A DNA stretch of 64,000 nt from positions 1 to 64,000 of the forward strand of contig JAUIDB010000006.1 of assembly GCA_030429235.1 (NCBI GenBank), in the 5' to 3' direction. Under the pieces are notes generated by a model. It had not been told where the DNA came from. It made no database searches and saw only the letters and a program-made list of their open reading frames with translations. Position 1 is the first letter of the stretch, and each line of letters starts with the position of its first letter. Shown in pieces: positions 1 through 64,000 of the stretch. A program made the translations under genes and the position numbers. Source of the stretch: Thermoanaerobaculia bacterium (GTDB lineage: Bacteria > Acidobacteriota > Thermoanaerobaculia > Multivoradales > JAIOJS01).

Positions 1-15
1 ACCGGCCAGCGGAAA

Positions 16-56
16 CCGAGGCTTCCCACTGGCCTCGGAAAACGCTTCGCGTTTCC
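16..56. repeat. Two adjacent short inverted repeats at the left edge
   Basis: CCGAGGC at 16-22 pairs with GCCTCGG at 32-38 across a 9-base loop. Bases 37-44 then pair with 50-56 around a CTTCG loop, with one bulged A. They may end transcription of a gene to the left of the window. No T-run follows, so this is weak. Confidence 0.35.
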
Positions 57-156
57 CGCAGCTCCCACAGGCTCGACGATGGCTGGTTGAGAGAAGCTCA
101 TACACCACGTCGGCGGACGCTACTCGGACCGGTCTAGGCGGAGGGGATCGATGAAG

Positions 157-192
157 TATCGGTCTATCGGTCCTGCGCCCTGCGCCCTGCGC
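157..192. repeat. Small tandem repeats upstream of the first gene
   Basis: TATCGGTC occurs twice in a row (157-164 and 165-172). It is followed, sharing one base, by three copies of CCTGCGC (172-192). The block lies about 45 bases upstream of the first coding sequence. It may be replication slippage or binding sites; nothing in the sequence decides. Confidence 0.6.
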
Positions 193-236
193 TCGGACGC
201 AGGTGACATGCGAATGTGGACAAGCAGAGGTTGAGA

Positions 237-611
237 ATGCAGTGTCAAGCTACTACCAAGCGCGGCTTTCCGTGTCGCATGGCAGCACTAGAGACCGGCT
301 GGTGTATCACTCACGATCCAGGCAGGACTGCTCTTAGAGAGGCCCATAGGAGAAGGGGTGGTCGTAATCGTAGGGCGCCTGATCTGCAGGTCTCTGAACC
401 CCGGGCATTGCTGCGCTCTGTCGAAGATGTTCGGGCCCTTCTCGAAGCGGTGGTCTCTGCGACCTGGCTACTCGAAAACTCTGCGAGACGCTCGCGAACG
501 CTGGCAACCCTGGCTGGTGTTGCCCTACGCGTTCTGGAAATGGGACAGCTAGAGGAGCGCCTGGCACAACTAGAAGACGAGTCGACGCAGTGTCCTGGAG
601 GCAGGGTTTGA
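237..611 (+). CDS. Small Cys/His protein, possibly mobile-element associated
   Basis: A 124-residue protein of unknown function. The N-terminus has C3, C13, C23 and H26 (C-x9-C-x9-C-x2-H), a likely metal site. It resembles the short phage and plasmid proteins with a C-A-T-x-x-G-x-P-C core followed by a CxxH segment, but ends in HDPG where that group usually has HGG. The ATG at 237 is preferred because AGAGG lies six bases upstream; a GTG at 216 would add seven residues. The rest is Arg/Glu-rich helix, perhaps coiled coil at the C-terminus. It overlaps the next gene by 22 bases, so the two are probably co-transcribed. Function is not assigned. Confidence 0.6.
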   Translation: MQCQATTKRGFPCRMAALETGWCITHDPGRTALREAHRRRGGRNRRAPDLQVSEPRALLRSVEDVRALLEAVVSATWLLENSARRSRTLATLAGVALRVLEMGQLEERLAQLEDESTQCPGGRV

Positions 612-856
612 AACTACCTCGTGGTGCGTCACTCACCGAGACTGGGAGCGAACTCGACGGGAACCTCGCTAGCCTGGAGCCACGGGGCCCAGTCCTGGGT
701 AGAGGGGATGAGATCGCGGAAACGTGGGCTCGCTTGCTCGCTCGCGGAGATCTGGACCCAAGGCTCCTGATTCTGGAGATCCACCGGCTCGTCTCATCCC
801 CCCGCGTGGCGCAGCGGTTGTTGCGAAGGGCTGGATGGCCTAGGGGCGGGGCGTGA
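590..856 (+). CDS. Hypothetical small protein, middle gene of a coupled trio
   Basis: An 88-residue protein with a GTG start inside the end of the preceding gene. Its stop overlaps the next start in a GTGA arrangement at 853-856. That coupling is the main reason to believe it is expressed, since the sequence has no recognisable domain. The second half is Leu/Arg-rich and likely helical. No strong ribosome binding site is visible, which fits translation by re-initiation. I do not recognise the family. Confidence 0.45.
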   Translation: MSWRQGLKLPRGASLTETGSELDGNLASLEPRGPVLGRGDEIAETWARLLARGDLDPRLLILEIHRLVSSPRVAQRLLRRAGWPRGGA

Positions 857-1650
857 CGAACTTCAAGATCGGCCAGCAGACCTGCCGGGATGGCAGTGGG
901 TCCGGTGGGTCTCCTCTTGAAGTTCAGATCAAGCGAGCGGCGCAAGAGGCTGAGACTCGCAGTTCAGCGAATAGTCTCCTGTCGATCCTCGAAATCTCCA
1001 TCGACGAGCGCTCCGAAGCTCTTGCCTCAGGGGACTTTCGCACCGTCAGCTGGGACTTCGCTCGCAACCTGAAGATGCAGCCCACTCTGCGGTGCCGGAG
1101 CGTCGACAGCGTCCTGGATTTCATTGATCCACTGCTCGACTCGCTCTTCTTGGAAGGTAGGCTTCCCTTTTCTCGTACCCACCAAGGCGACCCGTGGAGT
1201 GCAGCGTTGCTTGATGGGGAGCTATGGGATAGCGAGCCCCTAGAGGACTTCATGAGGTGTTGGCACAAGATCGCGCCGCCGCTCTTCGAAGTGGCGTTCC
1301 TCGCATCGAAGTCCCCTACTTATCAAGACCCTTGCGTTTTCGGGGAGGAACTCTCAGCCGATCGGAGGAGGAAATTCCGTCTGTTGTTGGCTTTTTGCTA
1401 TGAGCTTTCCGGTCTGCAGCCCACGCCAGGGAGGTCCTTTCCACTTCCAGTTGTGAAGCTAGCTCGCCTTCTCGATTCAGACCGAAGGACGACCGGTGGG
1501 TGGCTTGCCGAAGCCGTGCGGAGAGGATTCCTACTGAAGACGAAGGACTCCACAAGACCTAGGGGGCAGCGGAAAGGGCGGGCTGCAGAATACCGTTGGG
1601 CTTTGGAGACTACTCTTGACGGCCTGCAACCGACGAACGATAGCACCTAA
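853..1650 (+). CDS. Hypothetical protein with C-terminal winged-helix-like segment
   Basis: 265 residues. The last 80 read like a winged helix: a PLPVVKLARLLDSD segment, then T-x-x-W-L-x-x-A-V-R-R-G-F-L (recognition helix), then a basic wing ending in AEYRW. This arrangement is common in replication- or primase-associated proteins of phages and integrated elements, where the C-terminal domain recognises DNA. The N-terminal two thirds are unrecognised. The GTG start overlaps the previous stop by four bases. With its two upstream neighbours it forms a three-gene unit in the low-GC part of the window. The DNA-binding role is inferred from pattern only. Confidence 0.55.
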   Translation: MTNFKIGQQTCRDGSGSGGSPLEVQIKRAAQEAETRSSANSLLSILEISIDERSEALASGDFRTVSWDFARNLKMQPTLRCRSVDSVLDFIDPLLDSLFLEGRLPFSRTHQGDPWSAALLDGELWDSEPLEDFMRCWHKIAPPLFEVAFLASKSPTYQDPCVFGEELSADRRRKFRLLLAFCYELSGLQPTPGRSFPLPVVKLARLLDSDRRTTGGWLAEAVRRGFLLKTKDSTRPRGQRKGRAAEYRWALETTLDGLQPTNDST

Positions 1651-1761
1651 CCTCCTACCTCCTTCTACCTCCCTAACCCCCCAACAGGCAAGAGGGTCCT
1701 CTCGTGTTCCCACAACGCCCAGGGCCGTTCAGTTCTTCGTCGTACTGCTCGAGGCGAGAGT

Positions 1762-2169
1762 TTGGCTAGCCTGAACCAGAGAATCTTGAGGTTGGAGCGA
1801 GACCTTGCAGCTCAGCCTCGGATCACGAGTCGAGTTGTCTTTGCCCTTCCGGGCGAGTCCCGCGAGGAGGCAGTGGCTCGCCATATTCTCCGGAACCCGC
1901 AGGACGAAGGTCCTCACGTAGAGTTTCTGGTTGTCGGGCACGCTCCGTACAGAACGACTTTTTACAAGCTGGTGAGGAAGTTTCATCCGCTCGAGCAACT
2001 GGAGGGCTTGTCCGATGACTATCTCCGCGAACTCAGGGATCGGTGGGATGCCTCCATCGAAACGAGCGGGATGGCGTGCTTGGCGTCGGGCAAGCCAGAG
2101 GCGACTCGTGCCCGTCCTAGTAGCTACTTGCCGCCACGAGAACGAGATCCTGAGCCCTCTACAGGTTGA
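1762..2169 (+). CDS. Hypothetical protein
   Basis: 135 residues starting at TTG, with GAGG seven bases upstream. No signal peptide or membrane segment. The N-terminus is a short coiled-coil-like stretch (LNQRILRLERDL), followed by a compact alpha/beta-like region and a Pro/Arg-rich tail. Its last 46 bases overlap the 3' end of the convergent XRE regulator gene. I do not recognise the family. The 111 bases upstream contain no other gene. Confidence 0.45.
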   Translation: MASLNQRILRLERDLAAQPRITSRVVFALPGESREEAVARHILRNPQDEGPHVEFLVVGHAPYRTTFYKLVRKFHPLEQLEGLSDDYLRELRDRWDASIETSGMACLASGKPEATRARPSSYLPPRERDPEPSTG

Positions 2170-2420
2170 CCTCTCGTCGGGTGAAGACTGAGACCTTCGA
2201 CTAGCTCTTCAGGAGGTACCTCCAAGGCTGAGGCTATCCGCAGGAAGTTGAGGAGGGAGGGGTTTCGATGGCCTCGCTCAACTAGGCTAACGTACGTTCG
2301 GTCGAACCCAGCCTTGGCGGCCAACGCCTCTTGGGAGAGCCTCAGCGCTATTCTTGATTCCCGGACTCTCTGTCCGAACTGTCGAAGTGCGACCCGGCGG
2401 TCGTTGGTCTCTACTGCCAC
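2124..2420 (-). CDS. XRE-family transcriptional regulator
   Basis: A 98-residue HTH_3/Cro-C1 protein. The helix-turn-helix spans roughly residues 14-70, with the typical R-x-S-R-I-A-L-R-L-S-Q-E-A-L-A first helices, then T-Y-V-S-L-V-E-R-G and N-P-S-L-x-x-F-L-R-I-A-S-A-L. Such proteins are usually repressors of their own gene and of a divergent neighbour. Here the divergent neighbour is the Zn-ribbon gene at 2542, across a 121-base gap. The start is GTG. The short Gly/Arg/Ser tail overlaps the end of the gene at 1762-2169. The family call is firm; the target is inferred. Confidence 0.85.
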   Translation of the reverse strand: MAVETNDRRVALRQFGQRVRESRIALRLSQEALAAKAGFDRTYVSLVERGHRNPSLLNFLRIASALEVPPEELVEGLSLHPTRGQPVEGSGSRSRGGK

Positions 2421-2541
2421 TCTTCATGCTGGTTCCCCTGAGGACAGTTCGTCTACGGACAATGAGTCACACTCTGATAGGATTGTTGCTCTAGGCCGCA
2501 CCCCGAAGAAACCCAATACTACCGACTCAAGAACGCTGCGA

Positions 2542-3069
2542 ATGGCCAGTTGTAACTCCTGCGGAAAGAAGCGCCCTTTTGTCGAGGTTATGCCATGGAA
2601 GTGGGTCGAAGGCAGCCTCTTCTGTGACGAGTGTGCCAACCGCCTCGAGAACGAAAAGCGCGACCCGATTCGAGCAGCTAGGGCAGCCTTCGAGCAAGGA
2701 GAGCCGCTTTTTCAGCTGGCCCTTCCCCTAAGCGAGACCACCGGTGTGAGCGTGGGCATGGTCGGGGCCTTTTCGACAACAAGCACCACAGAGCACGGCT
2801 CGCTACTGAGTGGGATCGAGAGCGCGGGCTGGAGCCTAGAGCACGCTGCCTACGTCTACCGAGTTAAGGGAAGCGTCAGTCGGGACAAGCTCTTATCAAG
2901 CGGTCAGGAGGAGGCGATGCATGGCGAGATCGTCGGTGTATACATCTTCCGGAGGCGGGATAGCGAACAGTGCGCGGCAGCTCTCACGCCAGGGTCCGCT
3001 GAGTCGGATCCTGTGGGGCGTTCAACCTCATCCAGGGCGCTTCGATCAGAAGGGGCCTCGAATGAGTAG
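2542..3069 (+). CDS. Zn-ribbon plus DUF4177-like small protein
   Basis: 175 residues. The N-terminus carries two CxxC pairs (C4/C7 in CNSC, then CDEC) and is probably a zinc ribbon. The middle part (GIESAGWSLEHAAYVYR, then SGQEEAMHGEIVGVYIFRR) follows the pattern of small DUF4177-like proteins common in actinobacteria. The frame is open further upstream to 2248, but that would run antisense through the XRE gene, so the ATG at 2542 is preferred. The stop overlaps the next start by eight bases, so the SH3 gene is translationally coupled. The function of the family is unknown. Confidence 0.65.
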   Translation: MASCNSCGKKRPFVEVMPWKWVEGSLFCDECANRLENEKRDPIRAARAAFEQGEPLFQLALPLSETTGVSVGMVGAFSTTSTTEHGSLLSGIESAGWSLEHAAYVYRVKGSVSRDKLLSSGQEEAMHGEIVGVYIFRRRDSEQCAAALTPGSAESDPVGRSTSSRALRSEGASNE

Positions 3070-3577
3070 ATCGATTCTACTAGCCATATCACCGGTCTTC
3101 TTCACCATGGTGGTTGGACCGGCCGGCAGCTACGCAGCCGACTTCGTGTCCGTGACCTCCGCCGTTGCCAACCTGAGAGCATCCCCCTCTATCGATTCAG
3201 CTGTCGTCGCCAAAGTACCCCAGTCGACGACCTGCGAGCTTGCCGCGGTAAGAGGTGACTGGTTCGAGGTGGCTGCGTTCACCGGCGACTACCGCTACTT
3301 ACATTCCTCGGTGGCGCGTTCCGTCGGGCAAGCGCCGCCGCTCACCGATGAGCCGACAACTCTCGTCAGCTCTTGTCGAGGTTTTGTGGCGGCTGAGAAC
3401 CGTGCCATGAACGAAGCACTCGTCCTGGAACCGATCGACTTCGATCGACAGATTGACCTCGAATGGCGGCTGACCGATCGCTACAAGATGGCGGTGGCCC
3501 AGAAATATCGACTCCACCCGGCCCGAAGTGTCGAACTGACCCTGTGGTGTGCCAAGAATCAGTCGCGGTGGCGATAG
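3062..3577 (+). CDS. Secreted SH3-domain protein
   Basis: 171 residues. A signal peptide covers about residues 1-25 (hydrophobic core, AxA-type end before DFVSV). It is followed by a bacterial SH3 domain at about 27-85, with the hallmark VANLRASPSIDSAVVAKV and a W-F-E-V segment. SH3 domains of this type usually bind cell-wall peptides. The rest contains paired cysteines, compatible with disulfides outside the cytoplasm. The start is set by GAAGGGG six bases upstream and by an eight-base overlap with the preceding gene. The function beyond envelope binding is unknown. Confidence 0.7.
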   Translation: MSRSILLAISPVFFTMVVGPAGSYAADFVSVTSAVANLRASPSIDSAVVAKVPQSTTCELAAVRGDWFEVAAFTGDYRYLHSSVARSVGQAPPLTDEPTTLVSSCRGFVAAENRAMNEALVLEPIDFDRQIDLEWRLTDRYKMAVAQKYRLHPARSVELTLWCAKNQSRWR

Positions 3578-3616
3578 AGGCTCGCTCCAGCCCTCCTCTT
3601 TTCTGGGCCAAGTACA

Positions 3617-3672
3617 GGCCCGTAGGGTCTTCCCATCAGACTTCGTACGGCAGCTTCGGCCTAATACGGGCC
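3617..3672. repeat. Inverted repeat between convergent genes
   Basis: GGCCCGTA (3617-3624) pairs perfectly with TACGGGCC (3665-3672). The pair lies in the 126-base gap where the SH3 gene and the metalloprotease gene converge. It may act as a two-way terminator, but the 40-base loop and missing T-run make this weak. Confidence 0.35.
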
Positions 3673-3703
3673 GGATGCCAGCTCAGCGCTCTGTCCCCAG
3701 CGG

Positions 3704-4873
3704 CTACCATCTAGACAAGTCGCCGGATTCGAATCCATCTGCGAAGAGCTGGGGGCCGAAGTCCCAGGGGTAAGCGCTGTTCAGTCTCACTTCGAGAGGA
3801 AGCTTGCCTAGTGCCCGGACTATTGAGTAGTGCTGCGTCAGAGCCGGGCTGGGAACCGAGAAGGAGTAGTCCAATCGGACCAGTCGACACTCCGCAATCG
3901 GCCCAGGCCCGCCTGGGCCTGAGAGGTCTTCCAGGCCCACACTGATGGTTGACAGATGTGCATCTCCGTCGCACGGACCGTCGTAAACAACTTGGAGGGA
4001 GTAGTCATCAGACGTGCCCGAGTCTCTGTCTGCACCCGTCATTCCCATCCGAACCATGTTGACGTCGTCCGCAGTAAGGCCGGAGTAAGCCATTTCACGA
4101 GCAATACCGGAGTACATGACGCTCTGGCTGTTGGGGACTCCAAGGGACTCGCCAACCGCCCGGTTCGCACTAGCTGGCCAGGAGTGCCCTCCCGGGAGGC
4201 TGCTCAGAGTCCGGTCGAACGAACCGATGTCGATGACCGTAGCGTCGATTGCGAACGGATTGTTGTCGATCTTCCGGTACCAGGATATTGACTTGGCGCT
4301 CCCCTGTATTCCGTTGTGAAAGTCATCTAGCGTGCCTCGAATGCCATCAGTGCCGACCTCGATGGCGCCCGCCACCGCAGCCACGTCGGCTGAACGTGTA
4401 TAGCTCGTCTCTTCGAAGAAACCGTCCCATTGCTCATCCCATGTTCGGTTGATGTGATCGAGCCCCATGCCGCAGTGCCCGAGTTCGTGAAGCTGCGCTG
4501 AGTAGGAGTCGAAGGACCCAGCAGTTGGTGGAGTCTCTTCGATCAGAACACAGTTGGCGCAGTTCTCCGTTGTGGCCACCAAGTCGTTCCACGTTTGAAT
4601 CGCCTCGATGAGGCTGGGTTCGAGCTCAAGACTGTCATTCAACAAGCAGACCGACACCTCGACCTGATTCTCTACACCCGAGTAGCCGAACGGATGGACG
4701 ATTGAGAAGAATGTGATCGGACAGTCTTCCGGCGTTGGGCACGATGGGTGCTGCGTCACGGGCAGTGTCTCTCGGCAGCCGTTGTCGTCGCACACTCGCA
4801 CCTGGAGATAGGAGCCCCCGTGAGCGATTCCGGAGAGACCCAGCGCCAACAATCCAAGAAGGACTGGCTTCAC
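3704..4873 (-). CDS. Secreted zinc-metalloprotease-like protein with C-terminal GFESGD tail
   Basis: 389 residues. Signal peptide at 1-19 (GLSGIAHG cleavage region), many paired cysteines, and a central zinc motif HELGHCGMGLDH. This resembles the metzincin HExxHxxGxxH pattern but has one extra residue between the second His and the Gly. A Met-turn-like SVMYSG lies downstream. A peptidase role is therefore likely but needs proof. The protein ends in LFADGFESGDLSRW, a tail also found at the end of the protein at 58,702-60,621. The GTG start overlaps the stop of the upstream gene in a GTGA arrangement, so both are one operon. Confidence 0.7.
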   Translation of the reverse strand: MKPVLLGLLALGLSGIAHGGSYLQVRVCDDNGCRETLPVTQHPSCPTPEDCPITFFSIVHPFGYSGVENQVEVSVCLLNDSLELEPSLIEAIQTWNDLVATTENCANCVLIEETPPTAGSFDSYSAQLHELGHCGMGLDHINRTWDEQWDGFFEETSYTRSADVAAVAGAIEVGTDGIRGTLDDFHNGIQGSAKSISWYRKIDNNPFAIDATVIDIGSFDRTLSSLPGGHSWPASANRAVGESLGVPNSQSVMYSGIAREMAYSGLTADDVNMVRMGMTGADRDSGTSDDYSLQVVYDGPCDGDAHLSTISVGLEDLSGPGGPGPIAECRLVRLDYSFSVPSPALTQHYSIVRALGKLPLEVRLNSAYPWDFGPQLFADGFESGDLSRW

Positions 4874-5475
4874 CGGTTTCCCCTTTCCGATTCCGATCGA
4901 CTGCTGGCGATGAAGTGGTTGGCGACGAGTTCTTGAAGCCGTCGCAATGCGGACGCCTCGGTCAGCTCAGGATAGGCTCGTGCGTAGATCCTGGGATTGG
5001 TCAGGCGTGCTGTCGCGGTGTATGGAGCGCGTTCGCTGAGCCCTGGCCGCTCGTAGCGAATGAAGTTCATTTCAAGGACAACCGTCGACGAGTCAACTGA
5101 GATCGCTTGGTCGTGCCCGACCACTTCCCGAACACGCTCCGAAGTGAACTCCGCGAGACCAGAACGCACTGCGTGGTCAAGGATCTCGCTCGTTTCATCG
5201 AAGGTAAGGGCAACCTCCTCTGACTGCAGCACCTTGAGGTTCGAGTTGTCTACCCTTTCCCGAACCAAGCGGCCATCACCGTACAGAAGGAACTGGAACG
5301 CGGTTGCGTTTCCTAACCCGCCTCGTTCGGTCAAGAACAGCACGAGATCTGTAGGGTCGGTGCTTACCTCAAATGAGGCGGACTCGAAGTCCGGGCCACC
5401 ACTTGCAGGAGAGTGCACCTCCGGAGGTGGACCAAGCGTAAGCAACATAGTGGCAACTGCCAATACAGCTCTCAT
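4870..5475 (-). CDS. Secreted hypothetical protein, upstream of the metalloprotease
   Basis: 201 residues with an N-terminal signal peptide (MRAVLAVATMLLTLG). No recognised domain. The mature part has alternating hydrophobic strands (VLFLTERGG, FQFLLYGDGRLV) like a small beta-rich periplasmic protein, and ends in a charged helix. It is the first gene of a two-gene operon with the metalloprotease, coupled by a four-base overlap. It could be a propeptide-like inhibitor or chaperone for that enzyme; this is only suggested by the pairing. AAGGGGAAG lies just upstream of the ATG. Confidence 0.55.
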   Translation of the reverse strand: MRAVLAVATMLLTLGPPPEVHSPASGGPDFESASFEVSTDPTDLVLFLTERGGLGNATAFQFLLYGDGRLVRERVDNSNLKVLQSEEVALTFDETSEILDHAVRSGLAEFTSERVREVVGHDQAISVDSSTVVLEMNFIRYERPGLSERAPYTATARLTNPRIYARAYPELTEASALRRLQELVANHFIASSRSESERGNR

Positions 5476-5561
5476 CGTCTTCCCCTTTCCTCATTGAAAG
5501 TAGAAGAGTATCACGCGGATGAGAGGGCTGTGGCGAAAGACGGGATACTGTAGGGGCATTG

Positions 5562-8500
5562 ATGGACACAAGTGACTTGTTGCTCAATTCCAAGCTGCAG
5601 AGGCTTCTCTTGAAGCTTCCAGGAACTGGCAAGGAGTATGAGGAAGTTGTCAGGTTGGGGTTGGTGGAGGCCCTCGGTCGCAACTTGCGACTGGCCCGGT
5701 CCGGTTCCCAGTTCGGTGGGGACGTGGGAACCGGGACGAGCGGTCCGACAGTCCGGATCGAAGCCAAGCGTGTTTCGACACACCGCAGCCTAGACCAGCG
5801 CGCTCTACTGGGTGAAATCAGCGAAGCTCTGGACAGGTACCCGGATCTAGATCTCTGGGTTCTGGCTGCCTCCTGCGAGGTACCCGAGCAGATGGCCAAC
5901 GCGCTAGAACGGGAAGGCCAAAGCCGCGGCATCGGAATTGAGATCCTTGATGTTTCTTCGTCGAGGAAGAGCAAGCTCCCGCTCCTCTTGGCCAACGCCT
6001 GCGCCGAAGTCGTTGGGTACGTTGGCAAGGTCTGCGATGACTCGCTTGCGAACGAGCTGAAGTCAGTACTCGTGGAGATCGGCGCTCGGAACGACCTAGT
6101 GAATGAGAAGATAGTTGAGCCGGAGTGCCTTTTCGATCTCGTCGCCGAAAGGATGCGCTCGGTTCTTCGAGACTGTCTGTCCAAGAAGTCCGCGTCGCGC
6201 GCTCGTTTCGGTCAAGTCTTACGGGACCAGTCCTTCGTCAATCGTTCAGTTGCCTCTCAAGCACTTGATCTTTGGTGGGGGTCGGGCTGCCCCCCATCGG
6301 ACTTGCTATTGCTCTGTGGAGAGGAGGGGGATGGAAAGACTTGGGCTGCTTTTGACTGGGTCTCCAAGACTAGCGAGAGTGAGGGACTCCTTCCCTTGTG
6401 CCTAGTGGCCGGACATGCGGGCCCTAGCCCAAAGCTGGCTGCAGTACTGGCGGCACAACTTCACGAGAGTTTTCCAACCACTGGAGAGACTGTGTGGAAG
6501 ACTCGGTCGCAGCGTTGGCTTGCGTCGCCTTCGATTCGTTCACGGATCATCCTAGTGGCGGACGGTATCAACGAGCAGCCAGTATCCGGTTGGCGGCAAC
6601 TTGTCGACTCGATACTCGTCGACAGCTCCATTCTGAGTTCTCAGGTCGCTGAACAGCAGCAAGTACTTACTAGCCTTCCCGTGATTGTCACCTGCAGGGC
6701 CGGCTACTGGGACCAGATGTTCTCGCAGATTCCTCACTGGCCAGTCAACCGGCTGGAGCTAGGTCCCTTCTCTGAGCAGGAACTCCAAAGCTACCTGGCT
6801 TTCCATGGTCGGAGTAGCGATGAGTTCAGCTCTGAGGTTCATTCGCTATTGAAGAAGCCCCGCTACTCGAGTCTTGTGGTGACTCACTACGAACGGTTGA
6901 TCGCTTGTGGTGATATCACCATTGATCGGCTTCTGTATGAGGACTGGAAGGACCGCTACCAAAGGAACAGCAACCTCCCACTGGATGACACGAGCTTTCA
7001 GCAGTTGGTTCAAGAGCTTGCACGACAAGCCCTCAATGGAATCAGAGAGGTGCGAGTACAGCAGTTCCTCGGGCTGGTTCCCGAAGGGGATCCTGCACGC
7101 GTACTGTCTGAGCTTCAATCCAGTGGTGTCCTCTGTAGAACTCAAAATGGGGCCCTGCGAGTAGCACCTGAGCGCCTCTCCAACGCCCTTGGGCTGTTGT
7201 TGCTATCGGAACTCAAGAGAACGAGTCCTGCTGGGCGTGATGAGCTGATTCAGAAGTACTTCGAGCCCGGTGGCCTAGATGCTCATGCAGCGATCTGTTC
7301 AGCTGCGGTTTTTGCGGCTACGGTCGATTCAGTAGAGAACGACATCCTTGTTCAGCTCTTTAGTGCCTTCTTTCGTCTTCAGAATGTTCCGGATGCGGAA
7401 TGGGAGCGCATTCGGAGCTACTTTCCGATCCTTCCCGACGTCTATCGAGAGGTTGCCGAGAGGCTGGTAGCTGAACCGGAACTCAATCGGAGGGCGTTTG
7501 AGACTGTAGACTGGGCCTACCATCGATGGTGCGACAACCAGGATCTCCTAAGGACCATAGCGGAGCACTCGCAAAGGTGGTTGTCGTTTGTTCCACTAAG
7601 ATCACCAACATGCGATTCCCACGAATCGCAGTATCGAGAACATCTCCGGGAGCTACTCGGGGCAACTCCGACCCCAGGTACGTTCACGGCAAACGATGTC
7701 ACTCTTCACGTCATAGACTCGCCGCATCTCCGCAGGCTTTATGACCTCGCTCTTGGGCTTTTGTCAGCTCAGGCGACCGGTCTCCAGGCGTCTGTGTTGC
7801 GTACGTGGGCGCTAACTGATTCTGTCCAAGGCGAAACAAGCCGTGGTGCGGAGGTGGAGTGGCTAGTTCGTTTCCTCGACAAAGAAGCTAGCTCAAGCCT
7901 CCGGTCGGAGATCGAGTCCATGCTCACGGTGCCAAACGGAATCTGGCAATGGGCAGCCTACCGCCTCGCAGGCATGTTTCCCGACGGGAGCGCAAGTGAC
8001 CTCCAGGCCAAGGCCGATTACCAGCCACAAGGGGGCCTACTTGAGACCTGGCGATTGGATGACCCCTGCCGAGCTGGATTCTATCCCTGGAGGGATGAGG
8101 ACTGCTTGCATTGGTTGCGACGCGACGACATTGCCCCAGTCAGTAAGGCAAGAAGATTGGCGGGCTTCGCCGTTGACAGGGAGTGTGACTTTCCGGCTGA
8201 TCTCAAAGGACGAATCTCTAGAGAGCTGCGGCCGGTATTGGCGGAGTTCGCTGGTTTGGGTTTCCGACTCGGACGAAGCGCTGACCGAGGCAGATTCGAA
8301 TCCTGCGAGCCGGCGTTCGCAAGGTGGATCCCCGAGGACCTAGCAGTCGCGAAGAGAGCACACTTCGAACTCCTTTGCCGCGACTTTGATCGCGAGTCAA
8401 TAGAGAATCTGAGCGAGGAGAAGAGAGCAAGGGGGCATCTCGGAGCGGGCGACCTCGAGACAATCGCTCTGATCTTGAGAACTGAGGACTTTCGTAGGCT

Positions 8501-10058
8501 AGAGAGATTCTGGAAGCTGTGGAGCGACCAACCCGCGGACTTCCGGATACCCGGAGGGAACAGCCTGGATGGGACCGAGGTTGACCTCTTCCGAATCCTC
8601 CTGCTCGGGGAAGGGCCGCAGGTTGTTGACTTGATAATGGAGCGCCCCGCAGATGCGTTCAACGCTAGGAGCTTCATCGACCCGCTTCCAGTGGGGCTAG
8701 CAACCGACCAACTTCGAAAGCTCTGGAATCATCTGCTGAGAGACCGAGGGGAACTGGTCCCGAAGCTGTTCTTCCTGGTATTCGAAGAGCTGTCACTTAC
8801 TACTGTCGAGCGCCAGTTGATAGTTGATGCAGGAAGCGAGTATGGAAGAGAAGGGGAGAACTTGACGCGTATTTTCGCGCTACTGAAGGGGGACAGGGAA
8901 TTGGTACGCCTGCTTTCTCGAGAGCGGCGAGGCATTCTCTTTGAGTTCGTTTCAGAGCTGCACGGGCTCCAGACGGGGTCGATTCCAACTGATCTCCCCT
9001 TGGACCAACTCAGATCGATCTCTGCTCCCTTCCTGAGCCACATCGTAGCCTCCCGGGAGGACGACCCTAGGGATGCTCTTGAACTCGCAAGCTCTCTGCG
9101 AGTGTTCGTTGCCGGCCAGGCCGGTTTGACTCGCTGGGATCCTCGAGCAGATCCGCGCGCAAGCCAACCGTTCTCTAGGGCCGGAGTGCAACGAGCGCTG
9201 GATGCAGACCCCGGGCTGGCTAGTGATCTTCTCGACCGCCTGACGGAATGGCAGGGTCGCACGTCACCGATCGAGAACAGCTACTGGCTGTACGTTGCGA
9301 TCTGTGAGTGTCTGCTAGATAGTGCTCCAGAATCGGGAAGTCGGCTGCTGGGACGACTCATCGACAGCAGGATTGGGAAGCGGGGCGCGTCCCAGGCACC
9401 GTCTTCTCTCGTGGCGCTCATGGGTCGAACCAGTCATCATCAGCAAGTCGCATCGCTACTGGATTCCTGCCTAGACCTCTGCTTTACAGACTCCGCGCTA
9501 TCGAGATTCTCTCTGTGCTTTCCAAAGGGGCAGGACAGCTGGCTCTGGGCGGCCATTGTGCGAGACCTGAACTCGGAGAGACCGCTCCTCAGGGCGAGGG
9601 CCATGACTCTCGCAGGGTTCGCCCTCGACACCGAACGAGCCGTTGAGACTTTGGAGCACCAGAAGCGTTGTGGGTGGGAAGAGAGTGTCCGCCAAGCGTC
9701 CGTGTCCGCTGCGAAACAGGGTGAATGGTCTCGAGGCTGGTTCTGTCAGTTCCTGTCTAGCCAAGAGCGCAGTCTAGGCTGGGCGGCTTTCAGTCTGTTC
9801 GGAGAGTGCGTGGATAGTCGCTTTGTCCATTGGCTGCAACCTACTCTTGAGGAACATGGATACTCGTATCGAGACACGTCACCTCAGATGCGGCACCTGC
9901 GTGTCAACCACGACCGTCTTCTCACTCGACTGGAGTCGACCGAGAAGAGTCTCGCGAGACAGTTTTGCCACAGCACAGTGAGTGAGAGTATTTTTCCCTG
10001 GATGCCACAGTGGAGGCTTTCAGTTCGCAGAACAAGGCTACTAGCAAACCCTGGTTGA
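5562..10058 (+). CDS. PD-(D/E)xK nuclease-like / STAND-NTPase fusion, candidate antiphage (Avs-like) protein
   Basis: 1,498 residues. Residues about 20-130 have the restriction-endonuclease fold signature: an early Glu-rich helix, GGD at about 52-54 and EAK at about 67-69, i.e. D...ExK as in Mrr-like nucleases. Residues about 245-450 form a P-loop NTPase: Walker A GEEGDGKT (about 253-260), Walker B ILVADG (about 330-335) and the VTCR sensor strand (about 376-379), followed by an L-x-P-F-x-x-x-E-L segment typical of STAND/NACHT ATPases. The remaining 1,000 residues are mostly helical, as expected for a repeat-type sensor. In known Avs proteins the C-terminal domain senses a phage protein, the ATPase oligomerises and the N-terminal nuclease cuts DNA. 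Here that is inference. The ATG at 5562 has AGGGG five bases before it. Confidence 0.75.
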   Translation: MDTSDLLLNSKLQRLLLKLPGTGKEYEEVVRLGLVEALGRNLRLARSGSQFGGDVGTGTSGPTVRIEAKRVSTHRSLDQRALLGEISEALDRYPDLDLWVLAASCEVPEQMANALEREGQSRGIGIEILDVSSSRKSKLPLLLANACAEVVGYVGKVCDDSLANELKSVLVEIGARNDLVNEKIVEPECLFDLVAERMRSVLRDCLSKKSASRARFGQVLRDQSFVNRSVASQALDLWWGSGCPPSDLLLLCGEEGDGKTWAAFDWVSKTSESEGLLPLCLVAGHAGPSPKLAAVLAAQLHESFPTTGETVWKTRSQRWLASPSIRSRIILVADGINEQPVSGWRQLVDSILVDSSILSSQVAEQQQVLTSLPVIVTCRAGYWDQMFSQIPHWPVNRLELGPFSEQELQSYLAFHGRSSDEFSSEVHSLLKKPRYSSLVVTHYERLIACGDITIDRLLYEDWKDRYQRNSNLPLDDTSFQQLVQELARQALNGIREVRVQQFLGLVPEGDPARVLSELQSSGVLCRTQNGALRVAPERLSNALGLLLLSELKRTSPAGRDELIQKYFEPGGLDAHAAICSAAVFAATVDSVENDILVQLFSAFFRLQNVPDAEWERIRSYFPILPDVYREVAERLVAEPELNRRAFETVDWAYHRWCDNQDLLRTIAEHSQRWLSFVPLRSPTCDSHESQYREHLRELLGATPTPGTFTANDVTLHVIDSPHLRRLYDLALGLLSAQATGLQASVLRTWALTDSVQGETSRGAEVEWLVRFLDKEASSSLRSEIESMLTVPNGIWQWAAYRLAGMFPDGSASDLQAKADYQPQGGLLETWRLDDPCRAGFYPWRDEDCLHWLRRDDIAPVSKARRLAGFAVDRECDFPADLKGRISRELRPVLAEFAGLGFRLGRSADRGRFESCEPAFARWIPEDLAVAKRAHFELLCRDFDRESIENLSEEKRARGHLGAGDLETIALILRTEDFRRLERFWKLWSDQPADFRIPGGNSLDGTEVDLFRILLLGEGPQVVDLIMERPADAFNARSFIDPLPVGLATDQLRKLWNHLLRDRGELVPKLFFLVFEELSLTTVERQLIVDAGSEYGREGENLTRIFALLKGDRELVRLLSRERRGILFEFVSELHGLQTGSIPTDLPLDQLRSISAPFLSHIVASREDDPRDALELASSLRVFVAGQAGLTRWDPRADPRASQPFSRAGVQRALDADPGLASDLLDRLTEWQGRTSPIENSYWLYVAICECLLDSAPESGSRLLGRLIDSRIGKRGASQAPSSLVALMGRTSHHQQVASLLDSCLDLCFTDSALSRFSLCFPKGQDSWLWAAIVRDLNSERPLLRARAMTLAGFALDTERAVETLEHQKRCGWEESVRQASVSAAKQGEWSRGWFCQFLSSQERSLGWAAFSLFGECVDSRFVHWLQPTLEEHGYSYRDTSPQMRHLRVNHDRLLTRLESTEKSLARQFCHSTVSESIFPWMPQWRLSVRRTRLLANPG

Positions 10059-10071
10059 GCCGGAGTCTTCT

Positions 10072-10093
10072 CCTCGGTCTCGGGCTACCGAGG
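10072..10093 (+). terminator. Hairpin after the STAND gene
   Basis: A perfect 7-bp stem, CCTCGGT/ACCGAGG, with an 8-base loop, 13 bases after the stop of the STAND gene. No T-run follows, so it would be a weak or factor-dependent terminator. Confidence 0.35.
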
Positions 10094-10216
10094 GAGCCCC
10101 TATGGCCACTCTATGGCCCCGAACTTACCTCCGAGTTACCTTCAGCCTGCCGGCAACGTGCTCCGGTTTCGGATGAGGAAGCCGCCAATCTATTTGCGGA
10201 TAGGAGAGTTGGAAGG

Positions 10217-10292
10217 TGGTAGCCCGTACGGGATTCGAACCCGTGTTACCGGCGTGAGAGGCCGGCGTCCTGGACCCCTAGACGAACGGGCC
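10217..10292 (-). tRNA. tRNA-Glu (anticodon CTC)
   Basis: Read on the minus strand the 76 bases fold as a full cloverleaf. The acceptor arms are GGCCCGT and ACGGGCT, with a G-U first pair. The anticodon stem CCGGC/GCCGG holds the loop CTCTCAC, giving anticodon CTC. The T arm contains GGTTCGAATCC, and CCA is encoded. The 3' end faces the low-GC island at 1-10,058, as expected for an element integrated at a tRNA 3' end. No second copy of the tRNA 3' end was seen within the window. Confidence 0.95.
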
Positions 10293-10396
10293 ACGTTCGA
10301 GGGCGGGAGCTCATGGCCCGCCCGAGGGAAGCGGAACTCTATACGATCGACCGTCGGAAGGCAAGGAGGCGGTGGGTACTACGGCGGACCCAAGAG

Positions 10397-10428
10397 AAAA
10401 CCCCTTCCCGCCTGGGGGCAGGAAGGGG
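10397..10428 (-). terminator. Rho-independent terminator of the DUF11 protein gene
   Basis: On the minus strand an 8-bp stem (CCCCTTCC with GGAAGGGG) closes a GC-rich loop and is followed by TTTT. It lies about 25 bases after the stop of the gene ending at 10,453 and before the tRNA, so the tRNA needs its own promoter in 10,293-10,396. Confidence 0.8.
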
Positions 10429-10452
10429 CTCTCACTGGCTAGGAGCCTGGAA

Positions 10453-11538
10453 TCAGGCTTCCGAAGTCCGGAGCTTCCAGACGGCGGCGAAGCCGAAGAG
10501 GAGCAACAGGACGATCAGACCCATCTGGGAGACGGTCGGGATCTCGAGGACGCTGCCGCCGACTCCGACGGTGGCGCTGGCCGCGGCGTCAGCCGGGGTC
10601 GGGTCGTCGTTCTCGCTGGTCGCGGTGGCGTCGTTGACCACCGACGATCCGACGCTACCGTCGATCGTGCCGGTCACGTTGCAGGTGGCCGACGCAGCGT
10701 TCGAAAGACCACCGACGTTCCAGGTGAGGGTGCCGTTGGGCGGACCACCGGCAGGGGGGCCGGCGCCGCAGTCGTCGCTCACCCAGCTGAATCCGGCTGG
10801 CAGATTGTCGGTGACGACGACGGCGGTGGCGTCATCGGGGCCGTTGTTGGTCACCGTCAGGGTGTAGACGGTGTTCTCGCCCGGGTTCACGGTCGTTGGC
10901 GAGGCCGTCTTGGTGAGGACGAGATCCGACTCTCCGGCCGGACCACCGATGCAGGGGGTAGCGGCGACGATCAGGTCGTACTCACAACCGATCTCGCCCG
11001 GATTGGTGGTGTGGACCACCAGGATGAGGTCGTCGCCGTTGGGGACGTCAGCCGAGAAGCCGATTTGGCTCGGAGGGGTGCCCGAACTCTGACCCGGGTC
11101 GGCGAGGTAGTCCGACTGGGGCTCGCAGATGTTGGCTGGATCGTAGGTGTTCAAGTAGGCGTTGACCTGCAGGTTACAAGCCGTCTGAGTGATGGTGTCC
11201 AGCGTGACGTCCACGCACACCGTGCCGCCGGTGTTGTTGGGGATGGTGTAGGCGTCGAAGGCACGTCCGGGATCGGTGACGAAGATGTCGCACGTCTTGG
11301 GCATGGCGCAGCTGGAGATGACCAGGTTGCGGTTCAGGCGGCCAGTTTGGGTACCGGAGATGCCCGGATAGGTCCCACTGTTCGACCCGAGGGTTCCATC
11401 GATCGTGAGGCACGAGCCGCCCACGACGGGCTCCCACGGGATGAAGCTACCCTCTACGTCTGCCGTCAGTGTGTCAGCGGATAGGCCGGGAGTCATCGCG
11501 AGTAGCGCGATTCCCACCACTATGAGCAGTTTCCTCAT
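10453..11538 (-). CDS. Secreted DUF11 protein with IPTL-CTERM-like sorting tail
   Basis: 361 residues. Signal peptide 1-21, then a cysteine-containing domain of about 200 residues shared with the next gene upstream. A DUF11 (conserved repeat) domain follows at about 205-310, with LVLTKTASPTTVNPGE and TVTNNGPDDA. The C-terminus has EIPTVSQMG, a hydrophobic helix (LIVLLLLFGFAAVW) and Lys/Arg, matching the layout of IPTL-CTERM signals handled by exosortase-type enzymes. The usual Trp after the Pro-Thr motif is missing. No exosortase is in this window. The ATG at 11,538 has AAGGAGG about ten bases upstream. It is probably surface-anchored or secreted. Confidence 0.75.
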   Translation of the reverse strand: MRKLLIVVGIALLAMTPGLSADTLTADVEGSFIPWEPVVGGSCLTIDGTLGSNSGTYPGISGTQTGRLNRNLVISSCAMPKTCDIFVTDPGRAFDAYTIPNNTGGTVCVDVTLDTITQTACNLQVNAYLNTYDPANICEPQSDYLADPGQSSGTPPSQIGFSADVPNGDDLILVVHTTNPGEIGCEYDLIVAATPCIGGPAGESDLVLTKTASPTTVNPGENTVYTLTVTNNGPDDATAVVVTDNLPAGFSWVSDDCGAGPPAGGPPNGTLTWNVGGLSNAASATCNVTGTIDGSVGSSVVNDATATSENDDPTPADAAASATVGVGGSVLEIPTVSQMGLIVLLLLFGFAAVWKLRTSEA

Positions 11539-11630
11539 CAGTTCTTCTCCTCCTTGCAACGGGTTGGGTGAGTGCTGCTTACGCTAGTGCACTTGGGTCT
11601 CAGCGTCAACCGTGGGCCGCTTTCGACGCA

Positions 11631-11669
11631 AAACGACAAAGGGCCTTCCCACCGAAGTGGGAAGACCCT
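11631..11669 (-). terminator. Terminator of the second sorting-tail gene
   Basis: On the minus strand AGGGTC-TTCCCA pairs with TGGGAA-GGCCCT around a CTTCGG-type stable loop. A T-rich run (TTTGTCGTTT) follows. It separates the two paralogues into different transcripts. Confidence 0.75.
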
Positions 11670-11728
11670 GAGGTTGGAGCCTCCGCCAGTTTTCAGACCC
11701 GGCGGTGGGCTGGATGGGACGAGTTGTC

Positions 11729-12448
11729 TTAGGCGGCGGCGTTCCGACGGAGGATCCAGGCGGCACCGACGGCGAAGAGGAGGAAGAGAACGACCATTCC
11801 GCCCCGGGAGACGGTCGGCACCTCGATGATCGGCGTGCTCATCGGTGGCGGGCCTCCGATGCAGGTCGCACCGGCGATCTCGATCTCATAGTTGCAACCC
11901 ACGCCGTCGCCCGGAGTGATGGGGTGCACCACGACGATCAGGTTGTCGCCATCCGGGACATCACCGCTGAACATCGTCGCGTTCGGAGGAATGCCGCTGC
12001 TGACACCGGCATCAGCCAGGTAGGTGGAGCCAGCCCCGCAGATGTCGGCGGGGTCGAAGTTGTTCAGGTAGGAGATCGCCTGGAGGTTGCAACCGGCCTG
12101 ATCGATGACGTTGAGGGTAACGTCGACGCAAACGGTTCCGCCCGTATTGTTGGGGATCGAGTAGGAGTCGAAGTCTCGTCCCGGATCGTTCAGGAATAGA
12201 TCGCAGAACTTCGGCGCGGCGCAGGTCGAAGCAACTCCGTTGCGGTTGAGTCGCCCCGTCATCGAGCCACTAGTGCCGGGATAGCTGGGGCTGCCGCTCC
12301 CGAGAACACCATCGATGGTCAGACACGCGTTACCCTCGGGCAGCTCGACGGGCACAAAGGTCCCCTCATCGAGCATCGAGGTGTCATTGGCTAGGCCGGG
12401 AACCGCAACCAGCAGGAGAATCCCTGCCAGAATCAGTAGCTTCTTCAT
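11729..12448 (-). CDS. Secreted paralogue with IPTL-CTERM-like sorting tail
   Basis: 239 residues. Signal peptide 1-20 (LLVAVPGLAN). The body closely parallels the neighbour at 10,453-11,538: both carry GRLNRN near residue 70, then the block IPNNTGGTVCVDVTL, then a Y-L-x-D/N segment. This copy lacks the DUF11 domain and goes straight to the tail IEVPTVSRGG, a hydrophobic helix and Arg-Arg. A tandem duplication followed by gain or loss of the DUF11 module explains the pair. AGGAGAG lies upstream of the ATG. The shared body may be a carbohydrate- or protein-binding module; this is not established. Confidence 0.75.
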   Translation of the reverse strand: MKKLLILAGILLLVAVPGLANDTSMLDEGTFVPVELPEGNACLTIDGVLGSGSPSYPGTSGSMTGRLNRNGVASTCAAPKFCDLFLNDPGRDFDSYSIPNNTGGTVCVDVTLNVIDQAGCNLQAISYLNNFDPADICGAGSTYLADAGVSSGIPPNATMFSGDVPDGDNLIVVVHPITPGDGVGCNYEIEIAGATCIGGPPPMSTPIIEVPTVSRGGMVVLFLLFAVGAAWILRRNAAA

Positions 12449-12692
12449 TACTTGCTCTCCTGTCTCAGATCGCTTGATTCGACAATAGAAATACTTGGGG
12501 CACGGTGAAAGTACATCAGTTGACGGTTGTGGGTCAAGTAGGCACCGGTGCAGTGTGGGTGCCAAGGAAAAATCTCCGGGCGGCGACGCAAGCAGCTCGG
12601 CTTCCGATGCCGGCGCCGCTCGCGAGGACGCCGACTCTCGGGTCAGGGGTTGCGTGGGCCGGACGCCGGTAGGAGTGCGGCTGGTTCTGGCC

Positions 12693-13292
12693 CTACTGCT
12701 TGCGGTACTCGATCTCCATCATCTTCATCTCGGCACCGTCCTTGCCGGGGCCGTGCATCGTAAAGAGCTCGGTACTCGGTTCGACCCACTGGGAGGTCAT
12801 GCGAACCGTGAAGGGGCCTTGGGTGATCGGGTCGTTCCAACTGCCGACGAAGGTGCAGACACCGTCCTCCTCACAGTGGCCCTCGCTGATCATGATCCCG
12901 GTCGACAGACTGTCGTTCCAGGTCGACCAGTATTTGCCGGTCACGTTGTCGAAGCCCATCATGCCGTAGCCGTCGAACGGCCTGCCCATCATGGTGGAGC
13001 TGACCTCTTCCACCCGGACTCGACCGTCGAGGATCATGCTGCGTGTCGCGGTACCGCTCGACACCATCGGTTCTCCTTCGGGAGCGGTCCAGCTCTTGAT
13101 CGTCAGCTCGTAGGTGCCGGCGGTCTCGGCCAGCATCTCGTGGGGAGCGCCGGCGGTGCCCGCGGCGAGATAGGCCTCCATCTCGGCCATCTCTTCCGGC
13201 GTCATGGCGGGAGCTTCGTCCTGGGCCGCGACATAGGGGGCGGTGGCCAGGAGCAGAGCCAGGGAAAGCGAAGCAGCGAGTCTACGGGTCAT
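12693..13292 (-). CDS. DUF1579 family secreted protein
   Basis: 199 residues. Signal peptide 1-23 (ATAPYVAAQ). The core fits DUF1579: a G-x-Y-x-L-x-I-K-S-W segment, a strongly conserved methionine/glycine region (GRPFDGYGMMGFDN) and the YWSTWNDSLSTG segment. The biochemical role of DUF1579 is unknown; members are often periplasmic beta-barrel-like proteins. The start has a GGGGAG ribosome binding site. The 244 bases between this gene's stop and the paralogue upstream hold no other gene. Confidence 0.8.
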   Translation of the reverse strand: MTRRLAASLSLALLLATAPYVAAQDEAPAMTPEEMAEMEAYLAAGTAGAPHEMLAETAGTYELTIKSWTAPEGEPMVSSGTATRSMILDGRVRVEEVSSTMMGRPFDGYGMMGFDNVTGKYWSTWNDSLSTGIMISEGHCEEDGVCTFVGSWNDPITQGPFTVRMTSQWVEPSTELFTMHGPGKDGAEMKMMEIEYRKQ

Positions 13293-13436
13293 GGTGTCTC
13301 CCCTCGGGTCGGGTCGTCTTTCGATGGTCTCCCGGCGGATCTCGGCACCGAGAGGGCTGTAGAGGCTGCGTCCAGAATATCAGCCGCGGTAGCCGCCGCC
13401 GTTGCCGGTCATCGTTCGCTCTGCTGGAATAGCACC

Positions 13437-13940
13437 ATGCGGATCTGGTACCTGCTTTCGGTCTGGCTTCATATCCTGGCGGCGGCGGTGTGGATCGGAG
13501 CCATGGTGTTCTTTGCCGGCGTGCTCATGCCCGTCCTGCGGCGGCCCGAGTTCGCGGCCGTTCGCACGCCGTTGTTGCGACGCGCCGGCCGCGGCTTTCG
13601 CTGGTTGGGGTGGAGCGTGCTCGCCGTGCTCGTGCTCACCGGCTTCTCGAACCTGGTGAGCCGTGGGTACGGCTGGTCGGAGCTTCTCGCCTTCTCGACC
13701 TGGTCCAGTTGGTGGGGACAGATCCTGGCTTGGAAGCTCGGTTTGGTCGTGGTCCTTCTGCTGATCAATCTGGCGCACGACGTCCTCGGCCCCCGGGCGG
13801 CGAGGTTGATGGAGGAAGAGCCGGAGAGCCCTCAGACGCAGAGGGTCCGGCGGCTCGCGGGTTGGCTGGGACGCCTCGAACTCCTGGTCTCTCTGGTGAT
13901 CCTCTGGCTGGCGGTGTTGCTGGTGCGGGGAGGCTGGTGA
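13437..13940 (+). CDS. CopD-like integral membrane protein
   Basis: 167 residues with four predicted membrane helices. It starts with YLLSVWLHILAAAVWIGAMVF, the typical W-L-H-I-x-A-x-x-x-W-I-G opening of CopD/DUF4149-type copper-resistance membrane proteins, where the His sits in the first helix. The remaining helices lie near residues 55-75, 95-115 and 145-165. The frame is open far upstream (from 12,495), but that stretch is antisense to the DUF1579 gene, so the ATG at 13,437 is used. A copper or proton-related role is a family guess. Confidence 0.65.
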   Translation: MRIWYLLSVWLHILAAAVWIGAMVFFAGVLMPVLRRPEFAAVRTPLLRRAGRGFRWLGWSVLAVLVLTGFSNLVSRGYGWSELLAFSTWSSWWGQILAWKLGLVVVLLLINLAHDVLGPRAARLMEEEPESPQTQRVRRLAGWLGRLELLVSLVILWLAVLLVRGGW

Positions 13941-14049
13941 AAAAGTCGACCAGCGGTTCTCCAAGTAGGATCCTAGCCCTCGCGAGGCTCTGACTCGGAT
14001 CGTCCGACTCGGTGCTGGCCCCCCCGGGAGCGAAACCGGGTGTCGGTGT

Positions 14050-15114
14050 TCAGAGTCGAAGGCCGACGAGTCGGCAGGCGGTAGCGGCGAGCATCGGTCC
14101 GGCTCGCCCGGCCGTCGCAGCATCGGCTGAGCTGGCGTTGCCGTCGAGACTTCGCCGGTACACGCCCTGGGCGATGGCGGCGAGGCGGAAGAGGGAGAAG
14201 GCCTTGTAGTACGCCAGATCGGGGACCCCGTCGCGCTGGGTCAGTTGGCAGTAGCGGTCGACGAGCTCGGGCTCGGTGGGGATCCCGGACCCGGGCAAGT
14301 CGACGCCGGCGAGTCCGCCGATTCGAGGCAGTTGGATCTCGTAGAGCATGCAGACGTAGGCGAGGTCGCAGAGCGGGTTGCCGAGCGTCGAGAGTTCCCA
14401 GTCGATGACCGCCAGGGCGTGCGGCTGACTCGGGTCGAAGATCAAGTTGTCGAGCCGAAAGTCGCCGTGCACGAGGGTGGTCGGTTCCTCTCGGCCTCGG
14501 ACGGTGGGCAGCCAGTCGATCAGCCGTTCCATCGAGGGGATCTCGGAGGTCTGCGACGCGCGGTACTGCGCCGTCCAGCGCTCGATCTGGCGTGAGACGT
14601 AGGCATCGGGGCGGCCGTAGTCCGACAGTCCGACGGCTTCGAGGTCGACCGTGTGGATGGTGGCCAGCACCCTGATCAGCTCGTCGTAGATCGCTCGTCG
14701 ACCGGGCCGGGCTATTTCGGGCAGCTGCACGTTCCAGAAGATGCGGCCCGGGAGGTACTCCATGACGAAGAAGGGGGTGCCGAGGATCGATTCGTCGCGG
14801 CAGAGCGCCAGCATGCGGGGGCTCGGGACCTCGGTGTCGGCGAGGGCGTGCATCACCCGGTACTCCCGCTCGATCTGATGTGCCGATCGCAGGAGCTTCC
14901 CCGGAGGTTTCTTGCGCAGTACGTAGGCCCGCTCGTCGTCCGCCATCCAGTAGGTCGGGTTCGACTGGCCGCCCAGGAACTGGCGTACATCGAGGTCCCC
15001 GGCGAGCCCTCCCAAATGGTGCGCCAGCCAGGACGCCAGCTGTGCCGTATCGAGCCGGTGTGCTTCGCGGGGCGGGCCGGTATTTGGAGGAGCTTCAGGT
15101 CGCACCACGATCAC
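14050..15114 (-). CDS. Aminoglycoside-phosphotransferase-like kinase (ACAD10/11 type)
   Basis: About 354 residues of the APH fold. Landmarks are the Gly/Ser loop FLGGQSNPTYW, the Lys in LRKKPPG, the catalytic loop LVHGDFRLDNLIF (HGDxxxxN) and the metal site VIDWELSTLGNP. This wording matches the group related to the kinase domain of human ACAD10/ACAD11, which phosphorylates 4-hydroxyacyl-CoA. Its 5' end overlaps the acyl-CoA dehydrogenase gene by 20 bases, supporting a joint role in 4-hydroxy fatty acid breakdown. The start is uncertain: GTG codons at 15,114, 15,108 and 15,105 all fit. Confidence 0.8.
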   Translation of the reverse strand: MIVVRPEAPPNTGPPREAHRLDTAQLASWLAHHLGGLAGDLDVRQFLGGQSNPTYWMADDERAYVLRKKPPGKLLRSAHQIEREYRVMHALADTEVPSPRMLALCRDESILGTPFFVMEYLPGRIFWNVQLPEIARPGRRAIYDELIRVLATIHTVDLEAVGLSDYGRPDAYVSRQIERWTAQYRASQTSEIPSMERLIDWLPTVRGREEPTTLVHGDFRLDNLIFDPSQPHALAVIDWELSTLGNPLCDLAYVCMLYEIQLPRIGGLAGVDLPGSGIPTEPELVDRYCQLTQRDGVPDLAYYKAFSLFRLAAIAQGVYRRSLDGNASSADAATAGRAGPMLAATACRLVGLRL

Positions 15115-16318
15115 CGTACTTGGCGAGTTCGTGACGGGCCACGGTGCGGCGGTGGACCTCATCGGGGCCGTCGGCGATCCGAAGGGCTCGTCCCAGGACG
15201 TAGAACCAGTTGAGCTCGGGGTCGGACATCCCCTCGCCGCCGTGGATCTGCATCGCGGCGTCGGTCACCGACTGGAGCACGTTCGGCGCCACCACCTTGA
15301 TGGCGGCGACGTCGGCTCGCGCGCCGGCGATTCCCTGGGTGTCGAGGGCCCAGGCGGCCCGCAGCGTCAGTAGGCGGGCCTGGTCGATGGCCAACCGCGC
15401 ATTGGCGATGATGTCGCGGTTGCCGCCGAGGTCGGCCAGCGGCCGGCCGAAGGCGACGCGACCCAGCGCCCGTTCGCACAATCGCTGGAACGCTCGCTCC
15501 GCCGCACCGAGGGCGCGCATGCAGTGGTGGATCCGACCCGGTCCCAGACGTCCCTGAGCAATCTCGAAGCCCCGGCCAGGGCCGGCGATGATGCTGCTTT
15601 TCGGCAACCGCACGTCGTCGAACTGCACTTCGGCGTGGCCGTGCGGCTCGTCGTAGTGCCCCAGTACCGGCACCATGCGCAGGATCTTCACTCCCGGGGC
15701 GTCGGCGGGTACCAGCACCATCGAGTGGCGGCGGTGGCGGGGCGCCGTCGGGTCGGTGACCCCCAGAAAGATGTAGAAGGCGCAGCGCGGATCGCCGGCG
15801 CCGCTGGTCCACCACTTCAGTCCGTTGAGGACGACCTCGTCGCCGACCACCTCGCAGGTCGCTTGCATGTTGGTGGCGTCGCTCGAGGCTACCGCGGGCT
15901 CGGTCATGGCGAAGGCGGAGCGGATGGTGCCGGCGAGGAGCGGCTCGAGCCATCGTTCCTTCTGCTGGTCGGAGCCGTAGCGCACCAGAACCTCGGCGTT
16001 CCCCGAATCAGGGGCGTTGCAGTTGAACACCTCGGGGGCCAGGAAGCTCCGACCGGTGACCTCGGCGATCGGCGCGTAGTCCCGGTTGTCGAGGCCCGCC
16101 CCGTAGACCGAGTCTGGCAAGAACAGGTTCCACAGACCGAGCCCACGGGCCTCTTGCTTCAACTCCTCGACGATCGGCGGCACCTTCCATCGGGTCCAGT
16201 CCGGCCCGCCCACCAGCTGGTCCCGGTAGGTCTGGTGGTGGGGTTCGACGCGCTCCGTGACGAAGCGCTCTACCTGTTCGAGCACGAGCTGAGCGCGCTC
16301 GGAGTGTGCGAAGTCCAT
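15095..16318 (-). CDS. Acyl-CoA dehydrogenase (ACAD11-like)
   Basis: 407 residues covering the whole ACAD fold. AFAMTEPAVASSDATN is the FAD/substrate signature of the middle domain, KWWTSGAGDPRC follows, and the C-terminal domain has IHGGEGMSD. It oxidises acyl-CoA esters with FAD and passes electrons to ETF. The pairing with the APH-like kinase gene downstream mirrors the fused ACAD10/11 proteins, so substrates may be 4-hydroxyacyl-CoA-derived. GGGAGGAG upstream of the ATG at 16,318 sets the start. Confidence 0.9.
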   Translation of the reverse strand: MDFAHSERAQLVLEQVERFVTERVEPHHQTYRDQLVGGPDWTRWKVPPIVEELKQEARGLGLWNLFLPDSVYGAGLDNRDYAPIAEVTGRSFLAPEVFNCNAPDSGNAEVLVRYGSDQQKERWLEPLLAGTIRSAFAMTEPAVASSDATNMQATCEVVGDEVVLNGLKWWTSGAGDPRCAFYIFLGVTDPTAPRHRRHSMVLVPADAPGVKILRMVPVLGHYDEPHGHAEVQFDDVRLPKSSIIAGPGRGFEIAQGRLGPGRIHHCMRALGAAERAFQRLCERALGRVAFGRPLADLGGNRDIIANARLAIDQARLLTLRAAWALDTQGIAGARADVAAIKVVAPNVLQSVTDAAMQIHGGEGMSDPELNWFYVLGRALRIADGPDEVHRRTVARHELAKYGDRGAT

Positions 16319-16375
16319 GGCCGTTCTCCTCCCTTCGGGGCCACCGAAGTGTCTCACGGAACCTGACGAACCGCT

Positions 16376-17482
16376 CTACCGCTGGCGCGAAGGCGGCCTC
16401 CTGGAAGGTCGAGCCAGCAGGTCGGCGGTGCGGGACCAGTCCGGGATCTCGTCCGCCAGCACTTTGATTACCGTGAGCAGGGGGATGGCAACGAGCATTC
16501 CCGCCACCTGCCAGAGCCAGCCCCAGAGCAAAAGCCATACGAACACGATTACGGGATTTAGCGAGAACCGACGACCGACGATCACCGGCGTGATCAGCAT
16601 GCCCTCGAGGGCGGTCAACAGACCGTAGGCGAGCGGAGCCAGGAGGGCGTGGCCCGCCGGCTCGACACTCGTCAGGGCTACGGCGCCGACGATGGTTACA
16701 CCGATGAGGCCCCCCAGGAATGGGACGAAGTTCAGCAGGCCAGCCATGGTTCCCCAGAGCCAGGGACTGGGTAGTCCGACCCAGGCGGTCACGCCGGTGA
16801 CAGCGAGGGCCAAGCTCCCGTTGATCGCCGTGATGGTGAGCAGGTAGCGGGAAACGTCGCGCTCGATGGTTGTCGCAATGGTCTGGCTTCGGCCGAGCTC
16901 GCGCGCTCCTGGGAGAAGCTGGATCAGCTGATCCAGTAGGCCCTCTCCGTAGACGAGCAGGAGGTAGAGCAGCACAAAGACGATCACCGTGGTCGAAACC
17001 AGTTCGCGGAGGTGGTCGAAAACCAGGCTGGTCGCCGAGCGCTCTTCGACCTGAACCCGGGTGGTTCCGGGCGGCTGGTCGATCTCGGTCATCTCCTGGA
17101 CCTTCTCGGCGGCCCGGCTCACCTCGTCGACCGAACCTCTCACGGCCTGGAGTTTGTGCTCGAGTCTTTGCAGCGAGGTCGGAGCGCGCTGCAGCCAGCG
17201 AGAAGCGGGCTCGGTGAGCTGGGCCAGGCCCAGGCCGAGCAGCCCGCCGAGCGTCAGCAGTGCCAGTCCGGCGCCCACGGGACGTGGAAAACGCCGGTCC
17301 GCGAGCCACAGGATCGGCGCCCGGAACAGCAGACTGAACAGGAATGCGATGACGATGGGCAGCAGGACGGACTTGCCCACCTGGAGGACGAAGCCCACCA
17401 CGAATACGGCCAGGACACCTCCCGTCCACGAGGCCGCTCGCTGCCTCTGGCTCGGTTCTTGGGTCGGGCCTTGGTCCTTCAT
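16376..17482 (-). CDS. AI-2E family membrane transporter
   Basis: 368 residues with about eight membrane helices. Typical family features are the opening pair of helices (LLPIVIAFLFSLLFRAPI), the central soluble part with coiled-coil character (residues about 100-165), and the late block LWGTMAGLLNFVPFLGGLIG followed by YGLLTALEGMLITPVIVG and the N-P-V-I-V motif. Members export small molecules or act as Na/H antiporters, so the AI-2 name should not be taken as proof of substrate. The ATG at 17,482 is preferred over an upstream start 32 codons earlier. Confidence 0.85.
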   Translation of the reverse strand: MKDQGPTQEPSQRQRAASWTGGVLAVFVVGFVLQVGKSVLLPIVIAFLFSLLFRAPILWLADRRFPRPVGAGLALLTLGGLLGLGLAQLTEPASRWLQRAPTSLQRLEHKLQAVRGSVDEVSRAAEKVQEMTEIDQPPGTTRVQVEERSATSLVFDHLRELVSTTVIVFVLLYLLLVYGEGLLDQLIQLLPGARELGRSQTIATTIERDVSRYLLTITAINGSLALAVTGVTAWVGLPSPWLWGTMAGLLNFVPFLGGLIGVTIVGAVALTSVEPAGHALLAPLAYGLLTALEGMLITPVIVGRRFSLNPVIVFVWLLLWGWLWQVAGMLVAIPLLTVIKVLADEIPDWSRTADLLARPSRRPPSRQR

Positions 17483-17648
17483 CGTCGTTGCTGCCACCTC
17501 CGCCGAGGTACTTCGCGCGGTGGTAGGAGTGTGGCATAGCTCGTCTCGCCGGAGAAGATCTCGACGCTCGGCCGGCAAGGCGTCCGTCCGAAGTGGAACT
17601 GGGCTCGGGGTCTCGTCTAGGTACGGCCCGTGTCGCCGCTCGAGTTCT

Positions 17649-18134
17649 TCAGTCCAGCGTCTGCCAGTCGCTCCGAGTCCAGACCAGCTCGAGTCCCCGC
17701 TCTTCGCCCTCGTGGTCGGCGGTGACCCTGGCGTGCAGGGTCCCGTCGTCGGCTAGCCAGTACTCGAGTTTCTGCGGGAAGTCGTGGTCGGGGTTGGTGA
17801 AGACGACGCGTTGCTGGCTGAGCTCGGTGGCGGTGAACGGGGTGGCCGGGCAGCGGCCGCCGGGACTCGCCCAGTAGACGAGTCCATTCTCCTCTTCGGC
17901 GATGCGCAGGAACTCGAAGGAGCGGCCGTCCTCACCGCGGTTCAGGCCGAGGAGCATGCCCTGCTGGGGCGGTAGCCAGCACTCGGTGCCCTGATCGTTG
18001 GCCCAGCACCCGGCGAGCCAGGTGAGTTCGGCCGCCGAGGCGGGTTGATCGGAGTCCTGGCTGGTGGCGGCGGCCAGCGTGGTGGGGACAAGCAGCAATC
18101 CGGCGAGCGAGAGTGCAAGGGGTGGTGTCGGCAT
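17649..18134 (-). CDS. DUF6265 family secreted protein
   Basis: 161 residues. Signal peptide 1-23. The conserved core reads TWLAGCWANDQG, then a LPPQQGMLLGLNR segment, FEFLRIAEEENGLVYWASP and FTNPDHDFPQKLEYW, which is the DUF6265 pattern. Members are predicted small beta-barrel periplasmic proteins of unknown role. The gene diverges from the AraC gene, separated by 114 bases. GGAG lies before the ATG. Confidence 0.75.
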   Translation of the reverse strand: MPTPPLALSLAGLLLVPTTLAAATSQDSDQPASAAELTWLAGCWANDQGTECWLPPQQGMLLGLNRGEDGRSFEFLRIAEEENGLVYWASPGGRCPATPFTATELSQQRVVFTNPDHDFPQKLEYWLADDGTLHARVTADHEGEERGLELVWTRSDWQTLD

Positions 18135-18248
18135 CGGGTGGTCTCCGTTCTGTGGTCGGGTCGGTACTACGTTCCAGCCGAAACAGTAGCGCGGCGGCGT
18201 GGTGCCGTCTTGAAGAAAACCGACCGGACCGGAATACTGATAGCCGAC

Positions 18249-19133
18249 GTGAAGATCCGCTTCCTACCTCCTCCCCCCGAGCTCCGGGCAGTCGTCGAGA
18301 CCTTCTGGACCCTCGAGGGAGCAGAGCCCTCGGCGGAGGTGGAGTCTCCTCGGCGAGTCCTGCCGGATGGTCGGCCGGAGCTGATCGTGCACTACGGGGC
18401 CCCCTACCGCCGGCATCAGGCTGGCGCCGTCGAGGACGATCCGCGGACCTTTCTGTTCGGGCAGCTCAGCGAACCACTCGATCTGGCGCCCCGCGGCGCG
18501 GTGCGCACGGTGGCGGCTCGTCTGCGACCGGCGGTGCTGGGGCGACTCACCCGGACCAGGGCCTCCGAGTTTGTCGGACGCCCTGTGCCGTTGGACGAAG
18601 TCTGGGACGGAAGCGGCGCCGCCTGGAGTCAGCGCCTCCTCGAGTGCAACTCGGCCTCCGAGGCCGTCGAGGTTCTGAGCGATCAGCTGCGCACCCTGTG
18701 GCCGGCCAGGTCCCCGAGTGCGGTGCGAACCCTGGACGCGGCGGTCCTCGGAATCGAACGGCACCAGGGTCGGCAGCCGATCGCCGCACTCGCCGTGGCC
18801 CTCGGTTGTTCGACCCGCCATCTCGAGAGGCTGTTTCGGGACCACCTCGGACTCGGTCCCAAGGCCTTCGCTCGCGTGGTCCGGTTCCAGGCAGCCTTGC
18901 GTGCGGTGGAAGACCCCGGGGCTTCGCTGATCGGCCAAGGAGCCGAACTCGCTCTGGCGTTCGGCTTCTCGGATCAGGCACACCTGATCCGCGAGTTCCG
19001 CACCTTCTCGGGTTTCGCTCCGGCGGAGTACCGAAGGTTCCATCGAGCGAATGAGCCTCGAGCCCGCACGCTATTCTCGGCTCGGTCGGATCCCCAGGTG
19101 GCCGACGACCGCGCCCCAGGACGGGAAGCCTGA
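18249..19133 (+). CDS. AraC-family transcriptional regulator
   Basis: 294 residues. The N-terminal domain is of the DUF6597 type (FLPPPPELRAVVETFW, then LPDGRPELIVHYG), and the C-terminal 100 residues form two helix-turn-helices (LAVALGCSTRHLERLFRD and LALAFGFSDQAHLIREF, ending FAPAEYRRF). Such regulators usually sense a small ligand and act near their own gene. The divergent DUF6265 gene is the nearest candidate target. The GTG at 18,249 is chosen because the conserved domain begins there; longer readings would enter the signal-peptide region of the opposite gene. Confidence 0.85.
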   Translation: MKIRFLPPPPELRAVVETFWTLEGAEPSAEVESPRRVLPDGRPELIVHYGAPYRRHQAGAVEDDPRTFLFGQLSEPLDLAPRGAVRTVAARLRPAVLGRLTRTRASEFVGRPVPLDEVWDGSGAAWSQRLLECNSASEAVEVLSDQLRTLWPARSPSAVRTLDAAVLGIERHQGRQPIAALAVALGCSTRHLERLFRDHLGLGPKAFARVVRFQAALRAVEDPGASLIGQGAELALAFGFSDQAHLIREFRTFSGFAPAEYRRFHRANEPRARTLFSARSDPQVADDRAPGREA

Positions 19134-19142
19134 CAAGTTGCC

Positions 19143-19853
19143 CTAGTGGTGCATCGCGCCGTGGGACCCCGGGATGGCCAGGCCCCGGACCACCAGGAGC
19201 GCGGCCAGGAGGACCAGGACGACGGGAGTGGCGCGCGCCAACCGACCACGGATCCTCGCCGGCACGAGATGACCTACGGTGACCAGGGCGAAGAGCGCGG
19301 GCAGGGTTGCCAGTCCGAACGTGGCCATGAAAAGTGCACCCCGGAACGCCGATCCGAGGGCGGCGGCCCCCGCCAGGGCGGCCCAGACCAGGCCGCAGGG
19401 CAGGAGTCCGTTGACCAGACCGAGCACAAAGGGAGAAGGATGGGCCGGAGCCTCGCCTCCAGGCTCTTCGCTTCCGGGGGGTGCGTCGGGGGCAGACGGT
19501 CCTAGCCAGCGGTAGAGGATCCTCTGTGCCGCGAGCAGTGGACGGCTGAGCCAGGCCGGCGTTGCATCCGAGCGGCCGCGGGTCACGGCGAGGACGAGCA
19601 GGCTCACTCCCAGCAGGATCGACAGGGATCGCTGCCAGCCGGCGAGGGCGATACCCTGCCCCACCGCGCCGACCAGCAGACCGAGCAGGGTGTAGGTGAC
19701 GGTGCGGCCGAGGTTGTAGCTCACCCGGGACCACTGCCGTCGCCAGCCCTGCCCCGGGTAGCGGATGGCGAGGGCCAGGGGACCGCACATCAGGAGGCAG
19801 TGGCCACTGCCGACCAATCCGAGGACGAGGGCCGCTCCGAGTTCGACCGTCAT
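19143..19853 (-). CDS. TauE/SafE-like membrane protein of the cbb3 operon
   Basis: 236 residues with six or more membrane helices. It opens with LVGSGHCLLMCGPL, the Cys-containing motif typical of the sulfite exporter TauE/SafE-like proteins found in ccoGHIS clusters, and repeats a related block later (LGLVNGLLPCGLVWAAL). The role is probably copper or redox handling in cbb3 maturation. It is the last gene of the operon, and its ATG overlaps the fixH stop (ATGA). Only nine bases separate it from the convergent AraC gene. Confidence 0.8.
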   Translation of the reverse strand: MTVELGAALVLGLVGSGHCLLMCGPLALAIRYPGQGWRRQWSRVSYNLGRTVTYTLLGLLVGAVGQGIALAGWQRSLSILLGVSLLVLAVTRGRSDATPAWLSRPLLAAQRILYRWLGPSAPDAPPGSEEPGGEAPAHPSPFVLGLVNGLLPCGLVWAALAGAAALGSAFRGALFMATFGLATLPALFALVTVGHLVPARIRGRLARATPVVLVLLAALLVVRGLAIPGSHGAMHH

Positions 19854-20323
19854 GGCGACGTCGGAGCCTCCGGGACCTCCCATCGTTCCTGATGAAAGTA
19901 CTCCTCTCCGCCCGCCGTCCAGTGCAGGCGGGCGATCCAGAGGCCCGGGGTGAGATCCACGATCGATACTTCCTGCCGGCTCTCGGCATCGAGCTCTAGC
20001 GGGATCACCTGATCGAGGGTGGAGTCGGAGGGGCGGTAGAGCTCGATGGTGCCACGGGTGGGAGCCTCCCCGGTGGCGCCGAAGTCGAGGGTGGCGAGTC
20101 CACGCGCGTGGTCCAGATGCCAGGAGGGGCGGCTGGCCAACTCCTGCGAGCGTTGCTGTCGGTCGATCTGTGCCTGGTAGGCGATCTCGGCTTCGTAGTA
20201 GTCGGGGGTGACCAGGTCGACGCGATGGCGCTGGGCAAAGAGCGAGAACGCGACCACGCCGAAGAACACCGTCAAGAGGGCGAGCGACAGGCCGACGGGC
20301 CAGGGATTCCAGGCTGGTTTCAC
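19850..20323 (-). CDS. fixH: FixH/CcoH cbb3 oxidase assembly protein
   Basis: 157 residues. One N-terminal membrane helix (about 9-31) followed by the FixH hallmark LVTPDYYEAEIAYQAQID and a periplasmic beta domain. FixH works with the copper ATPase CcoI and with CcoG and CcoS in assembling the cbb3 oxidase. The GTG start overlaps the ccoG stop (GTGA) and the stop overlaps the next ATG, so it is tightly coupled on both sides. Confidence 0.88.
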   Translation of the reverse strand: MKPAWNPWPVGLSLALLTVFFGVVAFSLFAQRHRVDLVTPDYYEAEIAYQAQIDRQQRSQELASRPSWHLDHARGLATLDFGATGEAPTRGTIELYRPSDSTLDQVIPLELDAESRQEVSIVDLTPGLWIARLHWTAGGEEYFHQERWEVPEAPTSP

Positions 20324-21771
20324 GGCGACTCCGGTCCGAAGAAGTTGGTATCGAAACGTTCGATCAGCTCGTCGCCGGCGAAGATGCCGACCGCCACTTC
20401 GTTCTCGCGGCTTCGTACCGTCGCCGCGGGAAGCGTCAGGACGGCGGGACGCTCGACGATCTCGCGGCCCGGAATCGTCAGCGGGCCCCCCGGCAGGGTC
20501 ACCTGACCTCCCTGGCCGAGCAGTCGAAGCTCCACTTCCAGCGGTTCGTTCGTCTTGTTCATCACCCGAACGGTGTAGAAGTTGGCGACCTGGCCGTCGG
20601 GCAGGACCTGGGCCAGGGTGCCGGGGTTTCGCAGGAAGGTGGCGTGCACGTCGGTGCGCGAGAAGACCAGGAAGCCGAGAAAGGTGGTCAGGACCAGGAG
20701 CGCCGCGGTGTAGGCGACGATCCTCGGGGTGATGGTGAGACCTTCGCCTTCGTCGATGCCGGCGCGGGAGGCGTAGCGAATCAGTCCGGTGGGGAAGCCG
20801 ACCCGGCTCATGACGCTATCGCAAGCATCGATGCAGGCGGTGCAGTTGACGCACTCCATCTGCGTACCGTTGCGGATGTCGATGCCGGTGGGACAGACCT
20901 CGACGCAAAGGTGGCAATCGACGCAGTCCCCGGTGCCGCCGGCGATGCGCTCTTCGCGTTGCTGTCCGCGGCTGCGTCGTCCCCGCGGTTCCCCGCGGCG
21001 GTCGTCGTAGGCGACCACGATCGAGTGGTCGTCCAACAGAACCGACTGGAATCGTCCGTACGGACAGACGAAGGTGCAGGCCTGCTCGCGGAAGCGAGCG
21101 AAGATGCCGAAGAAGAGGAGGGTGAAGAGGATCATGAAGGTGAACCCGACGAGGTGTTCGCTCGGTGGGTCGGTGATGATCTCGGTCAGCCGTTCGCTGC
21201 CGATGATGTAGGCGAGCAGCAGATTGCCGACGACGAACGAGATGGCGAAGAAGATGCCGTACTTGAGGACTCGCTTGCCGATCTTCTCCAGCGTCCAGGG
21301 CGCCGCGGCGAGTCGTTTCTGTTTCGGGGCGTCGCCTTCAATCCAGTACTCCACCTTGCGGAATACCATCTCCATGAGCACCGTCTGGGGACAGAGCCAG
21401 CCGCACCACACGCGACCAAAGACCGCTGTGAACAGGACGATCATGATGAACCCGGTGAGCATGGCCACCGCAAAGATGAAGGTGTCGTGGGGCCAGAACA
21501 TCTGGCCGAGGATGCTGAAGCGCCGGTTGACGATGTCGAACAGGAGGAGCGGGTTGCCACCGATCCGGATCCACGGACCCGTCACGAGTACGGCCAGCAG
21601 GATCCAGCTGACCACGAGTCGGGCTCGATGGAGGCGGCCCGAGGGTCGGCGCGGATAGATCCAGCGCCGACGCCCGCTCGAGTCCACGGTCGGTAGGTGG
21701 TCCCGAAAGTCGTCCTCGACGGCGTTCGGGGTGCCCGAGGCCGCGGGGCGCGGTGGCAACTGCGTTCCCAT
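20320..21771 (-). CDS. ccoG: CcoG cbb3 oxidase accessory iron-sulfur protein
   Basis: 483 residues. Membrane helices in the first half include FGRVWCGWLCPQTVLME, the CcoG/RdxA signature. Two ferredoxin-type clusters follow (CVDCHLCVEVCP and CVNCTACIDACD), then a periplasmic Ig-like C-terminal domain. CcoG is a membrane copper reductase that supplies Cu(I) for cbb3 assembly. The ATG at 21,771 overlaps the ccoP stop by one base (TGATG). Confidence 0.92.
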   Translation of the reverse strand: MGTQLPPRPAASGTPNAVEDDFRDHLPTVDSSGRRRWIYPRRPSGRLHRARLVVSWILLAVLVTGPWIRIGGNPLLLFDIVNRRFSILGQMFWPHDTFIFAVAMLTGFIMIVLFTAVFGRVWCGWLCPQTVLMEMVFRKVEYWIEGDAPKQKRLAAAPWTLEKIGKRVLKYGIFFAISFVVGNLLLAYIIGSERLTEIITDPPSEHLVGFTFMILFTLLFFGIFARFREQACTFVCPYGRFQSVLLDDHSIVVAYDDRRGEPRGRRSRGQQREERIAGGTGDCVDCHLCVEVCPTGIDIRNGTQMECVNCTACIDACDSVMSRVGFPTGLIRYASRAGIDEGEGLTITPRIVAYTAALLVLTTFLGFLVFSRTDVHATFLRNPGTLAQVLPDGQVANFYTVRVMNKTNEPLEVELRLLGQGGQVTLPGGPLTIPGREIVERPAVLTLPAATVRSRENEVAVGIFAGDELIERFDTNFFGPESP

Positions 21772-22346
21772 CAGCCGTCCAGAGCCGGAGCCCGCTCTCC
21801 CTCGGGAGCCTTCTGGTTGGGGGGATCGGTACCCTCGAGGTTTTTGATGTAGCTGGCTACCGATCGGACCTCTTCCCGGCTGAGCTGGGTTTTCCACGAG
21901 ATCATGCCCTTTTCGGGAACGCCCTCTTCGATGGTTCGCACCGTATCGGCGAAGGTCGGCCCGTGGAGGAAGAAGTCATCGGTGAAGTTGGGTCCGATCA
22001 GACCCTCGCCCAGCTGGCCGTGGCAGACCGCACACTGGCTGACGAACACCTGCTGACCCACCGCCAGGGACTCGGCGTCGGCTACCGGCTCGACGTCGGG
22101 TCCCCAGGCTTCGTAGTGGATCCCGAGGCCCGCGGCGTGGGCTCGCGCCACCTCCTCCTCGTAGGCCGCCTGACTCGAGTACTGCGGGCCGAGGACGTGG
22201 TAGTAGGTGAGGTAGACGATGCTGAACAGGATCGACAGGTAGAACAGCCAGAGCCACCAGCCGGGTAGCTGGTTGTCCAGCTCGCGAATGCCGTCGTACT
22301 CGTGGTCGAGTAGGAGGGCGGCTTCGTCTTGGTCAGGCTTGGTCAC
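21771..22346 (-). CDS. ccoP: CcoP-like cbb3 oxidase subunit with a single haem c
   Basis: 191 residues. The N-terminus has the CcoP stretch EYDGIRELDNQLPGWW followed by one membrane helix (about 29-49). There is one CxxCH (CAVCHG, 105-109) with a likely axial Met at about 148. Typical CcoP is about 290 residues with two haem c sites, so this is a shortened one-haem form. It passes electrons from soluble donors towards CcoO and CcoN. The GTG start, with AGGAG upstream, overlaps the end of ccoQ by 14 bases. Confidence 0.88.
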   Translation of the reverse strand: MTKPDQDEAALLLDHEYDGIRELDNQLPGWWLWLFYLSILFSIVYLTYYHVLGPQYSSQAAYEEEVARAHAAGLGIHYEAWGPDVEPVADAESLAVGQQVFVSQCAVCHGQLGEGLIGPNFTDDFFLHGPTFADTVRTIEEGVPEKGMISWKTQLSREEVRSVASYIKNLEGTDPPNQKAPEGERAPALDG

Positions 22347-22530
22347 GGGGATTCTCTCCTTGGTCGGCGGAATCGGAGTCCAGGGGGAGGCCACTGAGGC
22401 GCTCCAGGCTGGGGGAGTCCAGGGTCGCGACGTGCCACAGCATGCCGACGAACACCAGGACGAAGAGGACGAGCGAGAGGCTCGGGAAGAACCCGATCCC
22501 CTCGATGCTGCTGAGCGCTTCCTTCATCAT
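22333..22530 (-). CDS. ccoQ: CcoQ-like small cbb3 oxidase subunit
   Basis: 65 residues with one membrane helix (about 14-34, FFPSLSLVLFVLVFVGMLWH) and an acidic tail, in the position expected for CcoQ between ccoNO and ccoP. CcoQ stabilises the oxidase complex. GGAGGT lies five bases before the first of two consecutive ATG codons, which themselves overlap the ccoNO stop. The second ATG (22,527) is also possible. Confidence 0.8.
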   Translation of the reverse strand: MMKEALSSIEGIGFFPSLSLVLFVLVFVGMLWHVATLDSPSLERLSGLPLDSDSADQGENPRDQA

Positions 22531-24698
22531 TGGAGACCTCCTTTGGCACGGGCTTCGGGCGTCACTTCAGGAGCTTCCGAGACCTGCTCCGTGGCCCGGA
22601 TGTCGGTACCGAGCCGTTGCAGGTAGGCGATGATCGCGATGATCTCGCGATCCGCCGCCACCTCGATCTTGGCGGCCCGCAACCCTTCGGCGATCCCCTC
22701 GGCCTGCGCCTGGAGTTCGTGCGAGGCGCGGGCCTCGAAGCCCTCCTCGTAGGGAACCCCGAGGCGCCGGAGGGTCGAGATCTTCTTTTCCAGCGTCGAG
22801 ATATCGAGGGTGTTCTCGGCCAGCCAGGGGTAGGCCGGCATGATCGAACCCGGGGAGGTGATCTGGGGGTCGATCATGTGGTTGTAGTGCCAGGCGTCGG
22901 GGTACTTGCCCCCCTGCCGGTGCAGGTCGGGTCCGGTCCGCTTCGAGCCCCAGAGGAAGGGACGGTCGTAGACGAACTCGCCCGCCTTGGAGTACTCACC
23001 GTAGCGTTCGGTCTCGGAGCGGAAGGGACGAACCATCTGGGAGTGACAGCCGACGCAGCCCTCGCGGATGTAGAGGTCGCGCCCTTCGAGTTCGAGCGGC
23101 GTGTACGGCTTCACGCTGGCCAGGGTCGGTACGTTGCTCTCGATCAGGAAGGTCGGCACGATTTCGACGATGCCTCCGATCAAGATGGCCACCACGGTAA
23201 GGCTGGTGAAGAGAACCGGCTTGCGCTCGAGCCAGCGGTGTCGCTGGCCGGCGGCGGGCTGTCCAGGGTCGAGCGAGACCGCCGGGGCAGAGGCTGGCTC
23301 TTCGGCCACCAGCTGGCCCGCCTTGGCCGTCTTGTACAGATTGACCACCATGAGGACGGCCCCGAGGAGGTAGAGACTCCCTCCGACGGCGCGCAGACCA
23401 TACATCGGCAGGATCTCCCGCACCGTCTCCAGGAAGTTCGGGTAGGCCAGGAACCCGCGCTCGTCGAACTGCTTCCACATCAGGCCCTGGGTGACGCCGG
23501 CCCAGTAGAGCGGTACGACGTAGAACAGGATGCCGATCAGACCGATCCAGAAGTGCTGGGTCGCCATCTTGATCGAGTGGAGTTTGGTGCCGTAGAGCTT
23601 CGGCACCAGCCAGTAGAGGACGCCGAAGGTCAGGAAGCCGTTCCAGCCCAGGGCGCCGCCGTGAACGTGAGCGATGGTCCAGTCGGTGTAGTGGGAGAGC
23701 GCGTTGACGCTCTTGATCGACATCATCGGCCCCTCGAGGGTGGCCATGCCGTAGAAGGTCACGGCGACTACCAGGAACTTGAGCACCGGATCGGTGCGCA
23801 CGCGGTCCCAGGCGCCCCGTAGGGTCAGAAGACCGTTGAGCATGCCGCCCCAGGAGGGAGCGATCAGCATCAGGGAGAACACCATCCCGAGCGACTGAGC
23901 CCAGTCCGGCAGGGCGGTGTAGTGCAGGTGGTGCGGACCGGCCCAGATGTAGAGGAAGATCAGGGCCCAGAAGTGGATGATCGACAGCCGGTAGGAGAAC
24001 ACCGGCCGGTTGGCCGCCTTGGGCAGGAAGTAGTACATCAACCCGAGGTAGGGAGTGGTCAGGAAGAACGCCACGGCGTTGTGGCCGTACCACCACTGCA
24101 CCAGTGCATCCTGCACTCCCGCGAATCCGGAGTAGCTCTTCATCAGGCTGACCGGCAGGCCGTAGGAGTTGACCAGGTGGAGGACGGCAACGGTGACCGC
24201 GGTCGCGATGTAGAACCAGATCGCGACGTACATGTGGCGCTCGCGACGCTTCAACACCGTGCCGATCAGGTTGACCGTGAAGGCGACCCAGACGACGGTG
24301 ATCAAGAGGTCGATCGGCCACTCGAGTTCGGCGTACTCCTTGCTGGTCGTCCAGCCCATCGGTAGGCTGATGGCGGCGAGCACGATGACCAGCTGCCAGC
24401 CCCAGAAGTTGAAGCGGGAGAGGGCATCGCTGAACATCCGCGCCTTGCACAGGCGCTGCAGCGAGTAGTAGATCCCCATAAACATCCCGTTGCCGACGAA
24501 GGCGAAGATCACGGCGTTGGTGTGCAGCGGTCGAATCCTTCCGAAGGAGAGTTGCGGGATCTCACCGCTGGCTCCCGGCAGGACCAACTCGATGGCGGCC
24601 AAGAGGCCGACGAGCATGCCGACGACTCCCCACACCACCGTCGCGATCGAGAAGTCGCGCACGGTCCGGTTGTCGTAGTTGAACTGATCGATCGTCAC
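22527..24698 (-). CDS. ccoNO: Fused CcoN-CcoO cbb3-type cytochrome oxidase
   Basis: 723 residues joining both core subunits. Residues about 1-470 are CcoN, the haem-copper subunit: RIRPLHTNAVIFAFVGNG, WWYGHNAVAFFLTTPYLG, then the HHLHYTALPDW and DWTIAHVHGGALGWNG segments that hold haem and CuB ligands. A linker at about 470-500 leads to CcoO, with a membrane anchor, CVGCHSQMVRPF (haem c, 548-552) and MPAYPW (axial Met at about 620). The enzyme reduces O2 to water at high affinity in the inner membrane. The fusion removes the gene boundary usually found here. The GTG start overlaps the ccoS stop. Confidence 0.95.
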   Translation of the reverse strand: MTIDQFNYDNRTVRDFSIATVVWGVVGMLVGLLAAIELVLPGASGEIPQLSFGRIRPLHTNAVIFAFVGNGMFMGIYYSLQRLCKARMFSDALSRFNFWGWQLVIVLAAISLPMGWTTSKEYAELEWPIDLLITVVWVAFTVNLIGTVLKRRERHMYVAIWFYIATAVTVAVLHLVNSYGLPVSLMKSYSGFAGVQDALVQWWYGHNAVAFFLTTPYLGLMYYFLPKAANRPVFSYRLSIIHFWALIFLYIWAGPHHLHYTALPDWAQSLGMVFSLMLIAPSWGGMLNGLLTLRGAWDRVRTDPVLKFLVVAVTFYGMATLEGPMMSIKSVNALSHYTDWTIAHVHGGALGWNGFLTFGVLYWLVPKLYGTKLHSIKMATQHFWIGLIGILFYVVPLYWAGVTQGLMWKQFDERGFLAYPNFLETVREILPMYGLRAVGGSLYLLGAVLMVVNLYKTAKAGQLVAEEPASAPAVSLDPGQPAAGQRHRWLERKPVLFTSLTVVAILIGGIVEIVPTFLIESNVPTLASVKPYTPLELEGRDLYIREGCVGCHSQMVRPFRSETERYGEYSKAGEFVYDRPFLWGSKRTGPDLHRQGGKYPDAWHYNHMIDPQITSPGSIMPAYPWLAENTLDISTLEKKISTLRRLGVPYEEGFEARASHELQAQAEGIAEGLRAAKIEVAADREIIAIIAYLQRLGTDIRATEQVSEAPEVTPEARAKGGLQ

Positions 24699-24865
24699 TC
24701 GATTCCTCCCTCTTTCATATCTAGGGGTTCACCGTCGCCGAGAATGCGCAGCGAAGGTGTCAAGGTGTCATCGAACTGACCTGAGCGGACGGCCCAGAGA
24801 AAGGCCGCCAAGAAGATTCCAGCCAGGACCAGGCCGATGACGATGAGAAGGCCCAGGACGCTCAT
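24695..24865 (-). CDS. ccoS: CcoS cbb3 oxidase maturation protein
   Basis: 56 residues. One membrane helix (about 2-24, SVLGLLIVIGLVLAGIFLAAF), then LWAVRSGQFDD, which is the CcoS signature W-A-V-R-S-G-Q-F-D-D. CcoS is needed for cofactor insertion in the cbb3 oxidase. The ATG overlaps the ccoI stop (ATGA) and its own stop overlaps the ccoNO start (GTGA). Confidence 0.9.
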   Translation of the reverse strand: MSVLGLLIVIGLVLAGIFLAAFLWAVRSGQFDDTLTPSLRILGDGEPLDMKEGGIE

Positions 24866-27285
24866 CGAGCGATCGTCCATCGGGCCGTGAGATGGGTGAG
24901 GCCGACGGCGAGGCCGACCACGGTCAACGAGCTGAGTGGCATCAGGATGGCTGACACCACCGGTTCCAGACGGCCGCTGACGGCGAAGGCCAAGCCGATC
25001 AGGTTGTAGGCGATCGACACCGCGAAGCAGGTCTTGATCACCAGCAGGATGCGCCGTGAGAAGCGCAGGAAGTCGCCCAGGCCGGAGAGACGATGGGCTT
25101 CGAGGAGCCCGTCGCAGGCCGGAGCGAAGACCGAGACGTCGCGGGCGACGGCGATCCCGACGGTACTGCGCTCGAGGGCTGCGGCGTCGTTGAGTCCGTC
25201 GCCGACCATGACCACGGGGCCGTGGTCGGCGAGCGACGCCACCAGATCGTGTTTGTCCCGGGGCGATTGCCGGAAGAACAGTTCGAGGTCGTCGCCGACG
25301 GCGTGCACCAGACGATCGCGATCGCGTGCGCTATCGCCGGAAGTGATCACCAGTCGCAGCCGGCGGCGTAGGTCGGCGAAGAGTGCTGCGAGGCCGGAAC
25401 GGAGCGGGGCGACGACCTCGAACCGACCCCGGTAGACCCGATCCGAGGCCCAGTGGACGGTGCTCGCGCGGTCTTCGGCATCGGTCGGCAGTCCCAGCAC
25501 TCCATGCTCGGCGAGCCAGGCCCGGCTACCGCAGAGGAGCTGTCGGTCCTCCAGAGAGCCGCGGCACCCGGCCCCCGCGAGCTCCTCGTAGCCGAGGACT
25601 TCGTGCGGTGGGACGTCACCCAGGGAACGCCGCACCGCTTGGCCGTACGGGTGCGAGGAACCTCCCAGCACTGCCGCCAGGGCGATTCGATCTCGCTCCT
25701 CCAAGGGGCGGCCCTGGTAGGTCACCTCGCTCGTGGCGGTATCCGTCAACGTCCCGGTTTTGTCGAAGACCGCGGTGGTAGCGCGAGCCAACCGTTCGAC
25801 CACGCCGGCGGAGCGTAGGAAGAGCCCGCGACGCGCCAGTTCGCCGCGGGCGGTGCCGGTGGCAAAGGGCGTAGCCAGGGCGAGGGCACAGGGGCAGGCG
25901 ACGATCAACACCGAGACGAAACTGGTCAGGACCAGTGAAGGATCGACCACCGACCAGAACAGAGCGGCGCCGGCGGCGACCAGCAACACGCCGAGGGTGA
26001 ACCAGCGGGCTGCCTGCCCCACGAAGGTCGGGGGCGCTTCCTCGGACGCCAGGCTGGAACGGTCCCAGAGCGCCATCAGGCCGCTCGAGTCCACGGTGCG
26101 GGTGGCGTCGATCTCGATGGCTCCGCCGAGTTGGCGCCCCCCGGCCAGGAGCTCCTCGCCCACCGTTCGCGGTACGGGATCCGCCTCGCCGGTGACGAAG
26201 CTGTAGTCGATTCTCCCCTCACCCGCCACCAGCTGCCCGTCCACCGGAATGAGCTCGCCGTGGCGGACCACCAACCGGTCGCCCACGCTGAGCGAGGTCA
26301 GGGGGACGCGCTGCTCGCGACCGTTGACCAGGGTCGCGGCCGAGAGCGGAAAGTAGTCGGCGTAGCTGCGATCGAAGCGGAGTTTCTCGAAGGTGCGACC
26401 CTGCAGCCAGCGGCCGATCAGCAGCAGGAAGACCAGGGCCGCCAGCGAGTCGAGGTAACCTCCGCCGCGGCCGGTCACGATCTCGAAAGCACTCTGTCCG
26501 AAGAGCGCGGCGATCCCCAGGGCGATCGGCACGTCGAGGGAGATGAACCGACCCCGGAGGCTGTGGATCGCGGCGCGCCAATAGTCGGACGCGCAGTAGG
26601 TGACGACGGGGAGGGCGAGGAGCAGGCTGGCGAAGCCCATGAAGCGCGCCAGGCCGTCGCTGGTTTGCAACCCGAGGTAGCTCGGAACGCTGAAGAGCAT
26701 CGTGTTGCCGGCCACGAACCCGGCGATCCCCAGCTTCAGCCAGAGGGATCGTCGGAGTGGTGCCGTAGCTGGTGTCTTGCCCAGGGCCTCGAGGCGGAGG
26801 GAGGGGGGGTATCCGAGTAGGGCCAATCGCTCCACCAGGCGACTGAGCGGAATCTGGTTCGGATCGAAGTGGACGGTCAGTTCTTGCCGCGGGAACACTA
26901 CGCGCGAGGCGCCGATCCCGGGGTCGAAGCGGTAGAGGTTCTCCAGCAACCAGACGCAGGCCACGCAGCGGATGTCGGGGATGTGGAGGGTGGCTCGAGC
27001 GAGTCCGTTGGGCTCACGGACCAGGAGTTTGCGGGAGATCTCGTCCCGGTCGAGGTAGGCGAAGTCGGTCCGGGGGGCGACCTCGGTCATCCGGGTGCCC
27101 GGGTGGGACTCGAGCCGGTAGAAGTGTCCCATCCCGGCCGAGTGCAGCAACTCGTAGACCGCCTGGCAGCCGACGCAACAGAACTGGAACCCGGATCCCG
27201 TGGTGGCCTCCGAGGCGCAGGGCTGACCGCAGTGCTCGCAGGGCACCATCGGGGAAGCGGCGAGAGGGCCTGGGTTCGTGGGCAT
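24862..27285 (-). CDS. ccoI: CcoI copper-transporting P-type ATPase
   Basis: 807 residues. A Cys-rich N-terminal metal site (CEHCGQPC, then CCVGC) is followed by a heavy-metal-associated-like domain whose motif is RCVACVW. Then come eight membrane helices, the transport motif CPCALALATP, the phosphorylation site DKTGTLT and the hinge GDGLNDAAAL. CcoI exports Cu(I) to the periplasm for CuB of the cbb3 oxidase. It is the first gene of the operon. The start is ATG at 27,285; a second ATG 12 codons later also fits, and neither has a strong ribosome site. Confidence 0.92.
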   Translation of the reverse strand: MPTNPGPLAASPMVPCEHCGQPCASEATTGSGFQFCCVGCQAVYELLHSAGMGHFYRLESHPGTRMTEVAPRTDFAYLDRDEISRKLLVREPNGLARATLHIPDIRCVACVWLLENLYRFDPGIGASRVVFPRQELTVHFDPNQIPLSRLVERLALLGYPPSLRLEALGKTPATAPLRRSLWLKLGIAGFVAGNTMLFSVPSYLGLQTSDGLARFMGFASLLLALPVVTYCASDYWRAAIHSLRGRFISLDVPIALGIAALFGQSAFEIVTGRGGGYLDSLAALVFLLLIGRWLQGRTFEKLRFDRSYADYFPLSAATLVNGREQRVPLTSLSVGDRLVVRHGELIPVDGQLVAGEGRIDYSFVTGEADPVPRTVGEELLAGGRQLGGAIEIDATRTVDSSGLMALWDRSSLASEEAPPTFVGQAARWFTLGVLLVAAGAALFWSVVDPSLVLTSFVSVLIVACPCALALATPFATGTARGELARRGLFLRSAGVVERLARATTAVFDKTGTLTDTATSEVTYQGRPLEERDRIALAAVLGGSSHPYGQAVRRSLGDVPPHEVLGYEELAGAGCRGSLEDRQLLCGSRAWLAEHGVLGLPTDAEDRASTVHWASDRVYRGRFEVVAPLRSGLAALFADLRRRLRLVITSGDSARDRDRLVHAVGDDLELFFRQSPRDKHDLVASLADHGPVVMVGDGLNDAAALERSTVGIAVARDVSVFAPACDGLLEAHRLSGLGDFLRFSRRILLVIKTCFAVSIAYNLIGLAFAVSGRLEPVVSAILMPLSSLTVVGLAVGLTHLTARWTIAR

Positions 27286-27408
27286 CGGGTCTAGGGCGTT
27301 GGAGAGGTTGGAACCATGAGTCAGCAGGTCGTCATTGCGCTGTCGCCGGCTGTCGGCTAAGCGGAGGACTCAAGCCTCTGGACGGTACGGCATTCGCTGC
27401 GCCCTGGC

Positions 27409-27512
27409 TCCACCCAAAAGGGGGGGGCGGGACCCTCCTTTCGAGGGCCGGACCAGGTCGGGCGCTGGCCTCGACGCGTCGAAGGCCAGCGTTGCCTACC
27501 CGATTGGGTGGA
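27409..27512. ncRNA. Candidate branched RNA structure: outer stem with two inner hairpins
   Basis: TCCACCCAA (27,409-27,417) pairs perfectly with TTGGGTGGA (27,504-27,512). Inside lie hairpin CCCTC/GAGGG (27,433-27,447) and a longer one, CGCTGGCC/GGCCAGCG (27,463-27,491), whose loop side contains the palindrome TCGACGCGTCGA. Together this is a three-way junction. It matches no riboswitch class I know. It could equally be a mobile palindromic repeat. Confidence 0.45.
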
Positions 27513-27555
27513 ATCGAGGCAGGTGGAATCGCCGCGGTGGGATTCAGGTCGTCGC

Positions 27556-27593
27556 GGGTCTGAGTCGATCTCCGGGATAGACTCACCAGACCC
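27556..27593. repeat. Long hairpin in the antiporter leader region
   Basis: GGGTCT-GAGTC (27,556-27,566) pairs with GACTC-AGACCC (27,580-27,593) with a three-base bulge and a 13-base loop. It lies about 100 bases upstream of the antiporter start and could be part of the same leader structure. An overlapping alternative stem (CGATCTC with GAGATCG) suggests two exclusive folds. Confidence 0.5.
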
Positions 27594-27696
27594 GAACGAG
27601 AGATCGAAAGGGGTAGCGCTGGGGGAAGCCTCGACATTCTGGCCGCCGGACCGAGAAGGCTGACTCCGAAGCCGTTCCCAACGCCAGGAGTAGAGA

Positions 27697-28773
27697 TTGG
27701 CTGATTCTGCGGTACTGCAGTTGCTAGGCGGGTTGGTGCTTCTGCTGGTTGGTGCCGAGGCTCTGGTGCGGGGAGCCTCGCGCCTGGCAGCGGCCCTGCA
27801 CATTCCACCGCTGGTGGTTGGGCTGACGGTGGTGGCCTTCGGGACCAGTTCTCCTGAACTCGCCGCCAGTGTGACGTCGGCGCGGGCGGGCGGTAGTGAA
27901 TTGGCGCTCGGCAACGTCGTAGGCAGCAATATCTTCAACGTTCTCTTCATTCTCGGTCTGGCCGCTCTGATCACCCCGCTGGCCGTCGAGGCGAAGTTGG
28001 TGCGCTTCGATCTACCCGTGTTGATCGGTAGTGCCCTGCTGGTCGTGCTGCTCGGGGCCGACGGGATGGTCAGTCGCGGTGACGGTGTGTTGCTGGCTGT
28101 GCTTCTCGTCGTCTACCTCCTGGCCCTCGTCTGGCAGGCTCGGAAGGACCGGGAGGACACGGCAATCCAGGCGACGCCGATCGTAGGCGTTCCCGGACGT
28201 CTGCCGTGGGCGGCGCTGGCGGCGCTGGCAGGGCTCGCGATGTTGACCCTGGGAGCCCGTTGGCTGGTCGCCGGGGCCAGCACGCTAGCGCGAACCTTCG
28301 GGGTGGGCGATCTGGTGATCGGACTGACGGTGGTGGCCGCGGGCACCTCGCTGCCGGAGGTCGCGACGTCGGTGGTGGCCAGCCTTCGAGGGGAACGGGA
28401 TCTGGCGGTGGGCAACGTGGTCGGGAGCAACATCTTCAATGCCCTGGCCGTGCTCGGTCTGGCGGCCGCTCTGTCGCCGAAAGGAGTCGCGGTGTCCGAA
28501 GCCGCGCGCTCGTTCGATCTGCTGATTCTCCTCGCCGTCAGCGTGGCCTGTCTGCCGGTACTGTCTTCTCGACTGGAGATCGATCGCTGGGAAGGGCTGC
28601 TGTTCCTCGTGGCCTACGGCGGGTACCTCGCCCTGCTCCTGTCGGCAGCTTCTCGGGGCTCGGTCCCCTCGCCAACCCTATTGGTCGTGATCCTCTTGGC
28701 CGGGGTTGCCGGGAGAACGGTATGGCAGGTGCTTCCGATGGGCAAGCGATCGCCGGGGGGTGGCCGAGGTTAG
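27697..28773 (+). CDS. Calcium/sodium antiporter (CaCA family, YrbG-like)
   Basis: 358 residues, ten membrane helices in two inverted halves. Each half carries the family repeat: VVGLTVVAFGTSSPELAAS with GNVVGSNIFNVLFILG, and VIGLTVVAAGTSLPEVATS with GNVVGSNIFNALAVLG. These alpha-repeats bind the cation. The protein exchanges Ca2+ (or Na+/K+) across the inner membrane. The start is TTG, with GGAG about seven bases upstream. Its stop overlaps the stop of the convergent MarR gene by four bases. Confidence 0.93.
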   Translation: MADSAVLQLLGGLVLLLVGAEALVRGASRLAAALHIPPLVVGLTVVAFGTSSPELAASVTSARAGGSELALGNVVGSNIFNVLFILGLAALITPLAVEAKLVRFDLPVLIGSALLVVLLGADGMVSRGDGVLLAVLLVVYLLALVWQARKDREDTAIQATPIVGVPGRLPWAALAALAGLAMLTLGARWLVAGASTLARTFGVGDLVIGLTVVAAGTSLPEVATSVVASLRGERDLAVGNVVGSNIFNALAVLGLAAALSPKGVAVSEAARSFDLLILLAVSVACLPVLSSRLEIDRWEGLLFLVAYGGYLALLLSAASRGSVPSPTLLVVILLAGVAGRTVWQVLPMGKRSPGGGRG

Positions 28774-29339
28774 TCTCGAGGCTCCTCGTGTTCTCGGCAG
28801 ATCTGCTGGGTCTCCTCGAGGCGCAGGGCCTCGCGAGTGAGACCGCAGAGCAGACCACCTTCGGCGGGAGTGAGGAAGCGGCAGGTACGGCAGGTGCCGA
28901 AGGTCCGGAATCCACCCGCTCGTTGCAGGGCGCGGAGCAGGCCGCCGAGTTCCTCCCCGAGGGATTCGGCGTCCAACGAGTCCTGGCTCAGCGCGCTCTC
29001 GAGGAGCGGGAGATTGGCCAGGGTAGTGGCCAGAGTCCGGCCCTTCGAGGTCAGATGCAGCCGCACCACCCGACGGTCCCGCTGATCCTGTGCCTTCGCC
29101 AGTAGGTTCTTAGACTCCAGGACCTTGAGCGTCTGCGACGTCGTTCCCTTGGTCGAACCCAGGTACTCGGCGACGGCCTGCGGTGTGTTGGAGTAGCGAT
29201 TGCAGTGATCGAGATAGAGCAGGGCGTCGATCTGTACCGGTTGTAGTCCTTCTGGTTTCCCCAGTCGGCGGGTCTCTGCCCGCAGCAGGGCGGCGAGGCG
29301 TTCGAGAGTTTCGTGAATCGAGCGGGCCGACATCCGCAT
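28770..29339 (-). CDS. MarR-family regulator with Cys-rich C-terminal tail
   Basis: 189 residues. The winged helix spans about 20-115 (AVAEYLGSTKGTTSQTLKVLESKNLL, wing with DQRDRRVVRLHLT). The C-terminal 45 residues add CRTCRFL, a later CGLT, and ICREHE, a likely metal- or redox-sensing cluster. A 15-base palindrome starts five bases upstream of the chosen ATG, and a second lies at the promoter of the divergent gene, so it probably represses both. The start is uncertain: ATG at 29,339 or 29,333, or a TTG at 29,369. Confidence 0.85.
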   Translation of the reverse strand: MRMSARSIHETLERLAALLRAETRRLGKPEGLQPVQIDALLYLDHCNRYSNTPQAVAEYLGSTKGTTSQTLKVLESKNLLAKAQDQRDRRVVRLHLTSKGRTLATTLANLPLLESALSQDSLDAESLGEELGGLLRALQRAGGFRTFGTCRTCRFLTPAEGGLLCGLTREALRLEETQQICREHEEPRD

Positions 29340-29343
29340 GATG

Positions 29344-29358
29344 GTATCGACTCGATAG
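29344..29358. promoter_or_regulatory. Palindromic operator next to the MarR gene start
   Basis: GTATCGA-C-TCGATAG is an inverted repeat with one mismatch. The other copy in the same gap is perfect. A MarR dimer is the obvious binder; this is inferred from position. Confidence 0.7.
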
Positions 29359-29362
29359 TTCC

Positions 29363-29391
29363 TTGACAAGGCGCGAGGGGGCCGGTACTGT
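29363..29391 (+). promoter_or_regulatory. Promoter of the secreted-protein gene
   Basis: A consensus -35 box TTGACA (29,363-29,368) and a -10-like TACTGT (29,386-29,391) are 17 bases apart. An alternative -10, TACAAT, starts at 29,391. Transcription would start at or inside the perfect palindrome, fitting repression by blocking the start site. Confidence 0.65.
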
Positions 29392-29397
29392 ACAATG

Positions 29398-29412
29398 GTA
29401 TCGAATCGATAC
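29398..29412. promoter_or_regulatory. Perfect palindromic operator over the start site
   Basis: GTATCGA-A-TCGATAC is a perfect 7+7 inverted repeat. It lies 54 bases from its sister site at 29,344 and immediately downstream of the -10 box. It is a likely MarR repressor site. Confidence 0.75.
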
Positions 29413-29442
29413 TATCTATTCATTCCACCCAAGGAGACGACT

Positions 29443-30201
29443 GTGTCGAAGCACCTACTCCCCCTCACGTTCACCCTTCTCTTGGCTTGCGCACCCCTGG
29501 CGGGAGCGACGAACGAACCGCCTCTGGTAGCCCCACAAGGGAATCCGCCGGCGCCATCGCCCAGTCTCGACCTGCAGGAGGCGCGAGTCGAGTTCCTGCC
29601 GAGTCTGGACCTCTTCGTGTTCGAGATCGAGGTGGCTGGCGTCGCTGGCTCCACAACGCCGGTGGCCCGGGGTGCTCTCGATGGAGCCCCGGTCCTCGGC
29701 TACGTCTTCCCCACCACGCTCGAACCGGGCGATGTCGGATTTGGGACCGGATCGGGGGTGGTGGCGCTGGCGGTGACCTCGCATCCGGATTTCGATGACA
29801 CTCCGTTGTGGGACGAGAACGGCAACCGCCACTTCGACGACGACGGGGTCACGTTCCACAGCCACTGGGTCGTCCTCGTCCCCGACCAGCGCGTCGCCGG
29901 GGGCTTGGCGGTAGCCGAGATCGAGGCGGCGCAGGTCGGCGAGGTCCTGCCGCCGACGAACCCTGGAATGCCGATGTTGATGGACTCTCCGGGATTCTCG
30001 GTCGTCCTGCAGGGGGCCACGCTCCGGGTCCTGGTGCCGGCGGCGCGGGTGTACGGCGACAAGCAGTTTCGCTTCGATGCCGTCAGTGCCTACATGGAGG
30101 TCGGGCCGGGACCGGACCGGCCGCTGCTAGGGGTCTACCAGGTGTACGACGTGCTGTCGGGCGATCTCAGCCTGCCGTTCGCAGTGGATCGCGCGCCCTG
30201 A
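29443..30201 (+). CDS. Secreted hypothetical protein under MarR control
   Basis: 252 residues with a signal peptide (1-20, LLACAPLAGA). No family recognised. The mature part is beta-rich, with a notable Asp/His stretch (WDENGNRHFDDDGVTFHSHW) that could bind metal, and a hydrophobic block near residue 185. The GTG start has AAGGAG seven bases upstream. It is the only gene behind a strong promoter with a perfect MarR operator, so it is the prime target of the regulator next door. A role in binding or detoxifying the ligand sensed by MarR is a guess. Confidence 0.7.
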   Translation: MSKHLLPLTFTLLLACAPLAGATNEPPLVAPQGNPPAPSPSLDLQEARVEFLPSLDLFVFEIEVAGVAGSTTPVARGALDGAPVLGYVFPTTLEPGDVGFGTGSGVVALAVTSHPDFDDTPLWDENGNRHFDDDGVTFHSHWVVLVPDQRVAGGLAVAEIEAAQVGEVLPPTNPGMPMLMDSPGFSVVLQGATLRVLVPAARVYGDKQFRFDAVSAYMEVGPGPDRPLLGVYQVYDVLSGDLSLPFAVDRAP

Positions 30202-30218
30202 CCGCGTGACGCGTGCGG

Positions 30219-30260
30219 CGGCTCCGTCGGCCGGGCAGACGACCCGGTGGGGCGGAGCCG
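30219..30260. terminator. Two-way stem-loop between convergent genes
   Basis: CGGCTCCG (30,219-30,226) pairs with CGGAGCCG (30,253-30,260), and inside it CCGGG pairs with CCCGG (30,231-30,235 and 30,243-30,247). It fills the 59-base gap between the secreted protein and the DUF2723 gene. A terminator role is likely although no T-run is present. Confidence 0.5.
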
Positions 30261-32255
30261 TCACTCGGCTGGCCTGAAGGCCTCGAGTTCCTGGGCCTGC
30301 AGCCGGTGGCCGTGCGCCAGGAGGGGAACCCCGGCTCGCTCGAGTTCTGCGGCGAAGGCGCGGTGTTGCTCGGCGTTGGTAGGAGGGCCGGCCAAGCCTG
30401 AGCGCCGAGCCAACTCAGCCTCCAGGTTGCGAACCCAGGTCACCTCCCGCTCGAGGTCGCGCACCCTCTGGCTCGGTTCGACCCGGTCCGGGGTCATCAG
30501 ATGGCGGGGGTTGATCTCGGCGGCGCGGCGAAACGCCGCCAACGCCCTCTCCGGTTGACCGTTGCGCCAGAACAGTTGGCCGAGATTGAAAAAGAGTAGA
30601 TCGTCCTCGGCGCCGAACTCCGTCGCCCGCTGCCAATGCCGCATCGCTCGCGGCCAGTCGAGGCGTTCGTGGGTCATGCCGAGCATGTAGTGGAAGTGTG
30701 CGATCAGATTGTCGGTGAGGTAGTCGCGGGGAATCCCCGTTTCCCTCTCCTGAGGTAGTTCCAGGCGTGATGGGAGTCTGAGGGCAGGTTCTTCGCCCGG
30801 CTCGACGGTGACCCACAGCAGCCCGACCGGAAGCAGCTCCACCCCGGGGGTGTCGGGTCCGGTCGGGTGGGTGAAGAAGATCGGCTCGTCCTCGAGATTC
30901 CAGGCCAGGCGAACCGGCCGAGCGGAGCCGCCGCCCTCCAGGATCAGTTCGAGATCGGGACGCTCACCGAGGGCCAGGTGGTGGTACAAGAGGGCGAAGA
31001 GGACCACGTCGTCACCGGCTGAGAGCCTGGCTCCTTCGGGCACGGTGGCGAGCAAGCTGCGGGTGAAGTCCTCCACGAACCGATAGTCGTGACGGTCGAA
31101 GCGGTTCCAGCCGGCGACGATCAGCGGGATGGGCAGGAGGAGGAGGACGGGACGCCACCAGCGGCTTCCTCGGTGGAGCAGATAGGCGGCGCCCAGCCCG
31201 GCCAGCAGCCCGAGCGCGACGTAGGTGGGGATGTAGTAGCGGTGCCAGACGAACAGGTCCGCTCGGGAGCCGTGCCCCGCCAAGGCGAGCAGGTTGCCCA
31301 GGCCCAGCAGGGCGGGCAGCCCCCGGGGCCAGCCGTAGCGAGGAGCGACCACCAGCCCCAGCCAGCCGAGAATTGCTCCGATGCCGTAGAACTCGACGGC
31401 GTGGCTGGCGAGCCAGTCGGCGGTGATCGGTACCAGGTCCGTCGGTCCGTCGTACCACCGCCGATACCAGAAGTCGCGCCGCAACAGGACCTCGAGCCAA
31501 CGTTCCAGGGTCTCGGGGTCGCCCCAGTCGAGTCTGGGGTTCTGGCGCGAGCGAAGAGGGAGGTAGAGATAGGGCAGCAGACCGGCCACCCCCGCCCCGA
31601 CACAACGAAGCACGAGTCCACTGCGCCGCCACAGTTTCGGCTCGACGGCCAGACAACCCAACCCGAGGCAGAGGCCCACCACCGCCATCGCGGTGTGGTT
31701 CGTCGCACCCAGGGCCGCGACGAAGGATGCGGCGATCAGATAGCGATCGCCGCTTCTCGGGAATCGGCTTTGCAGCCACAACCAGACCAACGCTAGGCTC
31801 GCCACCACGAACAGTGCGTTGAGGCTGTAGACCCTCTGGATCGTGGCCTGGGACCAGAAACTCGGTGAGAACGCCAGCAGACTGGCTCCCACCACCGCCG
31901 CGACCCGCACCCGGGTCGCGCGTTCGATCAACCAGTGCAACAGGCCCACCGTCAGGGCCGCAGTCGCCGCCGAAAAAAGACTCATGGCATGCGCCGGAGT
32001 CAGGCCGAGCAGATTGCCGAGCCTGGTGACCAGCCAGCCAGCGAGAACGTACAGTGGGTACCCGCTCGGGTGTGGAATGCCCAGGGTCACGGCCGCGGTG
32101 ACCAGTTCACCCGAGTCTCCGACGTAGATGGTACGGCAGGCTCCCCAGGTGTAGATCGCCAACGGCAGCAAGGTGAAGAGCAGCGCGGCCTTCTCGGGGG
32201 TTCCCACTCCGCCTCGAAGTGGTTGAGCGCCTCTCTCTGCCGGTTCCGGACTCAT
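30261..32255 (-). CDS. DUF2723 membrane protein with C-terminal TPR region
   Basis: 664 residues. The N-terminal half fits DUF2723, a GT-C-fold-like glycosyltransferase family. It has an early YVGDSGELVTAA (Asp and Glu in the first outer loop), IPHPSGYPLYVLAG, and about ten membrane helices to residue 390. The C-terminal third is soluble and ends in a TPR-like stretch (LFFNLGQLFWRNGQPERALAAFRRAAEINP). Members probably transfer sugars from lipid carriers to proteins. The ATG overlaps the kinase stop (ATGA). The link to the regulator and kinase upstream suggests controlled protein or glycan modification. Confidence 0.8.
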   Translation of the reverse strand: MSPEPAERGAQPLRGGVGTPEKAALLFTLLPLAIYTWGACRTIYVGDSGELVTAAVTLGIPHPSGYPLYVLAGWLVTRLGNLLGLTPAHAMSLFSAATAALTVGLLHWLIERATRVRVAAVVGASLLAFSPSFWSQATIQRVYSLNALFVVASLALVWLWLQSRFPRSGDRYLIAASFVAALGATNHTAMAVVGLCLGLGCLAVEPKLWRRSGLVLRCVGAGVAGLLPYLYLPLRSRQNPRLDWGDPETLERWLEVLLRRDFWYRRWYDGPTDLVPITADWLASHAVEFYGIGAILGWLGLVVAPRYGWPRGLPALLGLGNLLALAGHGSRADLFVWHRYYIPTYVALGLLAGLGAAYLLHRGSRWWRPVLLLLPIPLIVAGWNRFDRHDYRFVEDFTRSLLATVPEGARLSAGDDVVLFALLYHHLALGERPDLELILEGGGSARPVRLAWNLEDEPIFFTHPTGPDTPGVELLPVGLLWVTVEPGEEPALRLPSRLELPQERETGIPRDYLTDNLIAHFHYMLGMTHERLDWPRAMRHWQRATEFGAEDDLLFFNLGQLFWRNGQPERALAAFRRAAEINPRHLMTPDRVEPSQRVRDLEREVTWVRNLEAELARRSGLAGPPTNAEQHRAFAAELERAGVPLLAHGHRLQAQELEAFRPAE

Positions 32256-34912
32256 CGAACGACCGCGAGCGTCGTCGTGGTCGGGGGACAAGCTTCCAGA
32301 CGTTGCAGCAAGCGTTGCTCCAACTGTTCTGCGATCCGGCCGTGGGTGGTCTCGTTCGCCGCCCGCAGAGTTCCACATCCCTGCTGCGGCTGACCGATGC
32401 GCGAGAGAAACTCCTCTCGTTCCAGGGCGGCCAGGGCCAGATCGTCGAACCGGCTCTCGTCTTCGGCTGCGGCCACCGCCTCGGCGAAGGCGTCGGGAAG
32501 CCCACTCTCACCCTGCAGGGCGAGGTGGAGACGAGCGGCTTGACGAGCCCGCCGGTGGCGACCCATCTTGGATCCGGAGTCGAGGAGTACCGGGAGAACC
32601 TCCTCCAGGCTGATCGCGGCGGCGGCGAAGTCCCCGAGGTTCTCGAGCACACTGGTGTATTCCAGTCGACTGGCTACCGCCAACGAAGCATCGGCGAGAT
32701 CGAGCCCGTGCCGCTGCACGATCTCGAGCACCGCGGGTCGAGCCCGCGCCGGGTCGCCCGCACGGCGGTCGATGCGGGCGAGCCGCAACCGATTCCAGTC
32801 ACGCTGCTCGTCGGTGCGGGCGAGCGCGAGAGCTTGCTCTCCGGCCGCTCTCGCGTCTCCGAAGCGCTTGGCCTCTACGAAGACGGTCGTGAGAAGCTCC
32901 CAGGAGTTGTAGATCAGCCACGAGTTGCCGAACCCCTCGGCGGTGGCCAGCGCTTCCCGGGCCAGCCGTTCGGCCTCGTCGTAGTTGTCGTGGTTGCGAT
33001 GGTAGCGAGCGAGGTTGGCGAGACCTCGCGCGAGATCACCCTGACTGCCCAGTCGGCGGTAGGTTGCCACCGCGCCCTCGAGGCGCTCGCGAATCTCCGG
33101 AGAGTCGCCGTAGTGCTGAAGTTGGAGGGCGAGGTTCATGGAGTATCCGGCGCTGCGGATCTGATCTCCACTCGCGTCGGCAGCGCGCAGTGCCTGACGG
33201 AAACCCTCGATCGAACCGGCCTCGTCGCCTAGCGCCCAGCGAACGAGCGCTCTCAGGTTCAGCGCTTCGGCCTCGGCGCGAAAACTCGAAGCCTCGCGAG
33301 CCAGGAGGAGAATCTGCTCGGCTTCGGCCGCCAGCACGCGAGGTTGCGGGTGTCCGTGGAGTCGGGAGCGAGCGTCGCGCACCAGAAGGCGCGCTTCGCC
33401 TTCGAGGTCACCTACGCCGCGGAAGATCTCCAGAGCCTCCGTTCGATCGATTAGTTGGTGTTCCTCCAGGAACTCGAGATCGAATCGAAGGGTGGCTCGG
33501 GCTCGGCTCCAGTCGTCTCCGAGCTGGTGCAGGAGCTGGAGGGAGTCGGCGGCGGCCCGAGCTGCGGACTCGCCATCGCCCAGGTGGTAGAGCGCCGCGG
33601 CCCGGTAGAGCCCGGCCCGAGCTCGTGCCAGCGCCATGTCCGGTTCGGAGGCCGCGGCGAGCGCGGCGTTCGAGGCAGCAAGCAGTCGCTGGTGCTGCCC
33701 CGAACGCTCGGCGACTTCGGCCTCCAGCAGTTCGAGCCCGACGCGCTGAACCGTGGTGAGATCGAGCCCTTCTCGCAAGCTCTGGAGCGCGGCCAGAGCC
33801 TCGGGTGTCGCGCCGGACTCGGCGAGGCGCAGTACCTTCTGAGAGGCCACGTCGAGTTCGCTTCCGAGCTCTGCCGGGGCGACTCGGTAGACTTGGCGAG
33901 CCTGCGACCAGCGGTCGGTTTCGGCCGGCCGGCTCGAGGCCCGATACCCGATGGCGACCAGACCCGTGACGACCACCGCGGCTGCGCCCGCCACGAGCCA
34001 CCAGCGCCGACTCGATCCGGAGTCGGCGAACAGTGCTCGCGCGGCTTCTCCAGCGCTCTCGTAGCGCTGGCTGGGGTGCGGATCGAGACAGCGGCGGAGC
34101 ACCGACCGGATCCGGCGTGGCAGCGTGGCGAGTCGCCGATCGTCGGCACCGGGTCTCGACCCGAGCAGCAGTTCGTGCACGATGACGCCGAAGGAGAAGA
34201 CATCGGAACGGACGTCGCCCTCGGCACCGTCGTGGACCTCGGGGGCGGCGTATCCCGGAGTCCCTTCGAATCCGTCGACGGTCGAGGTGCCGGTGGATCG
34301 GGCGAGGCCGAAGTCGGTGACCACCGCTTCGCCGCCCAGGTGGGGCGGCCGGAGCACGATGTTGGATGGTTTGAGGTCTCGGTGGGTAACGCCCGCGCAG
34401 TGGGCGGCATCCAGGGCGGCGGCGATCTGCTCGATCCAGGGCCGCGCTTCGGTCAAGGGCACGGGGCCCGTCTGATCGAGTCGTGCCGCGAGCGTCTGTC
34501 CGGCTACCAGCTCCATCGTGAGGAGGAGCAAGGGAGCTGGCTTCTCGCCCCAACCCCCGGTTGCCGGGGCCACCGTGAAGAGATCGAAGACGCGGCAGAC
34601 GTTGGGGTGGGTCACCCGCCGGGAGATCTCCACTTCCCGTCGGAAACGCTGCTCGAGGCCCTGGGCGTCGATCTTGTCGGGACGGACTACCTTGATCGCG
34701 ACTTCAGTTTGCAACTCGCGATCGAAAGCTGCAAACACTTGGCCCATACCACCCTGTCCGAGCAAACCGCGCACCTCGAAGCGCCCGTCGATGACTTCGC
34801 CGTCGAGGAAGATCGGTGGCAGGTGGACCGAGGGCTTGCTGGTGCCACCAGAGTCGGCGCCTAGGGTTCGTGGGCTCGAGGTGTCTCGGTCAGGAGGGTC
34901 AGGAAGCGTCAT
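32252..34912 (-). CDS. Membrane Ser/Thr protein kinase with repeat-rich extracytoplasmic tail
   Basis: 886 residues. Kinase domain about 44-300: glycine loop GQGGMGQVF, Lys74 in VAIKVV, catalytic loop HRDLKPSN (177-184), DFG at 200-202 and YAAPE. One membrane helix follows (about 305-322). Residues 340-886 are helical repeats of TPR/AAA-regulator type, likely outside the membrane. It lies between an FHA-sigma54-type regulator (overlap 14 bases) and the DUF2723 gene (overlap 4 bases). FHA domains bind phosphothreonine, so the regulator is a likely partner; that is inference. Confidence 0.9.
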   Translation of the reverse strand: MTLPDPPDRDTSSPRTLGADSGGTSKPSVHLPPIFLDGEVIDGRFEVRGLLGQGGMGQVFAAFDRELQTEVAIKVVRPDKIDAQGLEQRFRREVEISRRVTHPNVCRVFDLFTVAPATGGWGEKPAPLLLLTMELVAGQTLAARLDQTGPVPLTEARPWIEQIAAALDAAHCAGVTHRDLKPSNIVLRPPHLGGEAVVTDFGLARSTGTSTVDGFEGTPGYAAPEVHDGAEGDVRSDVFSFGVIVHELLLGSRPGADDRRLATLPRRIRSVLRRCLDPHPSQRYESAGEAARALFADSGSSRRWWLVAGAAAVVVTGLVAIGYRASSRPAETDRWSQARQVYRVAPAELGSELDVASQKVLRLAESGATPEALAALQSLREGLDLTTVQRVGLELLEAEVAERSGQHQRLLAASNAALAAASEPDMALARARAGLYRAAALYHLGDGESAARAAADSLQLLHQLGDDWSRARATLRFDLEFLEEHQLIDRTEALEIFRGVGDLEGEARLLVRDARSRLHGHPQPRVLAAEAEQILLLAREASSFRAEAEALNLRALVRWALGDEAGSIEGFRQALRAADASGDQIRSAGYSMNLALQLQHYGDSPEIRERLEGAVATYRRLGSQGDLARGLANLARYHRNHDNYDEAERLAREALATAEGFGNSWLIYNSWELLTTVFVEAKRFGDARAAGEQALALARTDEQRDWNRLRLARIDRRAGDPARARPAVLEIVQRHGLDLADASLAVASRLEYTSVLENLGDFAAAAISLEEVLPVLLDSGSKMGRHRRARQAARLHLALQGESGLPDAFAEAVAAAEDESRFDDLALAALEREEFLSRIGQPQQGCGTLRAANETTHGRIAEQLEQRLLQRLEACPPTTTTLAVVR

Positions 34913-36821
34913 CGGCCTCTCCGCTCTCGGGCCGAATGCCGAGCCGTTTCATCTTTTTGGCCAGTCCGTTGCGGGAAAGGCCGAGCAGCTCTGCCGCCCG
35001 GTTCTGCAGTCCGCCGGTCCGTCGCAGCGCCTCCCGGATCAAGCGAGACTCCAGAGCCTCGATCCTGGGTTGGAGTTCGAGGTCGCTGTCGAAACGAGGC
35101 GACTCCTCCTGTCGGTGGTACTGGATCGCCTCCGAAAGAGAGCCGGAATCGATCAACCCGCCATCGGCGAGGGCGTGCACGGCACGCTGCATCTCGTACT
35201 CGAGCTGGCGTATGTTGCCGGGCCAGGGATAGTCGGACAGGAGTCGGAGAGCCCGGACGGTGACGCCGGCCACCGTGATGCCCCGTTGGCCTGCGGCCCG
35301 TCGCACGAAATAAGCCACCAACTCGGGAAGGTCCTCTCGTCGCTGGCGCAGGGGCGGTACGCCGACCACGACCCCGGCCAGCCGGTAGTAGAGGTCGGCT
35401 CGGAGTCGTCCTTCGCCCAGGGCCTCCTCGAGGTCGACATTGGTGGCCGACAGGATGCGTACGTCGACCGCCCTCGGATCACCACCGACCGGGCGCACCT
35501 CGCCTTCCTGCAGGGCACGCAGGAGCTTGCTCTGGAGGCCGCTCGGCATCTCGCCGATTTCGTCGAGAAAGAGGGTCCCTCCCTCCGCCTTCTGGAGCCA
35601 CCCGGCCCGAGGCCGGACCCCGGTGGCGGCGCCGGCGGCGACGCCGAAGAGTTCGGCTTCGATCAGGTCTGCGGGGATCGCGGCGCAGTTGACGGCGACG
35701 AACGGGCCCTCGTAGCGCAGCGAGGAGTCGTGGAAGATGCGAGCGATCGCTTCTTTGCCGACTCCGGATTCGCCGGTGATGATCACCGGTAGATCGCAGC
35801 GACTCGAAGTCCGGATCTGGTCGTACACTGCCACCATGCGGGGGGAAGTCCCCGGCACGTAGTCGTCAGGAAAAACCAGTCCTGGACCAAGGTCGGGCAG
35901 GGTCGAGCGGCTGCCGCGAGGTTGGACGGCCGCGTCGATCAGATGCCCCAGGCAGACGAGAAACTCCCGGCGGCTGGCCCAGTTCGGAGTCCGCGGCGAG
36001 GGCCAGAGTACTAGCGCGGAGCACTCGGTCTTGCTGGTCTCGTCGAACACCACGGCGATCGTGGGAGGATCGTTTCGAACGATTGTCCTGGGGAGTGGCT
36101 CTCGGCTCGGCAGCGCTCGGCCCGAGGTCGCTTGCAGGGCGGTGGCCGAGGGGACTTCGCCGAGCTGTCCGACGACCTCACGGCAGACGATCGAGGCATC
36201 GGAAGTACCAACCACCGCTGCCCCTTCGAGTTCCAGGTGCTCGCGGAGTGCGGTCAACAGCAGGCTCGCTCTCGAGCTTTCCCCGGCCGTAGCGAGTTGG
36301 ATCAATGAGCCGACCAACTGCAGCGACTCGGGTTGCAGTGGGTCTCCAAGGCTTCGCGGGTCGATGACGGTCGAGGCCTCGCGTCGTTCGCTCGCCACCG
36401 ACTTCCGTGGCCGTGAGGCCTGCGGTCGGGGCTCGAAGTGGATCGCGACCTCGGCGTCGTCTGGGTCTCTCTGCTGCAGCACGAGCCGGTAGGGACCGAT
36501 CTCCAGGGTCGCCCCGAGGGCGAGAGCGGCACGCGTGATCCGGTGTTCGTCGACAAAGGTCCCGTTGGTGCTGCCGCGATCCTCCACCAGAACCCCCTCT
36601 GGGGTCACGGTCAGCAGGGCGTGCTGTCGTGAAACGAGCTCGCTGGGTAGCTGAAGGTCGCTCTCCGCGGAGCTACCGACGCGGACCGTACCGAGCGATA
36701 GCGCGAAATCGATGGGGCGGGCTTCTTCCCGCGGTTCTGACGGCGCGGGTCCAGGGCCGCTGAGGAACAGCTGCTTGACGGTGCGGTCGGGGGGCACGTG
36801 GCGAGAGCTTTCCAGGGGCAT
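34899..36821 (-). CDS. FHA-domain sigma54-type transcriptional regulator
   Basis: 640 residues. FHA domain about 40-115 (VRVGSSAESDLQL, SRQHALL, STNGTFVD). A GAF-like segment spans about 150-310. AAA+ domain about 330-560 with Walker A GESGVGKE and Walker B GGTLFLDEIGEM. The C-terminal Fis-type helix-turn-helix ends RNGLAKKMKRLGI. In the sigma54-contact loop the usual GAFTGA reads GAATGV, so its contact with sigma54 may differ or be absent. The kinase downstream likely modulates it through phosphothreonine. A -24/-12 promoter lies in the adjacent divergent gap. The ATG at 36,821 is favoured because the FHA domain begins soon after. Confidence 0.85.
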   Translation of the reverse strand: MPLESSRHVPPDRTVKQLFLSGPGPAPSEPREEARPIDFALSLGTVRVGSSAESDLQLPSELVSRQHALLTVTPEGVLVEDRGSTNGTFVDEHRITRAALALGATLEIGPYRLVLQQRDPDDAEVAIHFEPRPQASRPRKSVASERREASTVIDPRSLGDPLQPESLQLVGSLIQLATAGESSRASLLLTALREHLELEGAAVVGTSDASIVCREVVGQLGEVPSATALQATSGRALPSREPLPRTIVRNDPPTIAVVFDETSKTECSALVLWPSPRTPNWASRREFLVCLGHLIDAAVQPRGSRSTLPDLGPGLVFPDDYVPGTSPRMVAVYDQIRTSSRCDLPVIITGESGVGKEAIARIFHDSSLRYEGPFVAVNCAAIPADLIEAELFGVAAGAATGVRPRAGWLQKAEGGTLFLDEIGEMPSGLQSKLLRALQEGEVRPVGGDPRAVDVRILSATNVDLEEALGEGRLRADLYYRLAGVVVGVPPLRQRREDLPELVAYFVRRAAGQRGITVAGVTVRALRLLSDYPWPGNIRQLEYEMQRAVHALADGGLIDSGSLSEAIQYHRQEESPRFDSDLELQPRIEALESRLIREALRRTGGLQNRAAELLGLSRNGLAKKMKRLGIRPESGEADDAS

Positions 36822-36970
36822 GAAGTTGTCTGCGTGGGCTTCGCACGACGAAGTCAGGGATGAGCCGGCACCGGCGAAGAATGCGACGAGTCTAGCAGCG
36901 GTCGTGGGCACTTCGTGGGCTCTCGGGCCCACCGGGTGTGCACCGGGAGATAGCGAGGTTTCGTTTCCGA

Positions 36971-36993
36971 GCCGTAGTTGTGAGGGCTACGGC
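36971..36993. repeat. Inverted repeat upstream of the -24/-12 promoter
   Basis: GCCGTAG (36,971-36,977) pairs with CTACGGC (36,987-36,993) across nine bases. It lies just upstream of the -24/-12 promoter and could be an activator site for the divergent regulator. It is closer than usual for enhancers. Confidence 0.4.
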
Positions 36994-37004
36994 AACGAGG
37001 TACC

Positions 37005-37020
37005 TGGCCTGAGCCTTGCT
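37005..37020 (+). promoter_or_regulatory. Candidate sigma54 (-24/-12) promoter of the glycan locus
   Basis: TGGC-N7-TTGCT with exactly ten bases between the GG and GC dinucleotides matches the -24/-12 consensus. Transcription would start near 37,031, two bases before the first ATG of the giant glycosyltransferase. That suggests either a nearly leaderless message or a start at the GTG at 37,078. Confidence 0.55.
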
Positions 37021-37032
37021 CTAGCCCCTGCC

Positions 37033-40000
37033 ATGCGAGCTGTATCCGAGAGTCGAGAACTGGACGAAGCAGATTCTGTGAACCGACCGCCGGGGACGGA
37101 ATCGGAGAGCGTCGAGTTCCACCATCCGGTACTGGACTTCGACGAAGACTGGTACCTACGCTACTACCCGGACGTCGCCCGCGGAGTCGAGCTGGGAGAA
37201 TGGTCCGACGCGCAGGCGCACTACCGCAGTCGCGGTGAACGGGAGGGACGAAGCCCGAATCCCTGCTTCGAGGAGCTTTGGGTCCGAGCCCTCGACCCAG
37301 CCCTGACGGCGGCGATCGAAGGTGGAGACTTCCGGTCAGCCGCAGAACACTACCGTCGGATCGGCCACCAGGAGGGACGTCGGGTGGCGCGCTGGTTCGA
37401 CCCGACGGTGTACTCGCGACCGGAGGCTTCACTGGCCGACGGTGGTTCCCTGCGCAGGCTCCTGGAGTCCGGGGTGGAATCGGAGCCGCTCGCCGTCGAC
37501 TGGTTCGACCCGCACGAGTACACCGTGCACGCTGGTCTCGACGGCTGCGATTGGGAGGGGTGCGGGGGTCCGCTCCACCACTTCCTAAGGTTCGGTCTGG
37601 TGCGGGGCATCGAAATCACGGGGCCCTCGAGCCTGGAGGGAGACGAGGGGGCCTACCTCTCCCTGATTCGACGTCGGTTGTTGCGGTTTCTGGCCCGAGG
37701 CTCCTTTCTTCGAGTACCTCGCGCGGCCCGACCGTTGGTGTCGGTGGTGTTGCCGGTAACCGGAGAACCCGGTCTCTTGCTGAGGTTCCTGCGCTCGTTG
37801 GTGGCGAAACAGGCAATCCCGCTCGAACTGCTCCTGGTCGACCGTTTTGCGGATCGAGCGACCCGCGACCTGGTGGCCCGGGTGGAGGGTGCACGCGTAC
37901 TTCCCTGGCGGGCCGGGGAGGGGCGCGTACGAGCCGTCGACCGGGCCTTGTGCGAGGCGCGCGGCAGGTTCCTGTTGCTCGTCGACGGGGCCGGAGCGCT
38001 GGAGGAGGGAGCGCTCGGGGCGGCCGTCGACGTCCTCCTACGAGATGAACAGGTGGCGGCGGTCACCGGCCGGGTGGTCGATCCTCGAGGTCGCATCGTC
38101 GCGAGCGGTTGGACCTTCGGCGCCGATGGAACCGCGATGCCGCTCGGCCGTGGCGACGACTGCTTCGATCGAGCCCACAGCTACCGCCGCTCGACTCCGG
38201 CCGGCTGTCGTAGGTTCCTGTTGACCGACCGCGCTCGGTTCGAGCAGATCGGCGGTTTCGATCGTGACTATCTCACCCTCGATGGGGCGGCATGGGACTA
38301 CTCCCTGCGGCTCTGGAAGGCGGGGCAGGCCACCGTCGTGGAGCCGCGGACCCTCGTCTGGTGGGCCGGACCGGTCGACGACCGCCACCCTCAAGCCCAG
38401 GCCTGGGGCGAGCGCGACCGTCTCATCGCGGGCCATCGCCACCAGTCGCTCTTGCGGCGGGTGGCGCAGAAGGCGCAAGTGCCCTGGCAGGGAGCTCCCC
38501 TGGCCGCTGCGTCTCGGCGTAGACGGATGCTGTACTGCGATGATCGAGCCCCGGAAACCAGCCTCGGGAGCGGCTACCCCAGAGCCCGACGACTGCTCTG
38601 CGAACTAGACCAGCTCGGTTGGCAAGTGACCCTGCTCCCACTGGCGGCCGAGGTCGCGGATCTCGAGGTGGCCCGGAGTGGGTTACCGCCCACCGTCGAG
38701 ATTCTCGAGTGGGTCGGACCCTCCGGATTGGAGCAACTGCTCGAAGAGCGGCCCGGGTTCTATGACGTCCTGTGGGTTTCGCGCCCCTTCAATATGAGGC
38801 CGGTGGTCGAACTCTCGGGCCGGCGCCCCGAACTCTTCGCCGGGACTCGAATCCTCTACGACGCCGAGGCGCTCTTCTCGCTGCGCGAGAGTCGCCGGCC
38901 AGCGGACAGCTTCTCGACCGGGGGCCGTGGACCAAGCCTCGACCTGGCCGGCGAGATCGAACTCGCGAACGGGGCCGATCTGGTCGTCACCGTCAGCGCC
39001 GGCGAGGCGCAAATCCTGGCCGCCGAAGGGATCCCGACCCGCGTCGTCGGTTATGCGACCACCGAGACGGAGACGTCGACACCGTTCGGCCTGCGGTCCG
39101 GTCTGCTCATCGTGTCGGCGATCCACCAGGTCGATTCACCAAACTACGACGGGCTGGCCTGGTTTCTGGAGCGGGTGTGGCCCTCGGTGCGAGCCCAGCA
39201 ACCCGAGCTCGAATTGCACGTCGCAGGGTACTGGGAGCCGGGGCTTCCTCGCCCGTCGGCGGTCGACGGTGTGCACTGGCACGGTCGGCAGGAGGACCTC
39301 GCTCCGCTCTACGAGGCCGCCCGCGTCTTCGTGGCCCCGACTCGATACGGAGCCGGGATCCCACTGAAGATCCTCGAGGCGACGGCGCACGGGATTCCGG
39401 TCGTGACGACCCGAGAGATGGCCGCCGCGCTCGATTGGTCGACCGGTGACGAGTTCTTGGCGGTCGATGCCGAACGACCAGAGCAGTTCGCCGCCGAGGT
39501 GCTGCGCGTCTACCACGACGAGGACCTGTGGACCGACCTGCGCCGCGGCGCGAGCGAGCGGCTGGCGCGGGAGTACTCGCACGAGGTGTTTTCCCGGGCG
39601 GTGGAGGGAGCGTTGGCCGACCTGGTGGGAGCCGGGCCCGAACTGCCCGCCGCCGGACCCCGTGCAGAGAGTCCGCCCTGGGGGTCTCGGCTCGAACCCG
39701 AACTCGGGGCCGAGTCCCCGTGGATAGATCTCTCGCTGCCCAGTTTCTCCTCGCAGCAACCGCCGTCGGACTTGGTGTCGAGCCATCGGCGATGGCGCTC
39801 GGCCCAGGCCCGGGAGCGGGCCTTCGCCACGATGGGTTCCCCGCCGGTGGCCGAAGAACCTCAGCCCGGCCTCCCCTCCGAGCCGGACTGCGGCATCGGG
39901 GATTCGGAGGTCCCCGACCTGGAGCCGGGGATCCCGGAGTTCACTCACCGCCGCTGGACTCGCTGGATCGCGCGTCAGGTCGCCCGTTGTGTCCTCTTGG

Positions 40001-41034
40001 CCACCCGATTCCTGACCGTGCCGCAAGCGCACTTCAATCGTGCGCTGAAGGCTCGTCTGGCGCGGTTGGAAGAGGAGACCCAGCGGTTTGCCCGCCAAGT
40101 GATCGACAGCCTGGCCCAAACCACGGCTCAGCGCGAGCGGATCCGGGGGCGGGTCAACGAGTCGCTCGTGCTCCACCAGGGACAGCTCCATGGTCTCGAG
40201 ACCTCGTTGGCCCGATGCCAGGCGCTGCGCGCGGCCGATCTGGAGGAACTCGCACTCGAGATCGAGTCGCTCCGGGGAGTACCGCCTCAGGGCGGATCGG
40301 GGGACGGCCGGCCGGGAGCCGTCGCCGACGAACCCCTACGTGCTCTCTACTCGGCCCTTCAAGAGCGCTTTCGTGGTCCCCGCACTCTGGTACGCGATCG
40401 CTGCCAGGAGTACCTGCCGATGGTGCGGGACCTCCCCTCGGATGTCAGCCGACTCCCGTGGGTCGACGTCGGCTGCGGCCGCGGCGAGTGGGTCGAACTG
40501 CTGGCCGAGGAGGGGGTCGAGGCCGTCGGAGTGGACGAGGATGCAGGGGCGATCGCGGCTTGCCGCGAGCGCGGCCTGGCCGCGTTGCGCACCGATGCCC
40601 TGGACTATCTGTCCAGTCTCGACCCGGGCTCGGTGCAGGGGGTCTCGGCGTTGCACGTCGTCGAGCACTGGGAGATCTCTCGTCTTCTGGCCTTTCTCGA
40701 AGAGGCTCGTCGGGTCCTGGCGCCGGGAGGGGTCGTCCTCTTGGAGACGCCCAATCCACACAATCTGGTCACCGGTGGGTTGCATTTTCACTACGACCCG
40801 ACCCACCACCGGCCGGTACCTCCCGCTCTTCTCCTGTTCCTGCTCGAGCATTGTGGATTCGAGCGGGCCGAGGATCGATGGCTCACCGCCCACCGGGAGG
40901 GGAACCCACTGTCGTCCGTCGCGGCCTCGAACGGCCTTGAAGGCAGCGTCAACCAACTCGTGGAAGTGGTCAATCGCCATCTCCTGAGCCCGCCTGACTA
41001 CAGTGTCGTGGCGTATCGGGCGGAACCGTCTTGA
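37033..41034 (+). CDS. Giant glycosyltransferase-methyltransferase of the glycan locus
   Basis: 1,333 residues if the ATG at 37,033 is used; GTG at 37,078 is possible and fits the promoter better. Order: about 35-200, repeats of the glycan-enzyme type (FDEDWYLRYYPDVA, later FDPTVY and FDPHEY) ending in EGR; about 235-470, a GT2-like domain (PLVSVVLPVTGEPGLLLRFL); about 505-860, a GT4-like domain (RYGAGIPLKILEATAHGIPVV); about 870-1,090, low-complexity and coiled coil; about 1,120-1,333, an SAM methyltransferase (WVDVGCGRGEWVELL, SALHVVEHWE). Such proteins add and cap sugars in surface polysaccharides. The GT2-like part seems weak in its DxD site, so it may be structural. It overlaps the next gene (TTGA). 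Confidence 0.85.
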   Translation: MRAVSESRELDEADSVNRPPGTESESVEFHHPVLDFDEDWYLRYYPDVARGVELGEWSDAQAHYRSRGEREGRSPNPCFEELWVRALDPALTAAIEGGDFRSAAEHYRRIGHQEGRRVARWFDPTVYSRPEASLADGGSLRRLLESGVESEPLAVDWFDPHEYTVHAGLDGCDWEGCGGPLHHFLRFGLVRGIEITGPSSLEGDEGAYLSLIRRRLLRFLARGSFLRVPRAARPLVSVVLPVTGEPGLLLRFLRSLVAKQAIPLELLLVDRFADRATRDLVARVEGARVLPWRAGEGRVRAVDRALCEARGRFLLLVDGAGALEEGALGAAVDVLLRDEQVAAVTGRVVDPRGRIVASGWTFGADGTAMPLGRGDDCFDRAHSYRRSTPAGCRRFLLTDRARFEQIGGFDRDYLTLDGAAWDYSLRLWKAGQATVVEPRTLVWWAGPVDDRHPQAQAWGERDRLIAGHRHQSLLRRVAQKAQVPWQGAPLAAASRRRRMLYCDDRAPETSLGSGYPRARRLLCELDQLGWQVTLLPLAAEVADLEVARSGLPPTVEILEWVGPSGLEQLLEERPGFYDVLWVSRPFNMRPVVELSGRRPELFAGTRILYDAEALFSLRESRRPADSFSTGGRGPSLDLAGEIELANGADLVVTVSAGEAQILAAEGIPTRVVGYATTETETSTPFGLRSGLLIVSAIHQVDSPNYDGLAWFLERVWPSVRAQQPELELHVAGYWEPGLPRPSAVDGVHWHGRQEDLAPLYEAARVFVAPTRYGAGIPLKILEATAHGIPVVTTREMAAALDWSTGDEFLAVDAERPEQFAAEVLRVYHDEDLWTDLRRGASERLAREYSHEVFSRAVEGALADLVGAGPELPAAGPRAESPPWGSRLEPELGAESPWIDLSLPSFSSQQPPSDLVSSHRRWRSAQARERAFATMGSPPVAEEPQPGLPSEPDCGIGDSEVPDLEPGIPEFTHRRWTRWIARQVARCVLLATRFLTVPQAHFNRALKARLARLEEETQRFARQVIDSLAQTTAQRERIRGRVNESLVLHQGQLHGLETSLARCQALRAADLEELALEIESLRGVPPQGGSGDGRPGAVADEPLRALYSALQERFRGPRTLVRDRCQEYLPMVRDLPSDVSRLPWVDVGCGRGEWVELLAEEGVEAVGVDEDAGAIAACRERGLAALRTDALDYLSSLDPGSVQGVSALHVVEHWEISRLLAFLEEARRVLAPGGVVLLETPNPHNLVTGGLHFHYDPTHHRPVPPALLLFLLEHCGFERAEDRWLTAHREGNPLSSVAASNGLEGSVNQLVEVVNRHLLSPPDYSVVAYRAEPS

Positions 41035-42023
41035 AGGCCTTGCTCGTCGCCGCCCGGCGTCCCTTCGGGCCTCGTCGGGGAACCGCCGCCGTGCTCCGCT
41101 CCCTCGCCTCGGGGCTTCGGCGCCTCGGGTGTGAGGTCGACACTCTGCGCCCTGCCTACGCTTCCGACGATCTGGGGTCCTGGTTTTCGCTGGTCGCCCT
41201 CGATCTGTCGCGCACTCCGATGGACGAGCCGATCGATCTGCTCGTGACCGCTGACCTGGCCACGGCGTCCGCGATCGACCATCCGACCCATCGGAGTCTG
41301 ATCTGTCAGCCAGTGGATCCGGCGTCTGAAGGGTGGCAGTACGGTGCGCGCCGTGAACTCCTCGTGTCGTCCCAGTCGCTGGCCCGAAGGATCGCGGACC
41401 GCACCCCCGGACGGCCAGTATCGGTCCTCCACCCGCCCCGGCAAGCGAGCGGCGGGAGGGGGATGACGGTACCTCCTCGGGTAGCCGTGTGGGTTGTTGA
41501 TCCCGTCGAGCTCTGGCGGGTGGACCTGGTCTTCAGTGCCCTGGCGCGTACAGTCGGGGGCGGCAGGGTGGGCTGGATGGTCTCGGGCCCCAGCTCGGCC
41601 GAGAGGATCCGCAGCCGGGCTGTCGTCCACCGCTTTGCGGGTGAACTGGTCTTCCTGGAGAACGAGCAGGCGGTCAGCGTCGCCCTATCGTCAGCGGCCG
41701 AGCTGCTGATCGACCTGGGAGCGCACCGGGATCTGGCGTACGAGGCTCTGGCGGCGCTGGCCGCCGGCATTCCGATCACGACGCATCGAGACAGCGGTGC
41801 GGCTGCCGACCTGCTCGGGGCTTCCGGGGCCGGTTGGTTCGTGGAAGAGACGCCGACGGCTCTGGCCGCGGTCATCGACCGTGCCCGTCGGGACGTGCAG
41901 TGGCGGGACGAGTCGGCTCGGGGCTTGTACTTCAGTCGCGAACTCGCCAACCAGTGGCGTGTCGAGCTCCAGAGCTGGGTCGATGCCGCGGCGAGTGGTT
42001 CCGCCGCGAGGAGAGTCTCGTGA
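41031..42023 (+). CDS. Glycosyltransferase family 4-like protein
   Basis: 330 residues. It opens with KALLVAARRPFGPRRGTAAVLRSLASGL, a typical GT-B N-terminal glycine region. The C-terminal part has the donor-site-like region AYEALAALAAGIPITTHRDSGAAADLL. The canonical Glu pair of GT4 is weak, so activity is uncertain. Translation from TTG overlaps the previous stop by four bases and the stop overlaps the next GTG, so it belongs to the same operon. Confidence 0.7.
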   Translation: MKALLVAARRPFGPRRGTAAVLRSLASGLRRLGCEVDTLRPAYASDDLGSWFSLVALDLSRTPMDEPIDLLVTADLATASAIDHPTHRSLICQPVDPASEGWQYGARRELLVSSQSLARRIADRTPGRPVSVLHPPRQASGGRGMTVPPRVAVWVVDPVELWRVDLVFSALARTVGGGRVGWMVSGPSSAERIRSRAVVHRFAGELVFLENEQAVSVALSSAAELLIDLGAHRDLAYEALAALAAGIPITTHRDSGAAADLLGASGAGWFVEETPTALAAVIDRARRDVQWRDESARGLYFSRELANQWRVELQSWVDAAASGSAARRVS

Positions 42024-43063
42024 GAGTTGCGGTGGTGCATGGCACGACTCCCTTCGTGCGAGGTGGAGCCGAGCTTCTAGCCGAGGGACTGGTCGAGGCG
42101 CTGTGGCAGGCGGGTCACGAAACCGAACTGATCGAAGTGGCCGCTCCGATCGCGCCCACTAGCGAACGATTGGTTCGCTCCATGATGTCGTGTCGATTGC
42201 TGGATCTGACGACCGTGGCGGGGCGGCCGATCGATCGGGTCGTGGCCCTCAAGTTCCCGTCGTGGCTGGTGCGTCATTCGGCCAAGAGCGTTTGGATCGT
42301 GCACCAGTTCCGGCAGGCCTTCGAACTGTGGAGACAGGGTCTCGAGGCGGTGGCCGACGGTCGATCGAGTCGCTCGCTGGTGGCGAGAGCCGACCGCCAG
42401 GTGCTGCGAGAGTGCCGCGTCGTGCGGGCGATCTCGGACACCGTGGCGCAGCGGGCACGCGAGGCTCTGGGGGTCCCGGTCTCCACCCTGCGACCACCAC
42501 CGCCGACGACCTCCACCGGCACCTCCTCGGGGCGCTGGGAGCCTTTCTTCCTCTTCCCGAGCCGGCTCACTTCGCTCAAACGGCACGATCTGGCCCTGAG
42601 GGCGCTGCGCCAAGCCGATCGATCGGTACGGTTGGTCGTCGCCGGTGCCGAAGATCGACCAGGGAGTCGCGAGGCTTTGGTCGAGATGTCTCGGGTTCTC
42701 GGGGTCGAGGATCGCGTCGAGTGGAGGGGGTGGTGTCCTCCCGACGAGCTCCGCGACCTCTACTCGAGGGCCCGGGCGGTCCTCTTCCCGCCGCGGGATG
42801 AGGACTACGGCTTCATCACCGCCGAGGCCCAACTGGCCGCGCGCCCGGTGATCACCTGTCTCGATTCCGGGGGGCCGCGCGAGCTGGTGCAGGACCAGCG
42901 CAATGGCTTGGTCGTGCCGCCGACTCCCGCTGGCCTCGCGGCGGCGATGAATCTGCTGATGGCTGACGCCGGATTGGCCAGACAGTGGGGCGAGCAGGGA
43001 CGACGGGACTACCTGGCTCTCGGGGTGAGCTGGCCGCGAGTGGTCGAGGAGCTCATCGCATGA
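42020..43063 (+). CDS. Glycosyltransferase family 4
   Basis: 347 residues, GT-B fold. N-terminal domain with VHGTTPFVRGGAELLAEGL. The C-terminal domain begins near FFLFPSRLTSLKRHDLALRA, with the nucleotide-sugar site PPRDEDYGFITAEAQLAARPVI, which holds the E-x7-E-like pair of GT4 enzymes, followed by SGGPRELV. It transfers a sugar from an NDP-sugar to the growing glycan in the cytoplasm. The GTG start overlaps the previous stop (GTGA) and the end overlaps the next ATG (ATGA). Confidence 0.88.
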   Translation: MRVAVVHGTTPFVRGGAELLAEGLVEALWQAGHETELIEVAAPIAPTSERLVRSMMSCRLLDLTTVAGRPIDRVVALKFPSWLVRHSAKSVWIVHQFRQAFELWRQGLEAVADGRSSRSLVARADRQVLRECRVVRAISDTVAQRAREALGVPVSTLRPPPPTTSTGTSSGRWEPFFLFPSRLTSLKRHDLALRALRQADRSVRLVVAGAEDRPGSREALVEMSRVLGVEDRVEWRGWCPPDELRDLYSRARAVLFPPRDEDYGFITAEAQLAARPVITCLDSGGPRELVQDQRNGLVVPPTPAGLAAAMNLLMADAGLARQWGEQGRRDYLALGVSWPRVVEELIA

Positions 43064-43815
43064 AGCTGCATTGGTTCGGCCCCGAGACACCCCCCTTCGA
43101 CGCCGAGAGCGAAGCGGCCTGGACTCGAACGCGCTCCGTCCTCGGCCGGCTCGCGGGCCAGCACGAGGTCCGGCTCTGGTTGCGAGAGGGCGACGCTGCG
43201 GCCTGCGGTCTGTCCTCGCTCCCGGTGGAACACTATCCGAGCGAAGGGCAATGGTCCCGGCTCAACGACGGTGGCCTGGCCGTGTACGAACTCGCCGACC
43301 TGCCGACGCTCTATCTCGGTTCGTACGGCACACTCAGAGTCCATCGCGGAGTGGCCCTGGTCTGGGGTTGGAGCCTCGATGGGCTGGTTTCCGATTGGCA
43401 TCGCAGGACCGACAGCCTGGAGTCGCTGCGGCGCTTGAGGGAGAGTTCGGGTCCGTGGGGCAGACTCGCGCGGCGACGACTCGCACGAGGTACCCGGGGG
43501 CTCGGGTCGCGGTCCTCTCTCTTGGCGCACGTCGCCCGCCTCAGTCTCGGCCTGGCGGTGGAGGACGATGCGTTCTTCCGGCGCCTTCGCCTGACCTACG
43601 ACCGTCCCCTGGTCCAGCTGGACCGAGCCCACGAGAGTCTCGAATCGATCCGAATCCGTCTGGAGGCGTTGTGCAGGGCGGTCTGTCGGCGATCGCCATC
43701 GACAGCTCTACGCAGCATCCTGTCGGACCGCCCGCGCTGGCTCCCAACCTCCGGAGCGGGGGCGGAGGTGATTCAGGAGGCGACCCGGCCCTGGCGGGGA
43801 GGGGAGCAGTGTTGA
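43060..43815 (+). CDS. Truncated glycosyltransferase-like protein (N-terminal domain only)
   Basis: 251 residues. The start, MKLHWFGPETPPFDAESEA, and the block LAVYELADLPTLYLGSYG followed by VALVWGWSLDGLVSDWH resemble the N-terminal domain of GT4 enzymes that open with HWFSPLPP and carry a VLHD segment. The donor-binding C-terminal domain is absent: after residue 180 only Arg-rich helices remain. It may be a degenerate or accessory glycosyltransferase. It overlaps both neighbours by four bases, so it is kept in frame within the operon. The family call is tentative. Confidence 0.55.
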   Translation: MKLHWFGPETPPFDAESEAAWTRTRSVLGRLAGQHEVRLWLREGDAAACGLSSLPVEHYPSEGQWSRLNDGGLAVYELADLPTLYLGSYGTLRVHRGVALVWGWSLDGLVSDWHRRTDSLESLRRLRESSGPWGRLARRRLARGTRGLGSRSSLLAHVARLSLGLAVEDDAFFRRLRLTYDRPLVQLDRAHESLESIRIRLEALCRAVCRRSPSTALRSILSDRPRWLPTSGAGAEVIQEATRPWRGGEQC

Positions 43816-45626
43816 AACCACTACGGAGCCTGGCGGTGTTGTTCTGCCTCGCCTCGGTGGGCGCCTGTGGTTCGCCCGCCGAGGAAATGGTCATCCTCGA
43901 TTTGGCCCGGGATCTCCGGGCCGCCAGGGTCGAGGCCGAGAGCCGTGGGGGCGTGCGGCCGCTCGATCCCTCGACGCAAGGAGAGCATAGGGTCTGGCTG
44001 CCGGCGGGGCAGGCGGTCGAGTTTGCCCTCGTGGGCTCCGGTGCGCCCTTCTTGGAACTGGCCTTGGTGGTCGGCGAGGGTGAGCCCCCTTCTGCTCTCC
44101 GTCTGGAGGTGTGGGCGATGACCGAGAGCCTTTCGACCCCTCCCCGCAAACTGGACGTACCGGACCTGCGGTCGGCCTGGTTAGGTGCCTTCAAGGGTCG
44201 TGTGCCGCTGCCGGCCAGCTCGGTGGGGTGGCGCCTACGGTTGAGTTCCGAGGTGCCGTCGCCCCCGGGCCGAGAGGAGGGTTTCCTGCTGGAGGGAGCA
44301 CGGGTGGTCGTGGCCGCGGAAGGAGAGGCCGCTCCCGTGCCTCGAGGCGATTCGCGGCCGAGCCTGGTCGTCTTCATGGTCGACACCCTGCGGCAGGACC
44401 GGTTGGGTTGCTACGGAGACGTCGACGCGCGCACGCCGGCCATCGATCGCTTCTGTGAGCAGGCCATCCGTTTCACGCGGGCCGAGGCCCACGCCTCCTG
44501 GACCCGGGCGACCGTCGCCTCGGTCTTCACCGGCCTCGAGCCACCGGTGCACGCGACGATCGATCGCGGCGATGGACTGCCCCAGGACGTTCCTCTACTC
44601 GCCGAGCTACTCCACGAGGCCGGCTACGACACCAAGGCAGTGTTCACGAACTCGAACGCCGGCCCAGATGCCGGTTTCGGTCGTGGTTTCGACCACATCG
44701 ACCACCTGCGCGAGGAGGTGACACCCGAGATCCATCAGCCGGCGCGACGGGTCGTCGACCTGGCGGCGCACTGGTTGGAAGGACGGGCCTCTTCGGATCC
44801 CTTCCTGCTCTACCTGCACGTGACGGATCCTCATGACCCCTACCTTCCGCCGTCCCCGTTTGGGCCGTCCCGGGATGCGGACGGGGTTCCGGGGTGGCTC
44901 GGTACCGGAAACCACATGCGGCGCCTGGAGCGGGGCGAGGTGCAACTCGAGCCGGATCAACTCGTGGCTTTGCAAGCACTCTACGCAGGGGAGATCGAGG
45001 CCACCGATGCCGCCTTCGGGAGGTTGCTGCAAACCCTCGAACGGCTTGGCCACGGCGAGAACACGGCAATCCTGCTGGTGGCGGACCACGGCGAGGAGTT
45101 CCTCGACCACGGGCGTTGGACCCACGCCAAGTCCCTGTGGTCTGAAATGCTCTCGATCCCCTTCATCCTCGAGCTGCCCGGGGGACGCCTGGGTGGTACC
45201 GCGGTGCCTTCCCTGGTGCGGCAGGTCGATGTCCTGCCGACGCTCCTGGAGCTGGCCGAGGTCGAGGAGCCCCCGGGGCTGCACGGCCGCAGCGTGCTGC
45301 CCCTGCTCGGTGAGGAGCTGCGCTTCCGACCCGCCTTCGGCTACCACGACTTGGCGGGTAGCACCCTGCGTAGCGTTCGGATCCACGACCTCAAACTGGT
45401 CGGCCGAGCGCGGCCGGACCGCACTTTCGAGATCCTGGGACTCTACGACCTGGCCGTGGACCCCGCAGAGACTCGGGACGTGGCGGCCGAGCACCCGGAG
45501 TGGGTGCGCTATCTAGAACTTCTCTGGCTGGACCGCGCTCGCGATCGTGCGCGACGCTACCGGCCCACCGAGATTCCCCGACACTTCGAGGTGCAGGCGC
45601 AGCTCGAGGCCCTGGGATACCTATGA
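43812..45626 (+). CDS. Lipoprotein of the sulfatase/alkaline phosphatase fold
   Basis: 604 residues. Lipobox VGAC ends a short signal peptide, so it is a lipoprotein facing the periplasm or surface. An extra domain of about 160 residues precedes the sulfatase-fold part, which has VVFMVDTLRQDRLGCYG, HVTDPHDPYLP and ADHGEEFLDHG metal sites. The sulfatase nucleophile motif C/S-x-P-x-R is not present; the equivalent region reads ASWTRATVASVFTG. It may act as a phospho-group transferase or hydrolase rather than a formylglycine sulfatase. The TTG start at 43,812 overlaps the previous stop; GTG at 43,809 is possible. Confidence 0.75.
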   Translation: MKPLRSLAVLFCLASVGACGSPAEEMVILDLARDLRAARVEAESRGGVRPLDPSTQGEHRVWLPAGQAVEFALVGSGAPFLELALVVGEGEPPSALRLEVWAMTESLSTPPRKLDVPDLRSAWLGAFKGRVPLPASSVGWRLRLSSEVPSPPGREEGFLLEGARVVVAAEGEAAPVPRGDSRPSLVVFMVDTLRQDRLGCYGDVDARTPAIDRFCEQAIRFTRAEAHASWTRATVASVFTGLEPPVHATIDRGDGLPQDVPLLAELLHEAGYDTKAVFTNSNAGPDAGFGRGFDHIDHLREEVTPEIHQPARRVVDLAAHWLEGRASSDPFLLYLHVTDPHDPYLPPSPFGPSRDADGVPGWLGTGNHMRRLERGEVQLEPDQLVALQALYAGEIEATDAAFGRLLQTLERLGHGENTAILLVADHGEEFLDHGRWTHAKSLWSEMLSIPFILELPGGRLGGTAVPSLVRQVDVLPTLLELAEVEEPPGLHGRSVLPLLGEELRFRPAFGYHDLAGSTLRSVRIHDLKLVGRARPDRTFEILGLYDLAVDPAETRDVAAEHPEWVRYLELLWLDRARDRARRYRPTEIPRHFEVQAQLEALGYL

Positions 45627-46516
45627 CGACGAGCACCGAGGACCAAGTGATGGAGCCACCGCCGCAGCAGACGATCGAACTGCCCGATCTCGCCCCCTTC
45701 TCCCTCGCGGTACATCGCGAGCCGGATCGTTACATCTCCTGGGCCATACGCAATCTCGGAGTGTGGGAACCCCTCGAGACCCGATTGGTGTGTCACGTGT
45801 TGGAGAGGGGAGATACCTTCGTGGACGTCGGGGCCAATCTCGGTTGGTTCGCGGTGATGGCGGCCTACTGTGTCGGCAGGGACGGCGCGGTTTTCGCGAT
45901 CGAACCCGAACCGCGGAACTTCGACCTTCTCCGCCACAATCTGGAACTGAACCATCTCGAGCAGGTCGTTGCCCTCCGGGCCGCGGCCGGAGCGAGCGAG
46001 GGGGCGGCGTTGCTCCATCGTTCGGCGGACAATCTCGGCGACCACCGCCTGTACGCTTCACCGGGGGTTGGCGATCCGATCGAGGTCGAGCAGATCCGTC
46101 TGGATCGGATTCTGGAGTCGGTCGACCGTCCCCTCGATCTCGTGAAGATCGACTGTCAGGGAGCGGAACCTGCGGTGCTCGAGGGACTGGGTCAGCGCCT
46201 CTACGAGGATCAACCGATGCTGATCCTCGAGTTCTGGCCCTTCGGCCTGGAGGCTTCCGGGGTCGGTACGGCCAGGTTCTTCGAACTACTGGGCACCTTG
46301 GAGGGCGAGCTCTTCGTGATCGATGACCAGCGGGACCGGCTGGTGCGAACCGACGTGGCGGATCTTCACGCTCGCTCCCGGGCCGAGCTCGCTCCCGCGG
46401 CCGGTGGTCATCAGGACCTGTTCCTTCTGCCCTCGCGCTACCCGATCGGGAAGATCCGTCCCTTGCTGGTCCCCTCGACAGCGCGCCTCGACCCAAACGA
46501 AGAGAGGGCAGGGTAG
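45623..46516 (+). CDS. FkbM-family methyltransferase
   Basis: 297 residues. SAM-binding motif FVDVGANLGWFAVMAA at about 69-84, then IEPEPRNFDLLRHNLELN and the FkbM segment LVKIDCQGAEPAVLEGL. These enzymes O-methylate sugars or other small acceptors. As the last gene of the glycan operon it probably methylates a sugar of the polymer. The ATG overlaps the sulfatase stop (ATGA). The stop codon lies inside an 11-bp perfect hairpin. Confidence 0.88.
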   Translation: MTTSTEDQVMEPPPQQTIELPDLAPFSLAVHREPDRYISWAIRNLGVWEPLETRLVCHVLERGDTFVDVGANLGWFAVMAAYCVGRDGAVFAIEPEPRNFDLLRHNLELNHLEQVVALRAAAGASEGAALLHRSADNLGDHRLYASPGVGDPIEVEQIRLDRILESVDRPLDLVKIDCQGAEPAVLEGLGQRLYEDQPMLILEFWPFGLEASGVGTARFFELLGTLEGELFVIDDQRDRLVRTDVADLHARSRAELAPAAGGHQDLFLLPSRYPIGKIRPLLVPSTARLDPNEERAG

Positions 46517-46529
46517 CGACCCTGCCCTC
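46504..46529. terminator. Perfect hairpin that contains the FkbM stop codon
   Basis: GAGGGCAGGGT pairs with ACCCTGCCCTC around the loop AGCG. The TAG stop at 46,514-46,516 is at the top of the left arm. It sits 45 bases from the end of the convergent Oar-like gene, so it may terminate both transcripts. No T-run is seen. Confidence 0.6.
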
Positions 46530-46573
46530 CCGACGGGATGGTCTTCGCTGCGGCCGACGACCGCTAGGTCAGG

Positions 46574-49500
46574 TCAGAAGCGATAGCGGATTCCGAGCTG
46601 GATCCGATGCGCCGAGGGAATCCTGGCGATCGTTGCATCAGGCACGATCGATTGCGGAGTACCGTTGTACGACGCGTTCGGGGTCAGGACGTACTGGCTG
46701 CCATCGGCACTGATCGACACGATCGCGGGCGCCACGTTGGAAGGAGCGGTGTAGCTGTCCACCTGGCCCCAGTCGCTGTTGATCAGGTTGGTCAGGTTCT
46801 CGACGTCGAGGAAGAGGTCGAAGCTCGAGTCGCCCCAAACCGGAATCTCCTGCTGCACCCGGAGGCTGAGGATACCGATCCAGCCGGTGCGACAGCTATT
46901 GCGCTCTACCACTGAACCGCGTTGCCCCGACAGGCAGTTGTCGCCGTCGATGAAGGCGTTGAGGTCAGCCAGGAACCCGGCATCCCCGGTGACGATGGGG
47001 TCGCCGGCTCCGGAGGGGACGTAGAACAGCTGCGGTCCTGGGTTGTCGCCCTCCGATCCGAAATCGGCCAGGAAGGTCCCGCCGAAGGTCGGAGCTCCAC
47101 CACTTCCGAAAACGTAGCTGAAGTGCCGTCCGGAGCGACCCTGGTAGGCCAGGCCCACCGTGGTCATGGCATTGCCGAAGAGCGTGTCCCGCCACTGGAG
47201 CGTGGCAGTGATGCGATCCTCGACCTCGTAGCGAGAGGGGGCTACGAGCGGATTGTTGAGGTCGGTCTGGGCGTCGAAGGCGTAGGTCTCGAAGCCGACG
47301 AACCGATTGTAGGAACGAGCCTCGTCGATGTCCTGGAAGGTGTACCCGAGGTTGAAGTCGAGATTGCCTTCGGAACCGACGTCCATCGCCTTGTCGAGGG
47401 TGACGCTGACCACGGTCCCGTCACCTTCGCCGGTGTTGCGTACGATGTAGTCGCCCCCGGCGGGAGTGTCGTAGATCGGGCGACCGTCGGGGGCCACACC
47501 GACCTGGATCCGGCGACCTTCGTAGATGTCGTAGCCGTTCTTGACGTCCGAGAAGATCAGGTCGGCGCCGAAGCGCCAGCCGTTTCCGACCACCAGGTCA
47601 CCTCCCAGGCTGTACTTCCAGGTGCTGAGAATCTCGAAGTCCGGGTGGATGGCATCGACGTCCGACACCGGGTTGACCCCGATGAAGGGCTGCAGATGAC
47701 GGAAGGCGGCGCTGGTGTCGGGCAACTCGTTCACCGCGTTGGCGATCCCATCGCTGACCGGAGGCCCGAAGAAGGGCGCCAGGAACTGGGCGAAGGTCCG
47801 AGTGATGCCGTTGCCCGAGTAGCTGTTGGAGAGGACGATGAGGGGTGTGCCTCCTCCGAAGAGACCCGCACCTCCGCGCACCGTGAGGTTGCTGGAAGGG
47901 GTCCAGGTGAAGCCGAACCGCGGCATCACGAGGTCCTTGCCGTCGAGATTCTCCTGGTTGCTGAACCCCTGCCGTGCGGCGAAGTTCGGATTGAACGGAA
48001 TCTCGTCGCTGTTGGAGTACTTGTCGTAGCGCAGCCCGAACTTCAGAACGAGGTTGTTGGAGGGGATCCACTCGTCCTGCAGGTAGAGGCTGTTTACCGC
48101 CAAGTCGAACGTGGCCTCGGCGTCACCTGCGACGCCGGTGTTCGAGTTGCCGTAGAGGACGAAACCGACGTTCCGGTTGCGGAGATCGTCGATCGAGTTG
48201 AACACGTAGTTGCCGTGCGAGAAGGGGAGGAACAGGTTGCGCACCCCGTACTCTTCCTGCTCGAACCCGGCGGTGATCCAGTGGTTGCCGGCCTGGTAGT
48301 CGCCGCGCAGGCGAATCACCCGGGACTCGTTGTCGAGTTCGTTGGTGTGGCGGAAGCGGTCACCGCCGGCGGCGATCGTACCTCCGGCCAAGGTCGAGAT
48401 GGTGAAGTCGGGAGTCGTCGGGTCGACGCTGATCTGACGGTTCTCGACATCCTTGAAGCCAAGTTTGAACTCGGTCGTGAAGTTGTTGGTCCAGCCGGAA
48501 AACAGCTGGCCTGAGTAGGCGGTCAGCTTCTCGTTGATGTTGTAGCGATTGGATTGGAAGACCGCGACTTCGGGGAAGTCATCGAAGATCACGTCGCCGT
48601 CAGCCACCTGGTAGGTCGCATCGAGTCGGTGCTTCTCGTTGATCCAGGCTAGCTTGAGGAGGATCTTCTCGTCTTCGTCGACGTCCGCGGCATCGAACGT
48701 TCCGGGATCGAAGCCGTACTCGCTCATCAAGATGCTACGGACTTCGTCGAGGTCGGCTTGCGTCACCCCGGCGATCTTGTCGATGGTCTGCGAGTTGGAG
48801 GGGCGGGTGGTCTCGAACTTCTCGTAGTTGGTGAAGAAGAAGAGCTTGTCCCGCATCAAGGGGCCACCGATGGTGAAGCCGAGGGTGTCTTCGTCGAAGT
48901 CGCCGATCGCCAGGTTCGTTCCGTTCGATTCGTTTCCGGTCCAACTGTCGCCGGTGGTCACGCCGAAGGCCGAGCCGTGGAAGTCGTTCGTTCCCGACTT
49001 CGTCACGATGTTGATGTTGCCACCTACGAAGTTGCCGTAGGTCACGTCGTAGGGGGCGAGGTTGACGTTGATCGCTTCGATGGCGTCGATCGAAACGGGA
49101 GTGCGCTGCGTCGCCGATGCGTTCTTCGAGAGGCCGAAGTTGTCGTTCTGGGCGACGCCGTCGATGGTGAGGCTGTTGAAGCGGAAGTTCTGGCCGGCCA
49201 TCGAGACCGCCGGTCCACGGGCCACGCTATTGTCGACCAGGATCTCGGGCTCGGTGGCGAGGGTGCTGACGAAGTCCCGCGAGATCGAGGGAATCGCTTC
49301 GATGGTCTTGGTGTTGAAGTCGCGTCCCACGCCGATCGAAACCTCGGTACCGATCTGCGACGTGGTGACGGTGATCTCCTCGAAGGTCGATGGTCGCACC
49401 TCGAGTGGGATGACCTCGGTCTGCTCGAGTTCGAGGAAGATGCCGGCGACGGAGTCGGTCGCGTAGCCCGCGCCTTCGGGGACGCTGACCATGTACGGTC

Positions 49501-49747
49501 CGCCGACCGCGAGGCCGCGAGCCGTGGCCACGCCGCTCTCGTTGGCCTCGAGGATCTGCACGCGGCCGGTGGGCTCATGGGTCAGGAGAACGGTGATACC
49601 CGGTACGGGTGCGCCCGTGCTGTCGCTGATCTCCACCCGAATCGAGGAGGTCGTGTTCTGGCTCGAGCCCAGCGCGGGAAGCAGGAGCAGGGCGAGCCCG
49701 CAGAGGGCCAGGGCGAGCCGGAATCGAGGGGGAAAGCTCAGTCGCAT
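46574..49747 (-). CDS. Oar-like TonB-dependent outer-membrane protein
   Basis: 1,057 residues. Signal peptide 1-31, a carboxypeptidase-regulatory-like Ig domain at about 33-110 (SIRVEISDSTGAPVPGITVLL), a plug domain at about 120-270 (GPAVSMAGQNFRFNSLTIDGVAQND and NFVGGNINIVTKSGTNDFHGSAFG) and a long beta barrel ending in RIQLGIRYRF with the terminal Phe of outer-membrane proteins. Such Oar-type proteins import or export large or oligomeric substrates. GGAGGT lies ten bases before the ATG. A minus-strand -10 box TATAAT lies at 49,830-49,835. Confidence 0.88.
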   Translation of the reverse strand: MRLSFPPRFRLALALCGLALLLLPALGSSQNTTSSIRVEISDSTGAPVPGITVLLTHEPTGRVQILEANESGVATARGLAVGGPYMVSVPEGAGYATDSVAGIFLELEQTEVIPLEVRPSTFEEITVTTSQIGTEVSIGVGRDFNTKTIEAIPSISRDFVSTLATEPEILVDNSVARGPAVSMAGQNFRFNSLTIDGVAQNDNFGLSKNASATQRTPVSIDAIEAINVNLAPYDVTYGNFVGGNINIVTKSGTNDFHGSAFGVTTGDSWTGNESNGTNLAIGDFDEDTLGFTIGGPLMRDKLFFFTNYEKFETTRPSNSQTIDKIAGVTQADLDEVRSILMSEYGFDPGTFDAADVDEDEKILLKLAWINEKHRLDATYQVADGDVIFDDFPEVAVFQSNRYNINEKLTAYSGQLFSGWTNNFTTEFKLGFKDVENRQISVDPTTPDFTISTLAGGTIAAGGDRFRHTNELDNESRVIRLRGDYQAGNHWITAGFEQEEYGVRNLFLPFSHGNYVFNSIDDLRNRNVGFVLYGNSNTGVAGDAEATFDLAVNSLYLQDEWIPSNNLVLKFGLRYDKYSNSDEIPFNPNFAARQGFSNQENLDGKDLVMPRFGFTWTPSSNLTVRGGAGLFGGGTPLIVLSNSYSGNGITRTFAQFLAPFFGPPVSDGIANAVNELPDTSAAFRHLQPFIGVNPVSDVDAIHPDFEILSTWKYSLGGDLVVGNGWRFGADLIFSDVKNGYDIYEGRRIQVGVAPDGRPIYDTPAGGDYIVRNTGEGDGTVVSVTLDKAMDVGSEGNLDFNLGYTFQDIDEARSYNRFVGFETYAFDAQTDLNNPLVAPSRYEVEDRITATLQWRDTLFGNAMTTVGLAYQGRSGRHFSYVFGSGGAPTFGGTFLADFGSEGDNPGPQLFYVPSGAGDPIVTGDAGFLADLNAFIDGDNCLSGQRGSVVERNSCRTGWIGILSLRVQQEIPVWGDSSFDLFLDVENLTNLINSDWGQVDSYTAPSNVAPAIVSISADGSQYVLTPNASYNGTPQSIVPDATIARIPSAHRIQLGIRYRF

Positions 49748-49829
49748 GGTGGGGTCTACCTCCGTGGAGAGTGACTCGAGAAAGGTCCGACCCGGAGTTG
49801 CGGTCGGCAGATTGGATGACGATCTCTCG

Positions 49830-49835
49830 ATTATA
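49830..49835 (-). promoter_or_regulatory. -10 box of the Oar-like gene
   Basis: A perfect minus-strand TATAAT in the divergent gap, giving a leader of about 75 bases. The -35 region (CAACTT at 17 bases) is poor. Confidence 0.45.
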
Positions 49836-49939
49836 CGGCCCCCCGCACCCTGAAGTTGTGACATCTTTCGCCTGACTCGGGTCCTGTAGACTGGTCCGGT
49901 GCCCAGTCCGACCCAGCTCCCCGAGACCGAGCCTCTCGG

Positions 49940-50344
49940 ATGATCCGGACCCTTTCGATTCCGGGTCGCGGCAGTGGTCTTCACGAGATCACCGACCAGG
50001 TCGTGGAGGTGGTGCGTGAGCACGGCGCTCAGGAGGGTCTTTGCACCCTGTTCATCCGGCACACCTCGGCCAGTCTCACCATTCAGGAGAACGCCGATCC
50101 CTCGGCCCGCCGTGATCTCGAAGCCTGGCTCGATCGACTGGTGCCCGAAGGGGATCCCCTCTACACCCACACCGCCGAAGGACCCGACGACATGCCGGCG
50201 CACCTGAAGGCGATCCTCACTGCGACCAGCTTGTCGATTCCCATCGTTTCCGGGCGACTTGCCCTCGGCACCTGGCAAGGGGTCTACCTCTGGGAACACC
50301 GCCACCATCGGACCCGTCGCCAGGTCGTGGTCCACATTGCTTGA
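49940..50344 (+). CDS. YjbQ family protein (UPF0047)
   Basis: 134 residues, the full length of the family. Signatures are LFIRHTSASLTIQENADPSARRD and later GTWQGVYLWEHRHHRTRR. YjbQ proteins form trimers and have been reported to have thiamine-phosphate synthase activity in vitro; their physiological role is unclear. The gene is divergent from the Oar-like gene and followed after 42 bases by the GYD protein. Confidence 0.92.
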   Translation: MIRTLSIPGRGSGLHEITDQVVEVVREHGAQEGLCTLFIRHTSASLTIQENADPSARRDLEAWLDRLVPEGDPLYTHTAEGPDDMPAHLKAILTATSLSIPIVSGRLALGTWQGVYLWEHRHHRTRRQVVVHIA

Positions 50345-50347
50345 CCC

Positions 50348-50363
50348 GGGCGGCCAGCCGCCC
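50348..50363 (+). repeat. Short hairpin between the YjbQ and GYD genes
   Basis: GGGCGG pairs with CCGCCC around CCAG, four bases after the YjbQ stop. It could attenuate or stabilise the message at its 3' end. No T-run follows, and the GYD ribosome site (GAGGAG) lies just beyond. Confidence 0.35.
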
Positions 50364-50386
50364 TCCCAACCCTGAGGAGTCTCTCC

Positions 50387-50680
50387 ATGGCCACCTTCAT
50401 CGTTCTTCTCGACTTCACGGACCAGGGAATCCGTGGCCTCGACGACTCGCCGCAGCGGGCTGATGCTTTCAACGCCTTCGCCGAGCAGGCCGGGGTCAAG
50501 ATCCTCGACCAGTACTGGACCATCGGCAGCCACGACGGCGTGTTGATCCTGGACGCGCCGAGTGACGACGTGGCGGCTTCGGTGCTGCTCCACCTCGGGC
50601 GGGGGGGCAACGTCCGCACCACGACGCTGCGAGCCTTCGACTGGGGTGAGGCGCAGGAGTTGATCACCGGCCGAAGCTAG
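50387..50680 (+). CDS. GYD-domain protein
   Basis: 97 residues covering one ferredoxin-like GYD domain: FIVLLDFTDQGIRGLDDSP, LDQYWTIGSHDGVLILDAP and NVRTTTLRAF. The name-giving motif here is SHDG rather than GYD. These are small dimeric alpha-beta proteins of unknown function. GAGGAG precedes the ATG. Confidence 0.88.
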   Translation: MATFIVLLDFTDQGIRGLDDSPQRADAFNAFAEQAGVKILDQYWTIGSHDGVLILDAPSDDVAASVLLHLGRGGNVRTTTLRAFDWGEAQELITGRS

Positions 50681-50832
50681 GTCTGACCGGAGCGGGGCCG
50701 AGACGTACCGGGCTCGTCTCTGCCTCGTCCTGCCACTGACCGCCGAGGCCGGGCCAGTCCCGGTTCAGAGCGGCGAAGACGCCGATCGCCGGCGCGCCCT
50801 GCGCGTCCTCGGGGGTGGTCCTTAGAATCGGG

Positions 50833-50860
50833 TTGATCGTCCTACCTTTGAACCTATAGG
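50833..50860 (+). promoter_or_regulatory. Candidate promoter of the GntR-RND operon
   Basis: TTGATC (50,833-50,838) and TATAGG (50,855-50,860) are 16 bases apart. The start site would be a few bases before the ATG at 50,872, so the leader would be very short. Binding of the regulator here would allow self-control. Confidence 0.4.
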
Positions 50861-50871
50861 ATCGCGGGCTT

Positions 50872-51582
50872 ATGACTCTGCAGAACCTACAGCGTCGAAC
50901 CTTGGCCTGCCGCGCGGCCCACGAACTGGAACGGATGATCACCTCCGGCGAGTGGCCCGAAGGAAGCCGCATCCCTCCCGAATCCGAGTTGATGAGCCGA
51001 CTCGGAGTCAGCCGCAACACGGTGCGAGAAGCAGTTCGGGCGCTGAGTCATCTCGGACTGCTCGAGGCCCGGGCGGGCGATGGTACCTATGTATTGTCGG
51101 CCAATCTGCTCGCGGGGTCGATCAGCCGCCGGCTCGAGGGCTGCAGTCTGATCGAAGCTTTGGAGGCCAAGGAGTGCCTAGAGCGGCAGGCAGCCCGTCT
51201 GGCGGCTCGCCGGCGCACCGAGCAAGATCTCGTCGGCCTGCGGGGAGAGCAGGAAGCGTTGGCTGACGCCTTTGCAGCTGGAAGGGCGACCGAGGACCTG
51301 ACGGCTCGAATCTGGCGGTTCGAGCAGCGGCTAGCCCGGGCTTCCGGCAATCAGCTGCTGGTCGAACTCTTCGAGTCGGTGGCGGGACCGATCCGGGCGG
51401 CGATCAGCACCGTGGTCGAGACCGCTCGAGGGGTCGAGGCCGATCCCGAAGAACCGCGACAACTCAACCGGCGGATCCTGACCGCGATTGCCGAAGGAGA
51501 TGGCGACGCTGCAGACCGACTGATGCTCGAGAAGGCGGAGATGGTGCGCTCGTGGCTCGCAATCGAGGAGAAGAACCCATGA
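50872..51582 (+). CDS. GntR-family regulator (FadR/FCD type)
   Basis: 236 residues. N-terminal winged helix (about 12-78: SRIPPESELMSRLGVSRNTVREAVRAL, then LLEARAGDGTYV) and an all-helical FCD ligand domain (about 95-230, ECLERQAARLAARR and RFEQRLARASGN). Such regulators sense small acids or other metabolites. Its stop overlaps the start of the efflux adaptor gene (ATGA), so it is the first gene of the RND operon and likely its local controller. Confidence 0.9.
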   Translation: MTLQNLQRRTLACRAAHELERMITSGEWPEGSRIPPESELMSRLGVSRNTVREAVRALSHLGLLEARAGDGTYVLSANLLAGSISRRLEGCSLIEALEAKECLERQAARLAARRRTEQDLVGLRGEQEALADAFAAGRATEDLTARIWRFEQRLARASGNQLLVELFESVAGPIRAAISTVVETARGVEADPEEPRQLNRRILTAIAEGDGDAADRLMLEKAEMVRSWLAIEEKNP

Positions 51583-52754
51583 ACCGAACTGTGCCGCCGA
51601 TTCTGTCCTTGCTCTTCGCTTCGCCGCTGGTGTTCGTCGGCTGCCACGGTTCTAGCGAGGCAACTGCGGGTGGCCCCGCGGGTCCCCCCGAAGTTGGGGT
51701 GGCGGCCCCGATCGTGCGTCAGGTCACCGACCACGCCGAATTCACGGGACGTCTCAGCGCAGTGGAGACGGTGGCGGTACGGGCTCGCGTCGGGGGATTC
51801 ATCGACCGGATCCACTTCGAGGAGGGCGAACTGGTCGAGGCCGGAGATCTCTTGGTGAGCTTGGACGCCCGGCCGTTCCAGGCCGACCTGTCTCAGCGCG
51901 ACGCCGAGCGCGCCGAAGCCGAGGTGCGACTCGCCCTGGCCGAGTCCGAGGCCGCCCGGGTCGAACCCTTGGTCGATCGCCGGGCGGTTTCGATCGAGGA
52001 GGTCGAACAGCGGCGCCGTGCGGTGGAGACGGCGCGGGCCGAGTTGGCCGCCGCCACGGCCCGGTTCGACCGAGCCCGTCTCGACCTGGAGTTCACCCGG
52101 GTGTTGGCGCCGGTGGCGGGACGGGTGGGAAGAGCGCTGGTGACGCGAGGGAATCTGATCGGCGGGGGCGGTGGAGACTCCACGGTGCTCACCACGTTGG
52201 TGTCGTTGGATCCGATGTACTTCTACTTCACTCCGGACGAGCGGACCGCGCAGAGACTCTTGAAGCAGGCGCCGGGGCGAGAGCTGTCGGTGGTCTTGCG
52301 TCTCGAAGGCGAGGGCTCGACCCTCGAGGGCCGAGTGGACTTCTTCGACAATCAGGTCGATCCCTCCACCGGCACGTTGCAAGTGCGGGCGGTTTTTCCG
52401 AATCCGGCCGGAAGCTTGCGGCCCGGGATGTTCGGTCGACTCGAGGCGCAGTTGGGGGAGAGTCGTCCTGCGATTCTGGTGCCCGACGCGGCGGTGGGTC
52501 GAGACCAGACCCAGAAGATCCTCTACGTGATTGACGACGACGAGATCGCCCAACGGCAGGTCGTCACCATCGGGCGTCTGGTCGACGGTTGGCGCGTCAT
52601 TGAGAGTGGTCTGTCGGCGGACGACCGGGTCGTGGTCGAAGGGCTGCTGCGAGTTCGGCCCGGGAGTGCCGTCGCTCCCCGTTTGGTCACCCCGGAGGAA
52701 CCTTCAATCTCGGCGGACGGGCCCCCTTCCGGCGCTCCGTCGGTGGAGTCCTAG
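51579..52754 (+). CDS. RND efflux periplasmic adaptor lipoprotein
   Basis: 391 residues. Lipobox FVGC near residue 22. Then a biotinyl-lipoyl domain (RVGGFIDRIHFEEGELVEAGDLLVSL), an alpha hairpin (about 105-160, with heptad-rich Ala/Glu/Arg), the second lipoyl half (TRVLAPVAGRVGRALVTRGNLI) and a beta-barrel domain. It joins the RND pump to the outer-membrane channel. GAGGAG precedes the ATG. Confidence 0.93.
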   Translation: MNRTVPPILSLLFASPLVFVGCHGSSEATAGGPAGPPEVGVAAPIVRQVTDHAEFTGRLSAVETVAVRARVGGFIDRIHFEEGELVEAGDLLVSLDARPFQADLSQRDAERAEAEVRLALAESEAARVEPLVDRRAVSIEEVEQRRRAVETARAELAAATARFDRARLDLEFTRVLAPVAGRVGRALVTRGNLIGGGGGDSTVLTTLVSLDPMYFYFTPDERTAQRLLKQAPGRELSVVLRLEGEGSTLEGRVDFFDNQVDPSTGTLQVRAVFPNPAGSLRPGMFGRLEAQLGESRPAILVPDAAVGRDQTQKILYVIDDDEIAQRQVVTIGRLVDGWRVIESGLSADDRVVVEGLLRVRPGSAVAPRLVTPEEPSISADGPPSGAPSVES

Positions 52755-52757
52755 CGC

Positions 52758-55700
52758 GTGAAGTTCGGACACTTCTTCATCGACCGTCCGCGGTTCGCGA
52801 CCGTACTCTCCATCCTCATCGTGATGGTCGGGGCGCTGGCCTACCGGCAGTTGCCGATCTCACAATACCCGGAGATCACGCCGCCGTCGGTCCAGGTCGG
52901 GCTGGTCTATCCCGGGGCCACGGCCGAGGTCGTGGCCGAAACGGTCGCCGGCCCGATCGAGCAGGCGATCAATGGCGTCGAGGGCATGCTCTACATGACG
53001 TCCTCGTCGACGGCGGACGGAGCGTTGTCGGTCAACGTCGCCTTCGAACTCGGCACCGACCTCGACACGGCGCAAGTCGAGGTCCAGAACCGGATCGCGG
53101 CCGTCGAGCCCCGGCTTCCCGAGGACGTGCGGCGTCTCGGCATCTCGGTGCGCAAGAGTTCGGCCGACTTCCTGCTGGTCATCCATCTGCTGTCGCCCGA
53201 CGACACCTTCGATGAGCTCTACATCAGCAACTACGCCCTGCTGCGGCTGGTCGACTCTCTGAAGCGGATTCGCGGCGTCGGCCAGACCATCGTCTTTGGG
53301 GCTCGCGAGTACGGGATGCGGATCTGGCTCGATCCCGAGCGATTGGCGGCCCACGGTCTCACTGCCGGCGAGGTGGTCAACGCGCTGCGTGAGCAGAACG
53401 TTCAGGTGTCGGCTGGTACCCTGGGCCAGCCCCCGACGACCCAGGGGTTGGCGTTCCAGTTCACGGTCGGGGCGGAGAGTCGATTCGAACGGGTGGAGGA
53501 GTTCGAAGAGGTGGTGGTCAAGACCGGGGACGCCGGTCGACTGACCCGCGTGCGCGACGTAGCCCGGGTCGAACTCGGGGCGCAGGACTACGTTCGCAAC
53601 AGCTATCTGAACGGGCGATCGGCGGCCGGCATCGGGATTTTTCAGCGACCGGGGTCGAACGCCCTGGCCACCGCCCAGGAACTCCGCAGCACGGTCGAAG
53701 AGCTGTCGAAGGACTTCCCTCCGGGTCTCGAATACCGGATCGCCTACGACCCCACCGTCTTCGTAGAGGAATCGGTCGAGGCGCTGAACCACACGATCTT
53801 CGAGGCAGTGGCCCTCGTGGTGCTCGTAATCCTGGTCTTTCTCCAATCCTGGCGAGCCGCCTTGATTCCGATCGCCGCCATTCCCGTCTCTCTGGTCGGA
53901 ACCTTTGCCGTGATGCAGGTCCTCGACTTCTCGCTGAACAGCCTGTCACTCTTCGGCCTGGTTCTGGCGATCGGGATCGTGGTCGACGATGCGATCGTGG
54001 TGGTCGAGGACATGGAGCGCAACCTGAGACTCGGCCTCGCTCCCTGGCAAGCAGCTCGGCAGACGATGACCGAGGTGGGGGCCGCTCTGATCTCGATGGC
54101 ACTGGTTCTGGTCGCGGTCTTCCTGCCGACGATCTTCATCGGGGGGATCTCGGGGCAGTTCTTCCGCCAGTTCGGCGTGACGGTGGCGGTGGCCACGGTG
54201 ATTTCCGCCTTCAACTCTCTGACCCTGTCTCCCGCCCTGGGCGCTCTGCTCTTGCGGCCGCACGTGCCCGCCGGCGAAGGGGAGGATTCGAGCCCCGGCC
54301 ACGGAGGCTGGCTGGCCCCTTTCTTCGCCTGGTTCAATCGCACCTTCGATCGCTTCAACGGCGCCTACGCTCGTTGGATCCAGCGGCTACTCCGGCATCC
54401 GGTCCTGGCCCTCGGCGTGTTCGCGCTCCTCATCGGAGCGGGGGTCGTCCTCTTCCGTAGTACCCCCGCCGGCTTCATCCCGCAGCAGGATCAAGGGTTC
54501 TTGATCGTCGCCGCGACCCTTCCGCCGGGGGCCTCCCTGGAACGCACGGACGCCGTGGCTCTCGAAGCCGAGGCGTTGGTGAGGGCGCAGCCGGGAGTGG
54601 AGGACGTCGTGGCCATCGTCGGGTTCTCGGGGGCGAACTTCTCCACCGCGTCGAACGCGGCCGCGATGTTCGTGCTTCTGGAACCGGTGGCAGAGCGGGG
54701 AGAGGCTCTGACCGCAGATCGGATGGTCGGAAACCTTTTCGGCGTGCTCGGCACGGTCCCCGAGGCCCAGTTCTTCGTCATCGCCCCGGCTCCGGTCCGC
54801 GGTCTGGGGATCGGAGGTGGCTTCAAGATGATGGTGCAGGACCGCAGCGGCGGCGAACTCCCGGCTCTCGAGGCCGCCACCTGGCAGTTGGCGTCGGCAG
54901 CCAGCGCCGATCCGCGGATCGCGCGAGCCTTCACTACCTTCAACACCAGTCAGCCGCGCTACTTCCTCGACATCGATCGGATTAAGGCGCAGGAGATGGG
55001 GATCTCGCTGGACGAGGTCTTTCGCACCCTGCAGATCCAGGTCGGATCAGCCTACGTCAACGACTTCAACCGGTTTGGTCGAACCTACAGGGTGACGGCT
55101 CAGGCCGAGGCGCCCTTCCGGGCGGAGCCCGAGGACCTCGATCGGATGTACGTGAGGAACCGGGCCGGGGGGCTGGTGCCCCTCAGTGCGTTGATCGAGG
55201 TGCGGCAAGCGACGGGATCCGAGCGGGTCGTCCGACACAACCTCTACCCGGCGGCCGAACTCCAGGGAGCGCCGGCTCCGGGCTTCAGTTCGGCCGATGC
55301 CATCGCCGCCATGGAGGAGCTGGCGGCGCAGCATTTGCCGGTGGGTTACGGCTTCGAGTGGACCGAGATCGCCTTCCAGGAGAAGCTGGCCGGTCAGACC
55401 GGTCTGCTCGTCTTTCCGCTGTCGGTGCTCTTCGTGGTGTTACTGCTCACAGCGCAGTACGAGAGCTGGTCGTTGCCCATCGCCGTGGTCCTGATCGTTC
55501 CCCTCTGCGTCGTGTTTGCTCTGGGGGGGATCGCTCTGGCCGGGTACGAGAACAACATCCTGACCCAGATCGGATTCGTGGTCCTGATCGGCTTGGCCTG
55601 CAAGAACTCGATCCTGGTGGTGGAGTTCGCCCGTCAGAAGGAGGATCAGGGTCTCGATCGATTCGAGGCGGCGGCGGAAGCGGCCCGGTTGCGTCTGCGG

Positions 55701-55979
55701 CCGATTCTGATGACCGCCTTCGCCTTCATTCTCGGGGTGCTACCACTGGTATTGGCCACGGGATCCGGCTTCGAGATGCGGCGCAACCTCGGAACCGCGG
55801 TGTTCTCCGGCATGATCGGGGTGACGCTCTCGGGGCTCTTCCTCACGCCGGTCTTCTACGTTCTGATCCGGGGGCTGCTGCGGCGGGGCGAGCCGAGAGC
55901 GGGCGGCGATGACGAGGTGGAGACCGATCCGGCCTTTTTCCCGTCCGAAGCGGGCGATCCCCCGGAGGTTGGCCGATGA
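52758..55979 (+). CDS. RND multidrug efflux pump (HAE1 type)
   Basis: 1,073 residues, 12 membrane helices and two large periplasmic loops. It opens with FFIDRPRFATVLSILIVMVG. Helix 4 carries the proton-relay Asp pair in GIVVDDAIVVVED, and the second half has NSILVVEFARQKEDQG. This fits the AcrB/MexB family, a proton-driven drug exporter. The start is GTG three bases after the adaptor stop. The C-terminus overlaps the outer-membrane channel start. Confidence 0.96.
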   Translation: MKFGHFFIDRPRFATVLSILIVMVGALAYRQLPISQYPEITPPSVQVGLVYPGATAEVVAETVAGPIEQAINGVEGMLYMTSSSTADGALSVNVAFELGTDLDTAQVEVQNRIAAVEPRLPEDVRRLGISVRKSSADFLLVIHLLSPDDTFDELYISNYALLRLVDSLKRIRGVGQTIVFGAREYGMRIWLDPERLAAHGLTAGEVVNALREQNVQVSAGTLGQPPTTQGLAFQFTVGAESRFERVEEFEEVVVKTGDAGRLTRVRDVARVELGAQDYVRNSYLNGRSAAGIGIFQRPGSNALATAQELRSTVEELSKDFPPGLEYRIAYDPTVFVEESVEALNHTIFEAVALVVLVILVFLQSWRAALIPIAAIPVSLVGTFAVMQVLDFSLNSLSLFGLVLAIGIVVDDAIVVVEDMERNLRLGLAPWQAARQTMTEVGAALISMALVLVAVFLPTIFIGGISGQFFRQFGVTVAVATVISAFNSLTLSPALGALLLRPHVPAGEGEDSSPGHGGWLAPFFAWFNRTFDRFNGAYARWIQRLLRHPVLALGVFALLIGAGVVLFRSTPAGFIPQQDQGFLIVAATLPPGASLERTDAVALEAEALVRAQPGVEDVVAIVGFSGANFSTASNAAAMFVLLEPVAERGEALTADRMVGNLFGVLGTVPEAQFFVIAPAPVRGLGIGGGFKMMVQDRSGGELPALEAATWQLASAASADPRIARAFTTFNTSQPRYFLDIDRIKAQEMGISLDEVFRTLQIQVGSAYVNDFNRFGRTYRVTAQAEAPFRAEPEDLDRMYVRNRAGGLVPLSALIEVRQATGSERVVRHNLYPAAELQGAPAPGFSSADAIAAMEELAAQHLPVGYGFEWTEIAFQEKLAGQTGLLVFPLSVLFVVLLLTAQYESWSLPIAVVLIVPLCVVFALGGIALAGYENNILTQIGFVVLIGLACKNSILVVEFARQKEDQGLDRFEAAAEAARLRLRPILMTAFAFILGVLPLVLATGSGFEMRRNLGTAVFSGMIGVTLSGLFLTPVFYVLIRGLLRRGEPRAGGDDEVETDPAFFPSEAGDPPEVGR

Positions 55980-57364
55980 GAGCGCCGATCCCCGGGGCGC
56001 TGCTCCTTCTCACTTCCACCCTGCTCTCGGCCTGTGTGGTGGGACCTCGCTACGAAACGCCACAGGTGGCGGAGCCCAGCCGTTTCGAGGCACCGCTCTC
56101 CGATCTCTCGTTCGACCAGGCGGTCGAGCCGGAACTGATCTGGTGGGATCAGCTCGACGATCCCCTCCTGAGCGAGCTGATGCGCCAAGCGCTCGACGAG
56201 AACCTCTCTCTGGAGGCGAGCGCGGCCAGACTACGCGCCGCGCGAGCTCGCCTCGGGATTCGTCGTTGGGAGCGCTTTCCGACGGGAGATCTCACCGGTG
56301 CCGTCCGCGACCAGAAGGAGGGAACCCAGCCCAGTGACACGGTCTACGAGGTGTCCCTGGGAGCGAGCTGGGAACTCGACCTGTTCGGGCGGGTGCGCCG
56401 CAGCGTCGAAGCCGCCGAGGCGAGCTGGGAGGAACGGCAGCAGGCGCACCGCGCCAGTACCGCGGCCCTGACTGCGGAGGTCGGCCGGACCTACCTGGAG
56501 CTACGCGGTGCCCAGGCATTGCTGGAGGTCGCCCACTCGAGTGTGGCGATCCAAGAGGAGGGACTGTCGATCATCGAGGCCTTGCGCGAGGCGGGTCGGG
56601 TGACCGCCCTCGAGGTCGCCCAGACGCGAGAACGGATCGAGACGGTGCGCGCCGCGATTCCCGAGTTCGAGGCCCAGGAGTTGACGGCACGCTACCGTCT
56701 GGCGGTGCTGCTGGCGTTGGAACCGACCGAGCTCGACGCGAAGTTGGGCACGGCACCAGGGTTGCCTCGGTTCCCAGTCGGGCTGGCGATCGGCGACCCG
56801 GCGGCGTTGCTCCGACGACGCCCCGATGTTCGCGCTGCCGAACGGCGTCTGGCCGCAGCTACCGCGGAGATCGGCGTCGCGACCGCCGATCTCTTCCCGC
56901 GGGTTTCGCTCAATGGTTCCTTCCTGAGTCTGACCACCGACCTCGACGAGTTGGGGCAGGATGGATCGTCGAGCCGCAGCTTCGGGCCCTTCCTCCGTTG
57001 GTCCCCGTTCGACCTGGGTCGGGTGCAGCGGCGGATCGAAGCTAGCGAGGCCGAGGCCGAGGCGTCGCTCGCCGAGTACCGCCAGGCGGTGCTGCGTGCC
57101 CTCGAGGAGTCCGAGAGCGCGCTGGTTCGCCTCGACCGCTTCCACCGGCGACAGGTCCACCGGGTGCAGGCCGAGACGGCGGCTCGAGATGCCTGGGAGC
57201 TCGCTCGTCTCCGTTTCGAGGCGGGACTCACCTCCTACCAGACCGTGCTCGACGCCGAGGATCGACGGCTGACTGCGTTGGACCGCGTCACCCGAGGAGA
57301 GGTCGAGCTCGGCTTGACCTGGATCGAACTCTATCGAGCCCTGGGCGGCGGCTGGACGAACTGA
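55976..57364 (+). CDS. Outer-membrane efflux channel lipoprotein (OprM/NodT type)
   Basis: 462 residues. Lipobox LLSAC and the following VVGPRYETP are typical of the NodT family. Two OEP domains follow with long coiled helices (about 75-230 and 285-450), and the repeated pattern LRAGRV-like and SYQTVLDAEDRRL. It forms the trimeric outer-membrane exit duct of the RND pump. The ATG overlaps the pump stop (ATGA). It is the last gene of the operon. Confidence 0.94.
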   Translation: MRAPIPGALLLLTSTLLSACVVGPRYETPQVAEPSRFEAPLSDLSFDQAVEPELIWWDQLDDPLLSELMRQALDENLSLEASAARLRAARARLGIRRWERFPTGDLTGAVRDQKEGTQPSDTVYEVSLGASWELDLFGRVRRSVEAAEASWEERQQAHRASTAALTAEVGRTYLELRGAQALLEVAHSSVAIQEEGLSIIEALREAGRVTALEVAQTRERIETVRAAIPEFEAQELTARYRLAVLLALEPTELDAKLGTAPGLPRFPVGLAIGDPAALLRRRPDVRAAERRLAAATAEIGVATADLFPRVSLNGSFLSLTTDLDELGQDGSSSRSFGPFLRWSPFDLGRVQRRIEASEAEAEASLAEYRQAVLRALEESESALVRLDRFHRRQVHRVQAETAARDAWELARLRFEAGLTSYQTVLDAEDRRLTALDRVTRGEVELGLTWIELYRALGGGWTN

Positions 57365-57365
57365 A

Positions 57366-57421
57366 GTCAGGAAGCTGCAGTCAGGAAGCTGCAGTCTGGA
57401 AGCCGAGGTCAGGAAGCCCGA
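57366..57421. repeat. Four tandem 14-bp repeats between convergent genes
   Basis: Units GTCAGGAAGCTGCA at 57,366-57,379 and 57,380-57,393 are identical; two diverged copies follow to 57,421. They cover the gap between the efflux channel and the phosphatase gene. The last copy reaches into the 3' end of the latter, including its stop region. Confidence 0.8.
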
Positions 57422-58572
57422 CGAGCCTGCTCGGTGTCGCTGCTGTCCCCGGGGCGCCCGTGCGTTGTGCCCTCCGACGGTATTCGCCCGACCACTACGA
57501 TCGAGACATCGTCGTGAGGTGCTTCACCGCCGAGGAAGGCTCGGTGCTCGTCCACGACCCTTCGGTGCAGATCGGCGGGGCTCCCACCCCGCCGTACGAT
57601 CTGGTGGATCCTCTCGAAACCGAAGGCTTGCTGGTCCCCCGTCCTCACCGACTCCGGAAAGCCGTCCGAGTAGATCGTCAGCAGGTCGCCGGGGCGGAGG
57701 GTCGTCGACGCAGTGGAGATCTCGAGCTCGGCGCGAAGGCCGAGGGGCAGTCCACCCCGTCCGAGTTCCTCGAGCTCACCGCCGGGACGCCGCAGTAGGG
57801 GGAAGGGATGTCCGGCGCAGACGTAGTCGAGGCGTCCGCTGATCGGATCCAACAGGCCGTAGAACAGGGTCATGAAGGCCCGGGTTCCACCCGTGTCGTA
57901 GAGCGACCGGTTGAGCAATTGCGTGACGCGGGCGGGATCGGGGTCGATGCCCACCGCAAGTTCCAGGGTGGACTTGGCGATGACCATCAACAGTCCAGCG
58001 GCAATACCGTGACCGGACGCATCGCCGGCGACGATCGCGAGCCGTCCGTCCGCCACCGGGAAGAAGTCGTAGTAGTCTCCGCCGATCTCGCGAGCCGTGC
58101 GGTAGGAGTGGGCGAAGGTGTAGCCCGGGGTAGCAGGGGCCTGTCGGGGGAGCAGCTCGTGCTGGAGCTGACGGGCGACTTCGAGCTCGTCGCGGACCTG
58201 CACCCGGTCGACCAGTTCGAGCGCGAGCAGGTAGATCAGTCCGGCGATCGCCAGCAGGTGAAAGAGCGGGTCGCTGTCCAGGGCCGGAAGTCCCGGGACC
58301 AGGCGGAGGTCGAAGTCGAACAGACCGAGAAACGCCAGCCCTACCGTGGTGCAAAACAGCAGTCGCCGAGCTGGCCCCAGGTGGTACGAGATGCCGAGGA
58401 AGAGATCCCGCAGCCGCGCGAAGAAACCACTTCCCCGGTCTTCTTCGCTCTCCCGGGTCAGGATCGAATAGGCCTGCACCGCTTCTCGGGAGAAAAGGTG
58501 GGCTAGATCCTGGGATCGCAGTCCCTTGGCGTAGGAGCGCAGGGCTCTCTGGGTCCTTTCGACACGCAACAC
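57409..58572 (-). CDS. SpoIIE-type PP2C Ser/Thr phosphatase, membrane-linked
   Basis: 387 residues. Two or more membrane helices near residues 70-115, then a linker helix (ARQLQHELLPRQAP) and the SpoIIE/RsbU domain from about 150: GGDYYDFF, AIVAGDASGHGIAAGLLM and LTIYSDGFPES, with the metal-binding aspartates of PP2C. Such proteins dephosphorylate anti-sigma-factor antagonists or similar targets. No partner lies next to it. The start is GTG at 58,572; the 129-base gap to the next gene is unassigned. Confidence 0.88.
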   Translation of the reverse strand: MLRVERTQRALRSYAKGLRSQDLAHLFSREAVQAYSILTRESEEDRGSGFFARLRDLFLGISYHLGPARRLLFCTTVGLAFLGLFDFDLRLVPGLPALDSDPLFHLLAIAGLIYLLALELVDRVQVRDELEVARQLQHELLPRQAPATPGYTFAHSYRTAREIGGDYYDFFPVADGRLAIVAGDASGHGIAAGLLMVIAKSTLELAVGIDPDPARVTQLLNRSLYDTGGTRAFMTLFYGLLDPISGRLDYVCAGHPFPLLRRPGGELEELGRGGLPLGLRAELEISTASTTLRPGDLLTIYSDGFPESVRTGDQQAFGFERIHQIVRRGGSPADLHRRVVDEHRAFLGGEAPHDDVSIVVVGRIPSEGTTHGRPGDSSDTEQARRAS

Positions 58573-58701
58573 CGTACCTTCTACGCTATCGCGGGCCGAA
58601 GGTTCCGGTAAAGCTCGCCTCGAGGGTCCCGGGGAGGAGGTTCGCTGCGGTCGGTGGTGGGAAGGGACGCCAGCTACTGCGGCGAACTTTCCGCGCGGGG
58701 C

Positions 58702-60621
58702 CTAGTTCCAGAGGGAGGTGTCGCCGGACTCGAAACCGTCGTCGAAGATCGCGCACGCGTTGGTGGCGTCGCCGTCGTCACAGTCCAGATCGGCACAGAT
58801 GCCGTCACCGTCGCCGTCGCCGGTGGCATCGTCCCCCAGACAGATGTCGAGGTCGGAACAGACACCGTCGCCGTCGGGGTCGCCCGTCGCGTCGTCGCCG
58901 AGGCAGATGTCGAGGTCGTTGCACACCGCATCCCCGTCGTCGTCACCGGTGGCATCGTCGCCGAAGCAGACGTCGAGATCGTTGCACACCGCGTCCCCAT
59001 CGTCGTCGCCGGTGGCGTCGTCACCGAAACAGACGTCGAGGTCGTCGCAGACCATGTCGCCGTCGCTGTCTCCGGTGCTGTTGTCGCCGAAACACGCGTC
59101 GATGTCGTCGCAGATCAGGTCGCCGTCGCCGTCGCCGCTGGCATCGTCCCCCAGACACTGATCGAGGTCGTCACACACCGCGTCCGAATCGGAGTCGCCG
59201 GTGGAGTTGTCCCCGAAACAGAAGTCACAGTCGTCCGGAATGGTGTCGCCGTCGCCATCGAGTCCGTCGTCGAAACCTGGGCAGGTATCGAGGTCGTTGC
59301 AGTAGTTGTCGCCATCGTCGTCTCCGAGGAAGTCGTCCCCGAAGCAGGAGTCGAAGTCGTCGCAGATCGCGTCGTCGTCGGTGTCTCCGAAGATCGGGTT
59401 GCCGATGCAGGCGGCGACCTGAAGGCGGGTCAGCGCATCCTCGTCGTGCCCCGCGCCGAAGAGGTCGATGCCGTCGGCGGTCAACGCCAGGGACAGCACG
59501 CCTTCCAATCCGTCGGCGCCGTCCTCGCCGTCGACGAAGAGGTCGAGAAACAGTAGCTCACCGGTGTCGGGAGAGCGACGGAAGAGGGCCACGGAGTCCG
59601 AGTGCCGTCCGGCGACGAGGACTCGGTTGCCGGCGTCGTTGACCAGCACGGACGAAGCCCCGCCGATGCCCGCGACGCCGCCCTGGCCGTCGCGATAGCT
59701 GGTGCGGTACTTGAGGATCCCGTTGCTCGTATCGCGTTCGAAAACCGCAACTGCACTATCGACCTTGCCGGTGGCGTAGAGGTGTCGACCGTCGGGGCTA
59801 ATGGCGATCGAGGTTACACCGTCGATCCCGTCCACCAGGTCGACGCCATCGCGCACTTCGAGAAAGTAGTCCAGGGTGCCCGGGCCCGGATTGCGGGTGA
59901 ACTGCGTGATGGCATCGTCGTCGTAGGCCGCCACGTAGACGTGCTGGGAATCTGGGCTTACCGCGACCGCCGAAGCGCCTCCGAGGTAGTCGGCGCCGAC
60001 ACCGTCGAGTTCCACCTCGACGAAGGTCAACGTGTCGGTGGTGGCATCCCGGCTGAAGACCGCGAGCGCATCGTCGATTCGGCCGGTGACGAAGACCTGC
60101 GAGTCATCCGGTGCCACGGCGACCGAGGACGCGCCGTCCAGACCCACGACACTGCCGACCAGGTTCTCCTTGACCTGGGCGGGCAGGAAGATCAATTCGT
60201 CCGTACTCGCATCGCGGGCGAACACTGCCAGAGTATCGTCCACCGCGGCGGTCACGAAGACGTGGCGGCCATCGGGGCTGGCGGCGACGCCGGAGGCGCC
60301 GCGAAGTCCGAAGACGCCGTGGACGCCATCGAACTCCACCTGCTCGAAGCTCAGGGCGTCCTGCGAGCCGGAACGCGCAAAGACGGCGAGGGCATGGTCG
60401 CCATCGGAGACTGCGTAGACCTGGTGATCCGTGGGCGACAGGGCGACCGCCGAGATCCCGTCGAGTCCGTCGACGCCCCCGACGCCGTCCCGGGCCACCT
60501 CGTACAGCGAGAACAGCAGGCCGCAGAGTGGGCCTGAGATCAAGAGCAAGAGAAAGGCGAGGCGGAGAGCGGAAGGCCGTCTTCCAGAGGAACGGGTCAG
60601 CGGTGACTGAGTCTCTACCAC
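58702..60621 (-). CDS. Secreted beta-propeller protein with thrombospondin-type-3 repeats and GFESGD tail
   Basis: 639 residues. Signal sequence around residues 16-35 (LRLAFLLLLISGPLCG). Residues about 40-400 form a beta propeller with seven or so blades of the lactonase/YncE type (VAVSPDSQHVYVAAYDDDAI, VSPDGRHLYATGK). Residues about 430-620 are eight or nine Ca-binding thrombospondin-type-3 units of 21 residues with D-x-D-x-D-G spacing and CFGDD starts. It ends in IFDDGFESGDTSLWN. Start: GTG at 60,621 with GGAG six bases upstream; longer starts would add a non-secretory N-terminus. It is likely a cell-surface or secreted Ca-binding protein. Confidence 0.82.
   Translation of the reverse strand: MVETQSPLTRSSGRRPSALRLAFLLLLISGPLCGLLFSLYEVARDGVGGVDGLDGISAVALSPTDHQVYAVSDGDHALAVFARSGSQDALSFEQVEFDGVHGVFGLRGASGVAASPDGRHVFVTAAVDDTLAVFARDASTDELIFLPAQVKENLVGSVVGLDGASSVAVAPDDSQVFVTGRIDDALAVFSRDATTDTLTFVEVELDGVGADYLGGASAVAVSPDSQHVYVAAYDDDAITQFTRNPGPGTLDYFLEVRDGVDLVDGIDGVTSIAISPDGRHLYATGKVDSAVAVFERDTSNGILKYRTSYRDGQGGVAGIGGASSVLVNDAGNRVLVAGRHSDSVALFRRSPDTGELLFLDLFVDGEDGADGLEGVLSLALTADGIDLFGAGHDEDALTRLQVAACIGNPIFGDTDDDAICDDFDSCFGDDFLGDDDGDNYCNDLDTCPGFDDGLDGDGDTIPDDCDFCFGDNSTGDSDSDAVCDDLDQCLGDDASGDGDGDLICDDIDACFGDNSTGDSDGDMVCDDLDVCFGDDATGDDDGDAVCNDLDVCFGDDATGDDDGDAVCNDLDICLGDDATGDPDGDGVCSDLDICLGDDATGDGDGDGICADLDCDDGDATNACAIFDDGFESGDTSLWN
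58760..59370 (-). repeat. 63-bp tandem repeats encoding thrombospondin-type-3 units
   Basis: The C-terminal third of the gene is a tandem array with a 63-bp period. The two most similar neighbours encode the same 20 core residues but differ at several synonymous positions. The array is coding DNA, not a CRISPR. Confidence 0.85.
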
Positions 60622-60685
60622 TATCTTCTCCAAAGTGTCATCGATTAGCAGATCCGAGCTTTGGACCCTAGCACGACGGCTCGCA

Positions 60686-62437
60686 TCAGGGAAGCTCGGG
60701 GTACTCTCGCTCAAACCCTTGGCTGGCCTCGTCGAGTACGTAGTCGTGCGCCGCACGCCAGGTGCCGGCTTCCTCCGGTGCACTGACCCGGCTCATGGCG
60801 CGCAGGGCAGAGGGAGAGAAGGGGTGGAGTGCAAGTCCGCGGCGCGTGCAGGTGCGAGCCAGGTCGCCAGCGCCGGTTCGACGCGCGCTCTCTCCGAGGA
60901 TCAACCAGGTCCGATAGATCGTCTTGGTGTGGCCCCAGGTCGTGGCGAAGCGGGGCAGTCGGTCCAAGGCGAGCGGGAGCCGTTCCTGCATCGTGGCCGT
61001 GGAGTAAAGCGCTTCGATCTCGGCCGCGAGGCGAACTCGGTGCCCCAACTGGAGGTGGTAGTGGATCTGCAGGATGGCCAGACCGGCGGCGAGCAGGGTC
61101 GCGAGGGCCACGGCTGGGCGCCGCTTCGCGTCGAGGCGGGCTCCCGTACCCGGCTGCGAGGCGGCGTCTGCGTCCTCGGCCGGGGGGACCAGGAGAATGG
61201 CGAGCACACAGAAGAATTGGAACTTCGAATAGGGCAACTCGACGAGATAGTCGGTCCCCATGGCGACCGTGAAGGCCACGAGCTGAGCGGTGTACCAAGT
61301 GGCCCGATGCCGGTCGGTGGTGCGGGCGACCTCTCGGATCGCCAGACCGAGGAAGAGCAGCCACAGGAGGAGAGCCGGCCCACCCCCTTCGCCAAAGAAC
61401 TGCACGTAGTCGGAGTGGGCGCGGCGCACCTCGAACCGCTCGTCGAAGGAGCGGTAGCGGTCGTAGCGCCGGTAGAGAGGGTAGGCCGATTGCCAGTCGC
61501 CGAGGCCGACCCCCAGTGGGTTGTGTCGCACCATGACCAGGGTGTTGCGGAGATAGGTACCACGGTCGGAGGTGAGGTAGCTCGTGGGATTCGTAACGAA
61601 CGGGGTCAGGGTAGCGAGCCGCTGGCGAGCAGCTGGTTGCAAAGCGAGCAGGCTGGTCGTCACCAGGCAAAGGCCGACGGCGACGAGAACCAGTTTTCGT
61701 CGCTCCGGACGCGAACCGCGCACCCAGTGCAGGACGAAAGCGGTCAGCAGGGCGGCGGCGCAGGCGAGGTAGGCCGTGCGACTGCGCAGTGACAGCAGGT
61801 AGGCGAACTCGAGACCGAGGAGTAGGCCCAGGCCGATTCGAAGCGAGAGGTTTCGACGGCCTCCACTCGGTCGGGTGACCACCTCGGCGAGCAGAAACAG
61901 CTGGCCGACCAGCGCCAGCGCGGCCGGGTTCTTGTAGCCCATGGTGGAGGGGTGGTCGGTGCCGAGCTCGGGATCGATCGGCAGCAGCCAGTCGATCGGG
62001 TCGAGCCACTGCAGCAGGCCCACCAGAGTGACCGTGGCCAGACTCAGCAGGAGGCCCCAGCGAACCGCTTCCAACCAGGAGGGGTGGTAGCGCAGTGCGA
62101 CGATGAGGAGCAGCAGGAGCGGATAGAGCAGCAGGTACTGGTTGATCTCGTAGAGGTAGTTGGCCGGAACCCAGCTCCAGAGTCCCGAGGTGGCGAGATA
62201 CAGCAGGAGCAGTCCGAGGAGTGCTAGCGGGGGGCGGAGGGCAGCTCTCCCGAGCTCGTGCCAGTGACGAGCCCGGCCGAGGGTCCAGATCAAGGCGACG
62301 ACGGCTAGCCAGCCGAGGACCGATAGGACGACGAGCTTCGGTTCCCGATACAGAACGAGTCGGATTCCCTCGACCCGTATAGACCAGAGGGCCAGGGCGG
62401 GAAGAAAGGCCATCAGGAAGAGGAGGATCCGGACCAT
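60686..62437 (-). CDS. O-antigen ligase-like membrane protein with C-terminal soluble tail
   Basis: 583 residues with about ten membrane helices. The long periplasmic loop (about 290-350) has RGTYLRNTLVMVRHNPLGVGLGDW and then RAHSDYVQFFGEGG, matching the Wzy_C/O-antigen ligase family (conserved Arg, His and H-S-D-Y). The C-terminal 120 residues are soluble. Members transfer or polymerise glycans at the outer face of the inner membrane. Only one base overlaps with the previous gene's stop (TGATG), so the two form an operon with the gene at the window edge. Confidence 0.86.
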   Translation of the reverse strand: MVRILLFLMAFLPALALWSIRVEGIRLVLYREPKLVVLSVLGWLAVVALIWTLGRARHWHELGRAALRPPLALLGLLLLYLATSGLWSWVPANYLYEINQYLLLYPLLLLLIVALRYHPSWLEAVRWGLLLSLATVTLVGLLQWLDPIDWLLPIDPELGTDHPSTMGYKNPAALALVGQLFLLAEVVTRPSGGRRNLSLRIGLGLLLGLEFAYLLSLRSRTAYLACAAALLTAFVLHWVRGSRPERRKLVLVAVGLCLVTTSLLALQPAARQRLATLTPFVTNPTSYLTSDRGTYLRNTLVMVRHNPLGVGLGDWQSAYPLYRRYDRYRSFDERFEVRRAHSDYVQFFGEGGGPALLLWLLFLGLAIREVARTTDRHRATWYTAQLVAFTVAMGTDYLVELPYSKFQFFCVLAILLVPPAEDADAASQPGTGARLDAKRRPAVALATLLAAGLAILQIHYHLQLGHRVRLAAEIEALYSTATMQERLPLALDRLPRFATTWGHTKTIYRTWLILGESARRTGAGDLARTCTRRGLALHPFSPSALRAMSRVSAPEEAGTWRAAHDYVLDEASQGFEREYPELP

Positions 62438-64000
62438 CAGGGGCTCCAGAGCCTAGAGACCGTGCGCCAGGTCCAGAGCAGCGCGACGAGCGACGGCAGT
62501 AGGGTCCAATACCAGGATCCCAAACGCCGAGGCATCAGGGCGAGGAGGGAGAGGGCGATCGCGATCCGCGGGTGGCTGAGGGGTTCGGAGGCCAGGCTGG
62601 GGCCGACGGCGGCGGCCAGGTTGGCCAGCGCCAGGGCCAGGGTCGCGCCGTACAGGGGTCGGACGCTCGCGTTGCGACGTAGCAGGGCCAGCGCGGCCGC
62701 TACCGAGAAGGGAAACCCGAGAAACCAGCCCTGTCGGCTGGAGTACAGGAGTCCCACGTTGGCGAGATCGAGGGGCTCCAGTCGGAGGTGGCGCCACGTG
62801 ACGAGCCCGTCGACCGGGGACCACCATACGAGGAGCATGGACGACAGGCTCGCGAGGCCGAAGCCGAGACCGACCCAGGACCAGGCAGTAGGGAGTCGAC
62901 GTGGACCAGCGAGGTCGTAGCCCAGGAGAGCCAGGGGGAGGAGGGCCCAGAATGGGTCGAGGGTCGCGGCGATCGCCAGGAGCGCTCCCCACGTTGCGGC
63001 ACGTCGCGGGGAGCAGTTGTTCCAGGAGTCGTCGGACCAGGCGAGCAGCGGTAGTGCCAGGCAGCAGAGTTCCAGCAGGGTGCTGGTGGGAAGCAGCGCC
63101 CATCCGGCGATGAGGCTGCAGGGGAGGGCCAGGAAGGCGAAGAGGCGATCGGAGACCTCGCCACCTCGAGACCTCCTGACGGCGATGACGGCGAGGCCGA
63201 ACAACAACAGAAGGTTGCCCAGGACGACTCGATCCAGACCGACGGCAGCGGCGGTCAGCAGGAAGAGTCCGGCGAGGTCGTAGGCTGGAAGGGGTTCCCG
63301 CAGTGTTAGCCCCACCGGACCATCGGTCCAACGACTCGCGGCACGTTCGCGGTCCCGTTCCTGGTAGAGGGCGTCCCCATCGAGGTCGACGCTCGAGGTG
63401 GCCAACCAGACCGTGGCCTGGCCGGAGCGCGGCTCGACGCGGCTCGCCGGCAAGGGAATCGGGGGGATACTCTGAGCGGGGAGCAGTGGGTCGAGCAGTC
63501 CACGGATCCGAGGTACCACCTGCACCCGTTGCAGCTGGATGGTTGCCTCTCCCGAGGCGACGGCGGCTTCGATCTCTAGACTCCGCGTGGCGCGCAGCGC
63601 GGCAGCCTCGCCGGGCACTGTGATCTGGCGGGTGAACGAGCCTTCCGAAGTGGGGAGATCGACCGTGAACCAGGGCACCTCCCCGTCCCCGAACAGCTTC
63701 AGGACCATGGTTGCCTCTGCCTCAGCTCCGGCGATGTGCCCCTCGACGACGATTCGGAAGTCCGGGGGTAGGGATCCGATCGGAATGGAGATCGATCGGG
63801 GTTGCCCGGGGCGCAGCACCAGGTGCACCTGGTCGGCGCGCGCGGTCTCGCGGTCGAGGCGTCGGAAGTCGTCGGCCGGGCTGAGCAGAACCGTCCACGA
63901 GTTGCTCTGGGTATAAGGCCAGACGGCAAGCGGGCGGTACGGATTCTGGCGCCAGGCGGCGACCTCGGCCGCCCAGGACGGGTGGCCCAGGCGGTGGTGA
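62437..64000 (-). CDS. Large membrane protein, 5' end beyond the window
   Basis: At least 521 codons are open to the last base of the window, so the start lies to the right. A first apparent start at 63,828 (GTG) is not used because the frame upstream reads like protein (RQNPYRPLAVWPYTQSNSW). The N-terminal visible part is soluble and beta-rich. From about codon 260 onwards there are eight or nine membrane helices. I recognise no family. It is coupled to the O-antigen ligase-like gene and probably acts in glycan or lipid-linked assembly. Tail: RTVSRLWSP. Confidence 0.7.
   Translation of the reverse strand, partial: HHRLGHPSWAAEVAAWRQNPYRPLAVWPYTQSNSWTVLLSPADDFRRLDRETARADQVHLVLRPGQPRSISIPIGSLPPDFRIVVEGHIAGAEAEATMVLKLFGDGEVPWFTVDLPTSEGSFTRQITVPGEAAALRATRSLEIEAAVASGEATIQLQRVQVVPRIRGLLDPLLPAQSIPPIPLPASRVEPRSGQATVWLATSSVDLDGDALYQERDRERAASRWTDGPVGLTLREPLPAYDLAGLFLLTAAAVGLDRVVLGNLLLLFGLAVIAVRRSRGGEVSDRLFAFLALPCSLIAGWALLPTSTLLELCCLALPLLAWSDDSWNNCSPRRAATWGALLAIAATLDPFWALLPLALLGYDLAGPRRLPTAWSWVGLGFGLASLSSMLLVWWSPVDGLVTWRHLRLEPLDLANVGLLYSSRQGWFLGFPFSVAAALALLRRNASVRPLYGATLALALANLAAAVGPSLASEPLSHPRIAIALSLLALMPRRLGSWYWTLLPSLVALLWTWRTVSRLWSP

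Follow-up and report, generated by a model that had tools for sequence, protein, structure and literature searches.

Avs1 to Avs4 recognise terminase, portal or another protein of the phage and then kill through their nucleases (PMC12931631). Protection by bNACHT25 and bNACHT32 requires their PD-(D/E)XK nuclease, and phage sensing by bNACHT25 is indirect, via host DnaJ (PMC12169576). A bacterial CARD-NLR-like system is reported to control gene-transfer agents (PMC13236601). The protein described here is encoded within the window, i.e., the whole 64,000-nucleotide stretch analysed, which comprises the first 64 kb of contig C14 and starts at the first base of this contig. In architecture the protein resembles an animal or plant immune receptor, with a domain that would cut DNA, an ATP switch of the NLR type and, at the C-terminus, a long helical region as putative sensor. 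By analogy with the systems above, the protein probably acts on its own as an NLR-like receptor against phage, with its gene on an island integrated at a tRNA, and kills infected cells by DNA cutting.

Results

An earlier note on this DNA had placed an open reading frame of 1,498 residues at 5562-10058. This frame is real, with an ATG at 5562 and 1,498 codons plus a stop ending at 10058 on the plus strand (Table 1), and is not due to chance, as ORFs in the loci holding relatives match it lengthwise (66 of them, at 79 loci, are 1,370 aa or longer). The upstream gene (4870-5475) is directed away from the receptor gene and the downstream tRNA-Glu gene lies on the opposite strand; hence, the receptor gene stands alone. 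Searches with the full-length protein as a single query produced no match in Pfam, PADLOC or NCBIfam and no convincing match among PDB sequences. The case was, therefore, built on relatives and folds.

Table 1. Positions of the features in the window (residue numbers refer to the 1,498-residue protein)
Feature	Position	Strand	Basis or remark
Nuclease-NACHT-solenoid protein gene	5562..10058	+	1,498 aa and stop codon; relatives include 66 ORFs ≥1,370 aa
Mrr-like PD-(D/E)xK nuclease, residues 1-145	5562..5996	+	Conservation; Mrr_cat in relatives; model (48-58 with low confidence)
Nuclease residue codons	D54 5721-5723; E67 5760-5762; K69 5766-5768	+	Also E27, Q50
NACHT/STAND NTPase, residues 225-460	6234..6941	+	Pfam NACHT E = 8.8e-4; fold matches; conservation
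Helical and winged-helix-like part of STAND module, residues 461-655	6942..7526	+	Model; NLRP3/NLRP9 alignments extend to residue 655
HEAT-like alpha-solenoid, putative sensor, residues 656-1498	7527..10055	+	Model; Foldseek; weak HEAT profile signals
tRNA-Glu (CTC), putative integration target	10217..10292	-	3' end toward receptor gene
46-bp att core	10221..10266		Exact copy at G000:C16:184887-184932 beside integrase gene
Right-hand part of low-GC island	1..10220		GC; runs past contig end at position 1

Distant relatives were detected by tblastn on plasmids of Azospirillum, Sphingobium, Sphingomonas, Rhizobium, Ensifer and Candidatus Manganitrophus. A scan of genome contigs with the one protein found no relative, unlike a scan with a four-sequence alignment (residues 1-468 and three plasmid relatives), which detected the 79 loci in a collection representing 84,980 species by one genome each. 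A seven-sequence alignment was dropped as a query for being too diverse. Removal of near-copies reduced the 66 ORFs to 58 sequences, which were aligned with the window protein to give a set of 59. These 58 sequences span Pseudomonadota, Thermodesulfobacteriota, Cyanobacteriota, Acidobacteriota, Myxococcota, Spirochaetota and others. Family members were present in 3 of 148 close genomes, and family matches, several via the NACHT part only, in 9 of 396 genomes across the phylum. The nearest copy, from a genome of the same order, is split across two contig ends and has 52% identity over 149 residues of the N-terminal part and 40% over 296 residues of the C-terminal part. A sphingomonad cassette is common to Sphingobium and Novosphingobium at 88-97% DNA identity. 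No match to the family was found in phage records, and none was found in E. coli genomes by a DNA search with one enterobacterial relative. The family is sparse or patchy and mobile, with plasmid carriage among the relatives.

A nuclease signature of the form D...ExK had been proposed for the N-terminus, and D54, E67 and K69 were confirmed as its residues in the alignment of 59 sequences. Together with E27 they make up the catalytic motif of the window protein (E...D...ExK). E27, Q50, D54 and E67 are kept in 58 of 58 nuclease-bearing sequences; D54 is present in all 59 aligned rows, K69 is replaced by R in L111 alone, and E67 is absent solely in L057, which has a TIR domain at this point. Weak matches to the Mrr_cat profile were obtained for 6 of the 59 members (best E = 2e-4) and also for two further relatives outside these six. 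In a model of residues 1-655, the ExK lies on a strand and is followed by helix, strand, helix and strand, a predicted order of elements that fits the one expected for PD-(D/E)xK. The fold on which the earlier proposal depended is a probable one, supported by the motif, the weak Mrr_cat matches and the element order; the stretch around D54 (residues 48-58) is poorly modelled, with a pLDDT <50 in the model of residues 1-655, in which the nuclease domain was folded together with the NTPase.

The exception, L057 from Geotalea toluenoxydans, is the sole aligned row lacking the nuclease residue set. In this protein a TIR_2 domain (E = 2.1e-12) occupies residues 7-129, ahead of the NACHT part and C-terminus typical of the family, and the protein is nested in a clade of nuclease-bearing members (support of 99 in the tree). 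As judged from sequence, the TIR domain in the nuclease's place is an effector swap. This exchange bears on an alternative in which the Mrr-like domain cuts directly bound modified or foreign DNA, in the manner of type IV restriction, and the P-loop part is a motor or an allosteric ATPase. Modified DNA is the substrate of Mrr and McrBC enzymes and the nuclease found here is Mrr-like, but replacement by TIR would be senseless for a restriction enzyme and the ATPase matches NLR/STAND folds best, so that restriction of this type is a very unlikely function.

Fusions to DNA-binding domains were observed in two relatives. In L122, HTH_3 is fused at the N-terminus of the family protein, and in the nearest relative (G014; L016:9300-10040), a PadR-type HTH is in frame ahead of the nuclease domain at a contig end. 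The PadR fusion was dropped as evidence, since the N-terminal part is at a contig end and runs into a stop 39 bases short of that end. Such HTH-fused forms may be self-regulating or DNA sensing. They could also suggest that the family consists of STAND-type regulators or housekeeping proteins in which the nuclease domain is a relic. However, both HTH-fused relatives retain the nuclease motif, no HTH match was obtained for the window protein in the profile search, the catalytic residues are near-invariant and the distribution is sparse and mobile; a regulator with a relic nuclease is the least probable of the readings considered, to the point of being hardly tenable.

The central part had been described as a STAND/NACHT ATPase, and this description is sustained by NACHT profile matches and by a predicted fold like those of Avs4, CED-4, Apaf-1, NLRC4 and NLRP3. 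Walker A comprises residues 253-261 (G253..GKTW261). Among the 59 aligned sequences, the Walker A lysine and D334 of Walker B, with N337 following, are invariant or nearly so, and P433-R434 are conserved within the NACHT/STAND part. The Walker B motif of NACHT domains is usually DGxD, with a second acidic residue. NACHT and bNACHT proteins differ in this respect from the window protein, in which the motif is DGxN and the second acidic residue is lacking; DGxN is found in 58 of the 59 members and E in one. For residues 1-655, the Pfam NACHT match (E = 8.8e-4) falls short of the curated cut-off; the same profile was matched in 26 of 59 members with a best E of 1.3e-9. The model of residues 1-655 (model 1) has a pLDDT of 87.2 and a pTM of 0.85. 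With this model, Foldseek ranked Avs4 in complex with phage portal first (E = 3.4e-7) and CED-4 and Apaf-1 next. VIA-align placed NLRC4, NLRP9 and NLRP3 first (Z of ∼13, rmsd of ∼4-6 over ∼260-340 residues) and gave Z values of 10.9 for Avs4 and 10.8 for Avs5. The genome that contains the window has a second short NACHT-like frame (294 aa) at G000:C6:106013-106264, which aligns with the NACHT portion of the Avs2 profile (E = 3.3e-4).

The long helical C-terminus reported previously was confirmed, being modelled with good confidence as a single long helix array (model 2, residues 600-1498; pLDDT of 85.5, pTM of 0.89). It had been called unlike anything recognised, and the window protein's own C-terminus has no Pfam match. 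The best Foldseek matches of model 2 were CAND1 and karyopherins (E of ∼4e-5), while VIA-align gave Z values of at most 8.8, at which only a common arrangement can be claimed. Profile searches yielded a weak match of the C-terminus to designed HEAT-type proteins (E = 0.002), and HEAT_2 matched weakly in the C-terminal parts of 3 of 51 members (best E = 0.0026). The ∼840-residue C-terminus is, on modelling, predicted to be one long HEAT-like alpha-solenoid, as distinct from a proven HEAT domain. D1310, W1327, D1418 and R1420 are strongly conserved in the family alignment, and the near-invariance of these C-terminal residues would fit a sensor of a conserved target. Avs proteins were not listed by VIA-align for the C-terminal model; with a best Z of only 8.8, this absence excludes nothing.

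A position in a low-GC island beside a tRNA had also been proposed. Both elements were confirmed, as GC is 0.56-0.61 in the first 10 kb of the window versus mostly 0.62-0.70 beyond and the tRNA-Glu gene lies at 10217-10292. The companion statement that no integrase is adjacent is true within the window but misleading, because position 1 of the window is also the first base of C14. At the end of contig C16 of the same genome, positions 184887-184932 hold a 46-bp exact copy of the 3' part of this tRNA-Glu, in the same orientation and without a complete tRNA. A 435-aa frame for a tyrosine recombinase starts ∼60 bases inward of this repeat (Phage_integrase, E = 2.5e-20), which places an integrase gene beside a second, directly oriented copy of the tRNA 3' part. 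The next frame encodes an AlpA-like, excisionase-like HTH protein, and the GC of C16 drops from ∼0.69 to 0.59, as in the first 10 kb of the window. The repeat and integrase on C16 constitute the usual layout of a tRNA-integrated element, with the window gene at the far end. Very probably, the receptor gene is at one end of an island integrated at tRNA-Glu, the middle of which is absent from the assembly.

The end of C16 (L045:16600-16773) contains a 126-bp sequence that recurs at the C82 end and, in reversed orientation, where C8 begins (L137, L138). This repeat is probably an insertion sequence, and its location just behind the AlpA-like gene accounts for the break of the assembly at the C16 end. 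A direct C16-C14 junction is not claimed, as the repeat that closes C16 has no counterpart in the 215 unique bases with which C14 opens; at least one piece must, therefore, be missing, and the two island ends are connected by inference. Relatives were searched for an unoccupied tRNA-Glu site between matching flanking genes, and none was found. In contig C148 of G001 (L126:1515-2035), tRNA-Glu is followed by repeated copies of a sequence resembling the left island flank on C16, and these repeats contain the tRNA 3'-like string AGCCCGTACGGG. In this same-genus genome, the left-flank-like sequence by tRNA-Glu belongs to a dispersed repeat and the order of genes is not maintained; the repeat may act as a supply of integration sites. 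Two further genes lie on the minus strand of the island region. Positions 3704-4873 encode a 389-aa protein with HELGHCGMGLDH, a matrixin-like zinc metallopeptidase motif (HExGHxxGxxH), and no Pfam match, and positions 2124-2420 encode a 98-aa XRE/HTH_3 regulator matching restriction-modification control proteins.

No known defence gene is visible beside the window copy, in agreement with the earlier note. Plasmid relatives variously adjoin VapBC, AAA+RloB and an integrase, or XamI R-M and SAVED. In 103 genes near relatives, PADLOC models for MADS and DISARM components, type IIG R-M, SAVED nuclease, DRT and AriA each matched at least two genes, whereas matches in 83 control genes were mainly to the PD-T4-6 model set. 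A rough comparison gave 223 PADLOC families in the 103 neighbour genes versus 33 in the 83 control genes, a contrast that is weak support, as it counts models rather than genes and is based on naive gene calls and controls from other genomes. In Azospirillum, the gene for a second STAND protein of 1,735 aa (L008:4550-9757; nSTAND1, E = 7e-4) precedes that of the relative by 118 bp in the same orientation, and the similarity of this protein to the family lies in the NTPase. No conserved partner gene was evident, and a partner gene reading was dropped because neighbouring genes differ among relatives.

Discussion

The domain order, conserved residues, predicted fold, family, effector swap and location at an island end form the established part of this description. 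The layout, the conserved chemistry, the NLR/Avs fold, the exchange of effectors and the mobile, patchy distribution together point to an NLR-like abortive-infection receptor. Ligand sensing, oligomerization, DNA cleavage and an anti-phage role would follow by analogy with Avs1-4 and bNACHT25. At rest, the NACHT core would hold nucleotide. Binding of a phage protein, or of a phage-caused change in a host protein, by the C-terminal alpha-solenoid would switch this core to an oligomer, which would cluster the N-terminal Mrr-like nuclease domains. The clustered nucleases might then cut phage and host DNA, and the infection would end by abortive death.

The same architecture could respond to a trigger other than phage, such as plasmids, gene-transfer agents or a disturbed host protein, with phage defence being secondary. 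The indirect sensing of bNACHT25 through host DnaJ (PMC12169576), the reported control of gene-transfer agents by a CARD-NLR-like system (PMC13236601) and the presence of the gene itself on a mobile island would all suit such a trigger. We regard it as unlikely, although less so than type IV restriction: relatives adjoin ordinary anti-phage genes, and the nearest structural match is a sensor of a phage protein.

If the anti-phage receptor reading is correct, a widespread class of NLR-like phage sensors has been missed by PADLOC 2.0.0 of 2023, and the exchange of nuclease and TIR on a common NACHT-plus-solenoid body follows, in bacteria, the same modular principle as the NLRs of animals and plants. 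The conserved residues of the C-terminus make the trigger experimentally approachable. This case also indicates that a window beginning at a contig end can conceal the integrase of the island to which a gene belongs. A bolder proposal, advanced tentatively and at rather less than even confidence, is that these proteins form an unnamed, separate NLR-like clade in several phyla, distinguished by a DGxN Walker B, a HEAT-type sensor, swappable nuclease or TIR effectors and a phage trigger other than those of Avs proteins.

Relative to what is known, sequence comparisons suggest that the protein is a variant of an Avs/bNACHT-like receptor lying outside the PADLOC Avs families. PADLOC (version 2.0.0 of 2023) has no family for the window protein at E≤1. 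The Avs2 profile was matched by 4 of the 59 family members (best E = 1.3e-9), and the match covers positions 338-479 of 1504 in the profile, i.e., NACHT only, at the single locus with a readable extent. Membership of Avs by sequence was, hence, rejected, and the protein is termed Avs-like rather than an Avs because no PADLOC Avs model matches it. Of the Avs layout proposed earlier, the order of effector, STAND NTPase and long helical sensor in one protein stands, while a sequence match to Avs profiles does not. Avs4 (PDB 8dgf) and Avs2 (PDB 9o4e) likewise have an N-terminal effector, a STAND NTPase and a long helical C-terminal sensor in ∼1,500 aa, but their sequence likeness to the window protein is confined to the NTPase, with the weak Avs2 profile match falling in the NACHT part. 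Avs sensors are described as TPR-like, whereas the C-terminus found here looks HEAT-like. In Avs5, the abortive outcome is NAD+ loss instead of DNA cleavage.

The closest named counterpart is WP_228167503.1 of Sphingobium yanoikuyae ('NACHT domain-containing protein'), which is of equal length and layout and aligns over the whole protein but is only 23% identical overall; its gene is plasmid-borne and adjoins VapBC, AAA+RloB and an integrase. In bNACHT25 and bNACHT32 (clade 6), a PD-(D/E)XK nuclease is fused to NACHT, as in the window protein, but the C-terminal domain is a helical NCH1 (PMC12169576) instead of a ∼840-residue solenoid. No NCH1-type Pfam match was obtained in the window protein or in 51 C-terminal parts, using a library of uncertain NCH1 coverage. 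Animal NLRs (NLRC4, NLRP3 and NLRP9) and CED-4/Apaf-1 have LRR or WD40 repeats where the window protein has a HEAT-like solenoid, carry other effectors and show 11-16% identity, yet with Z values of ∼13 over ∼290-340 residues they are similar to it in predicted NTPase fold and arrangement.
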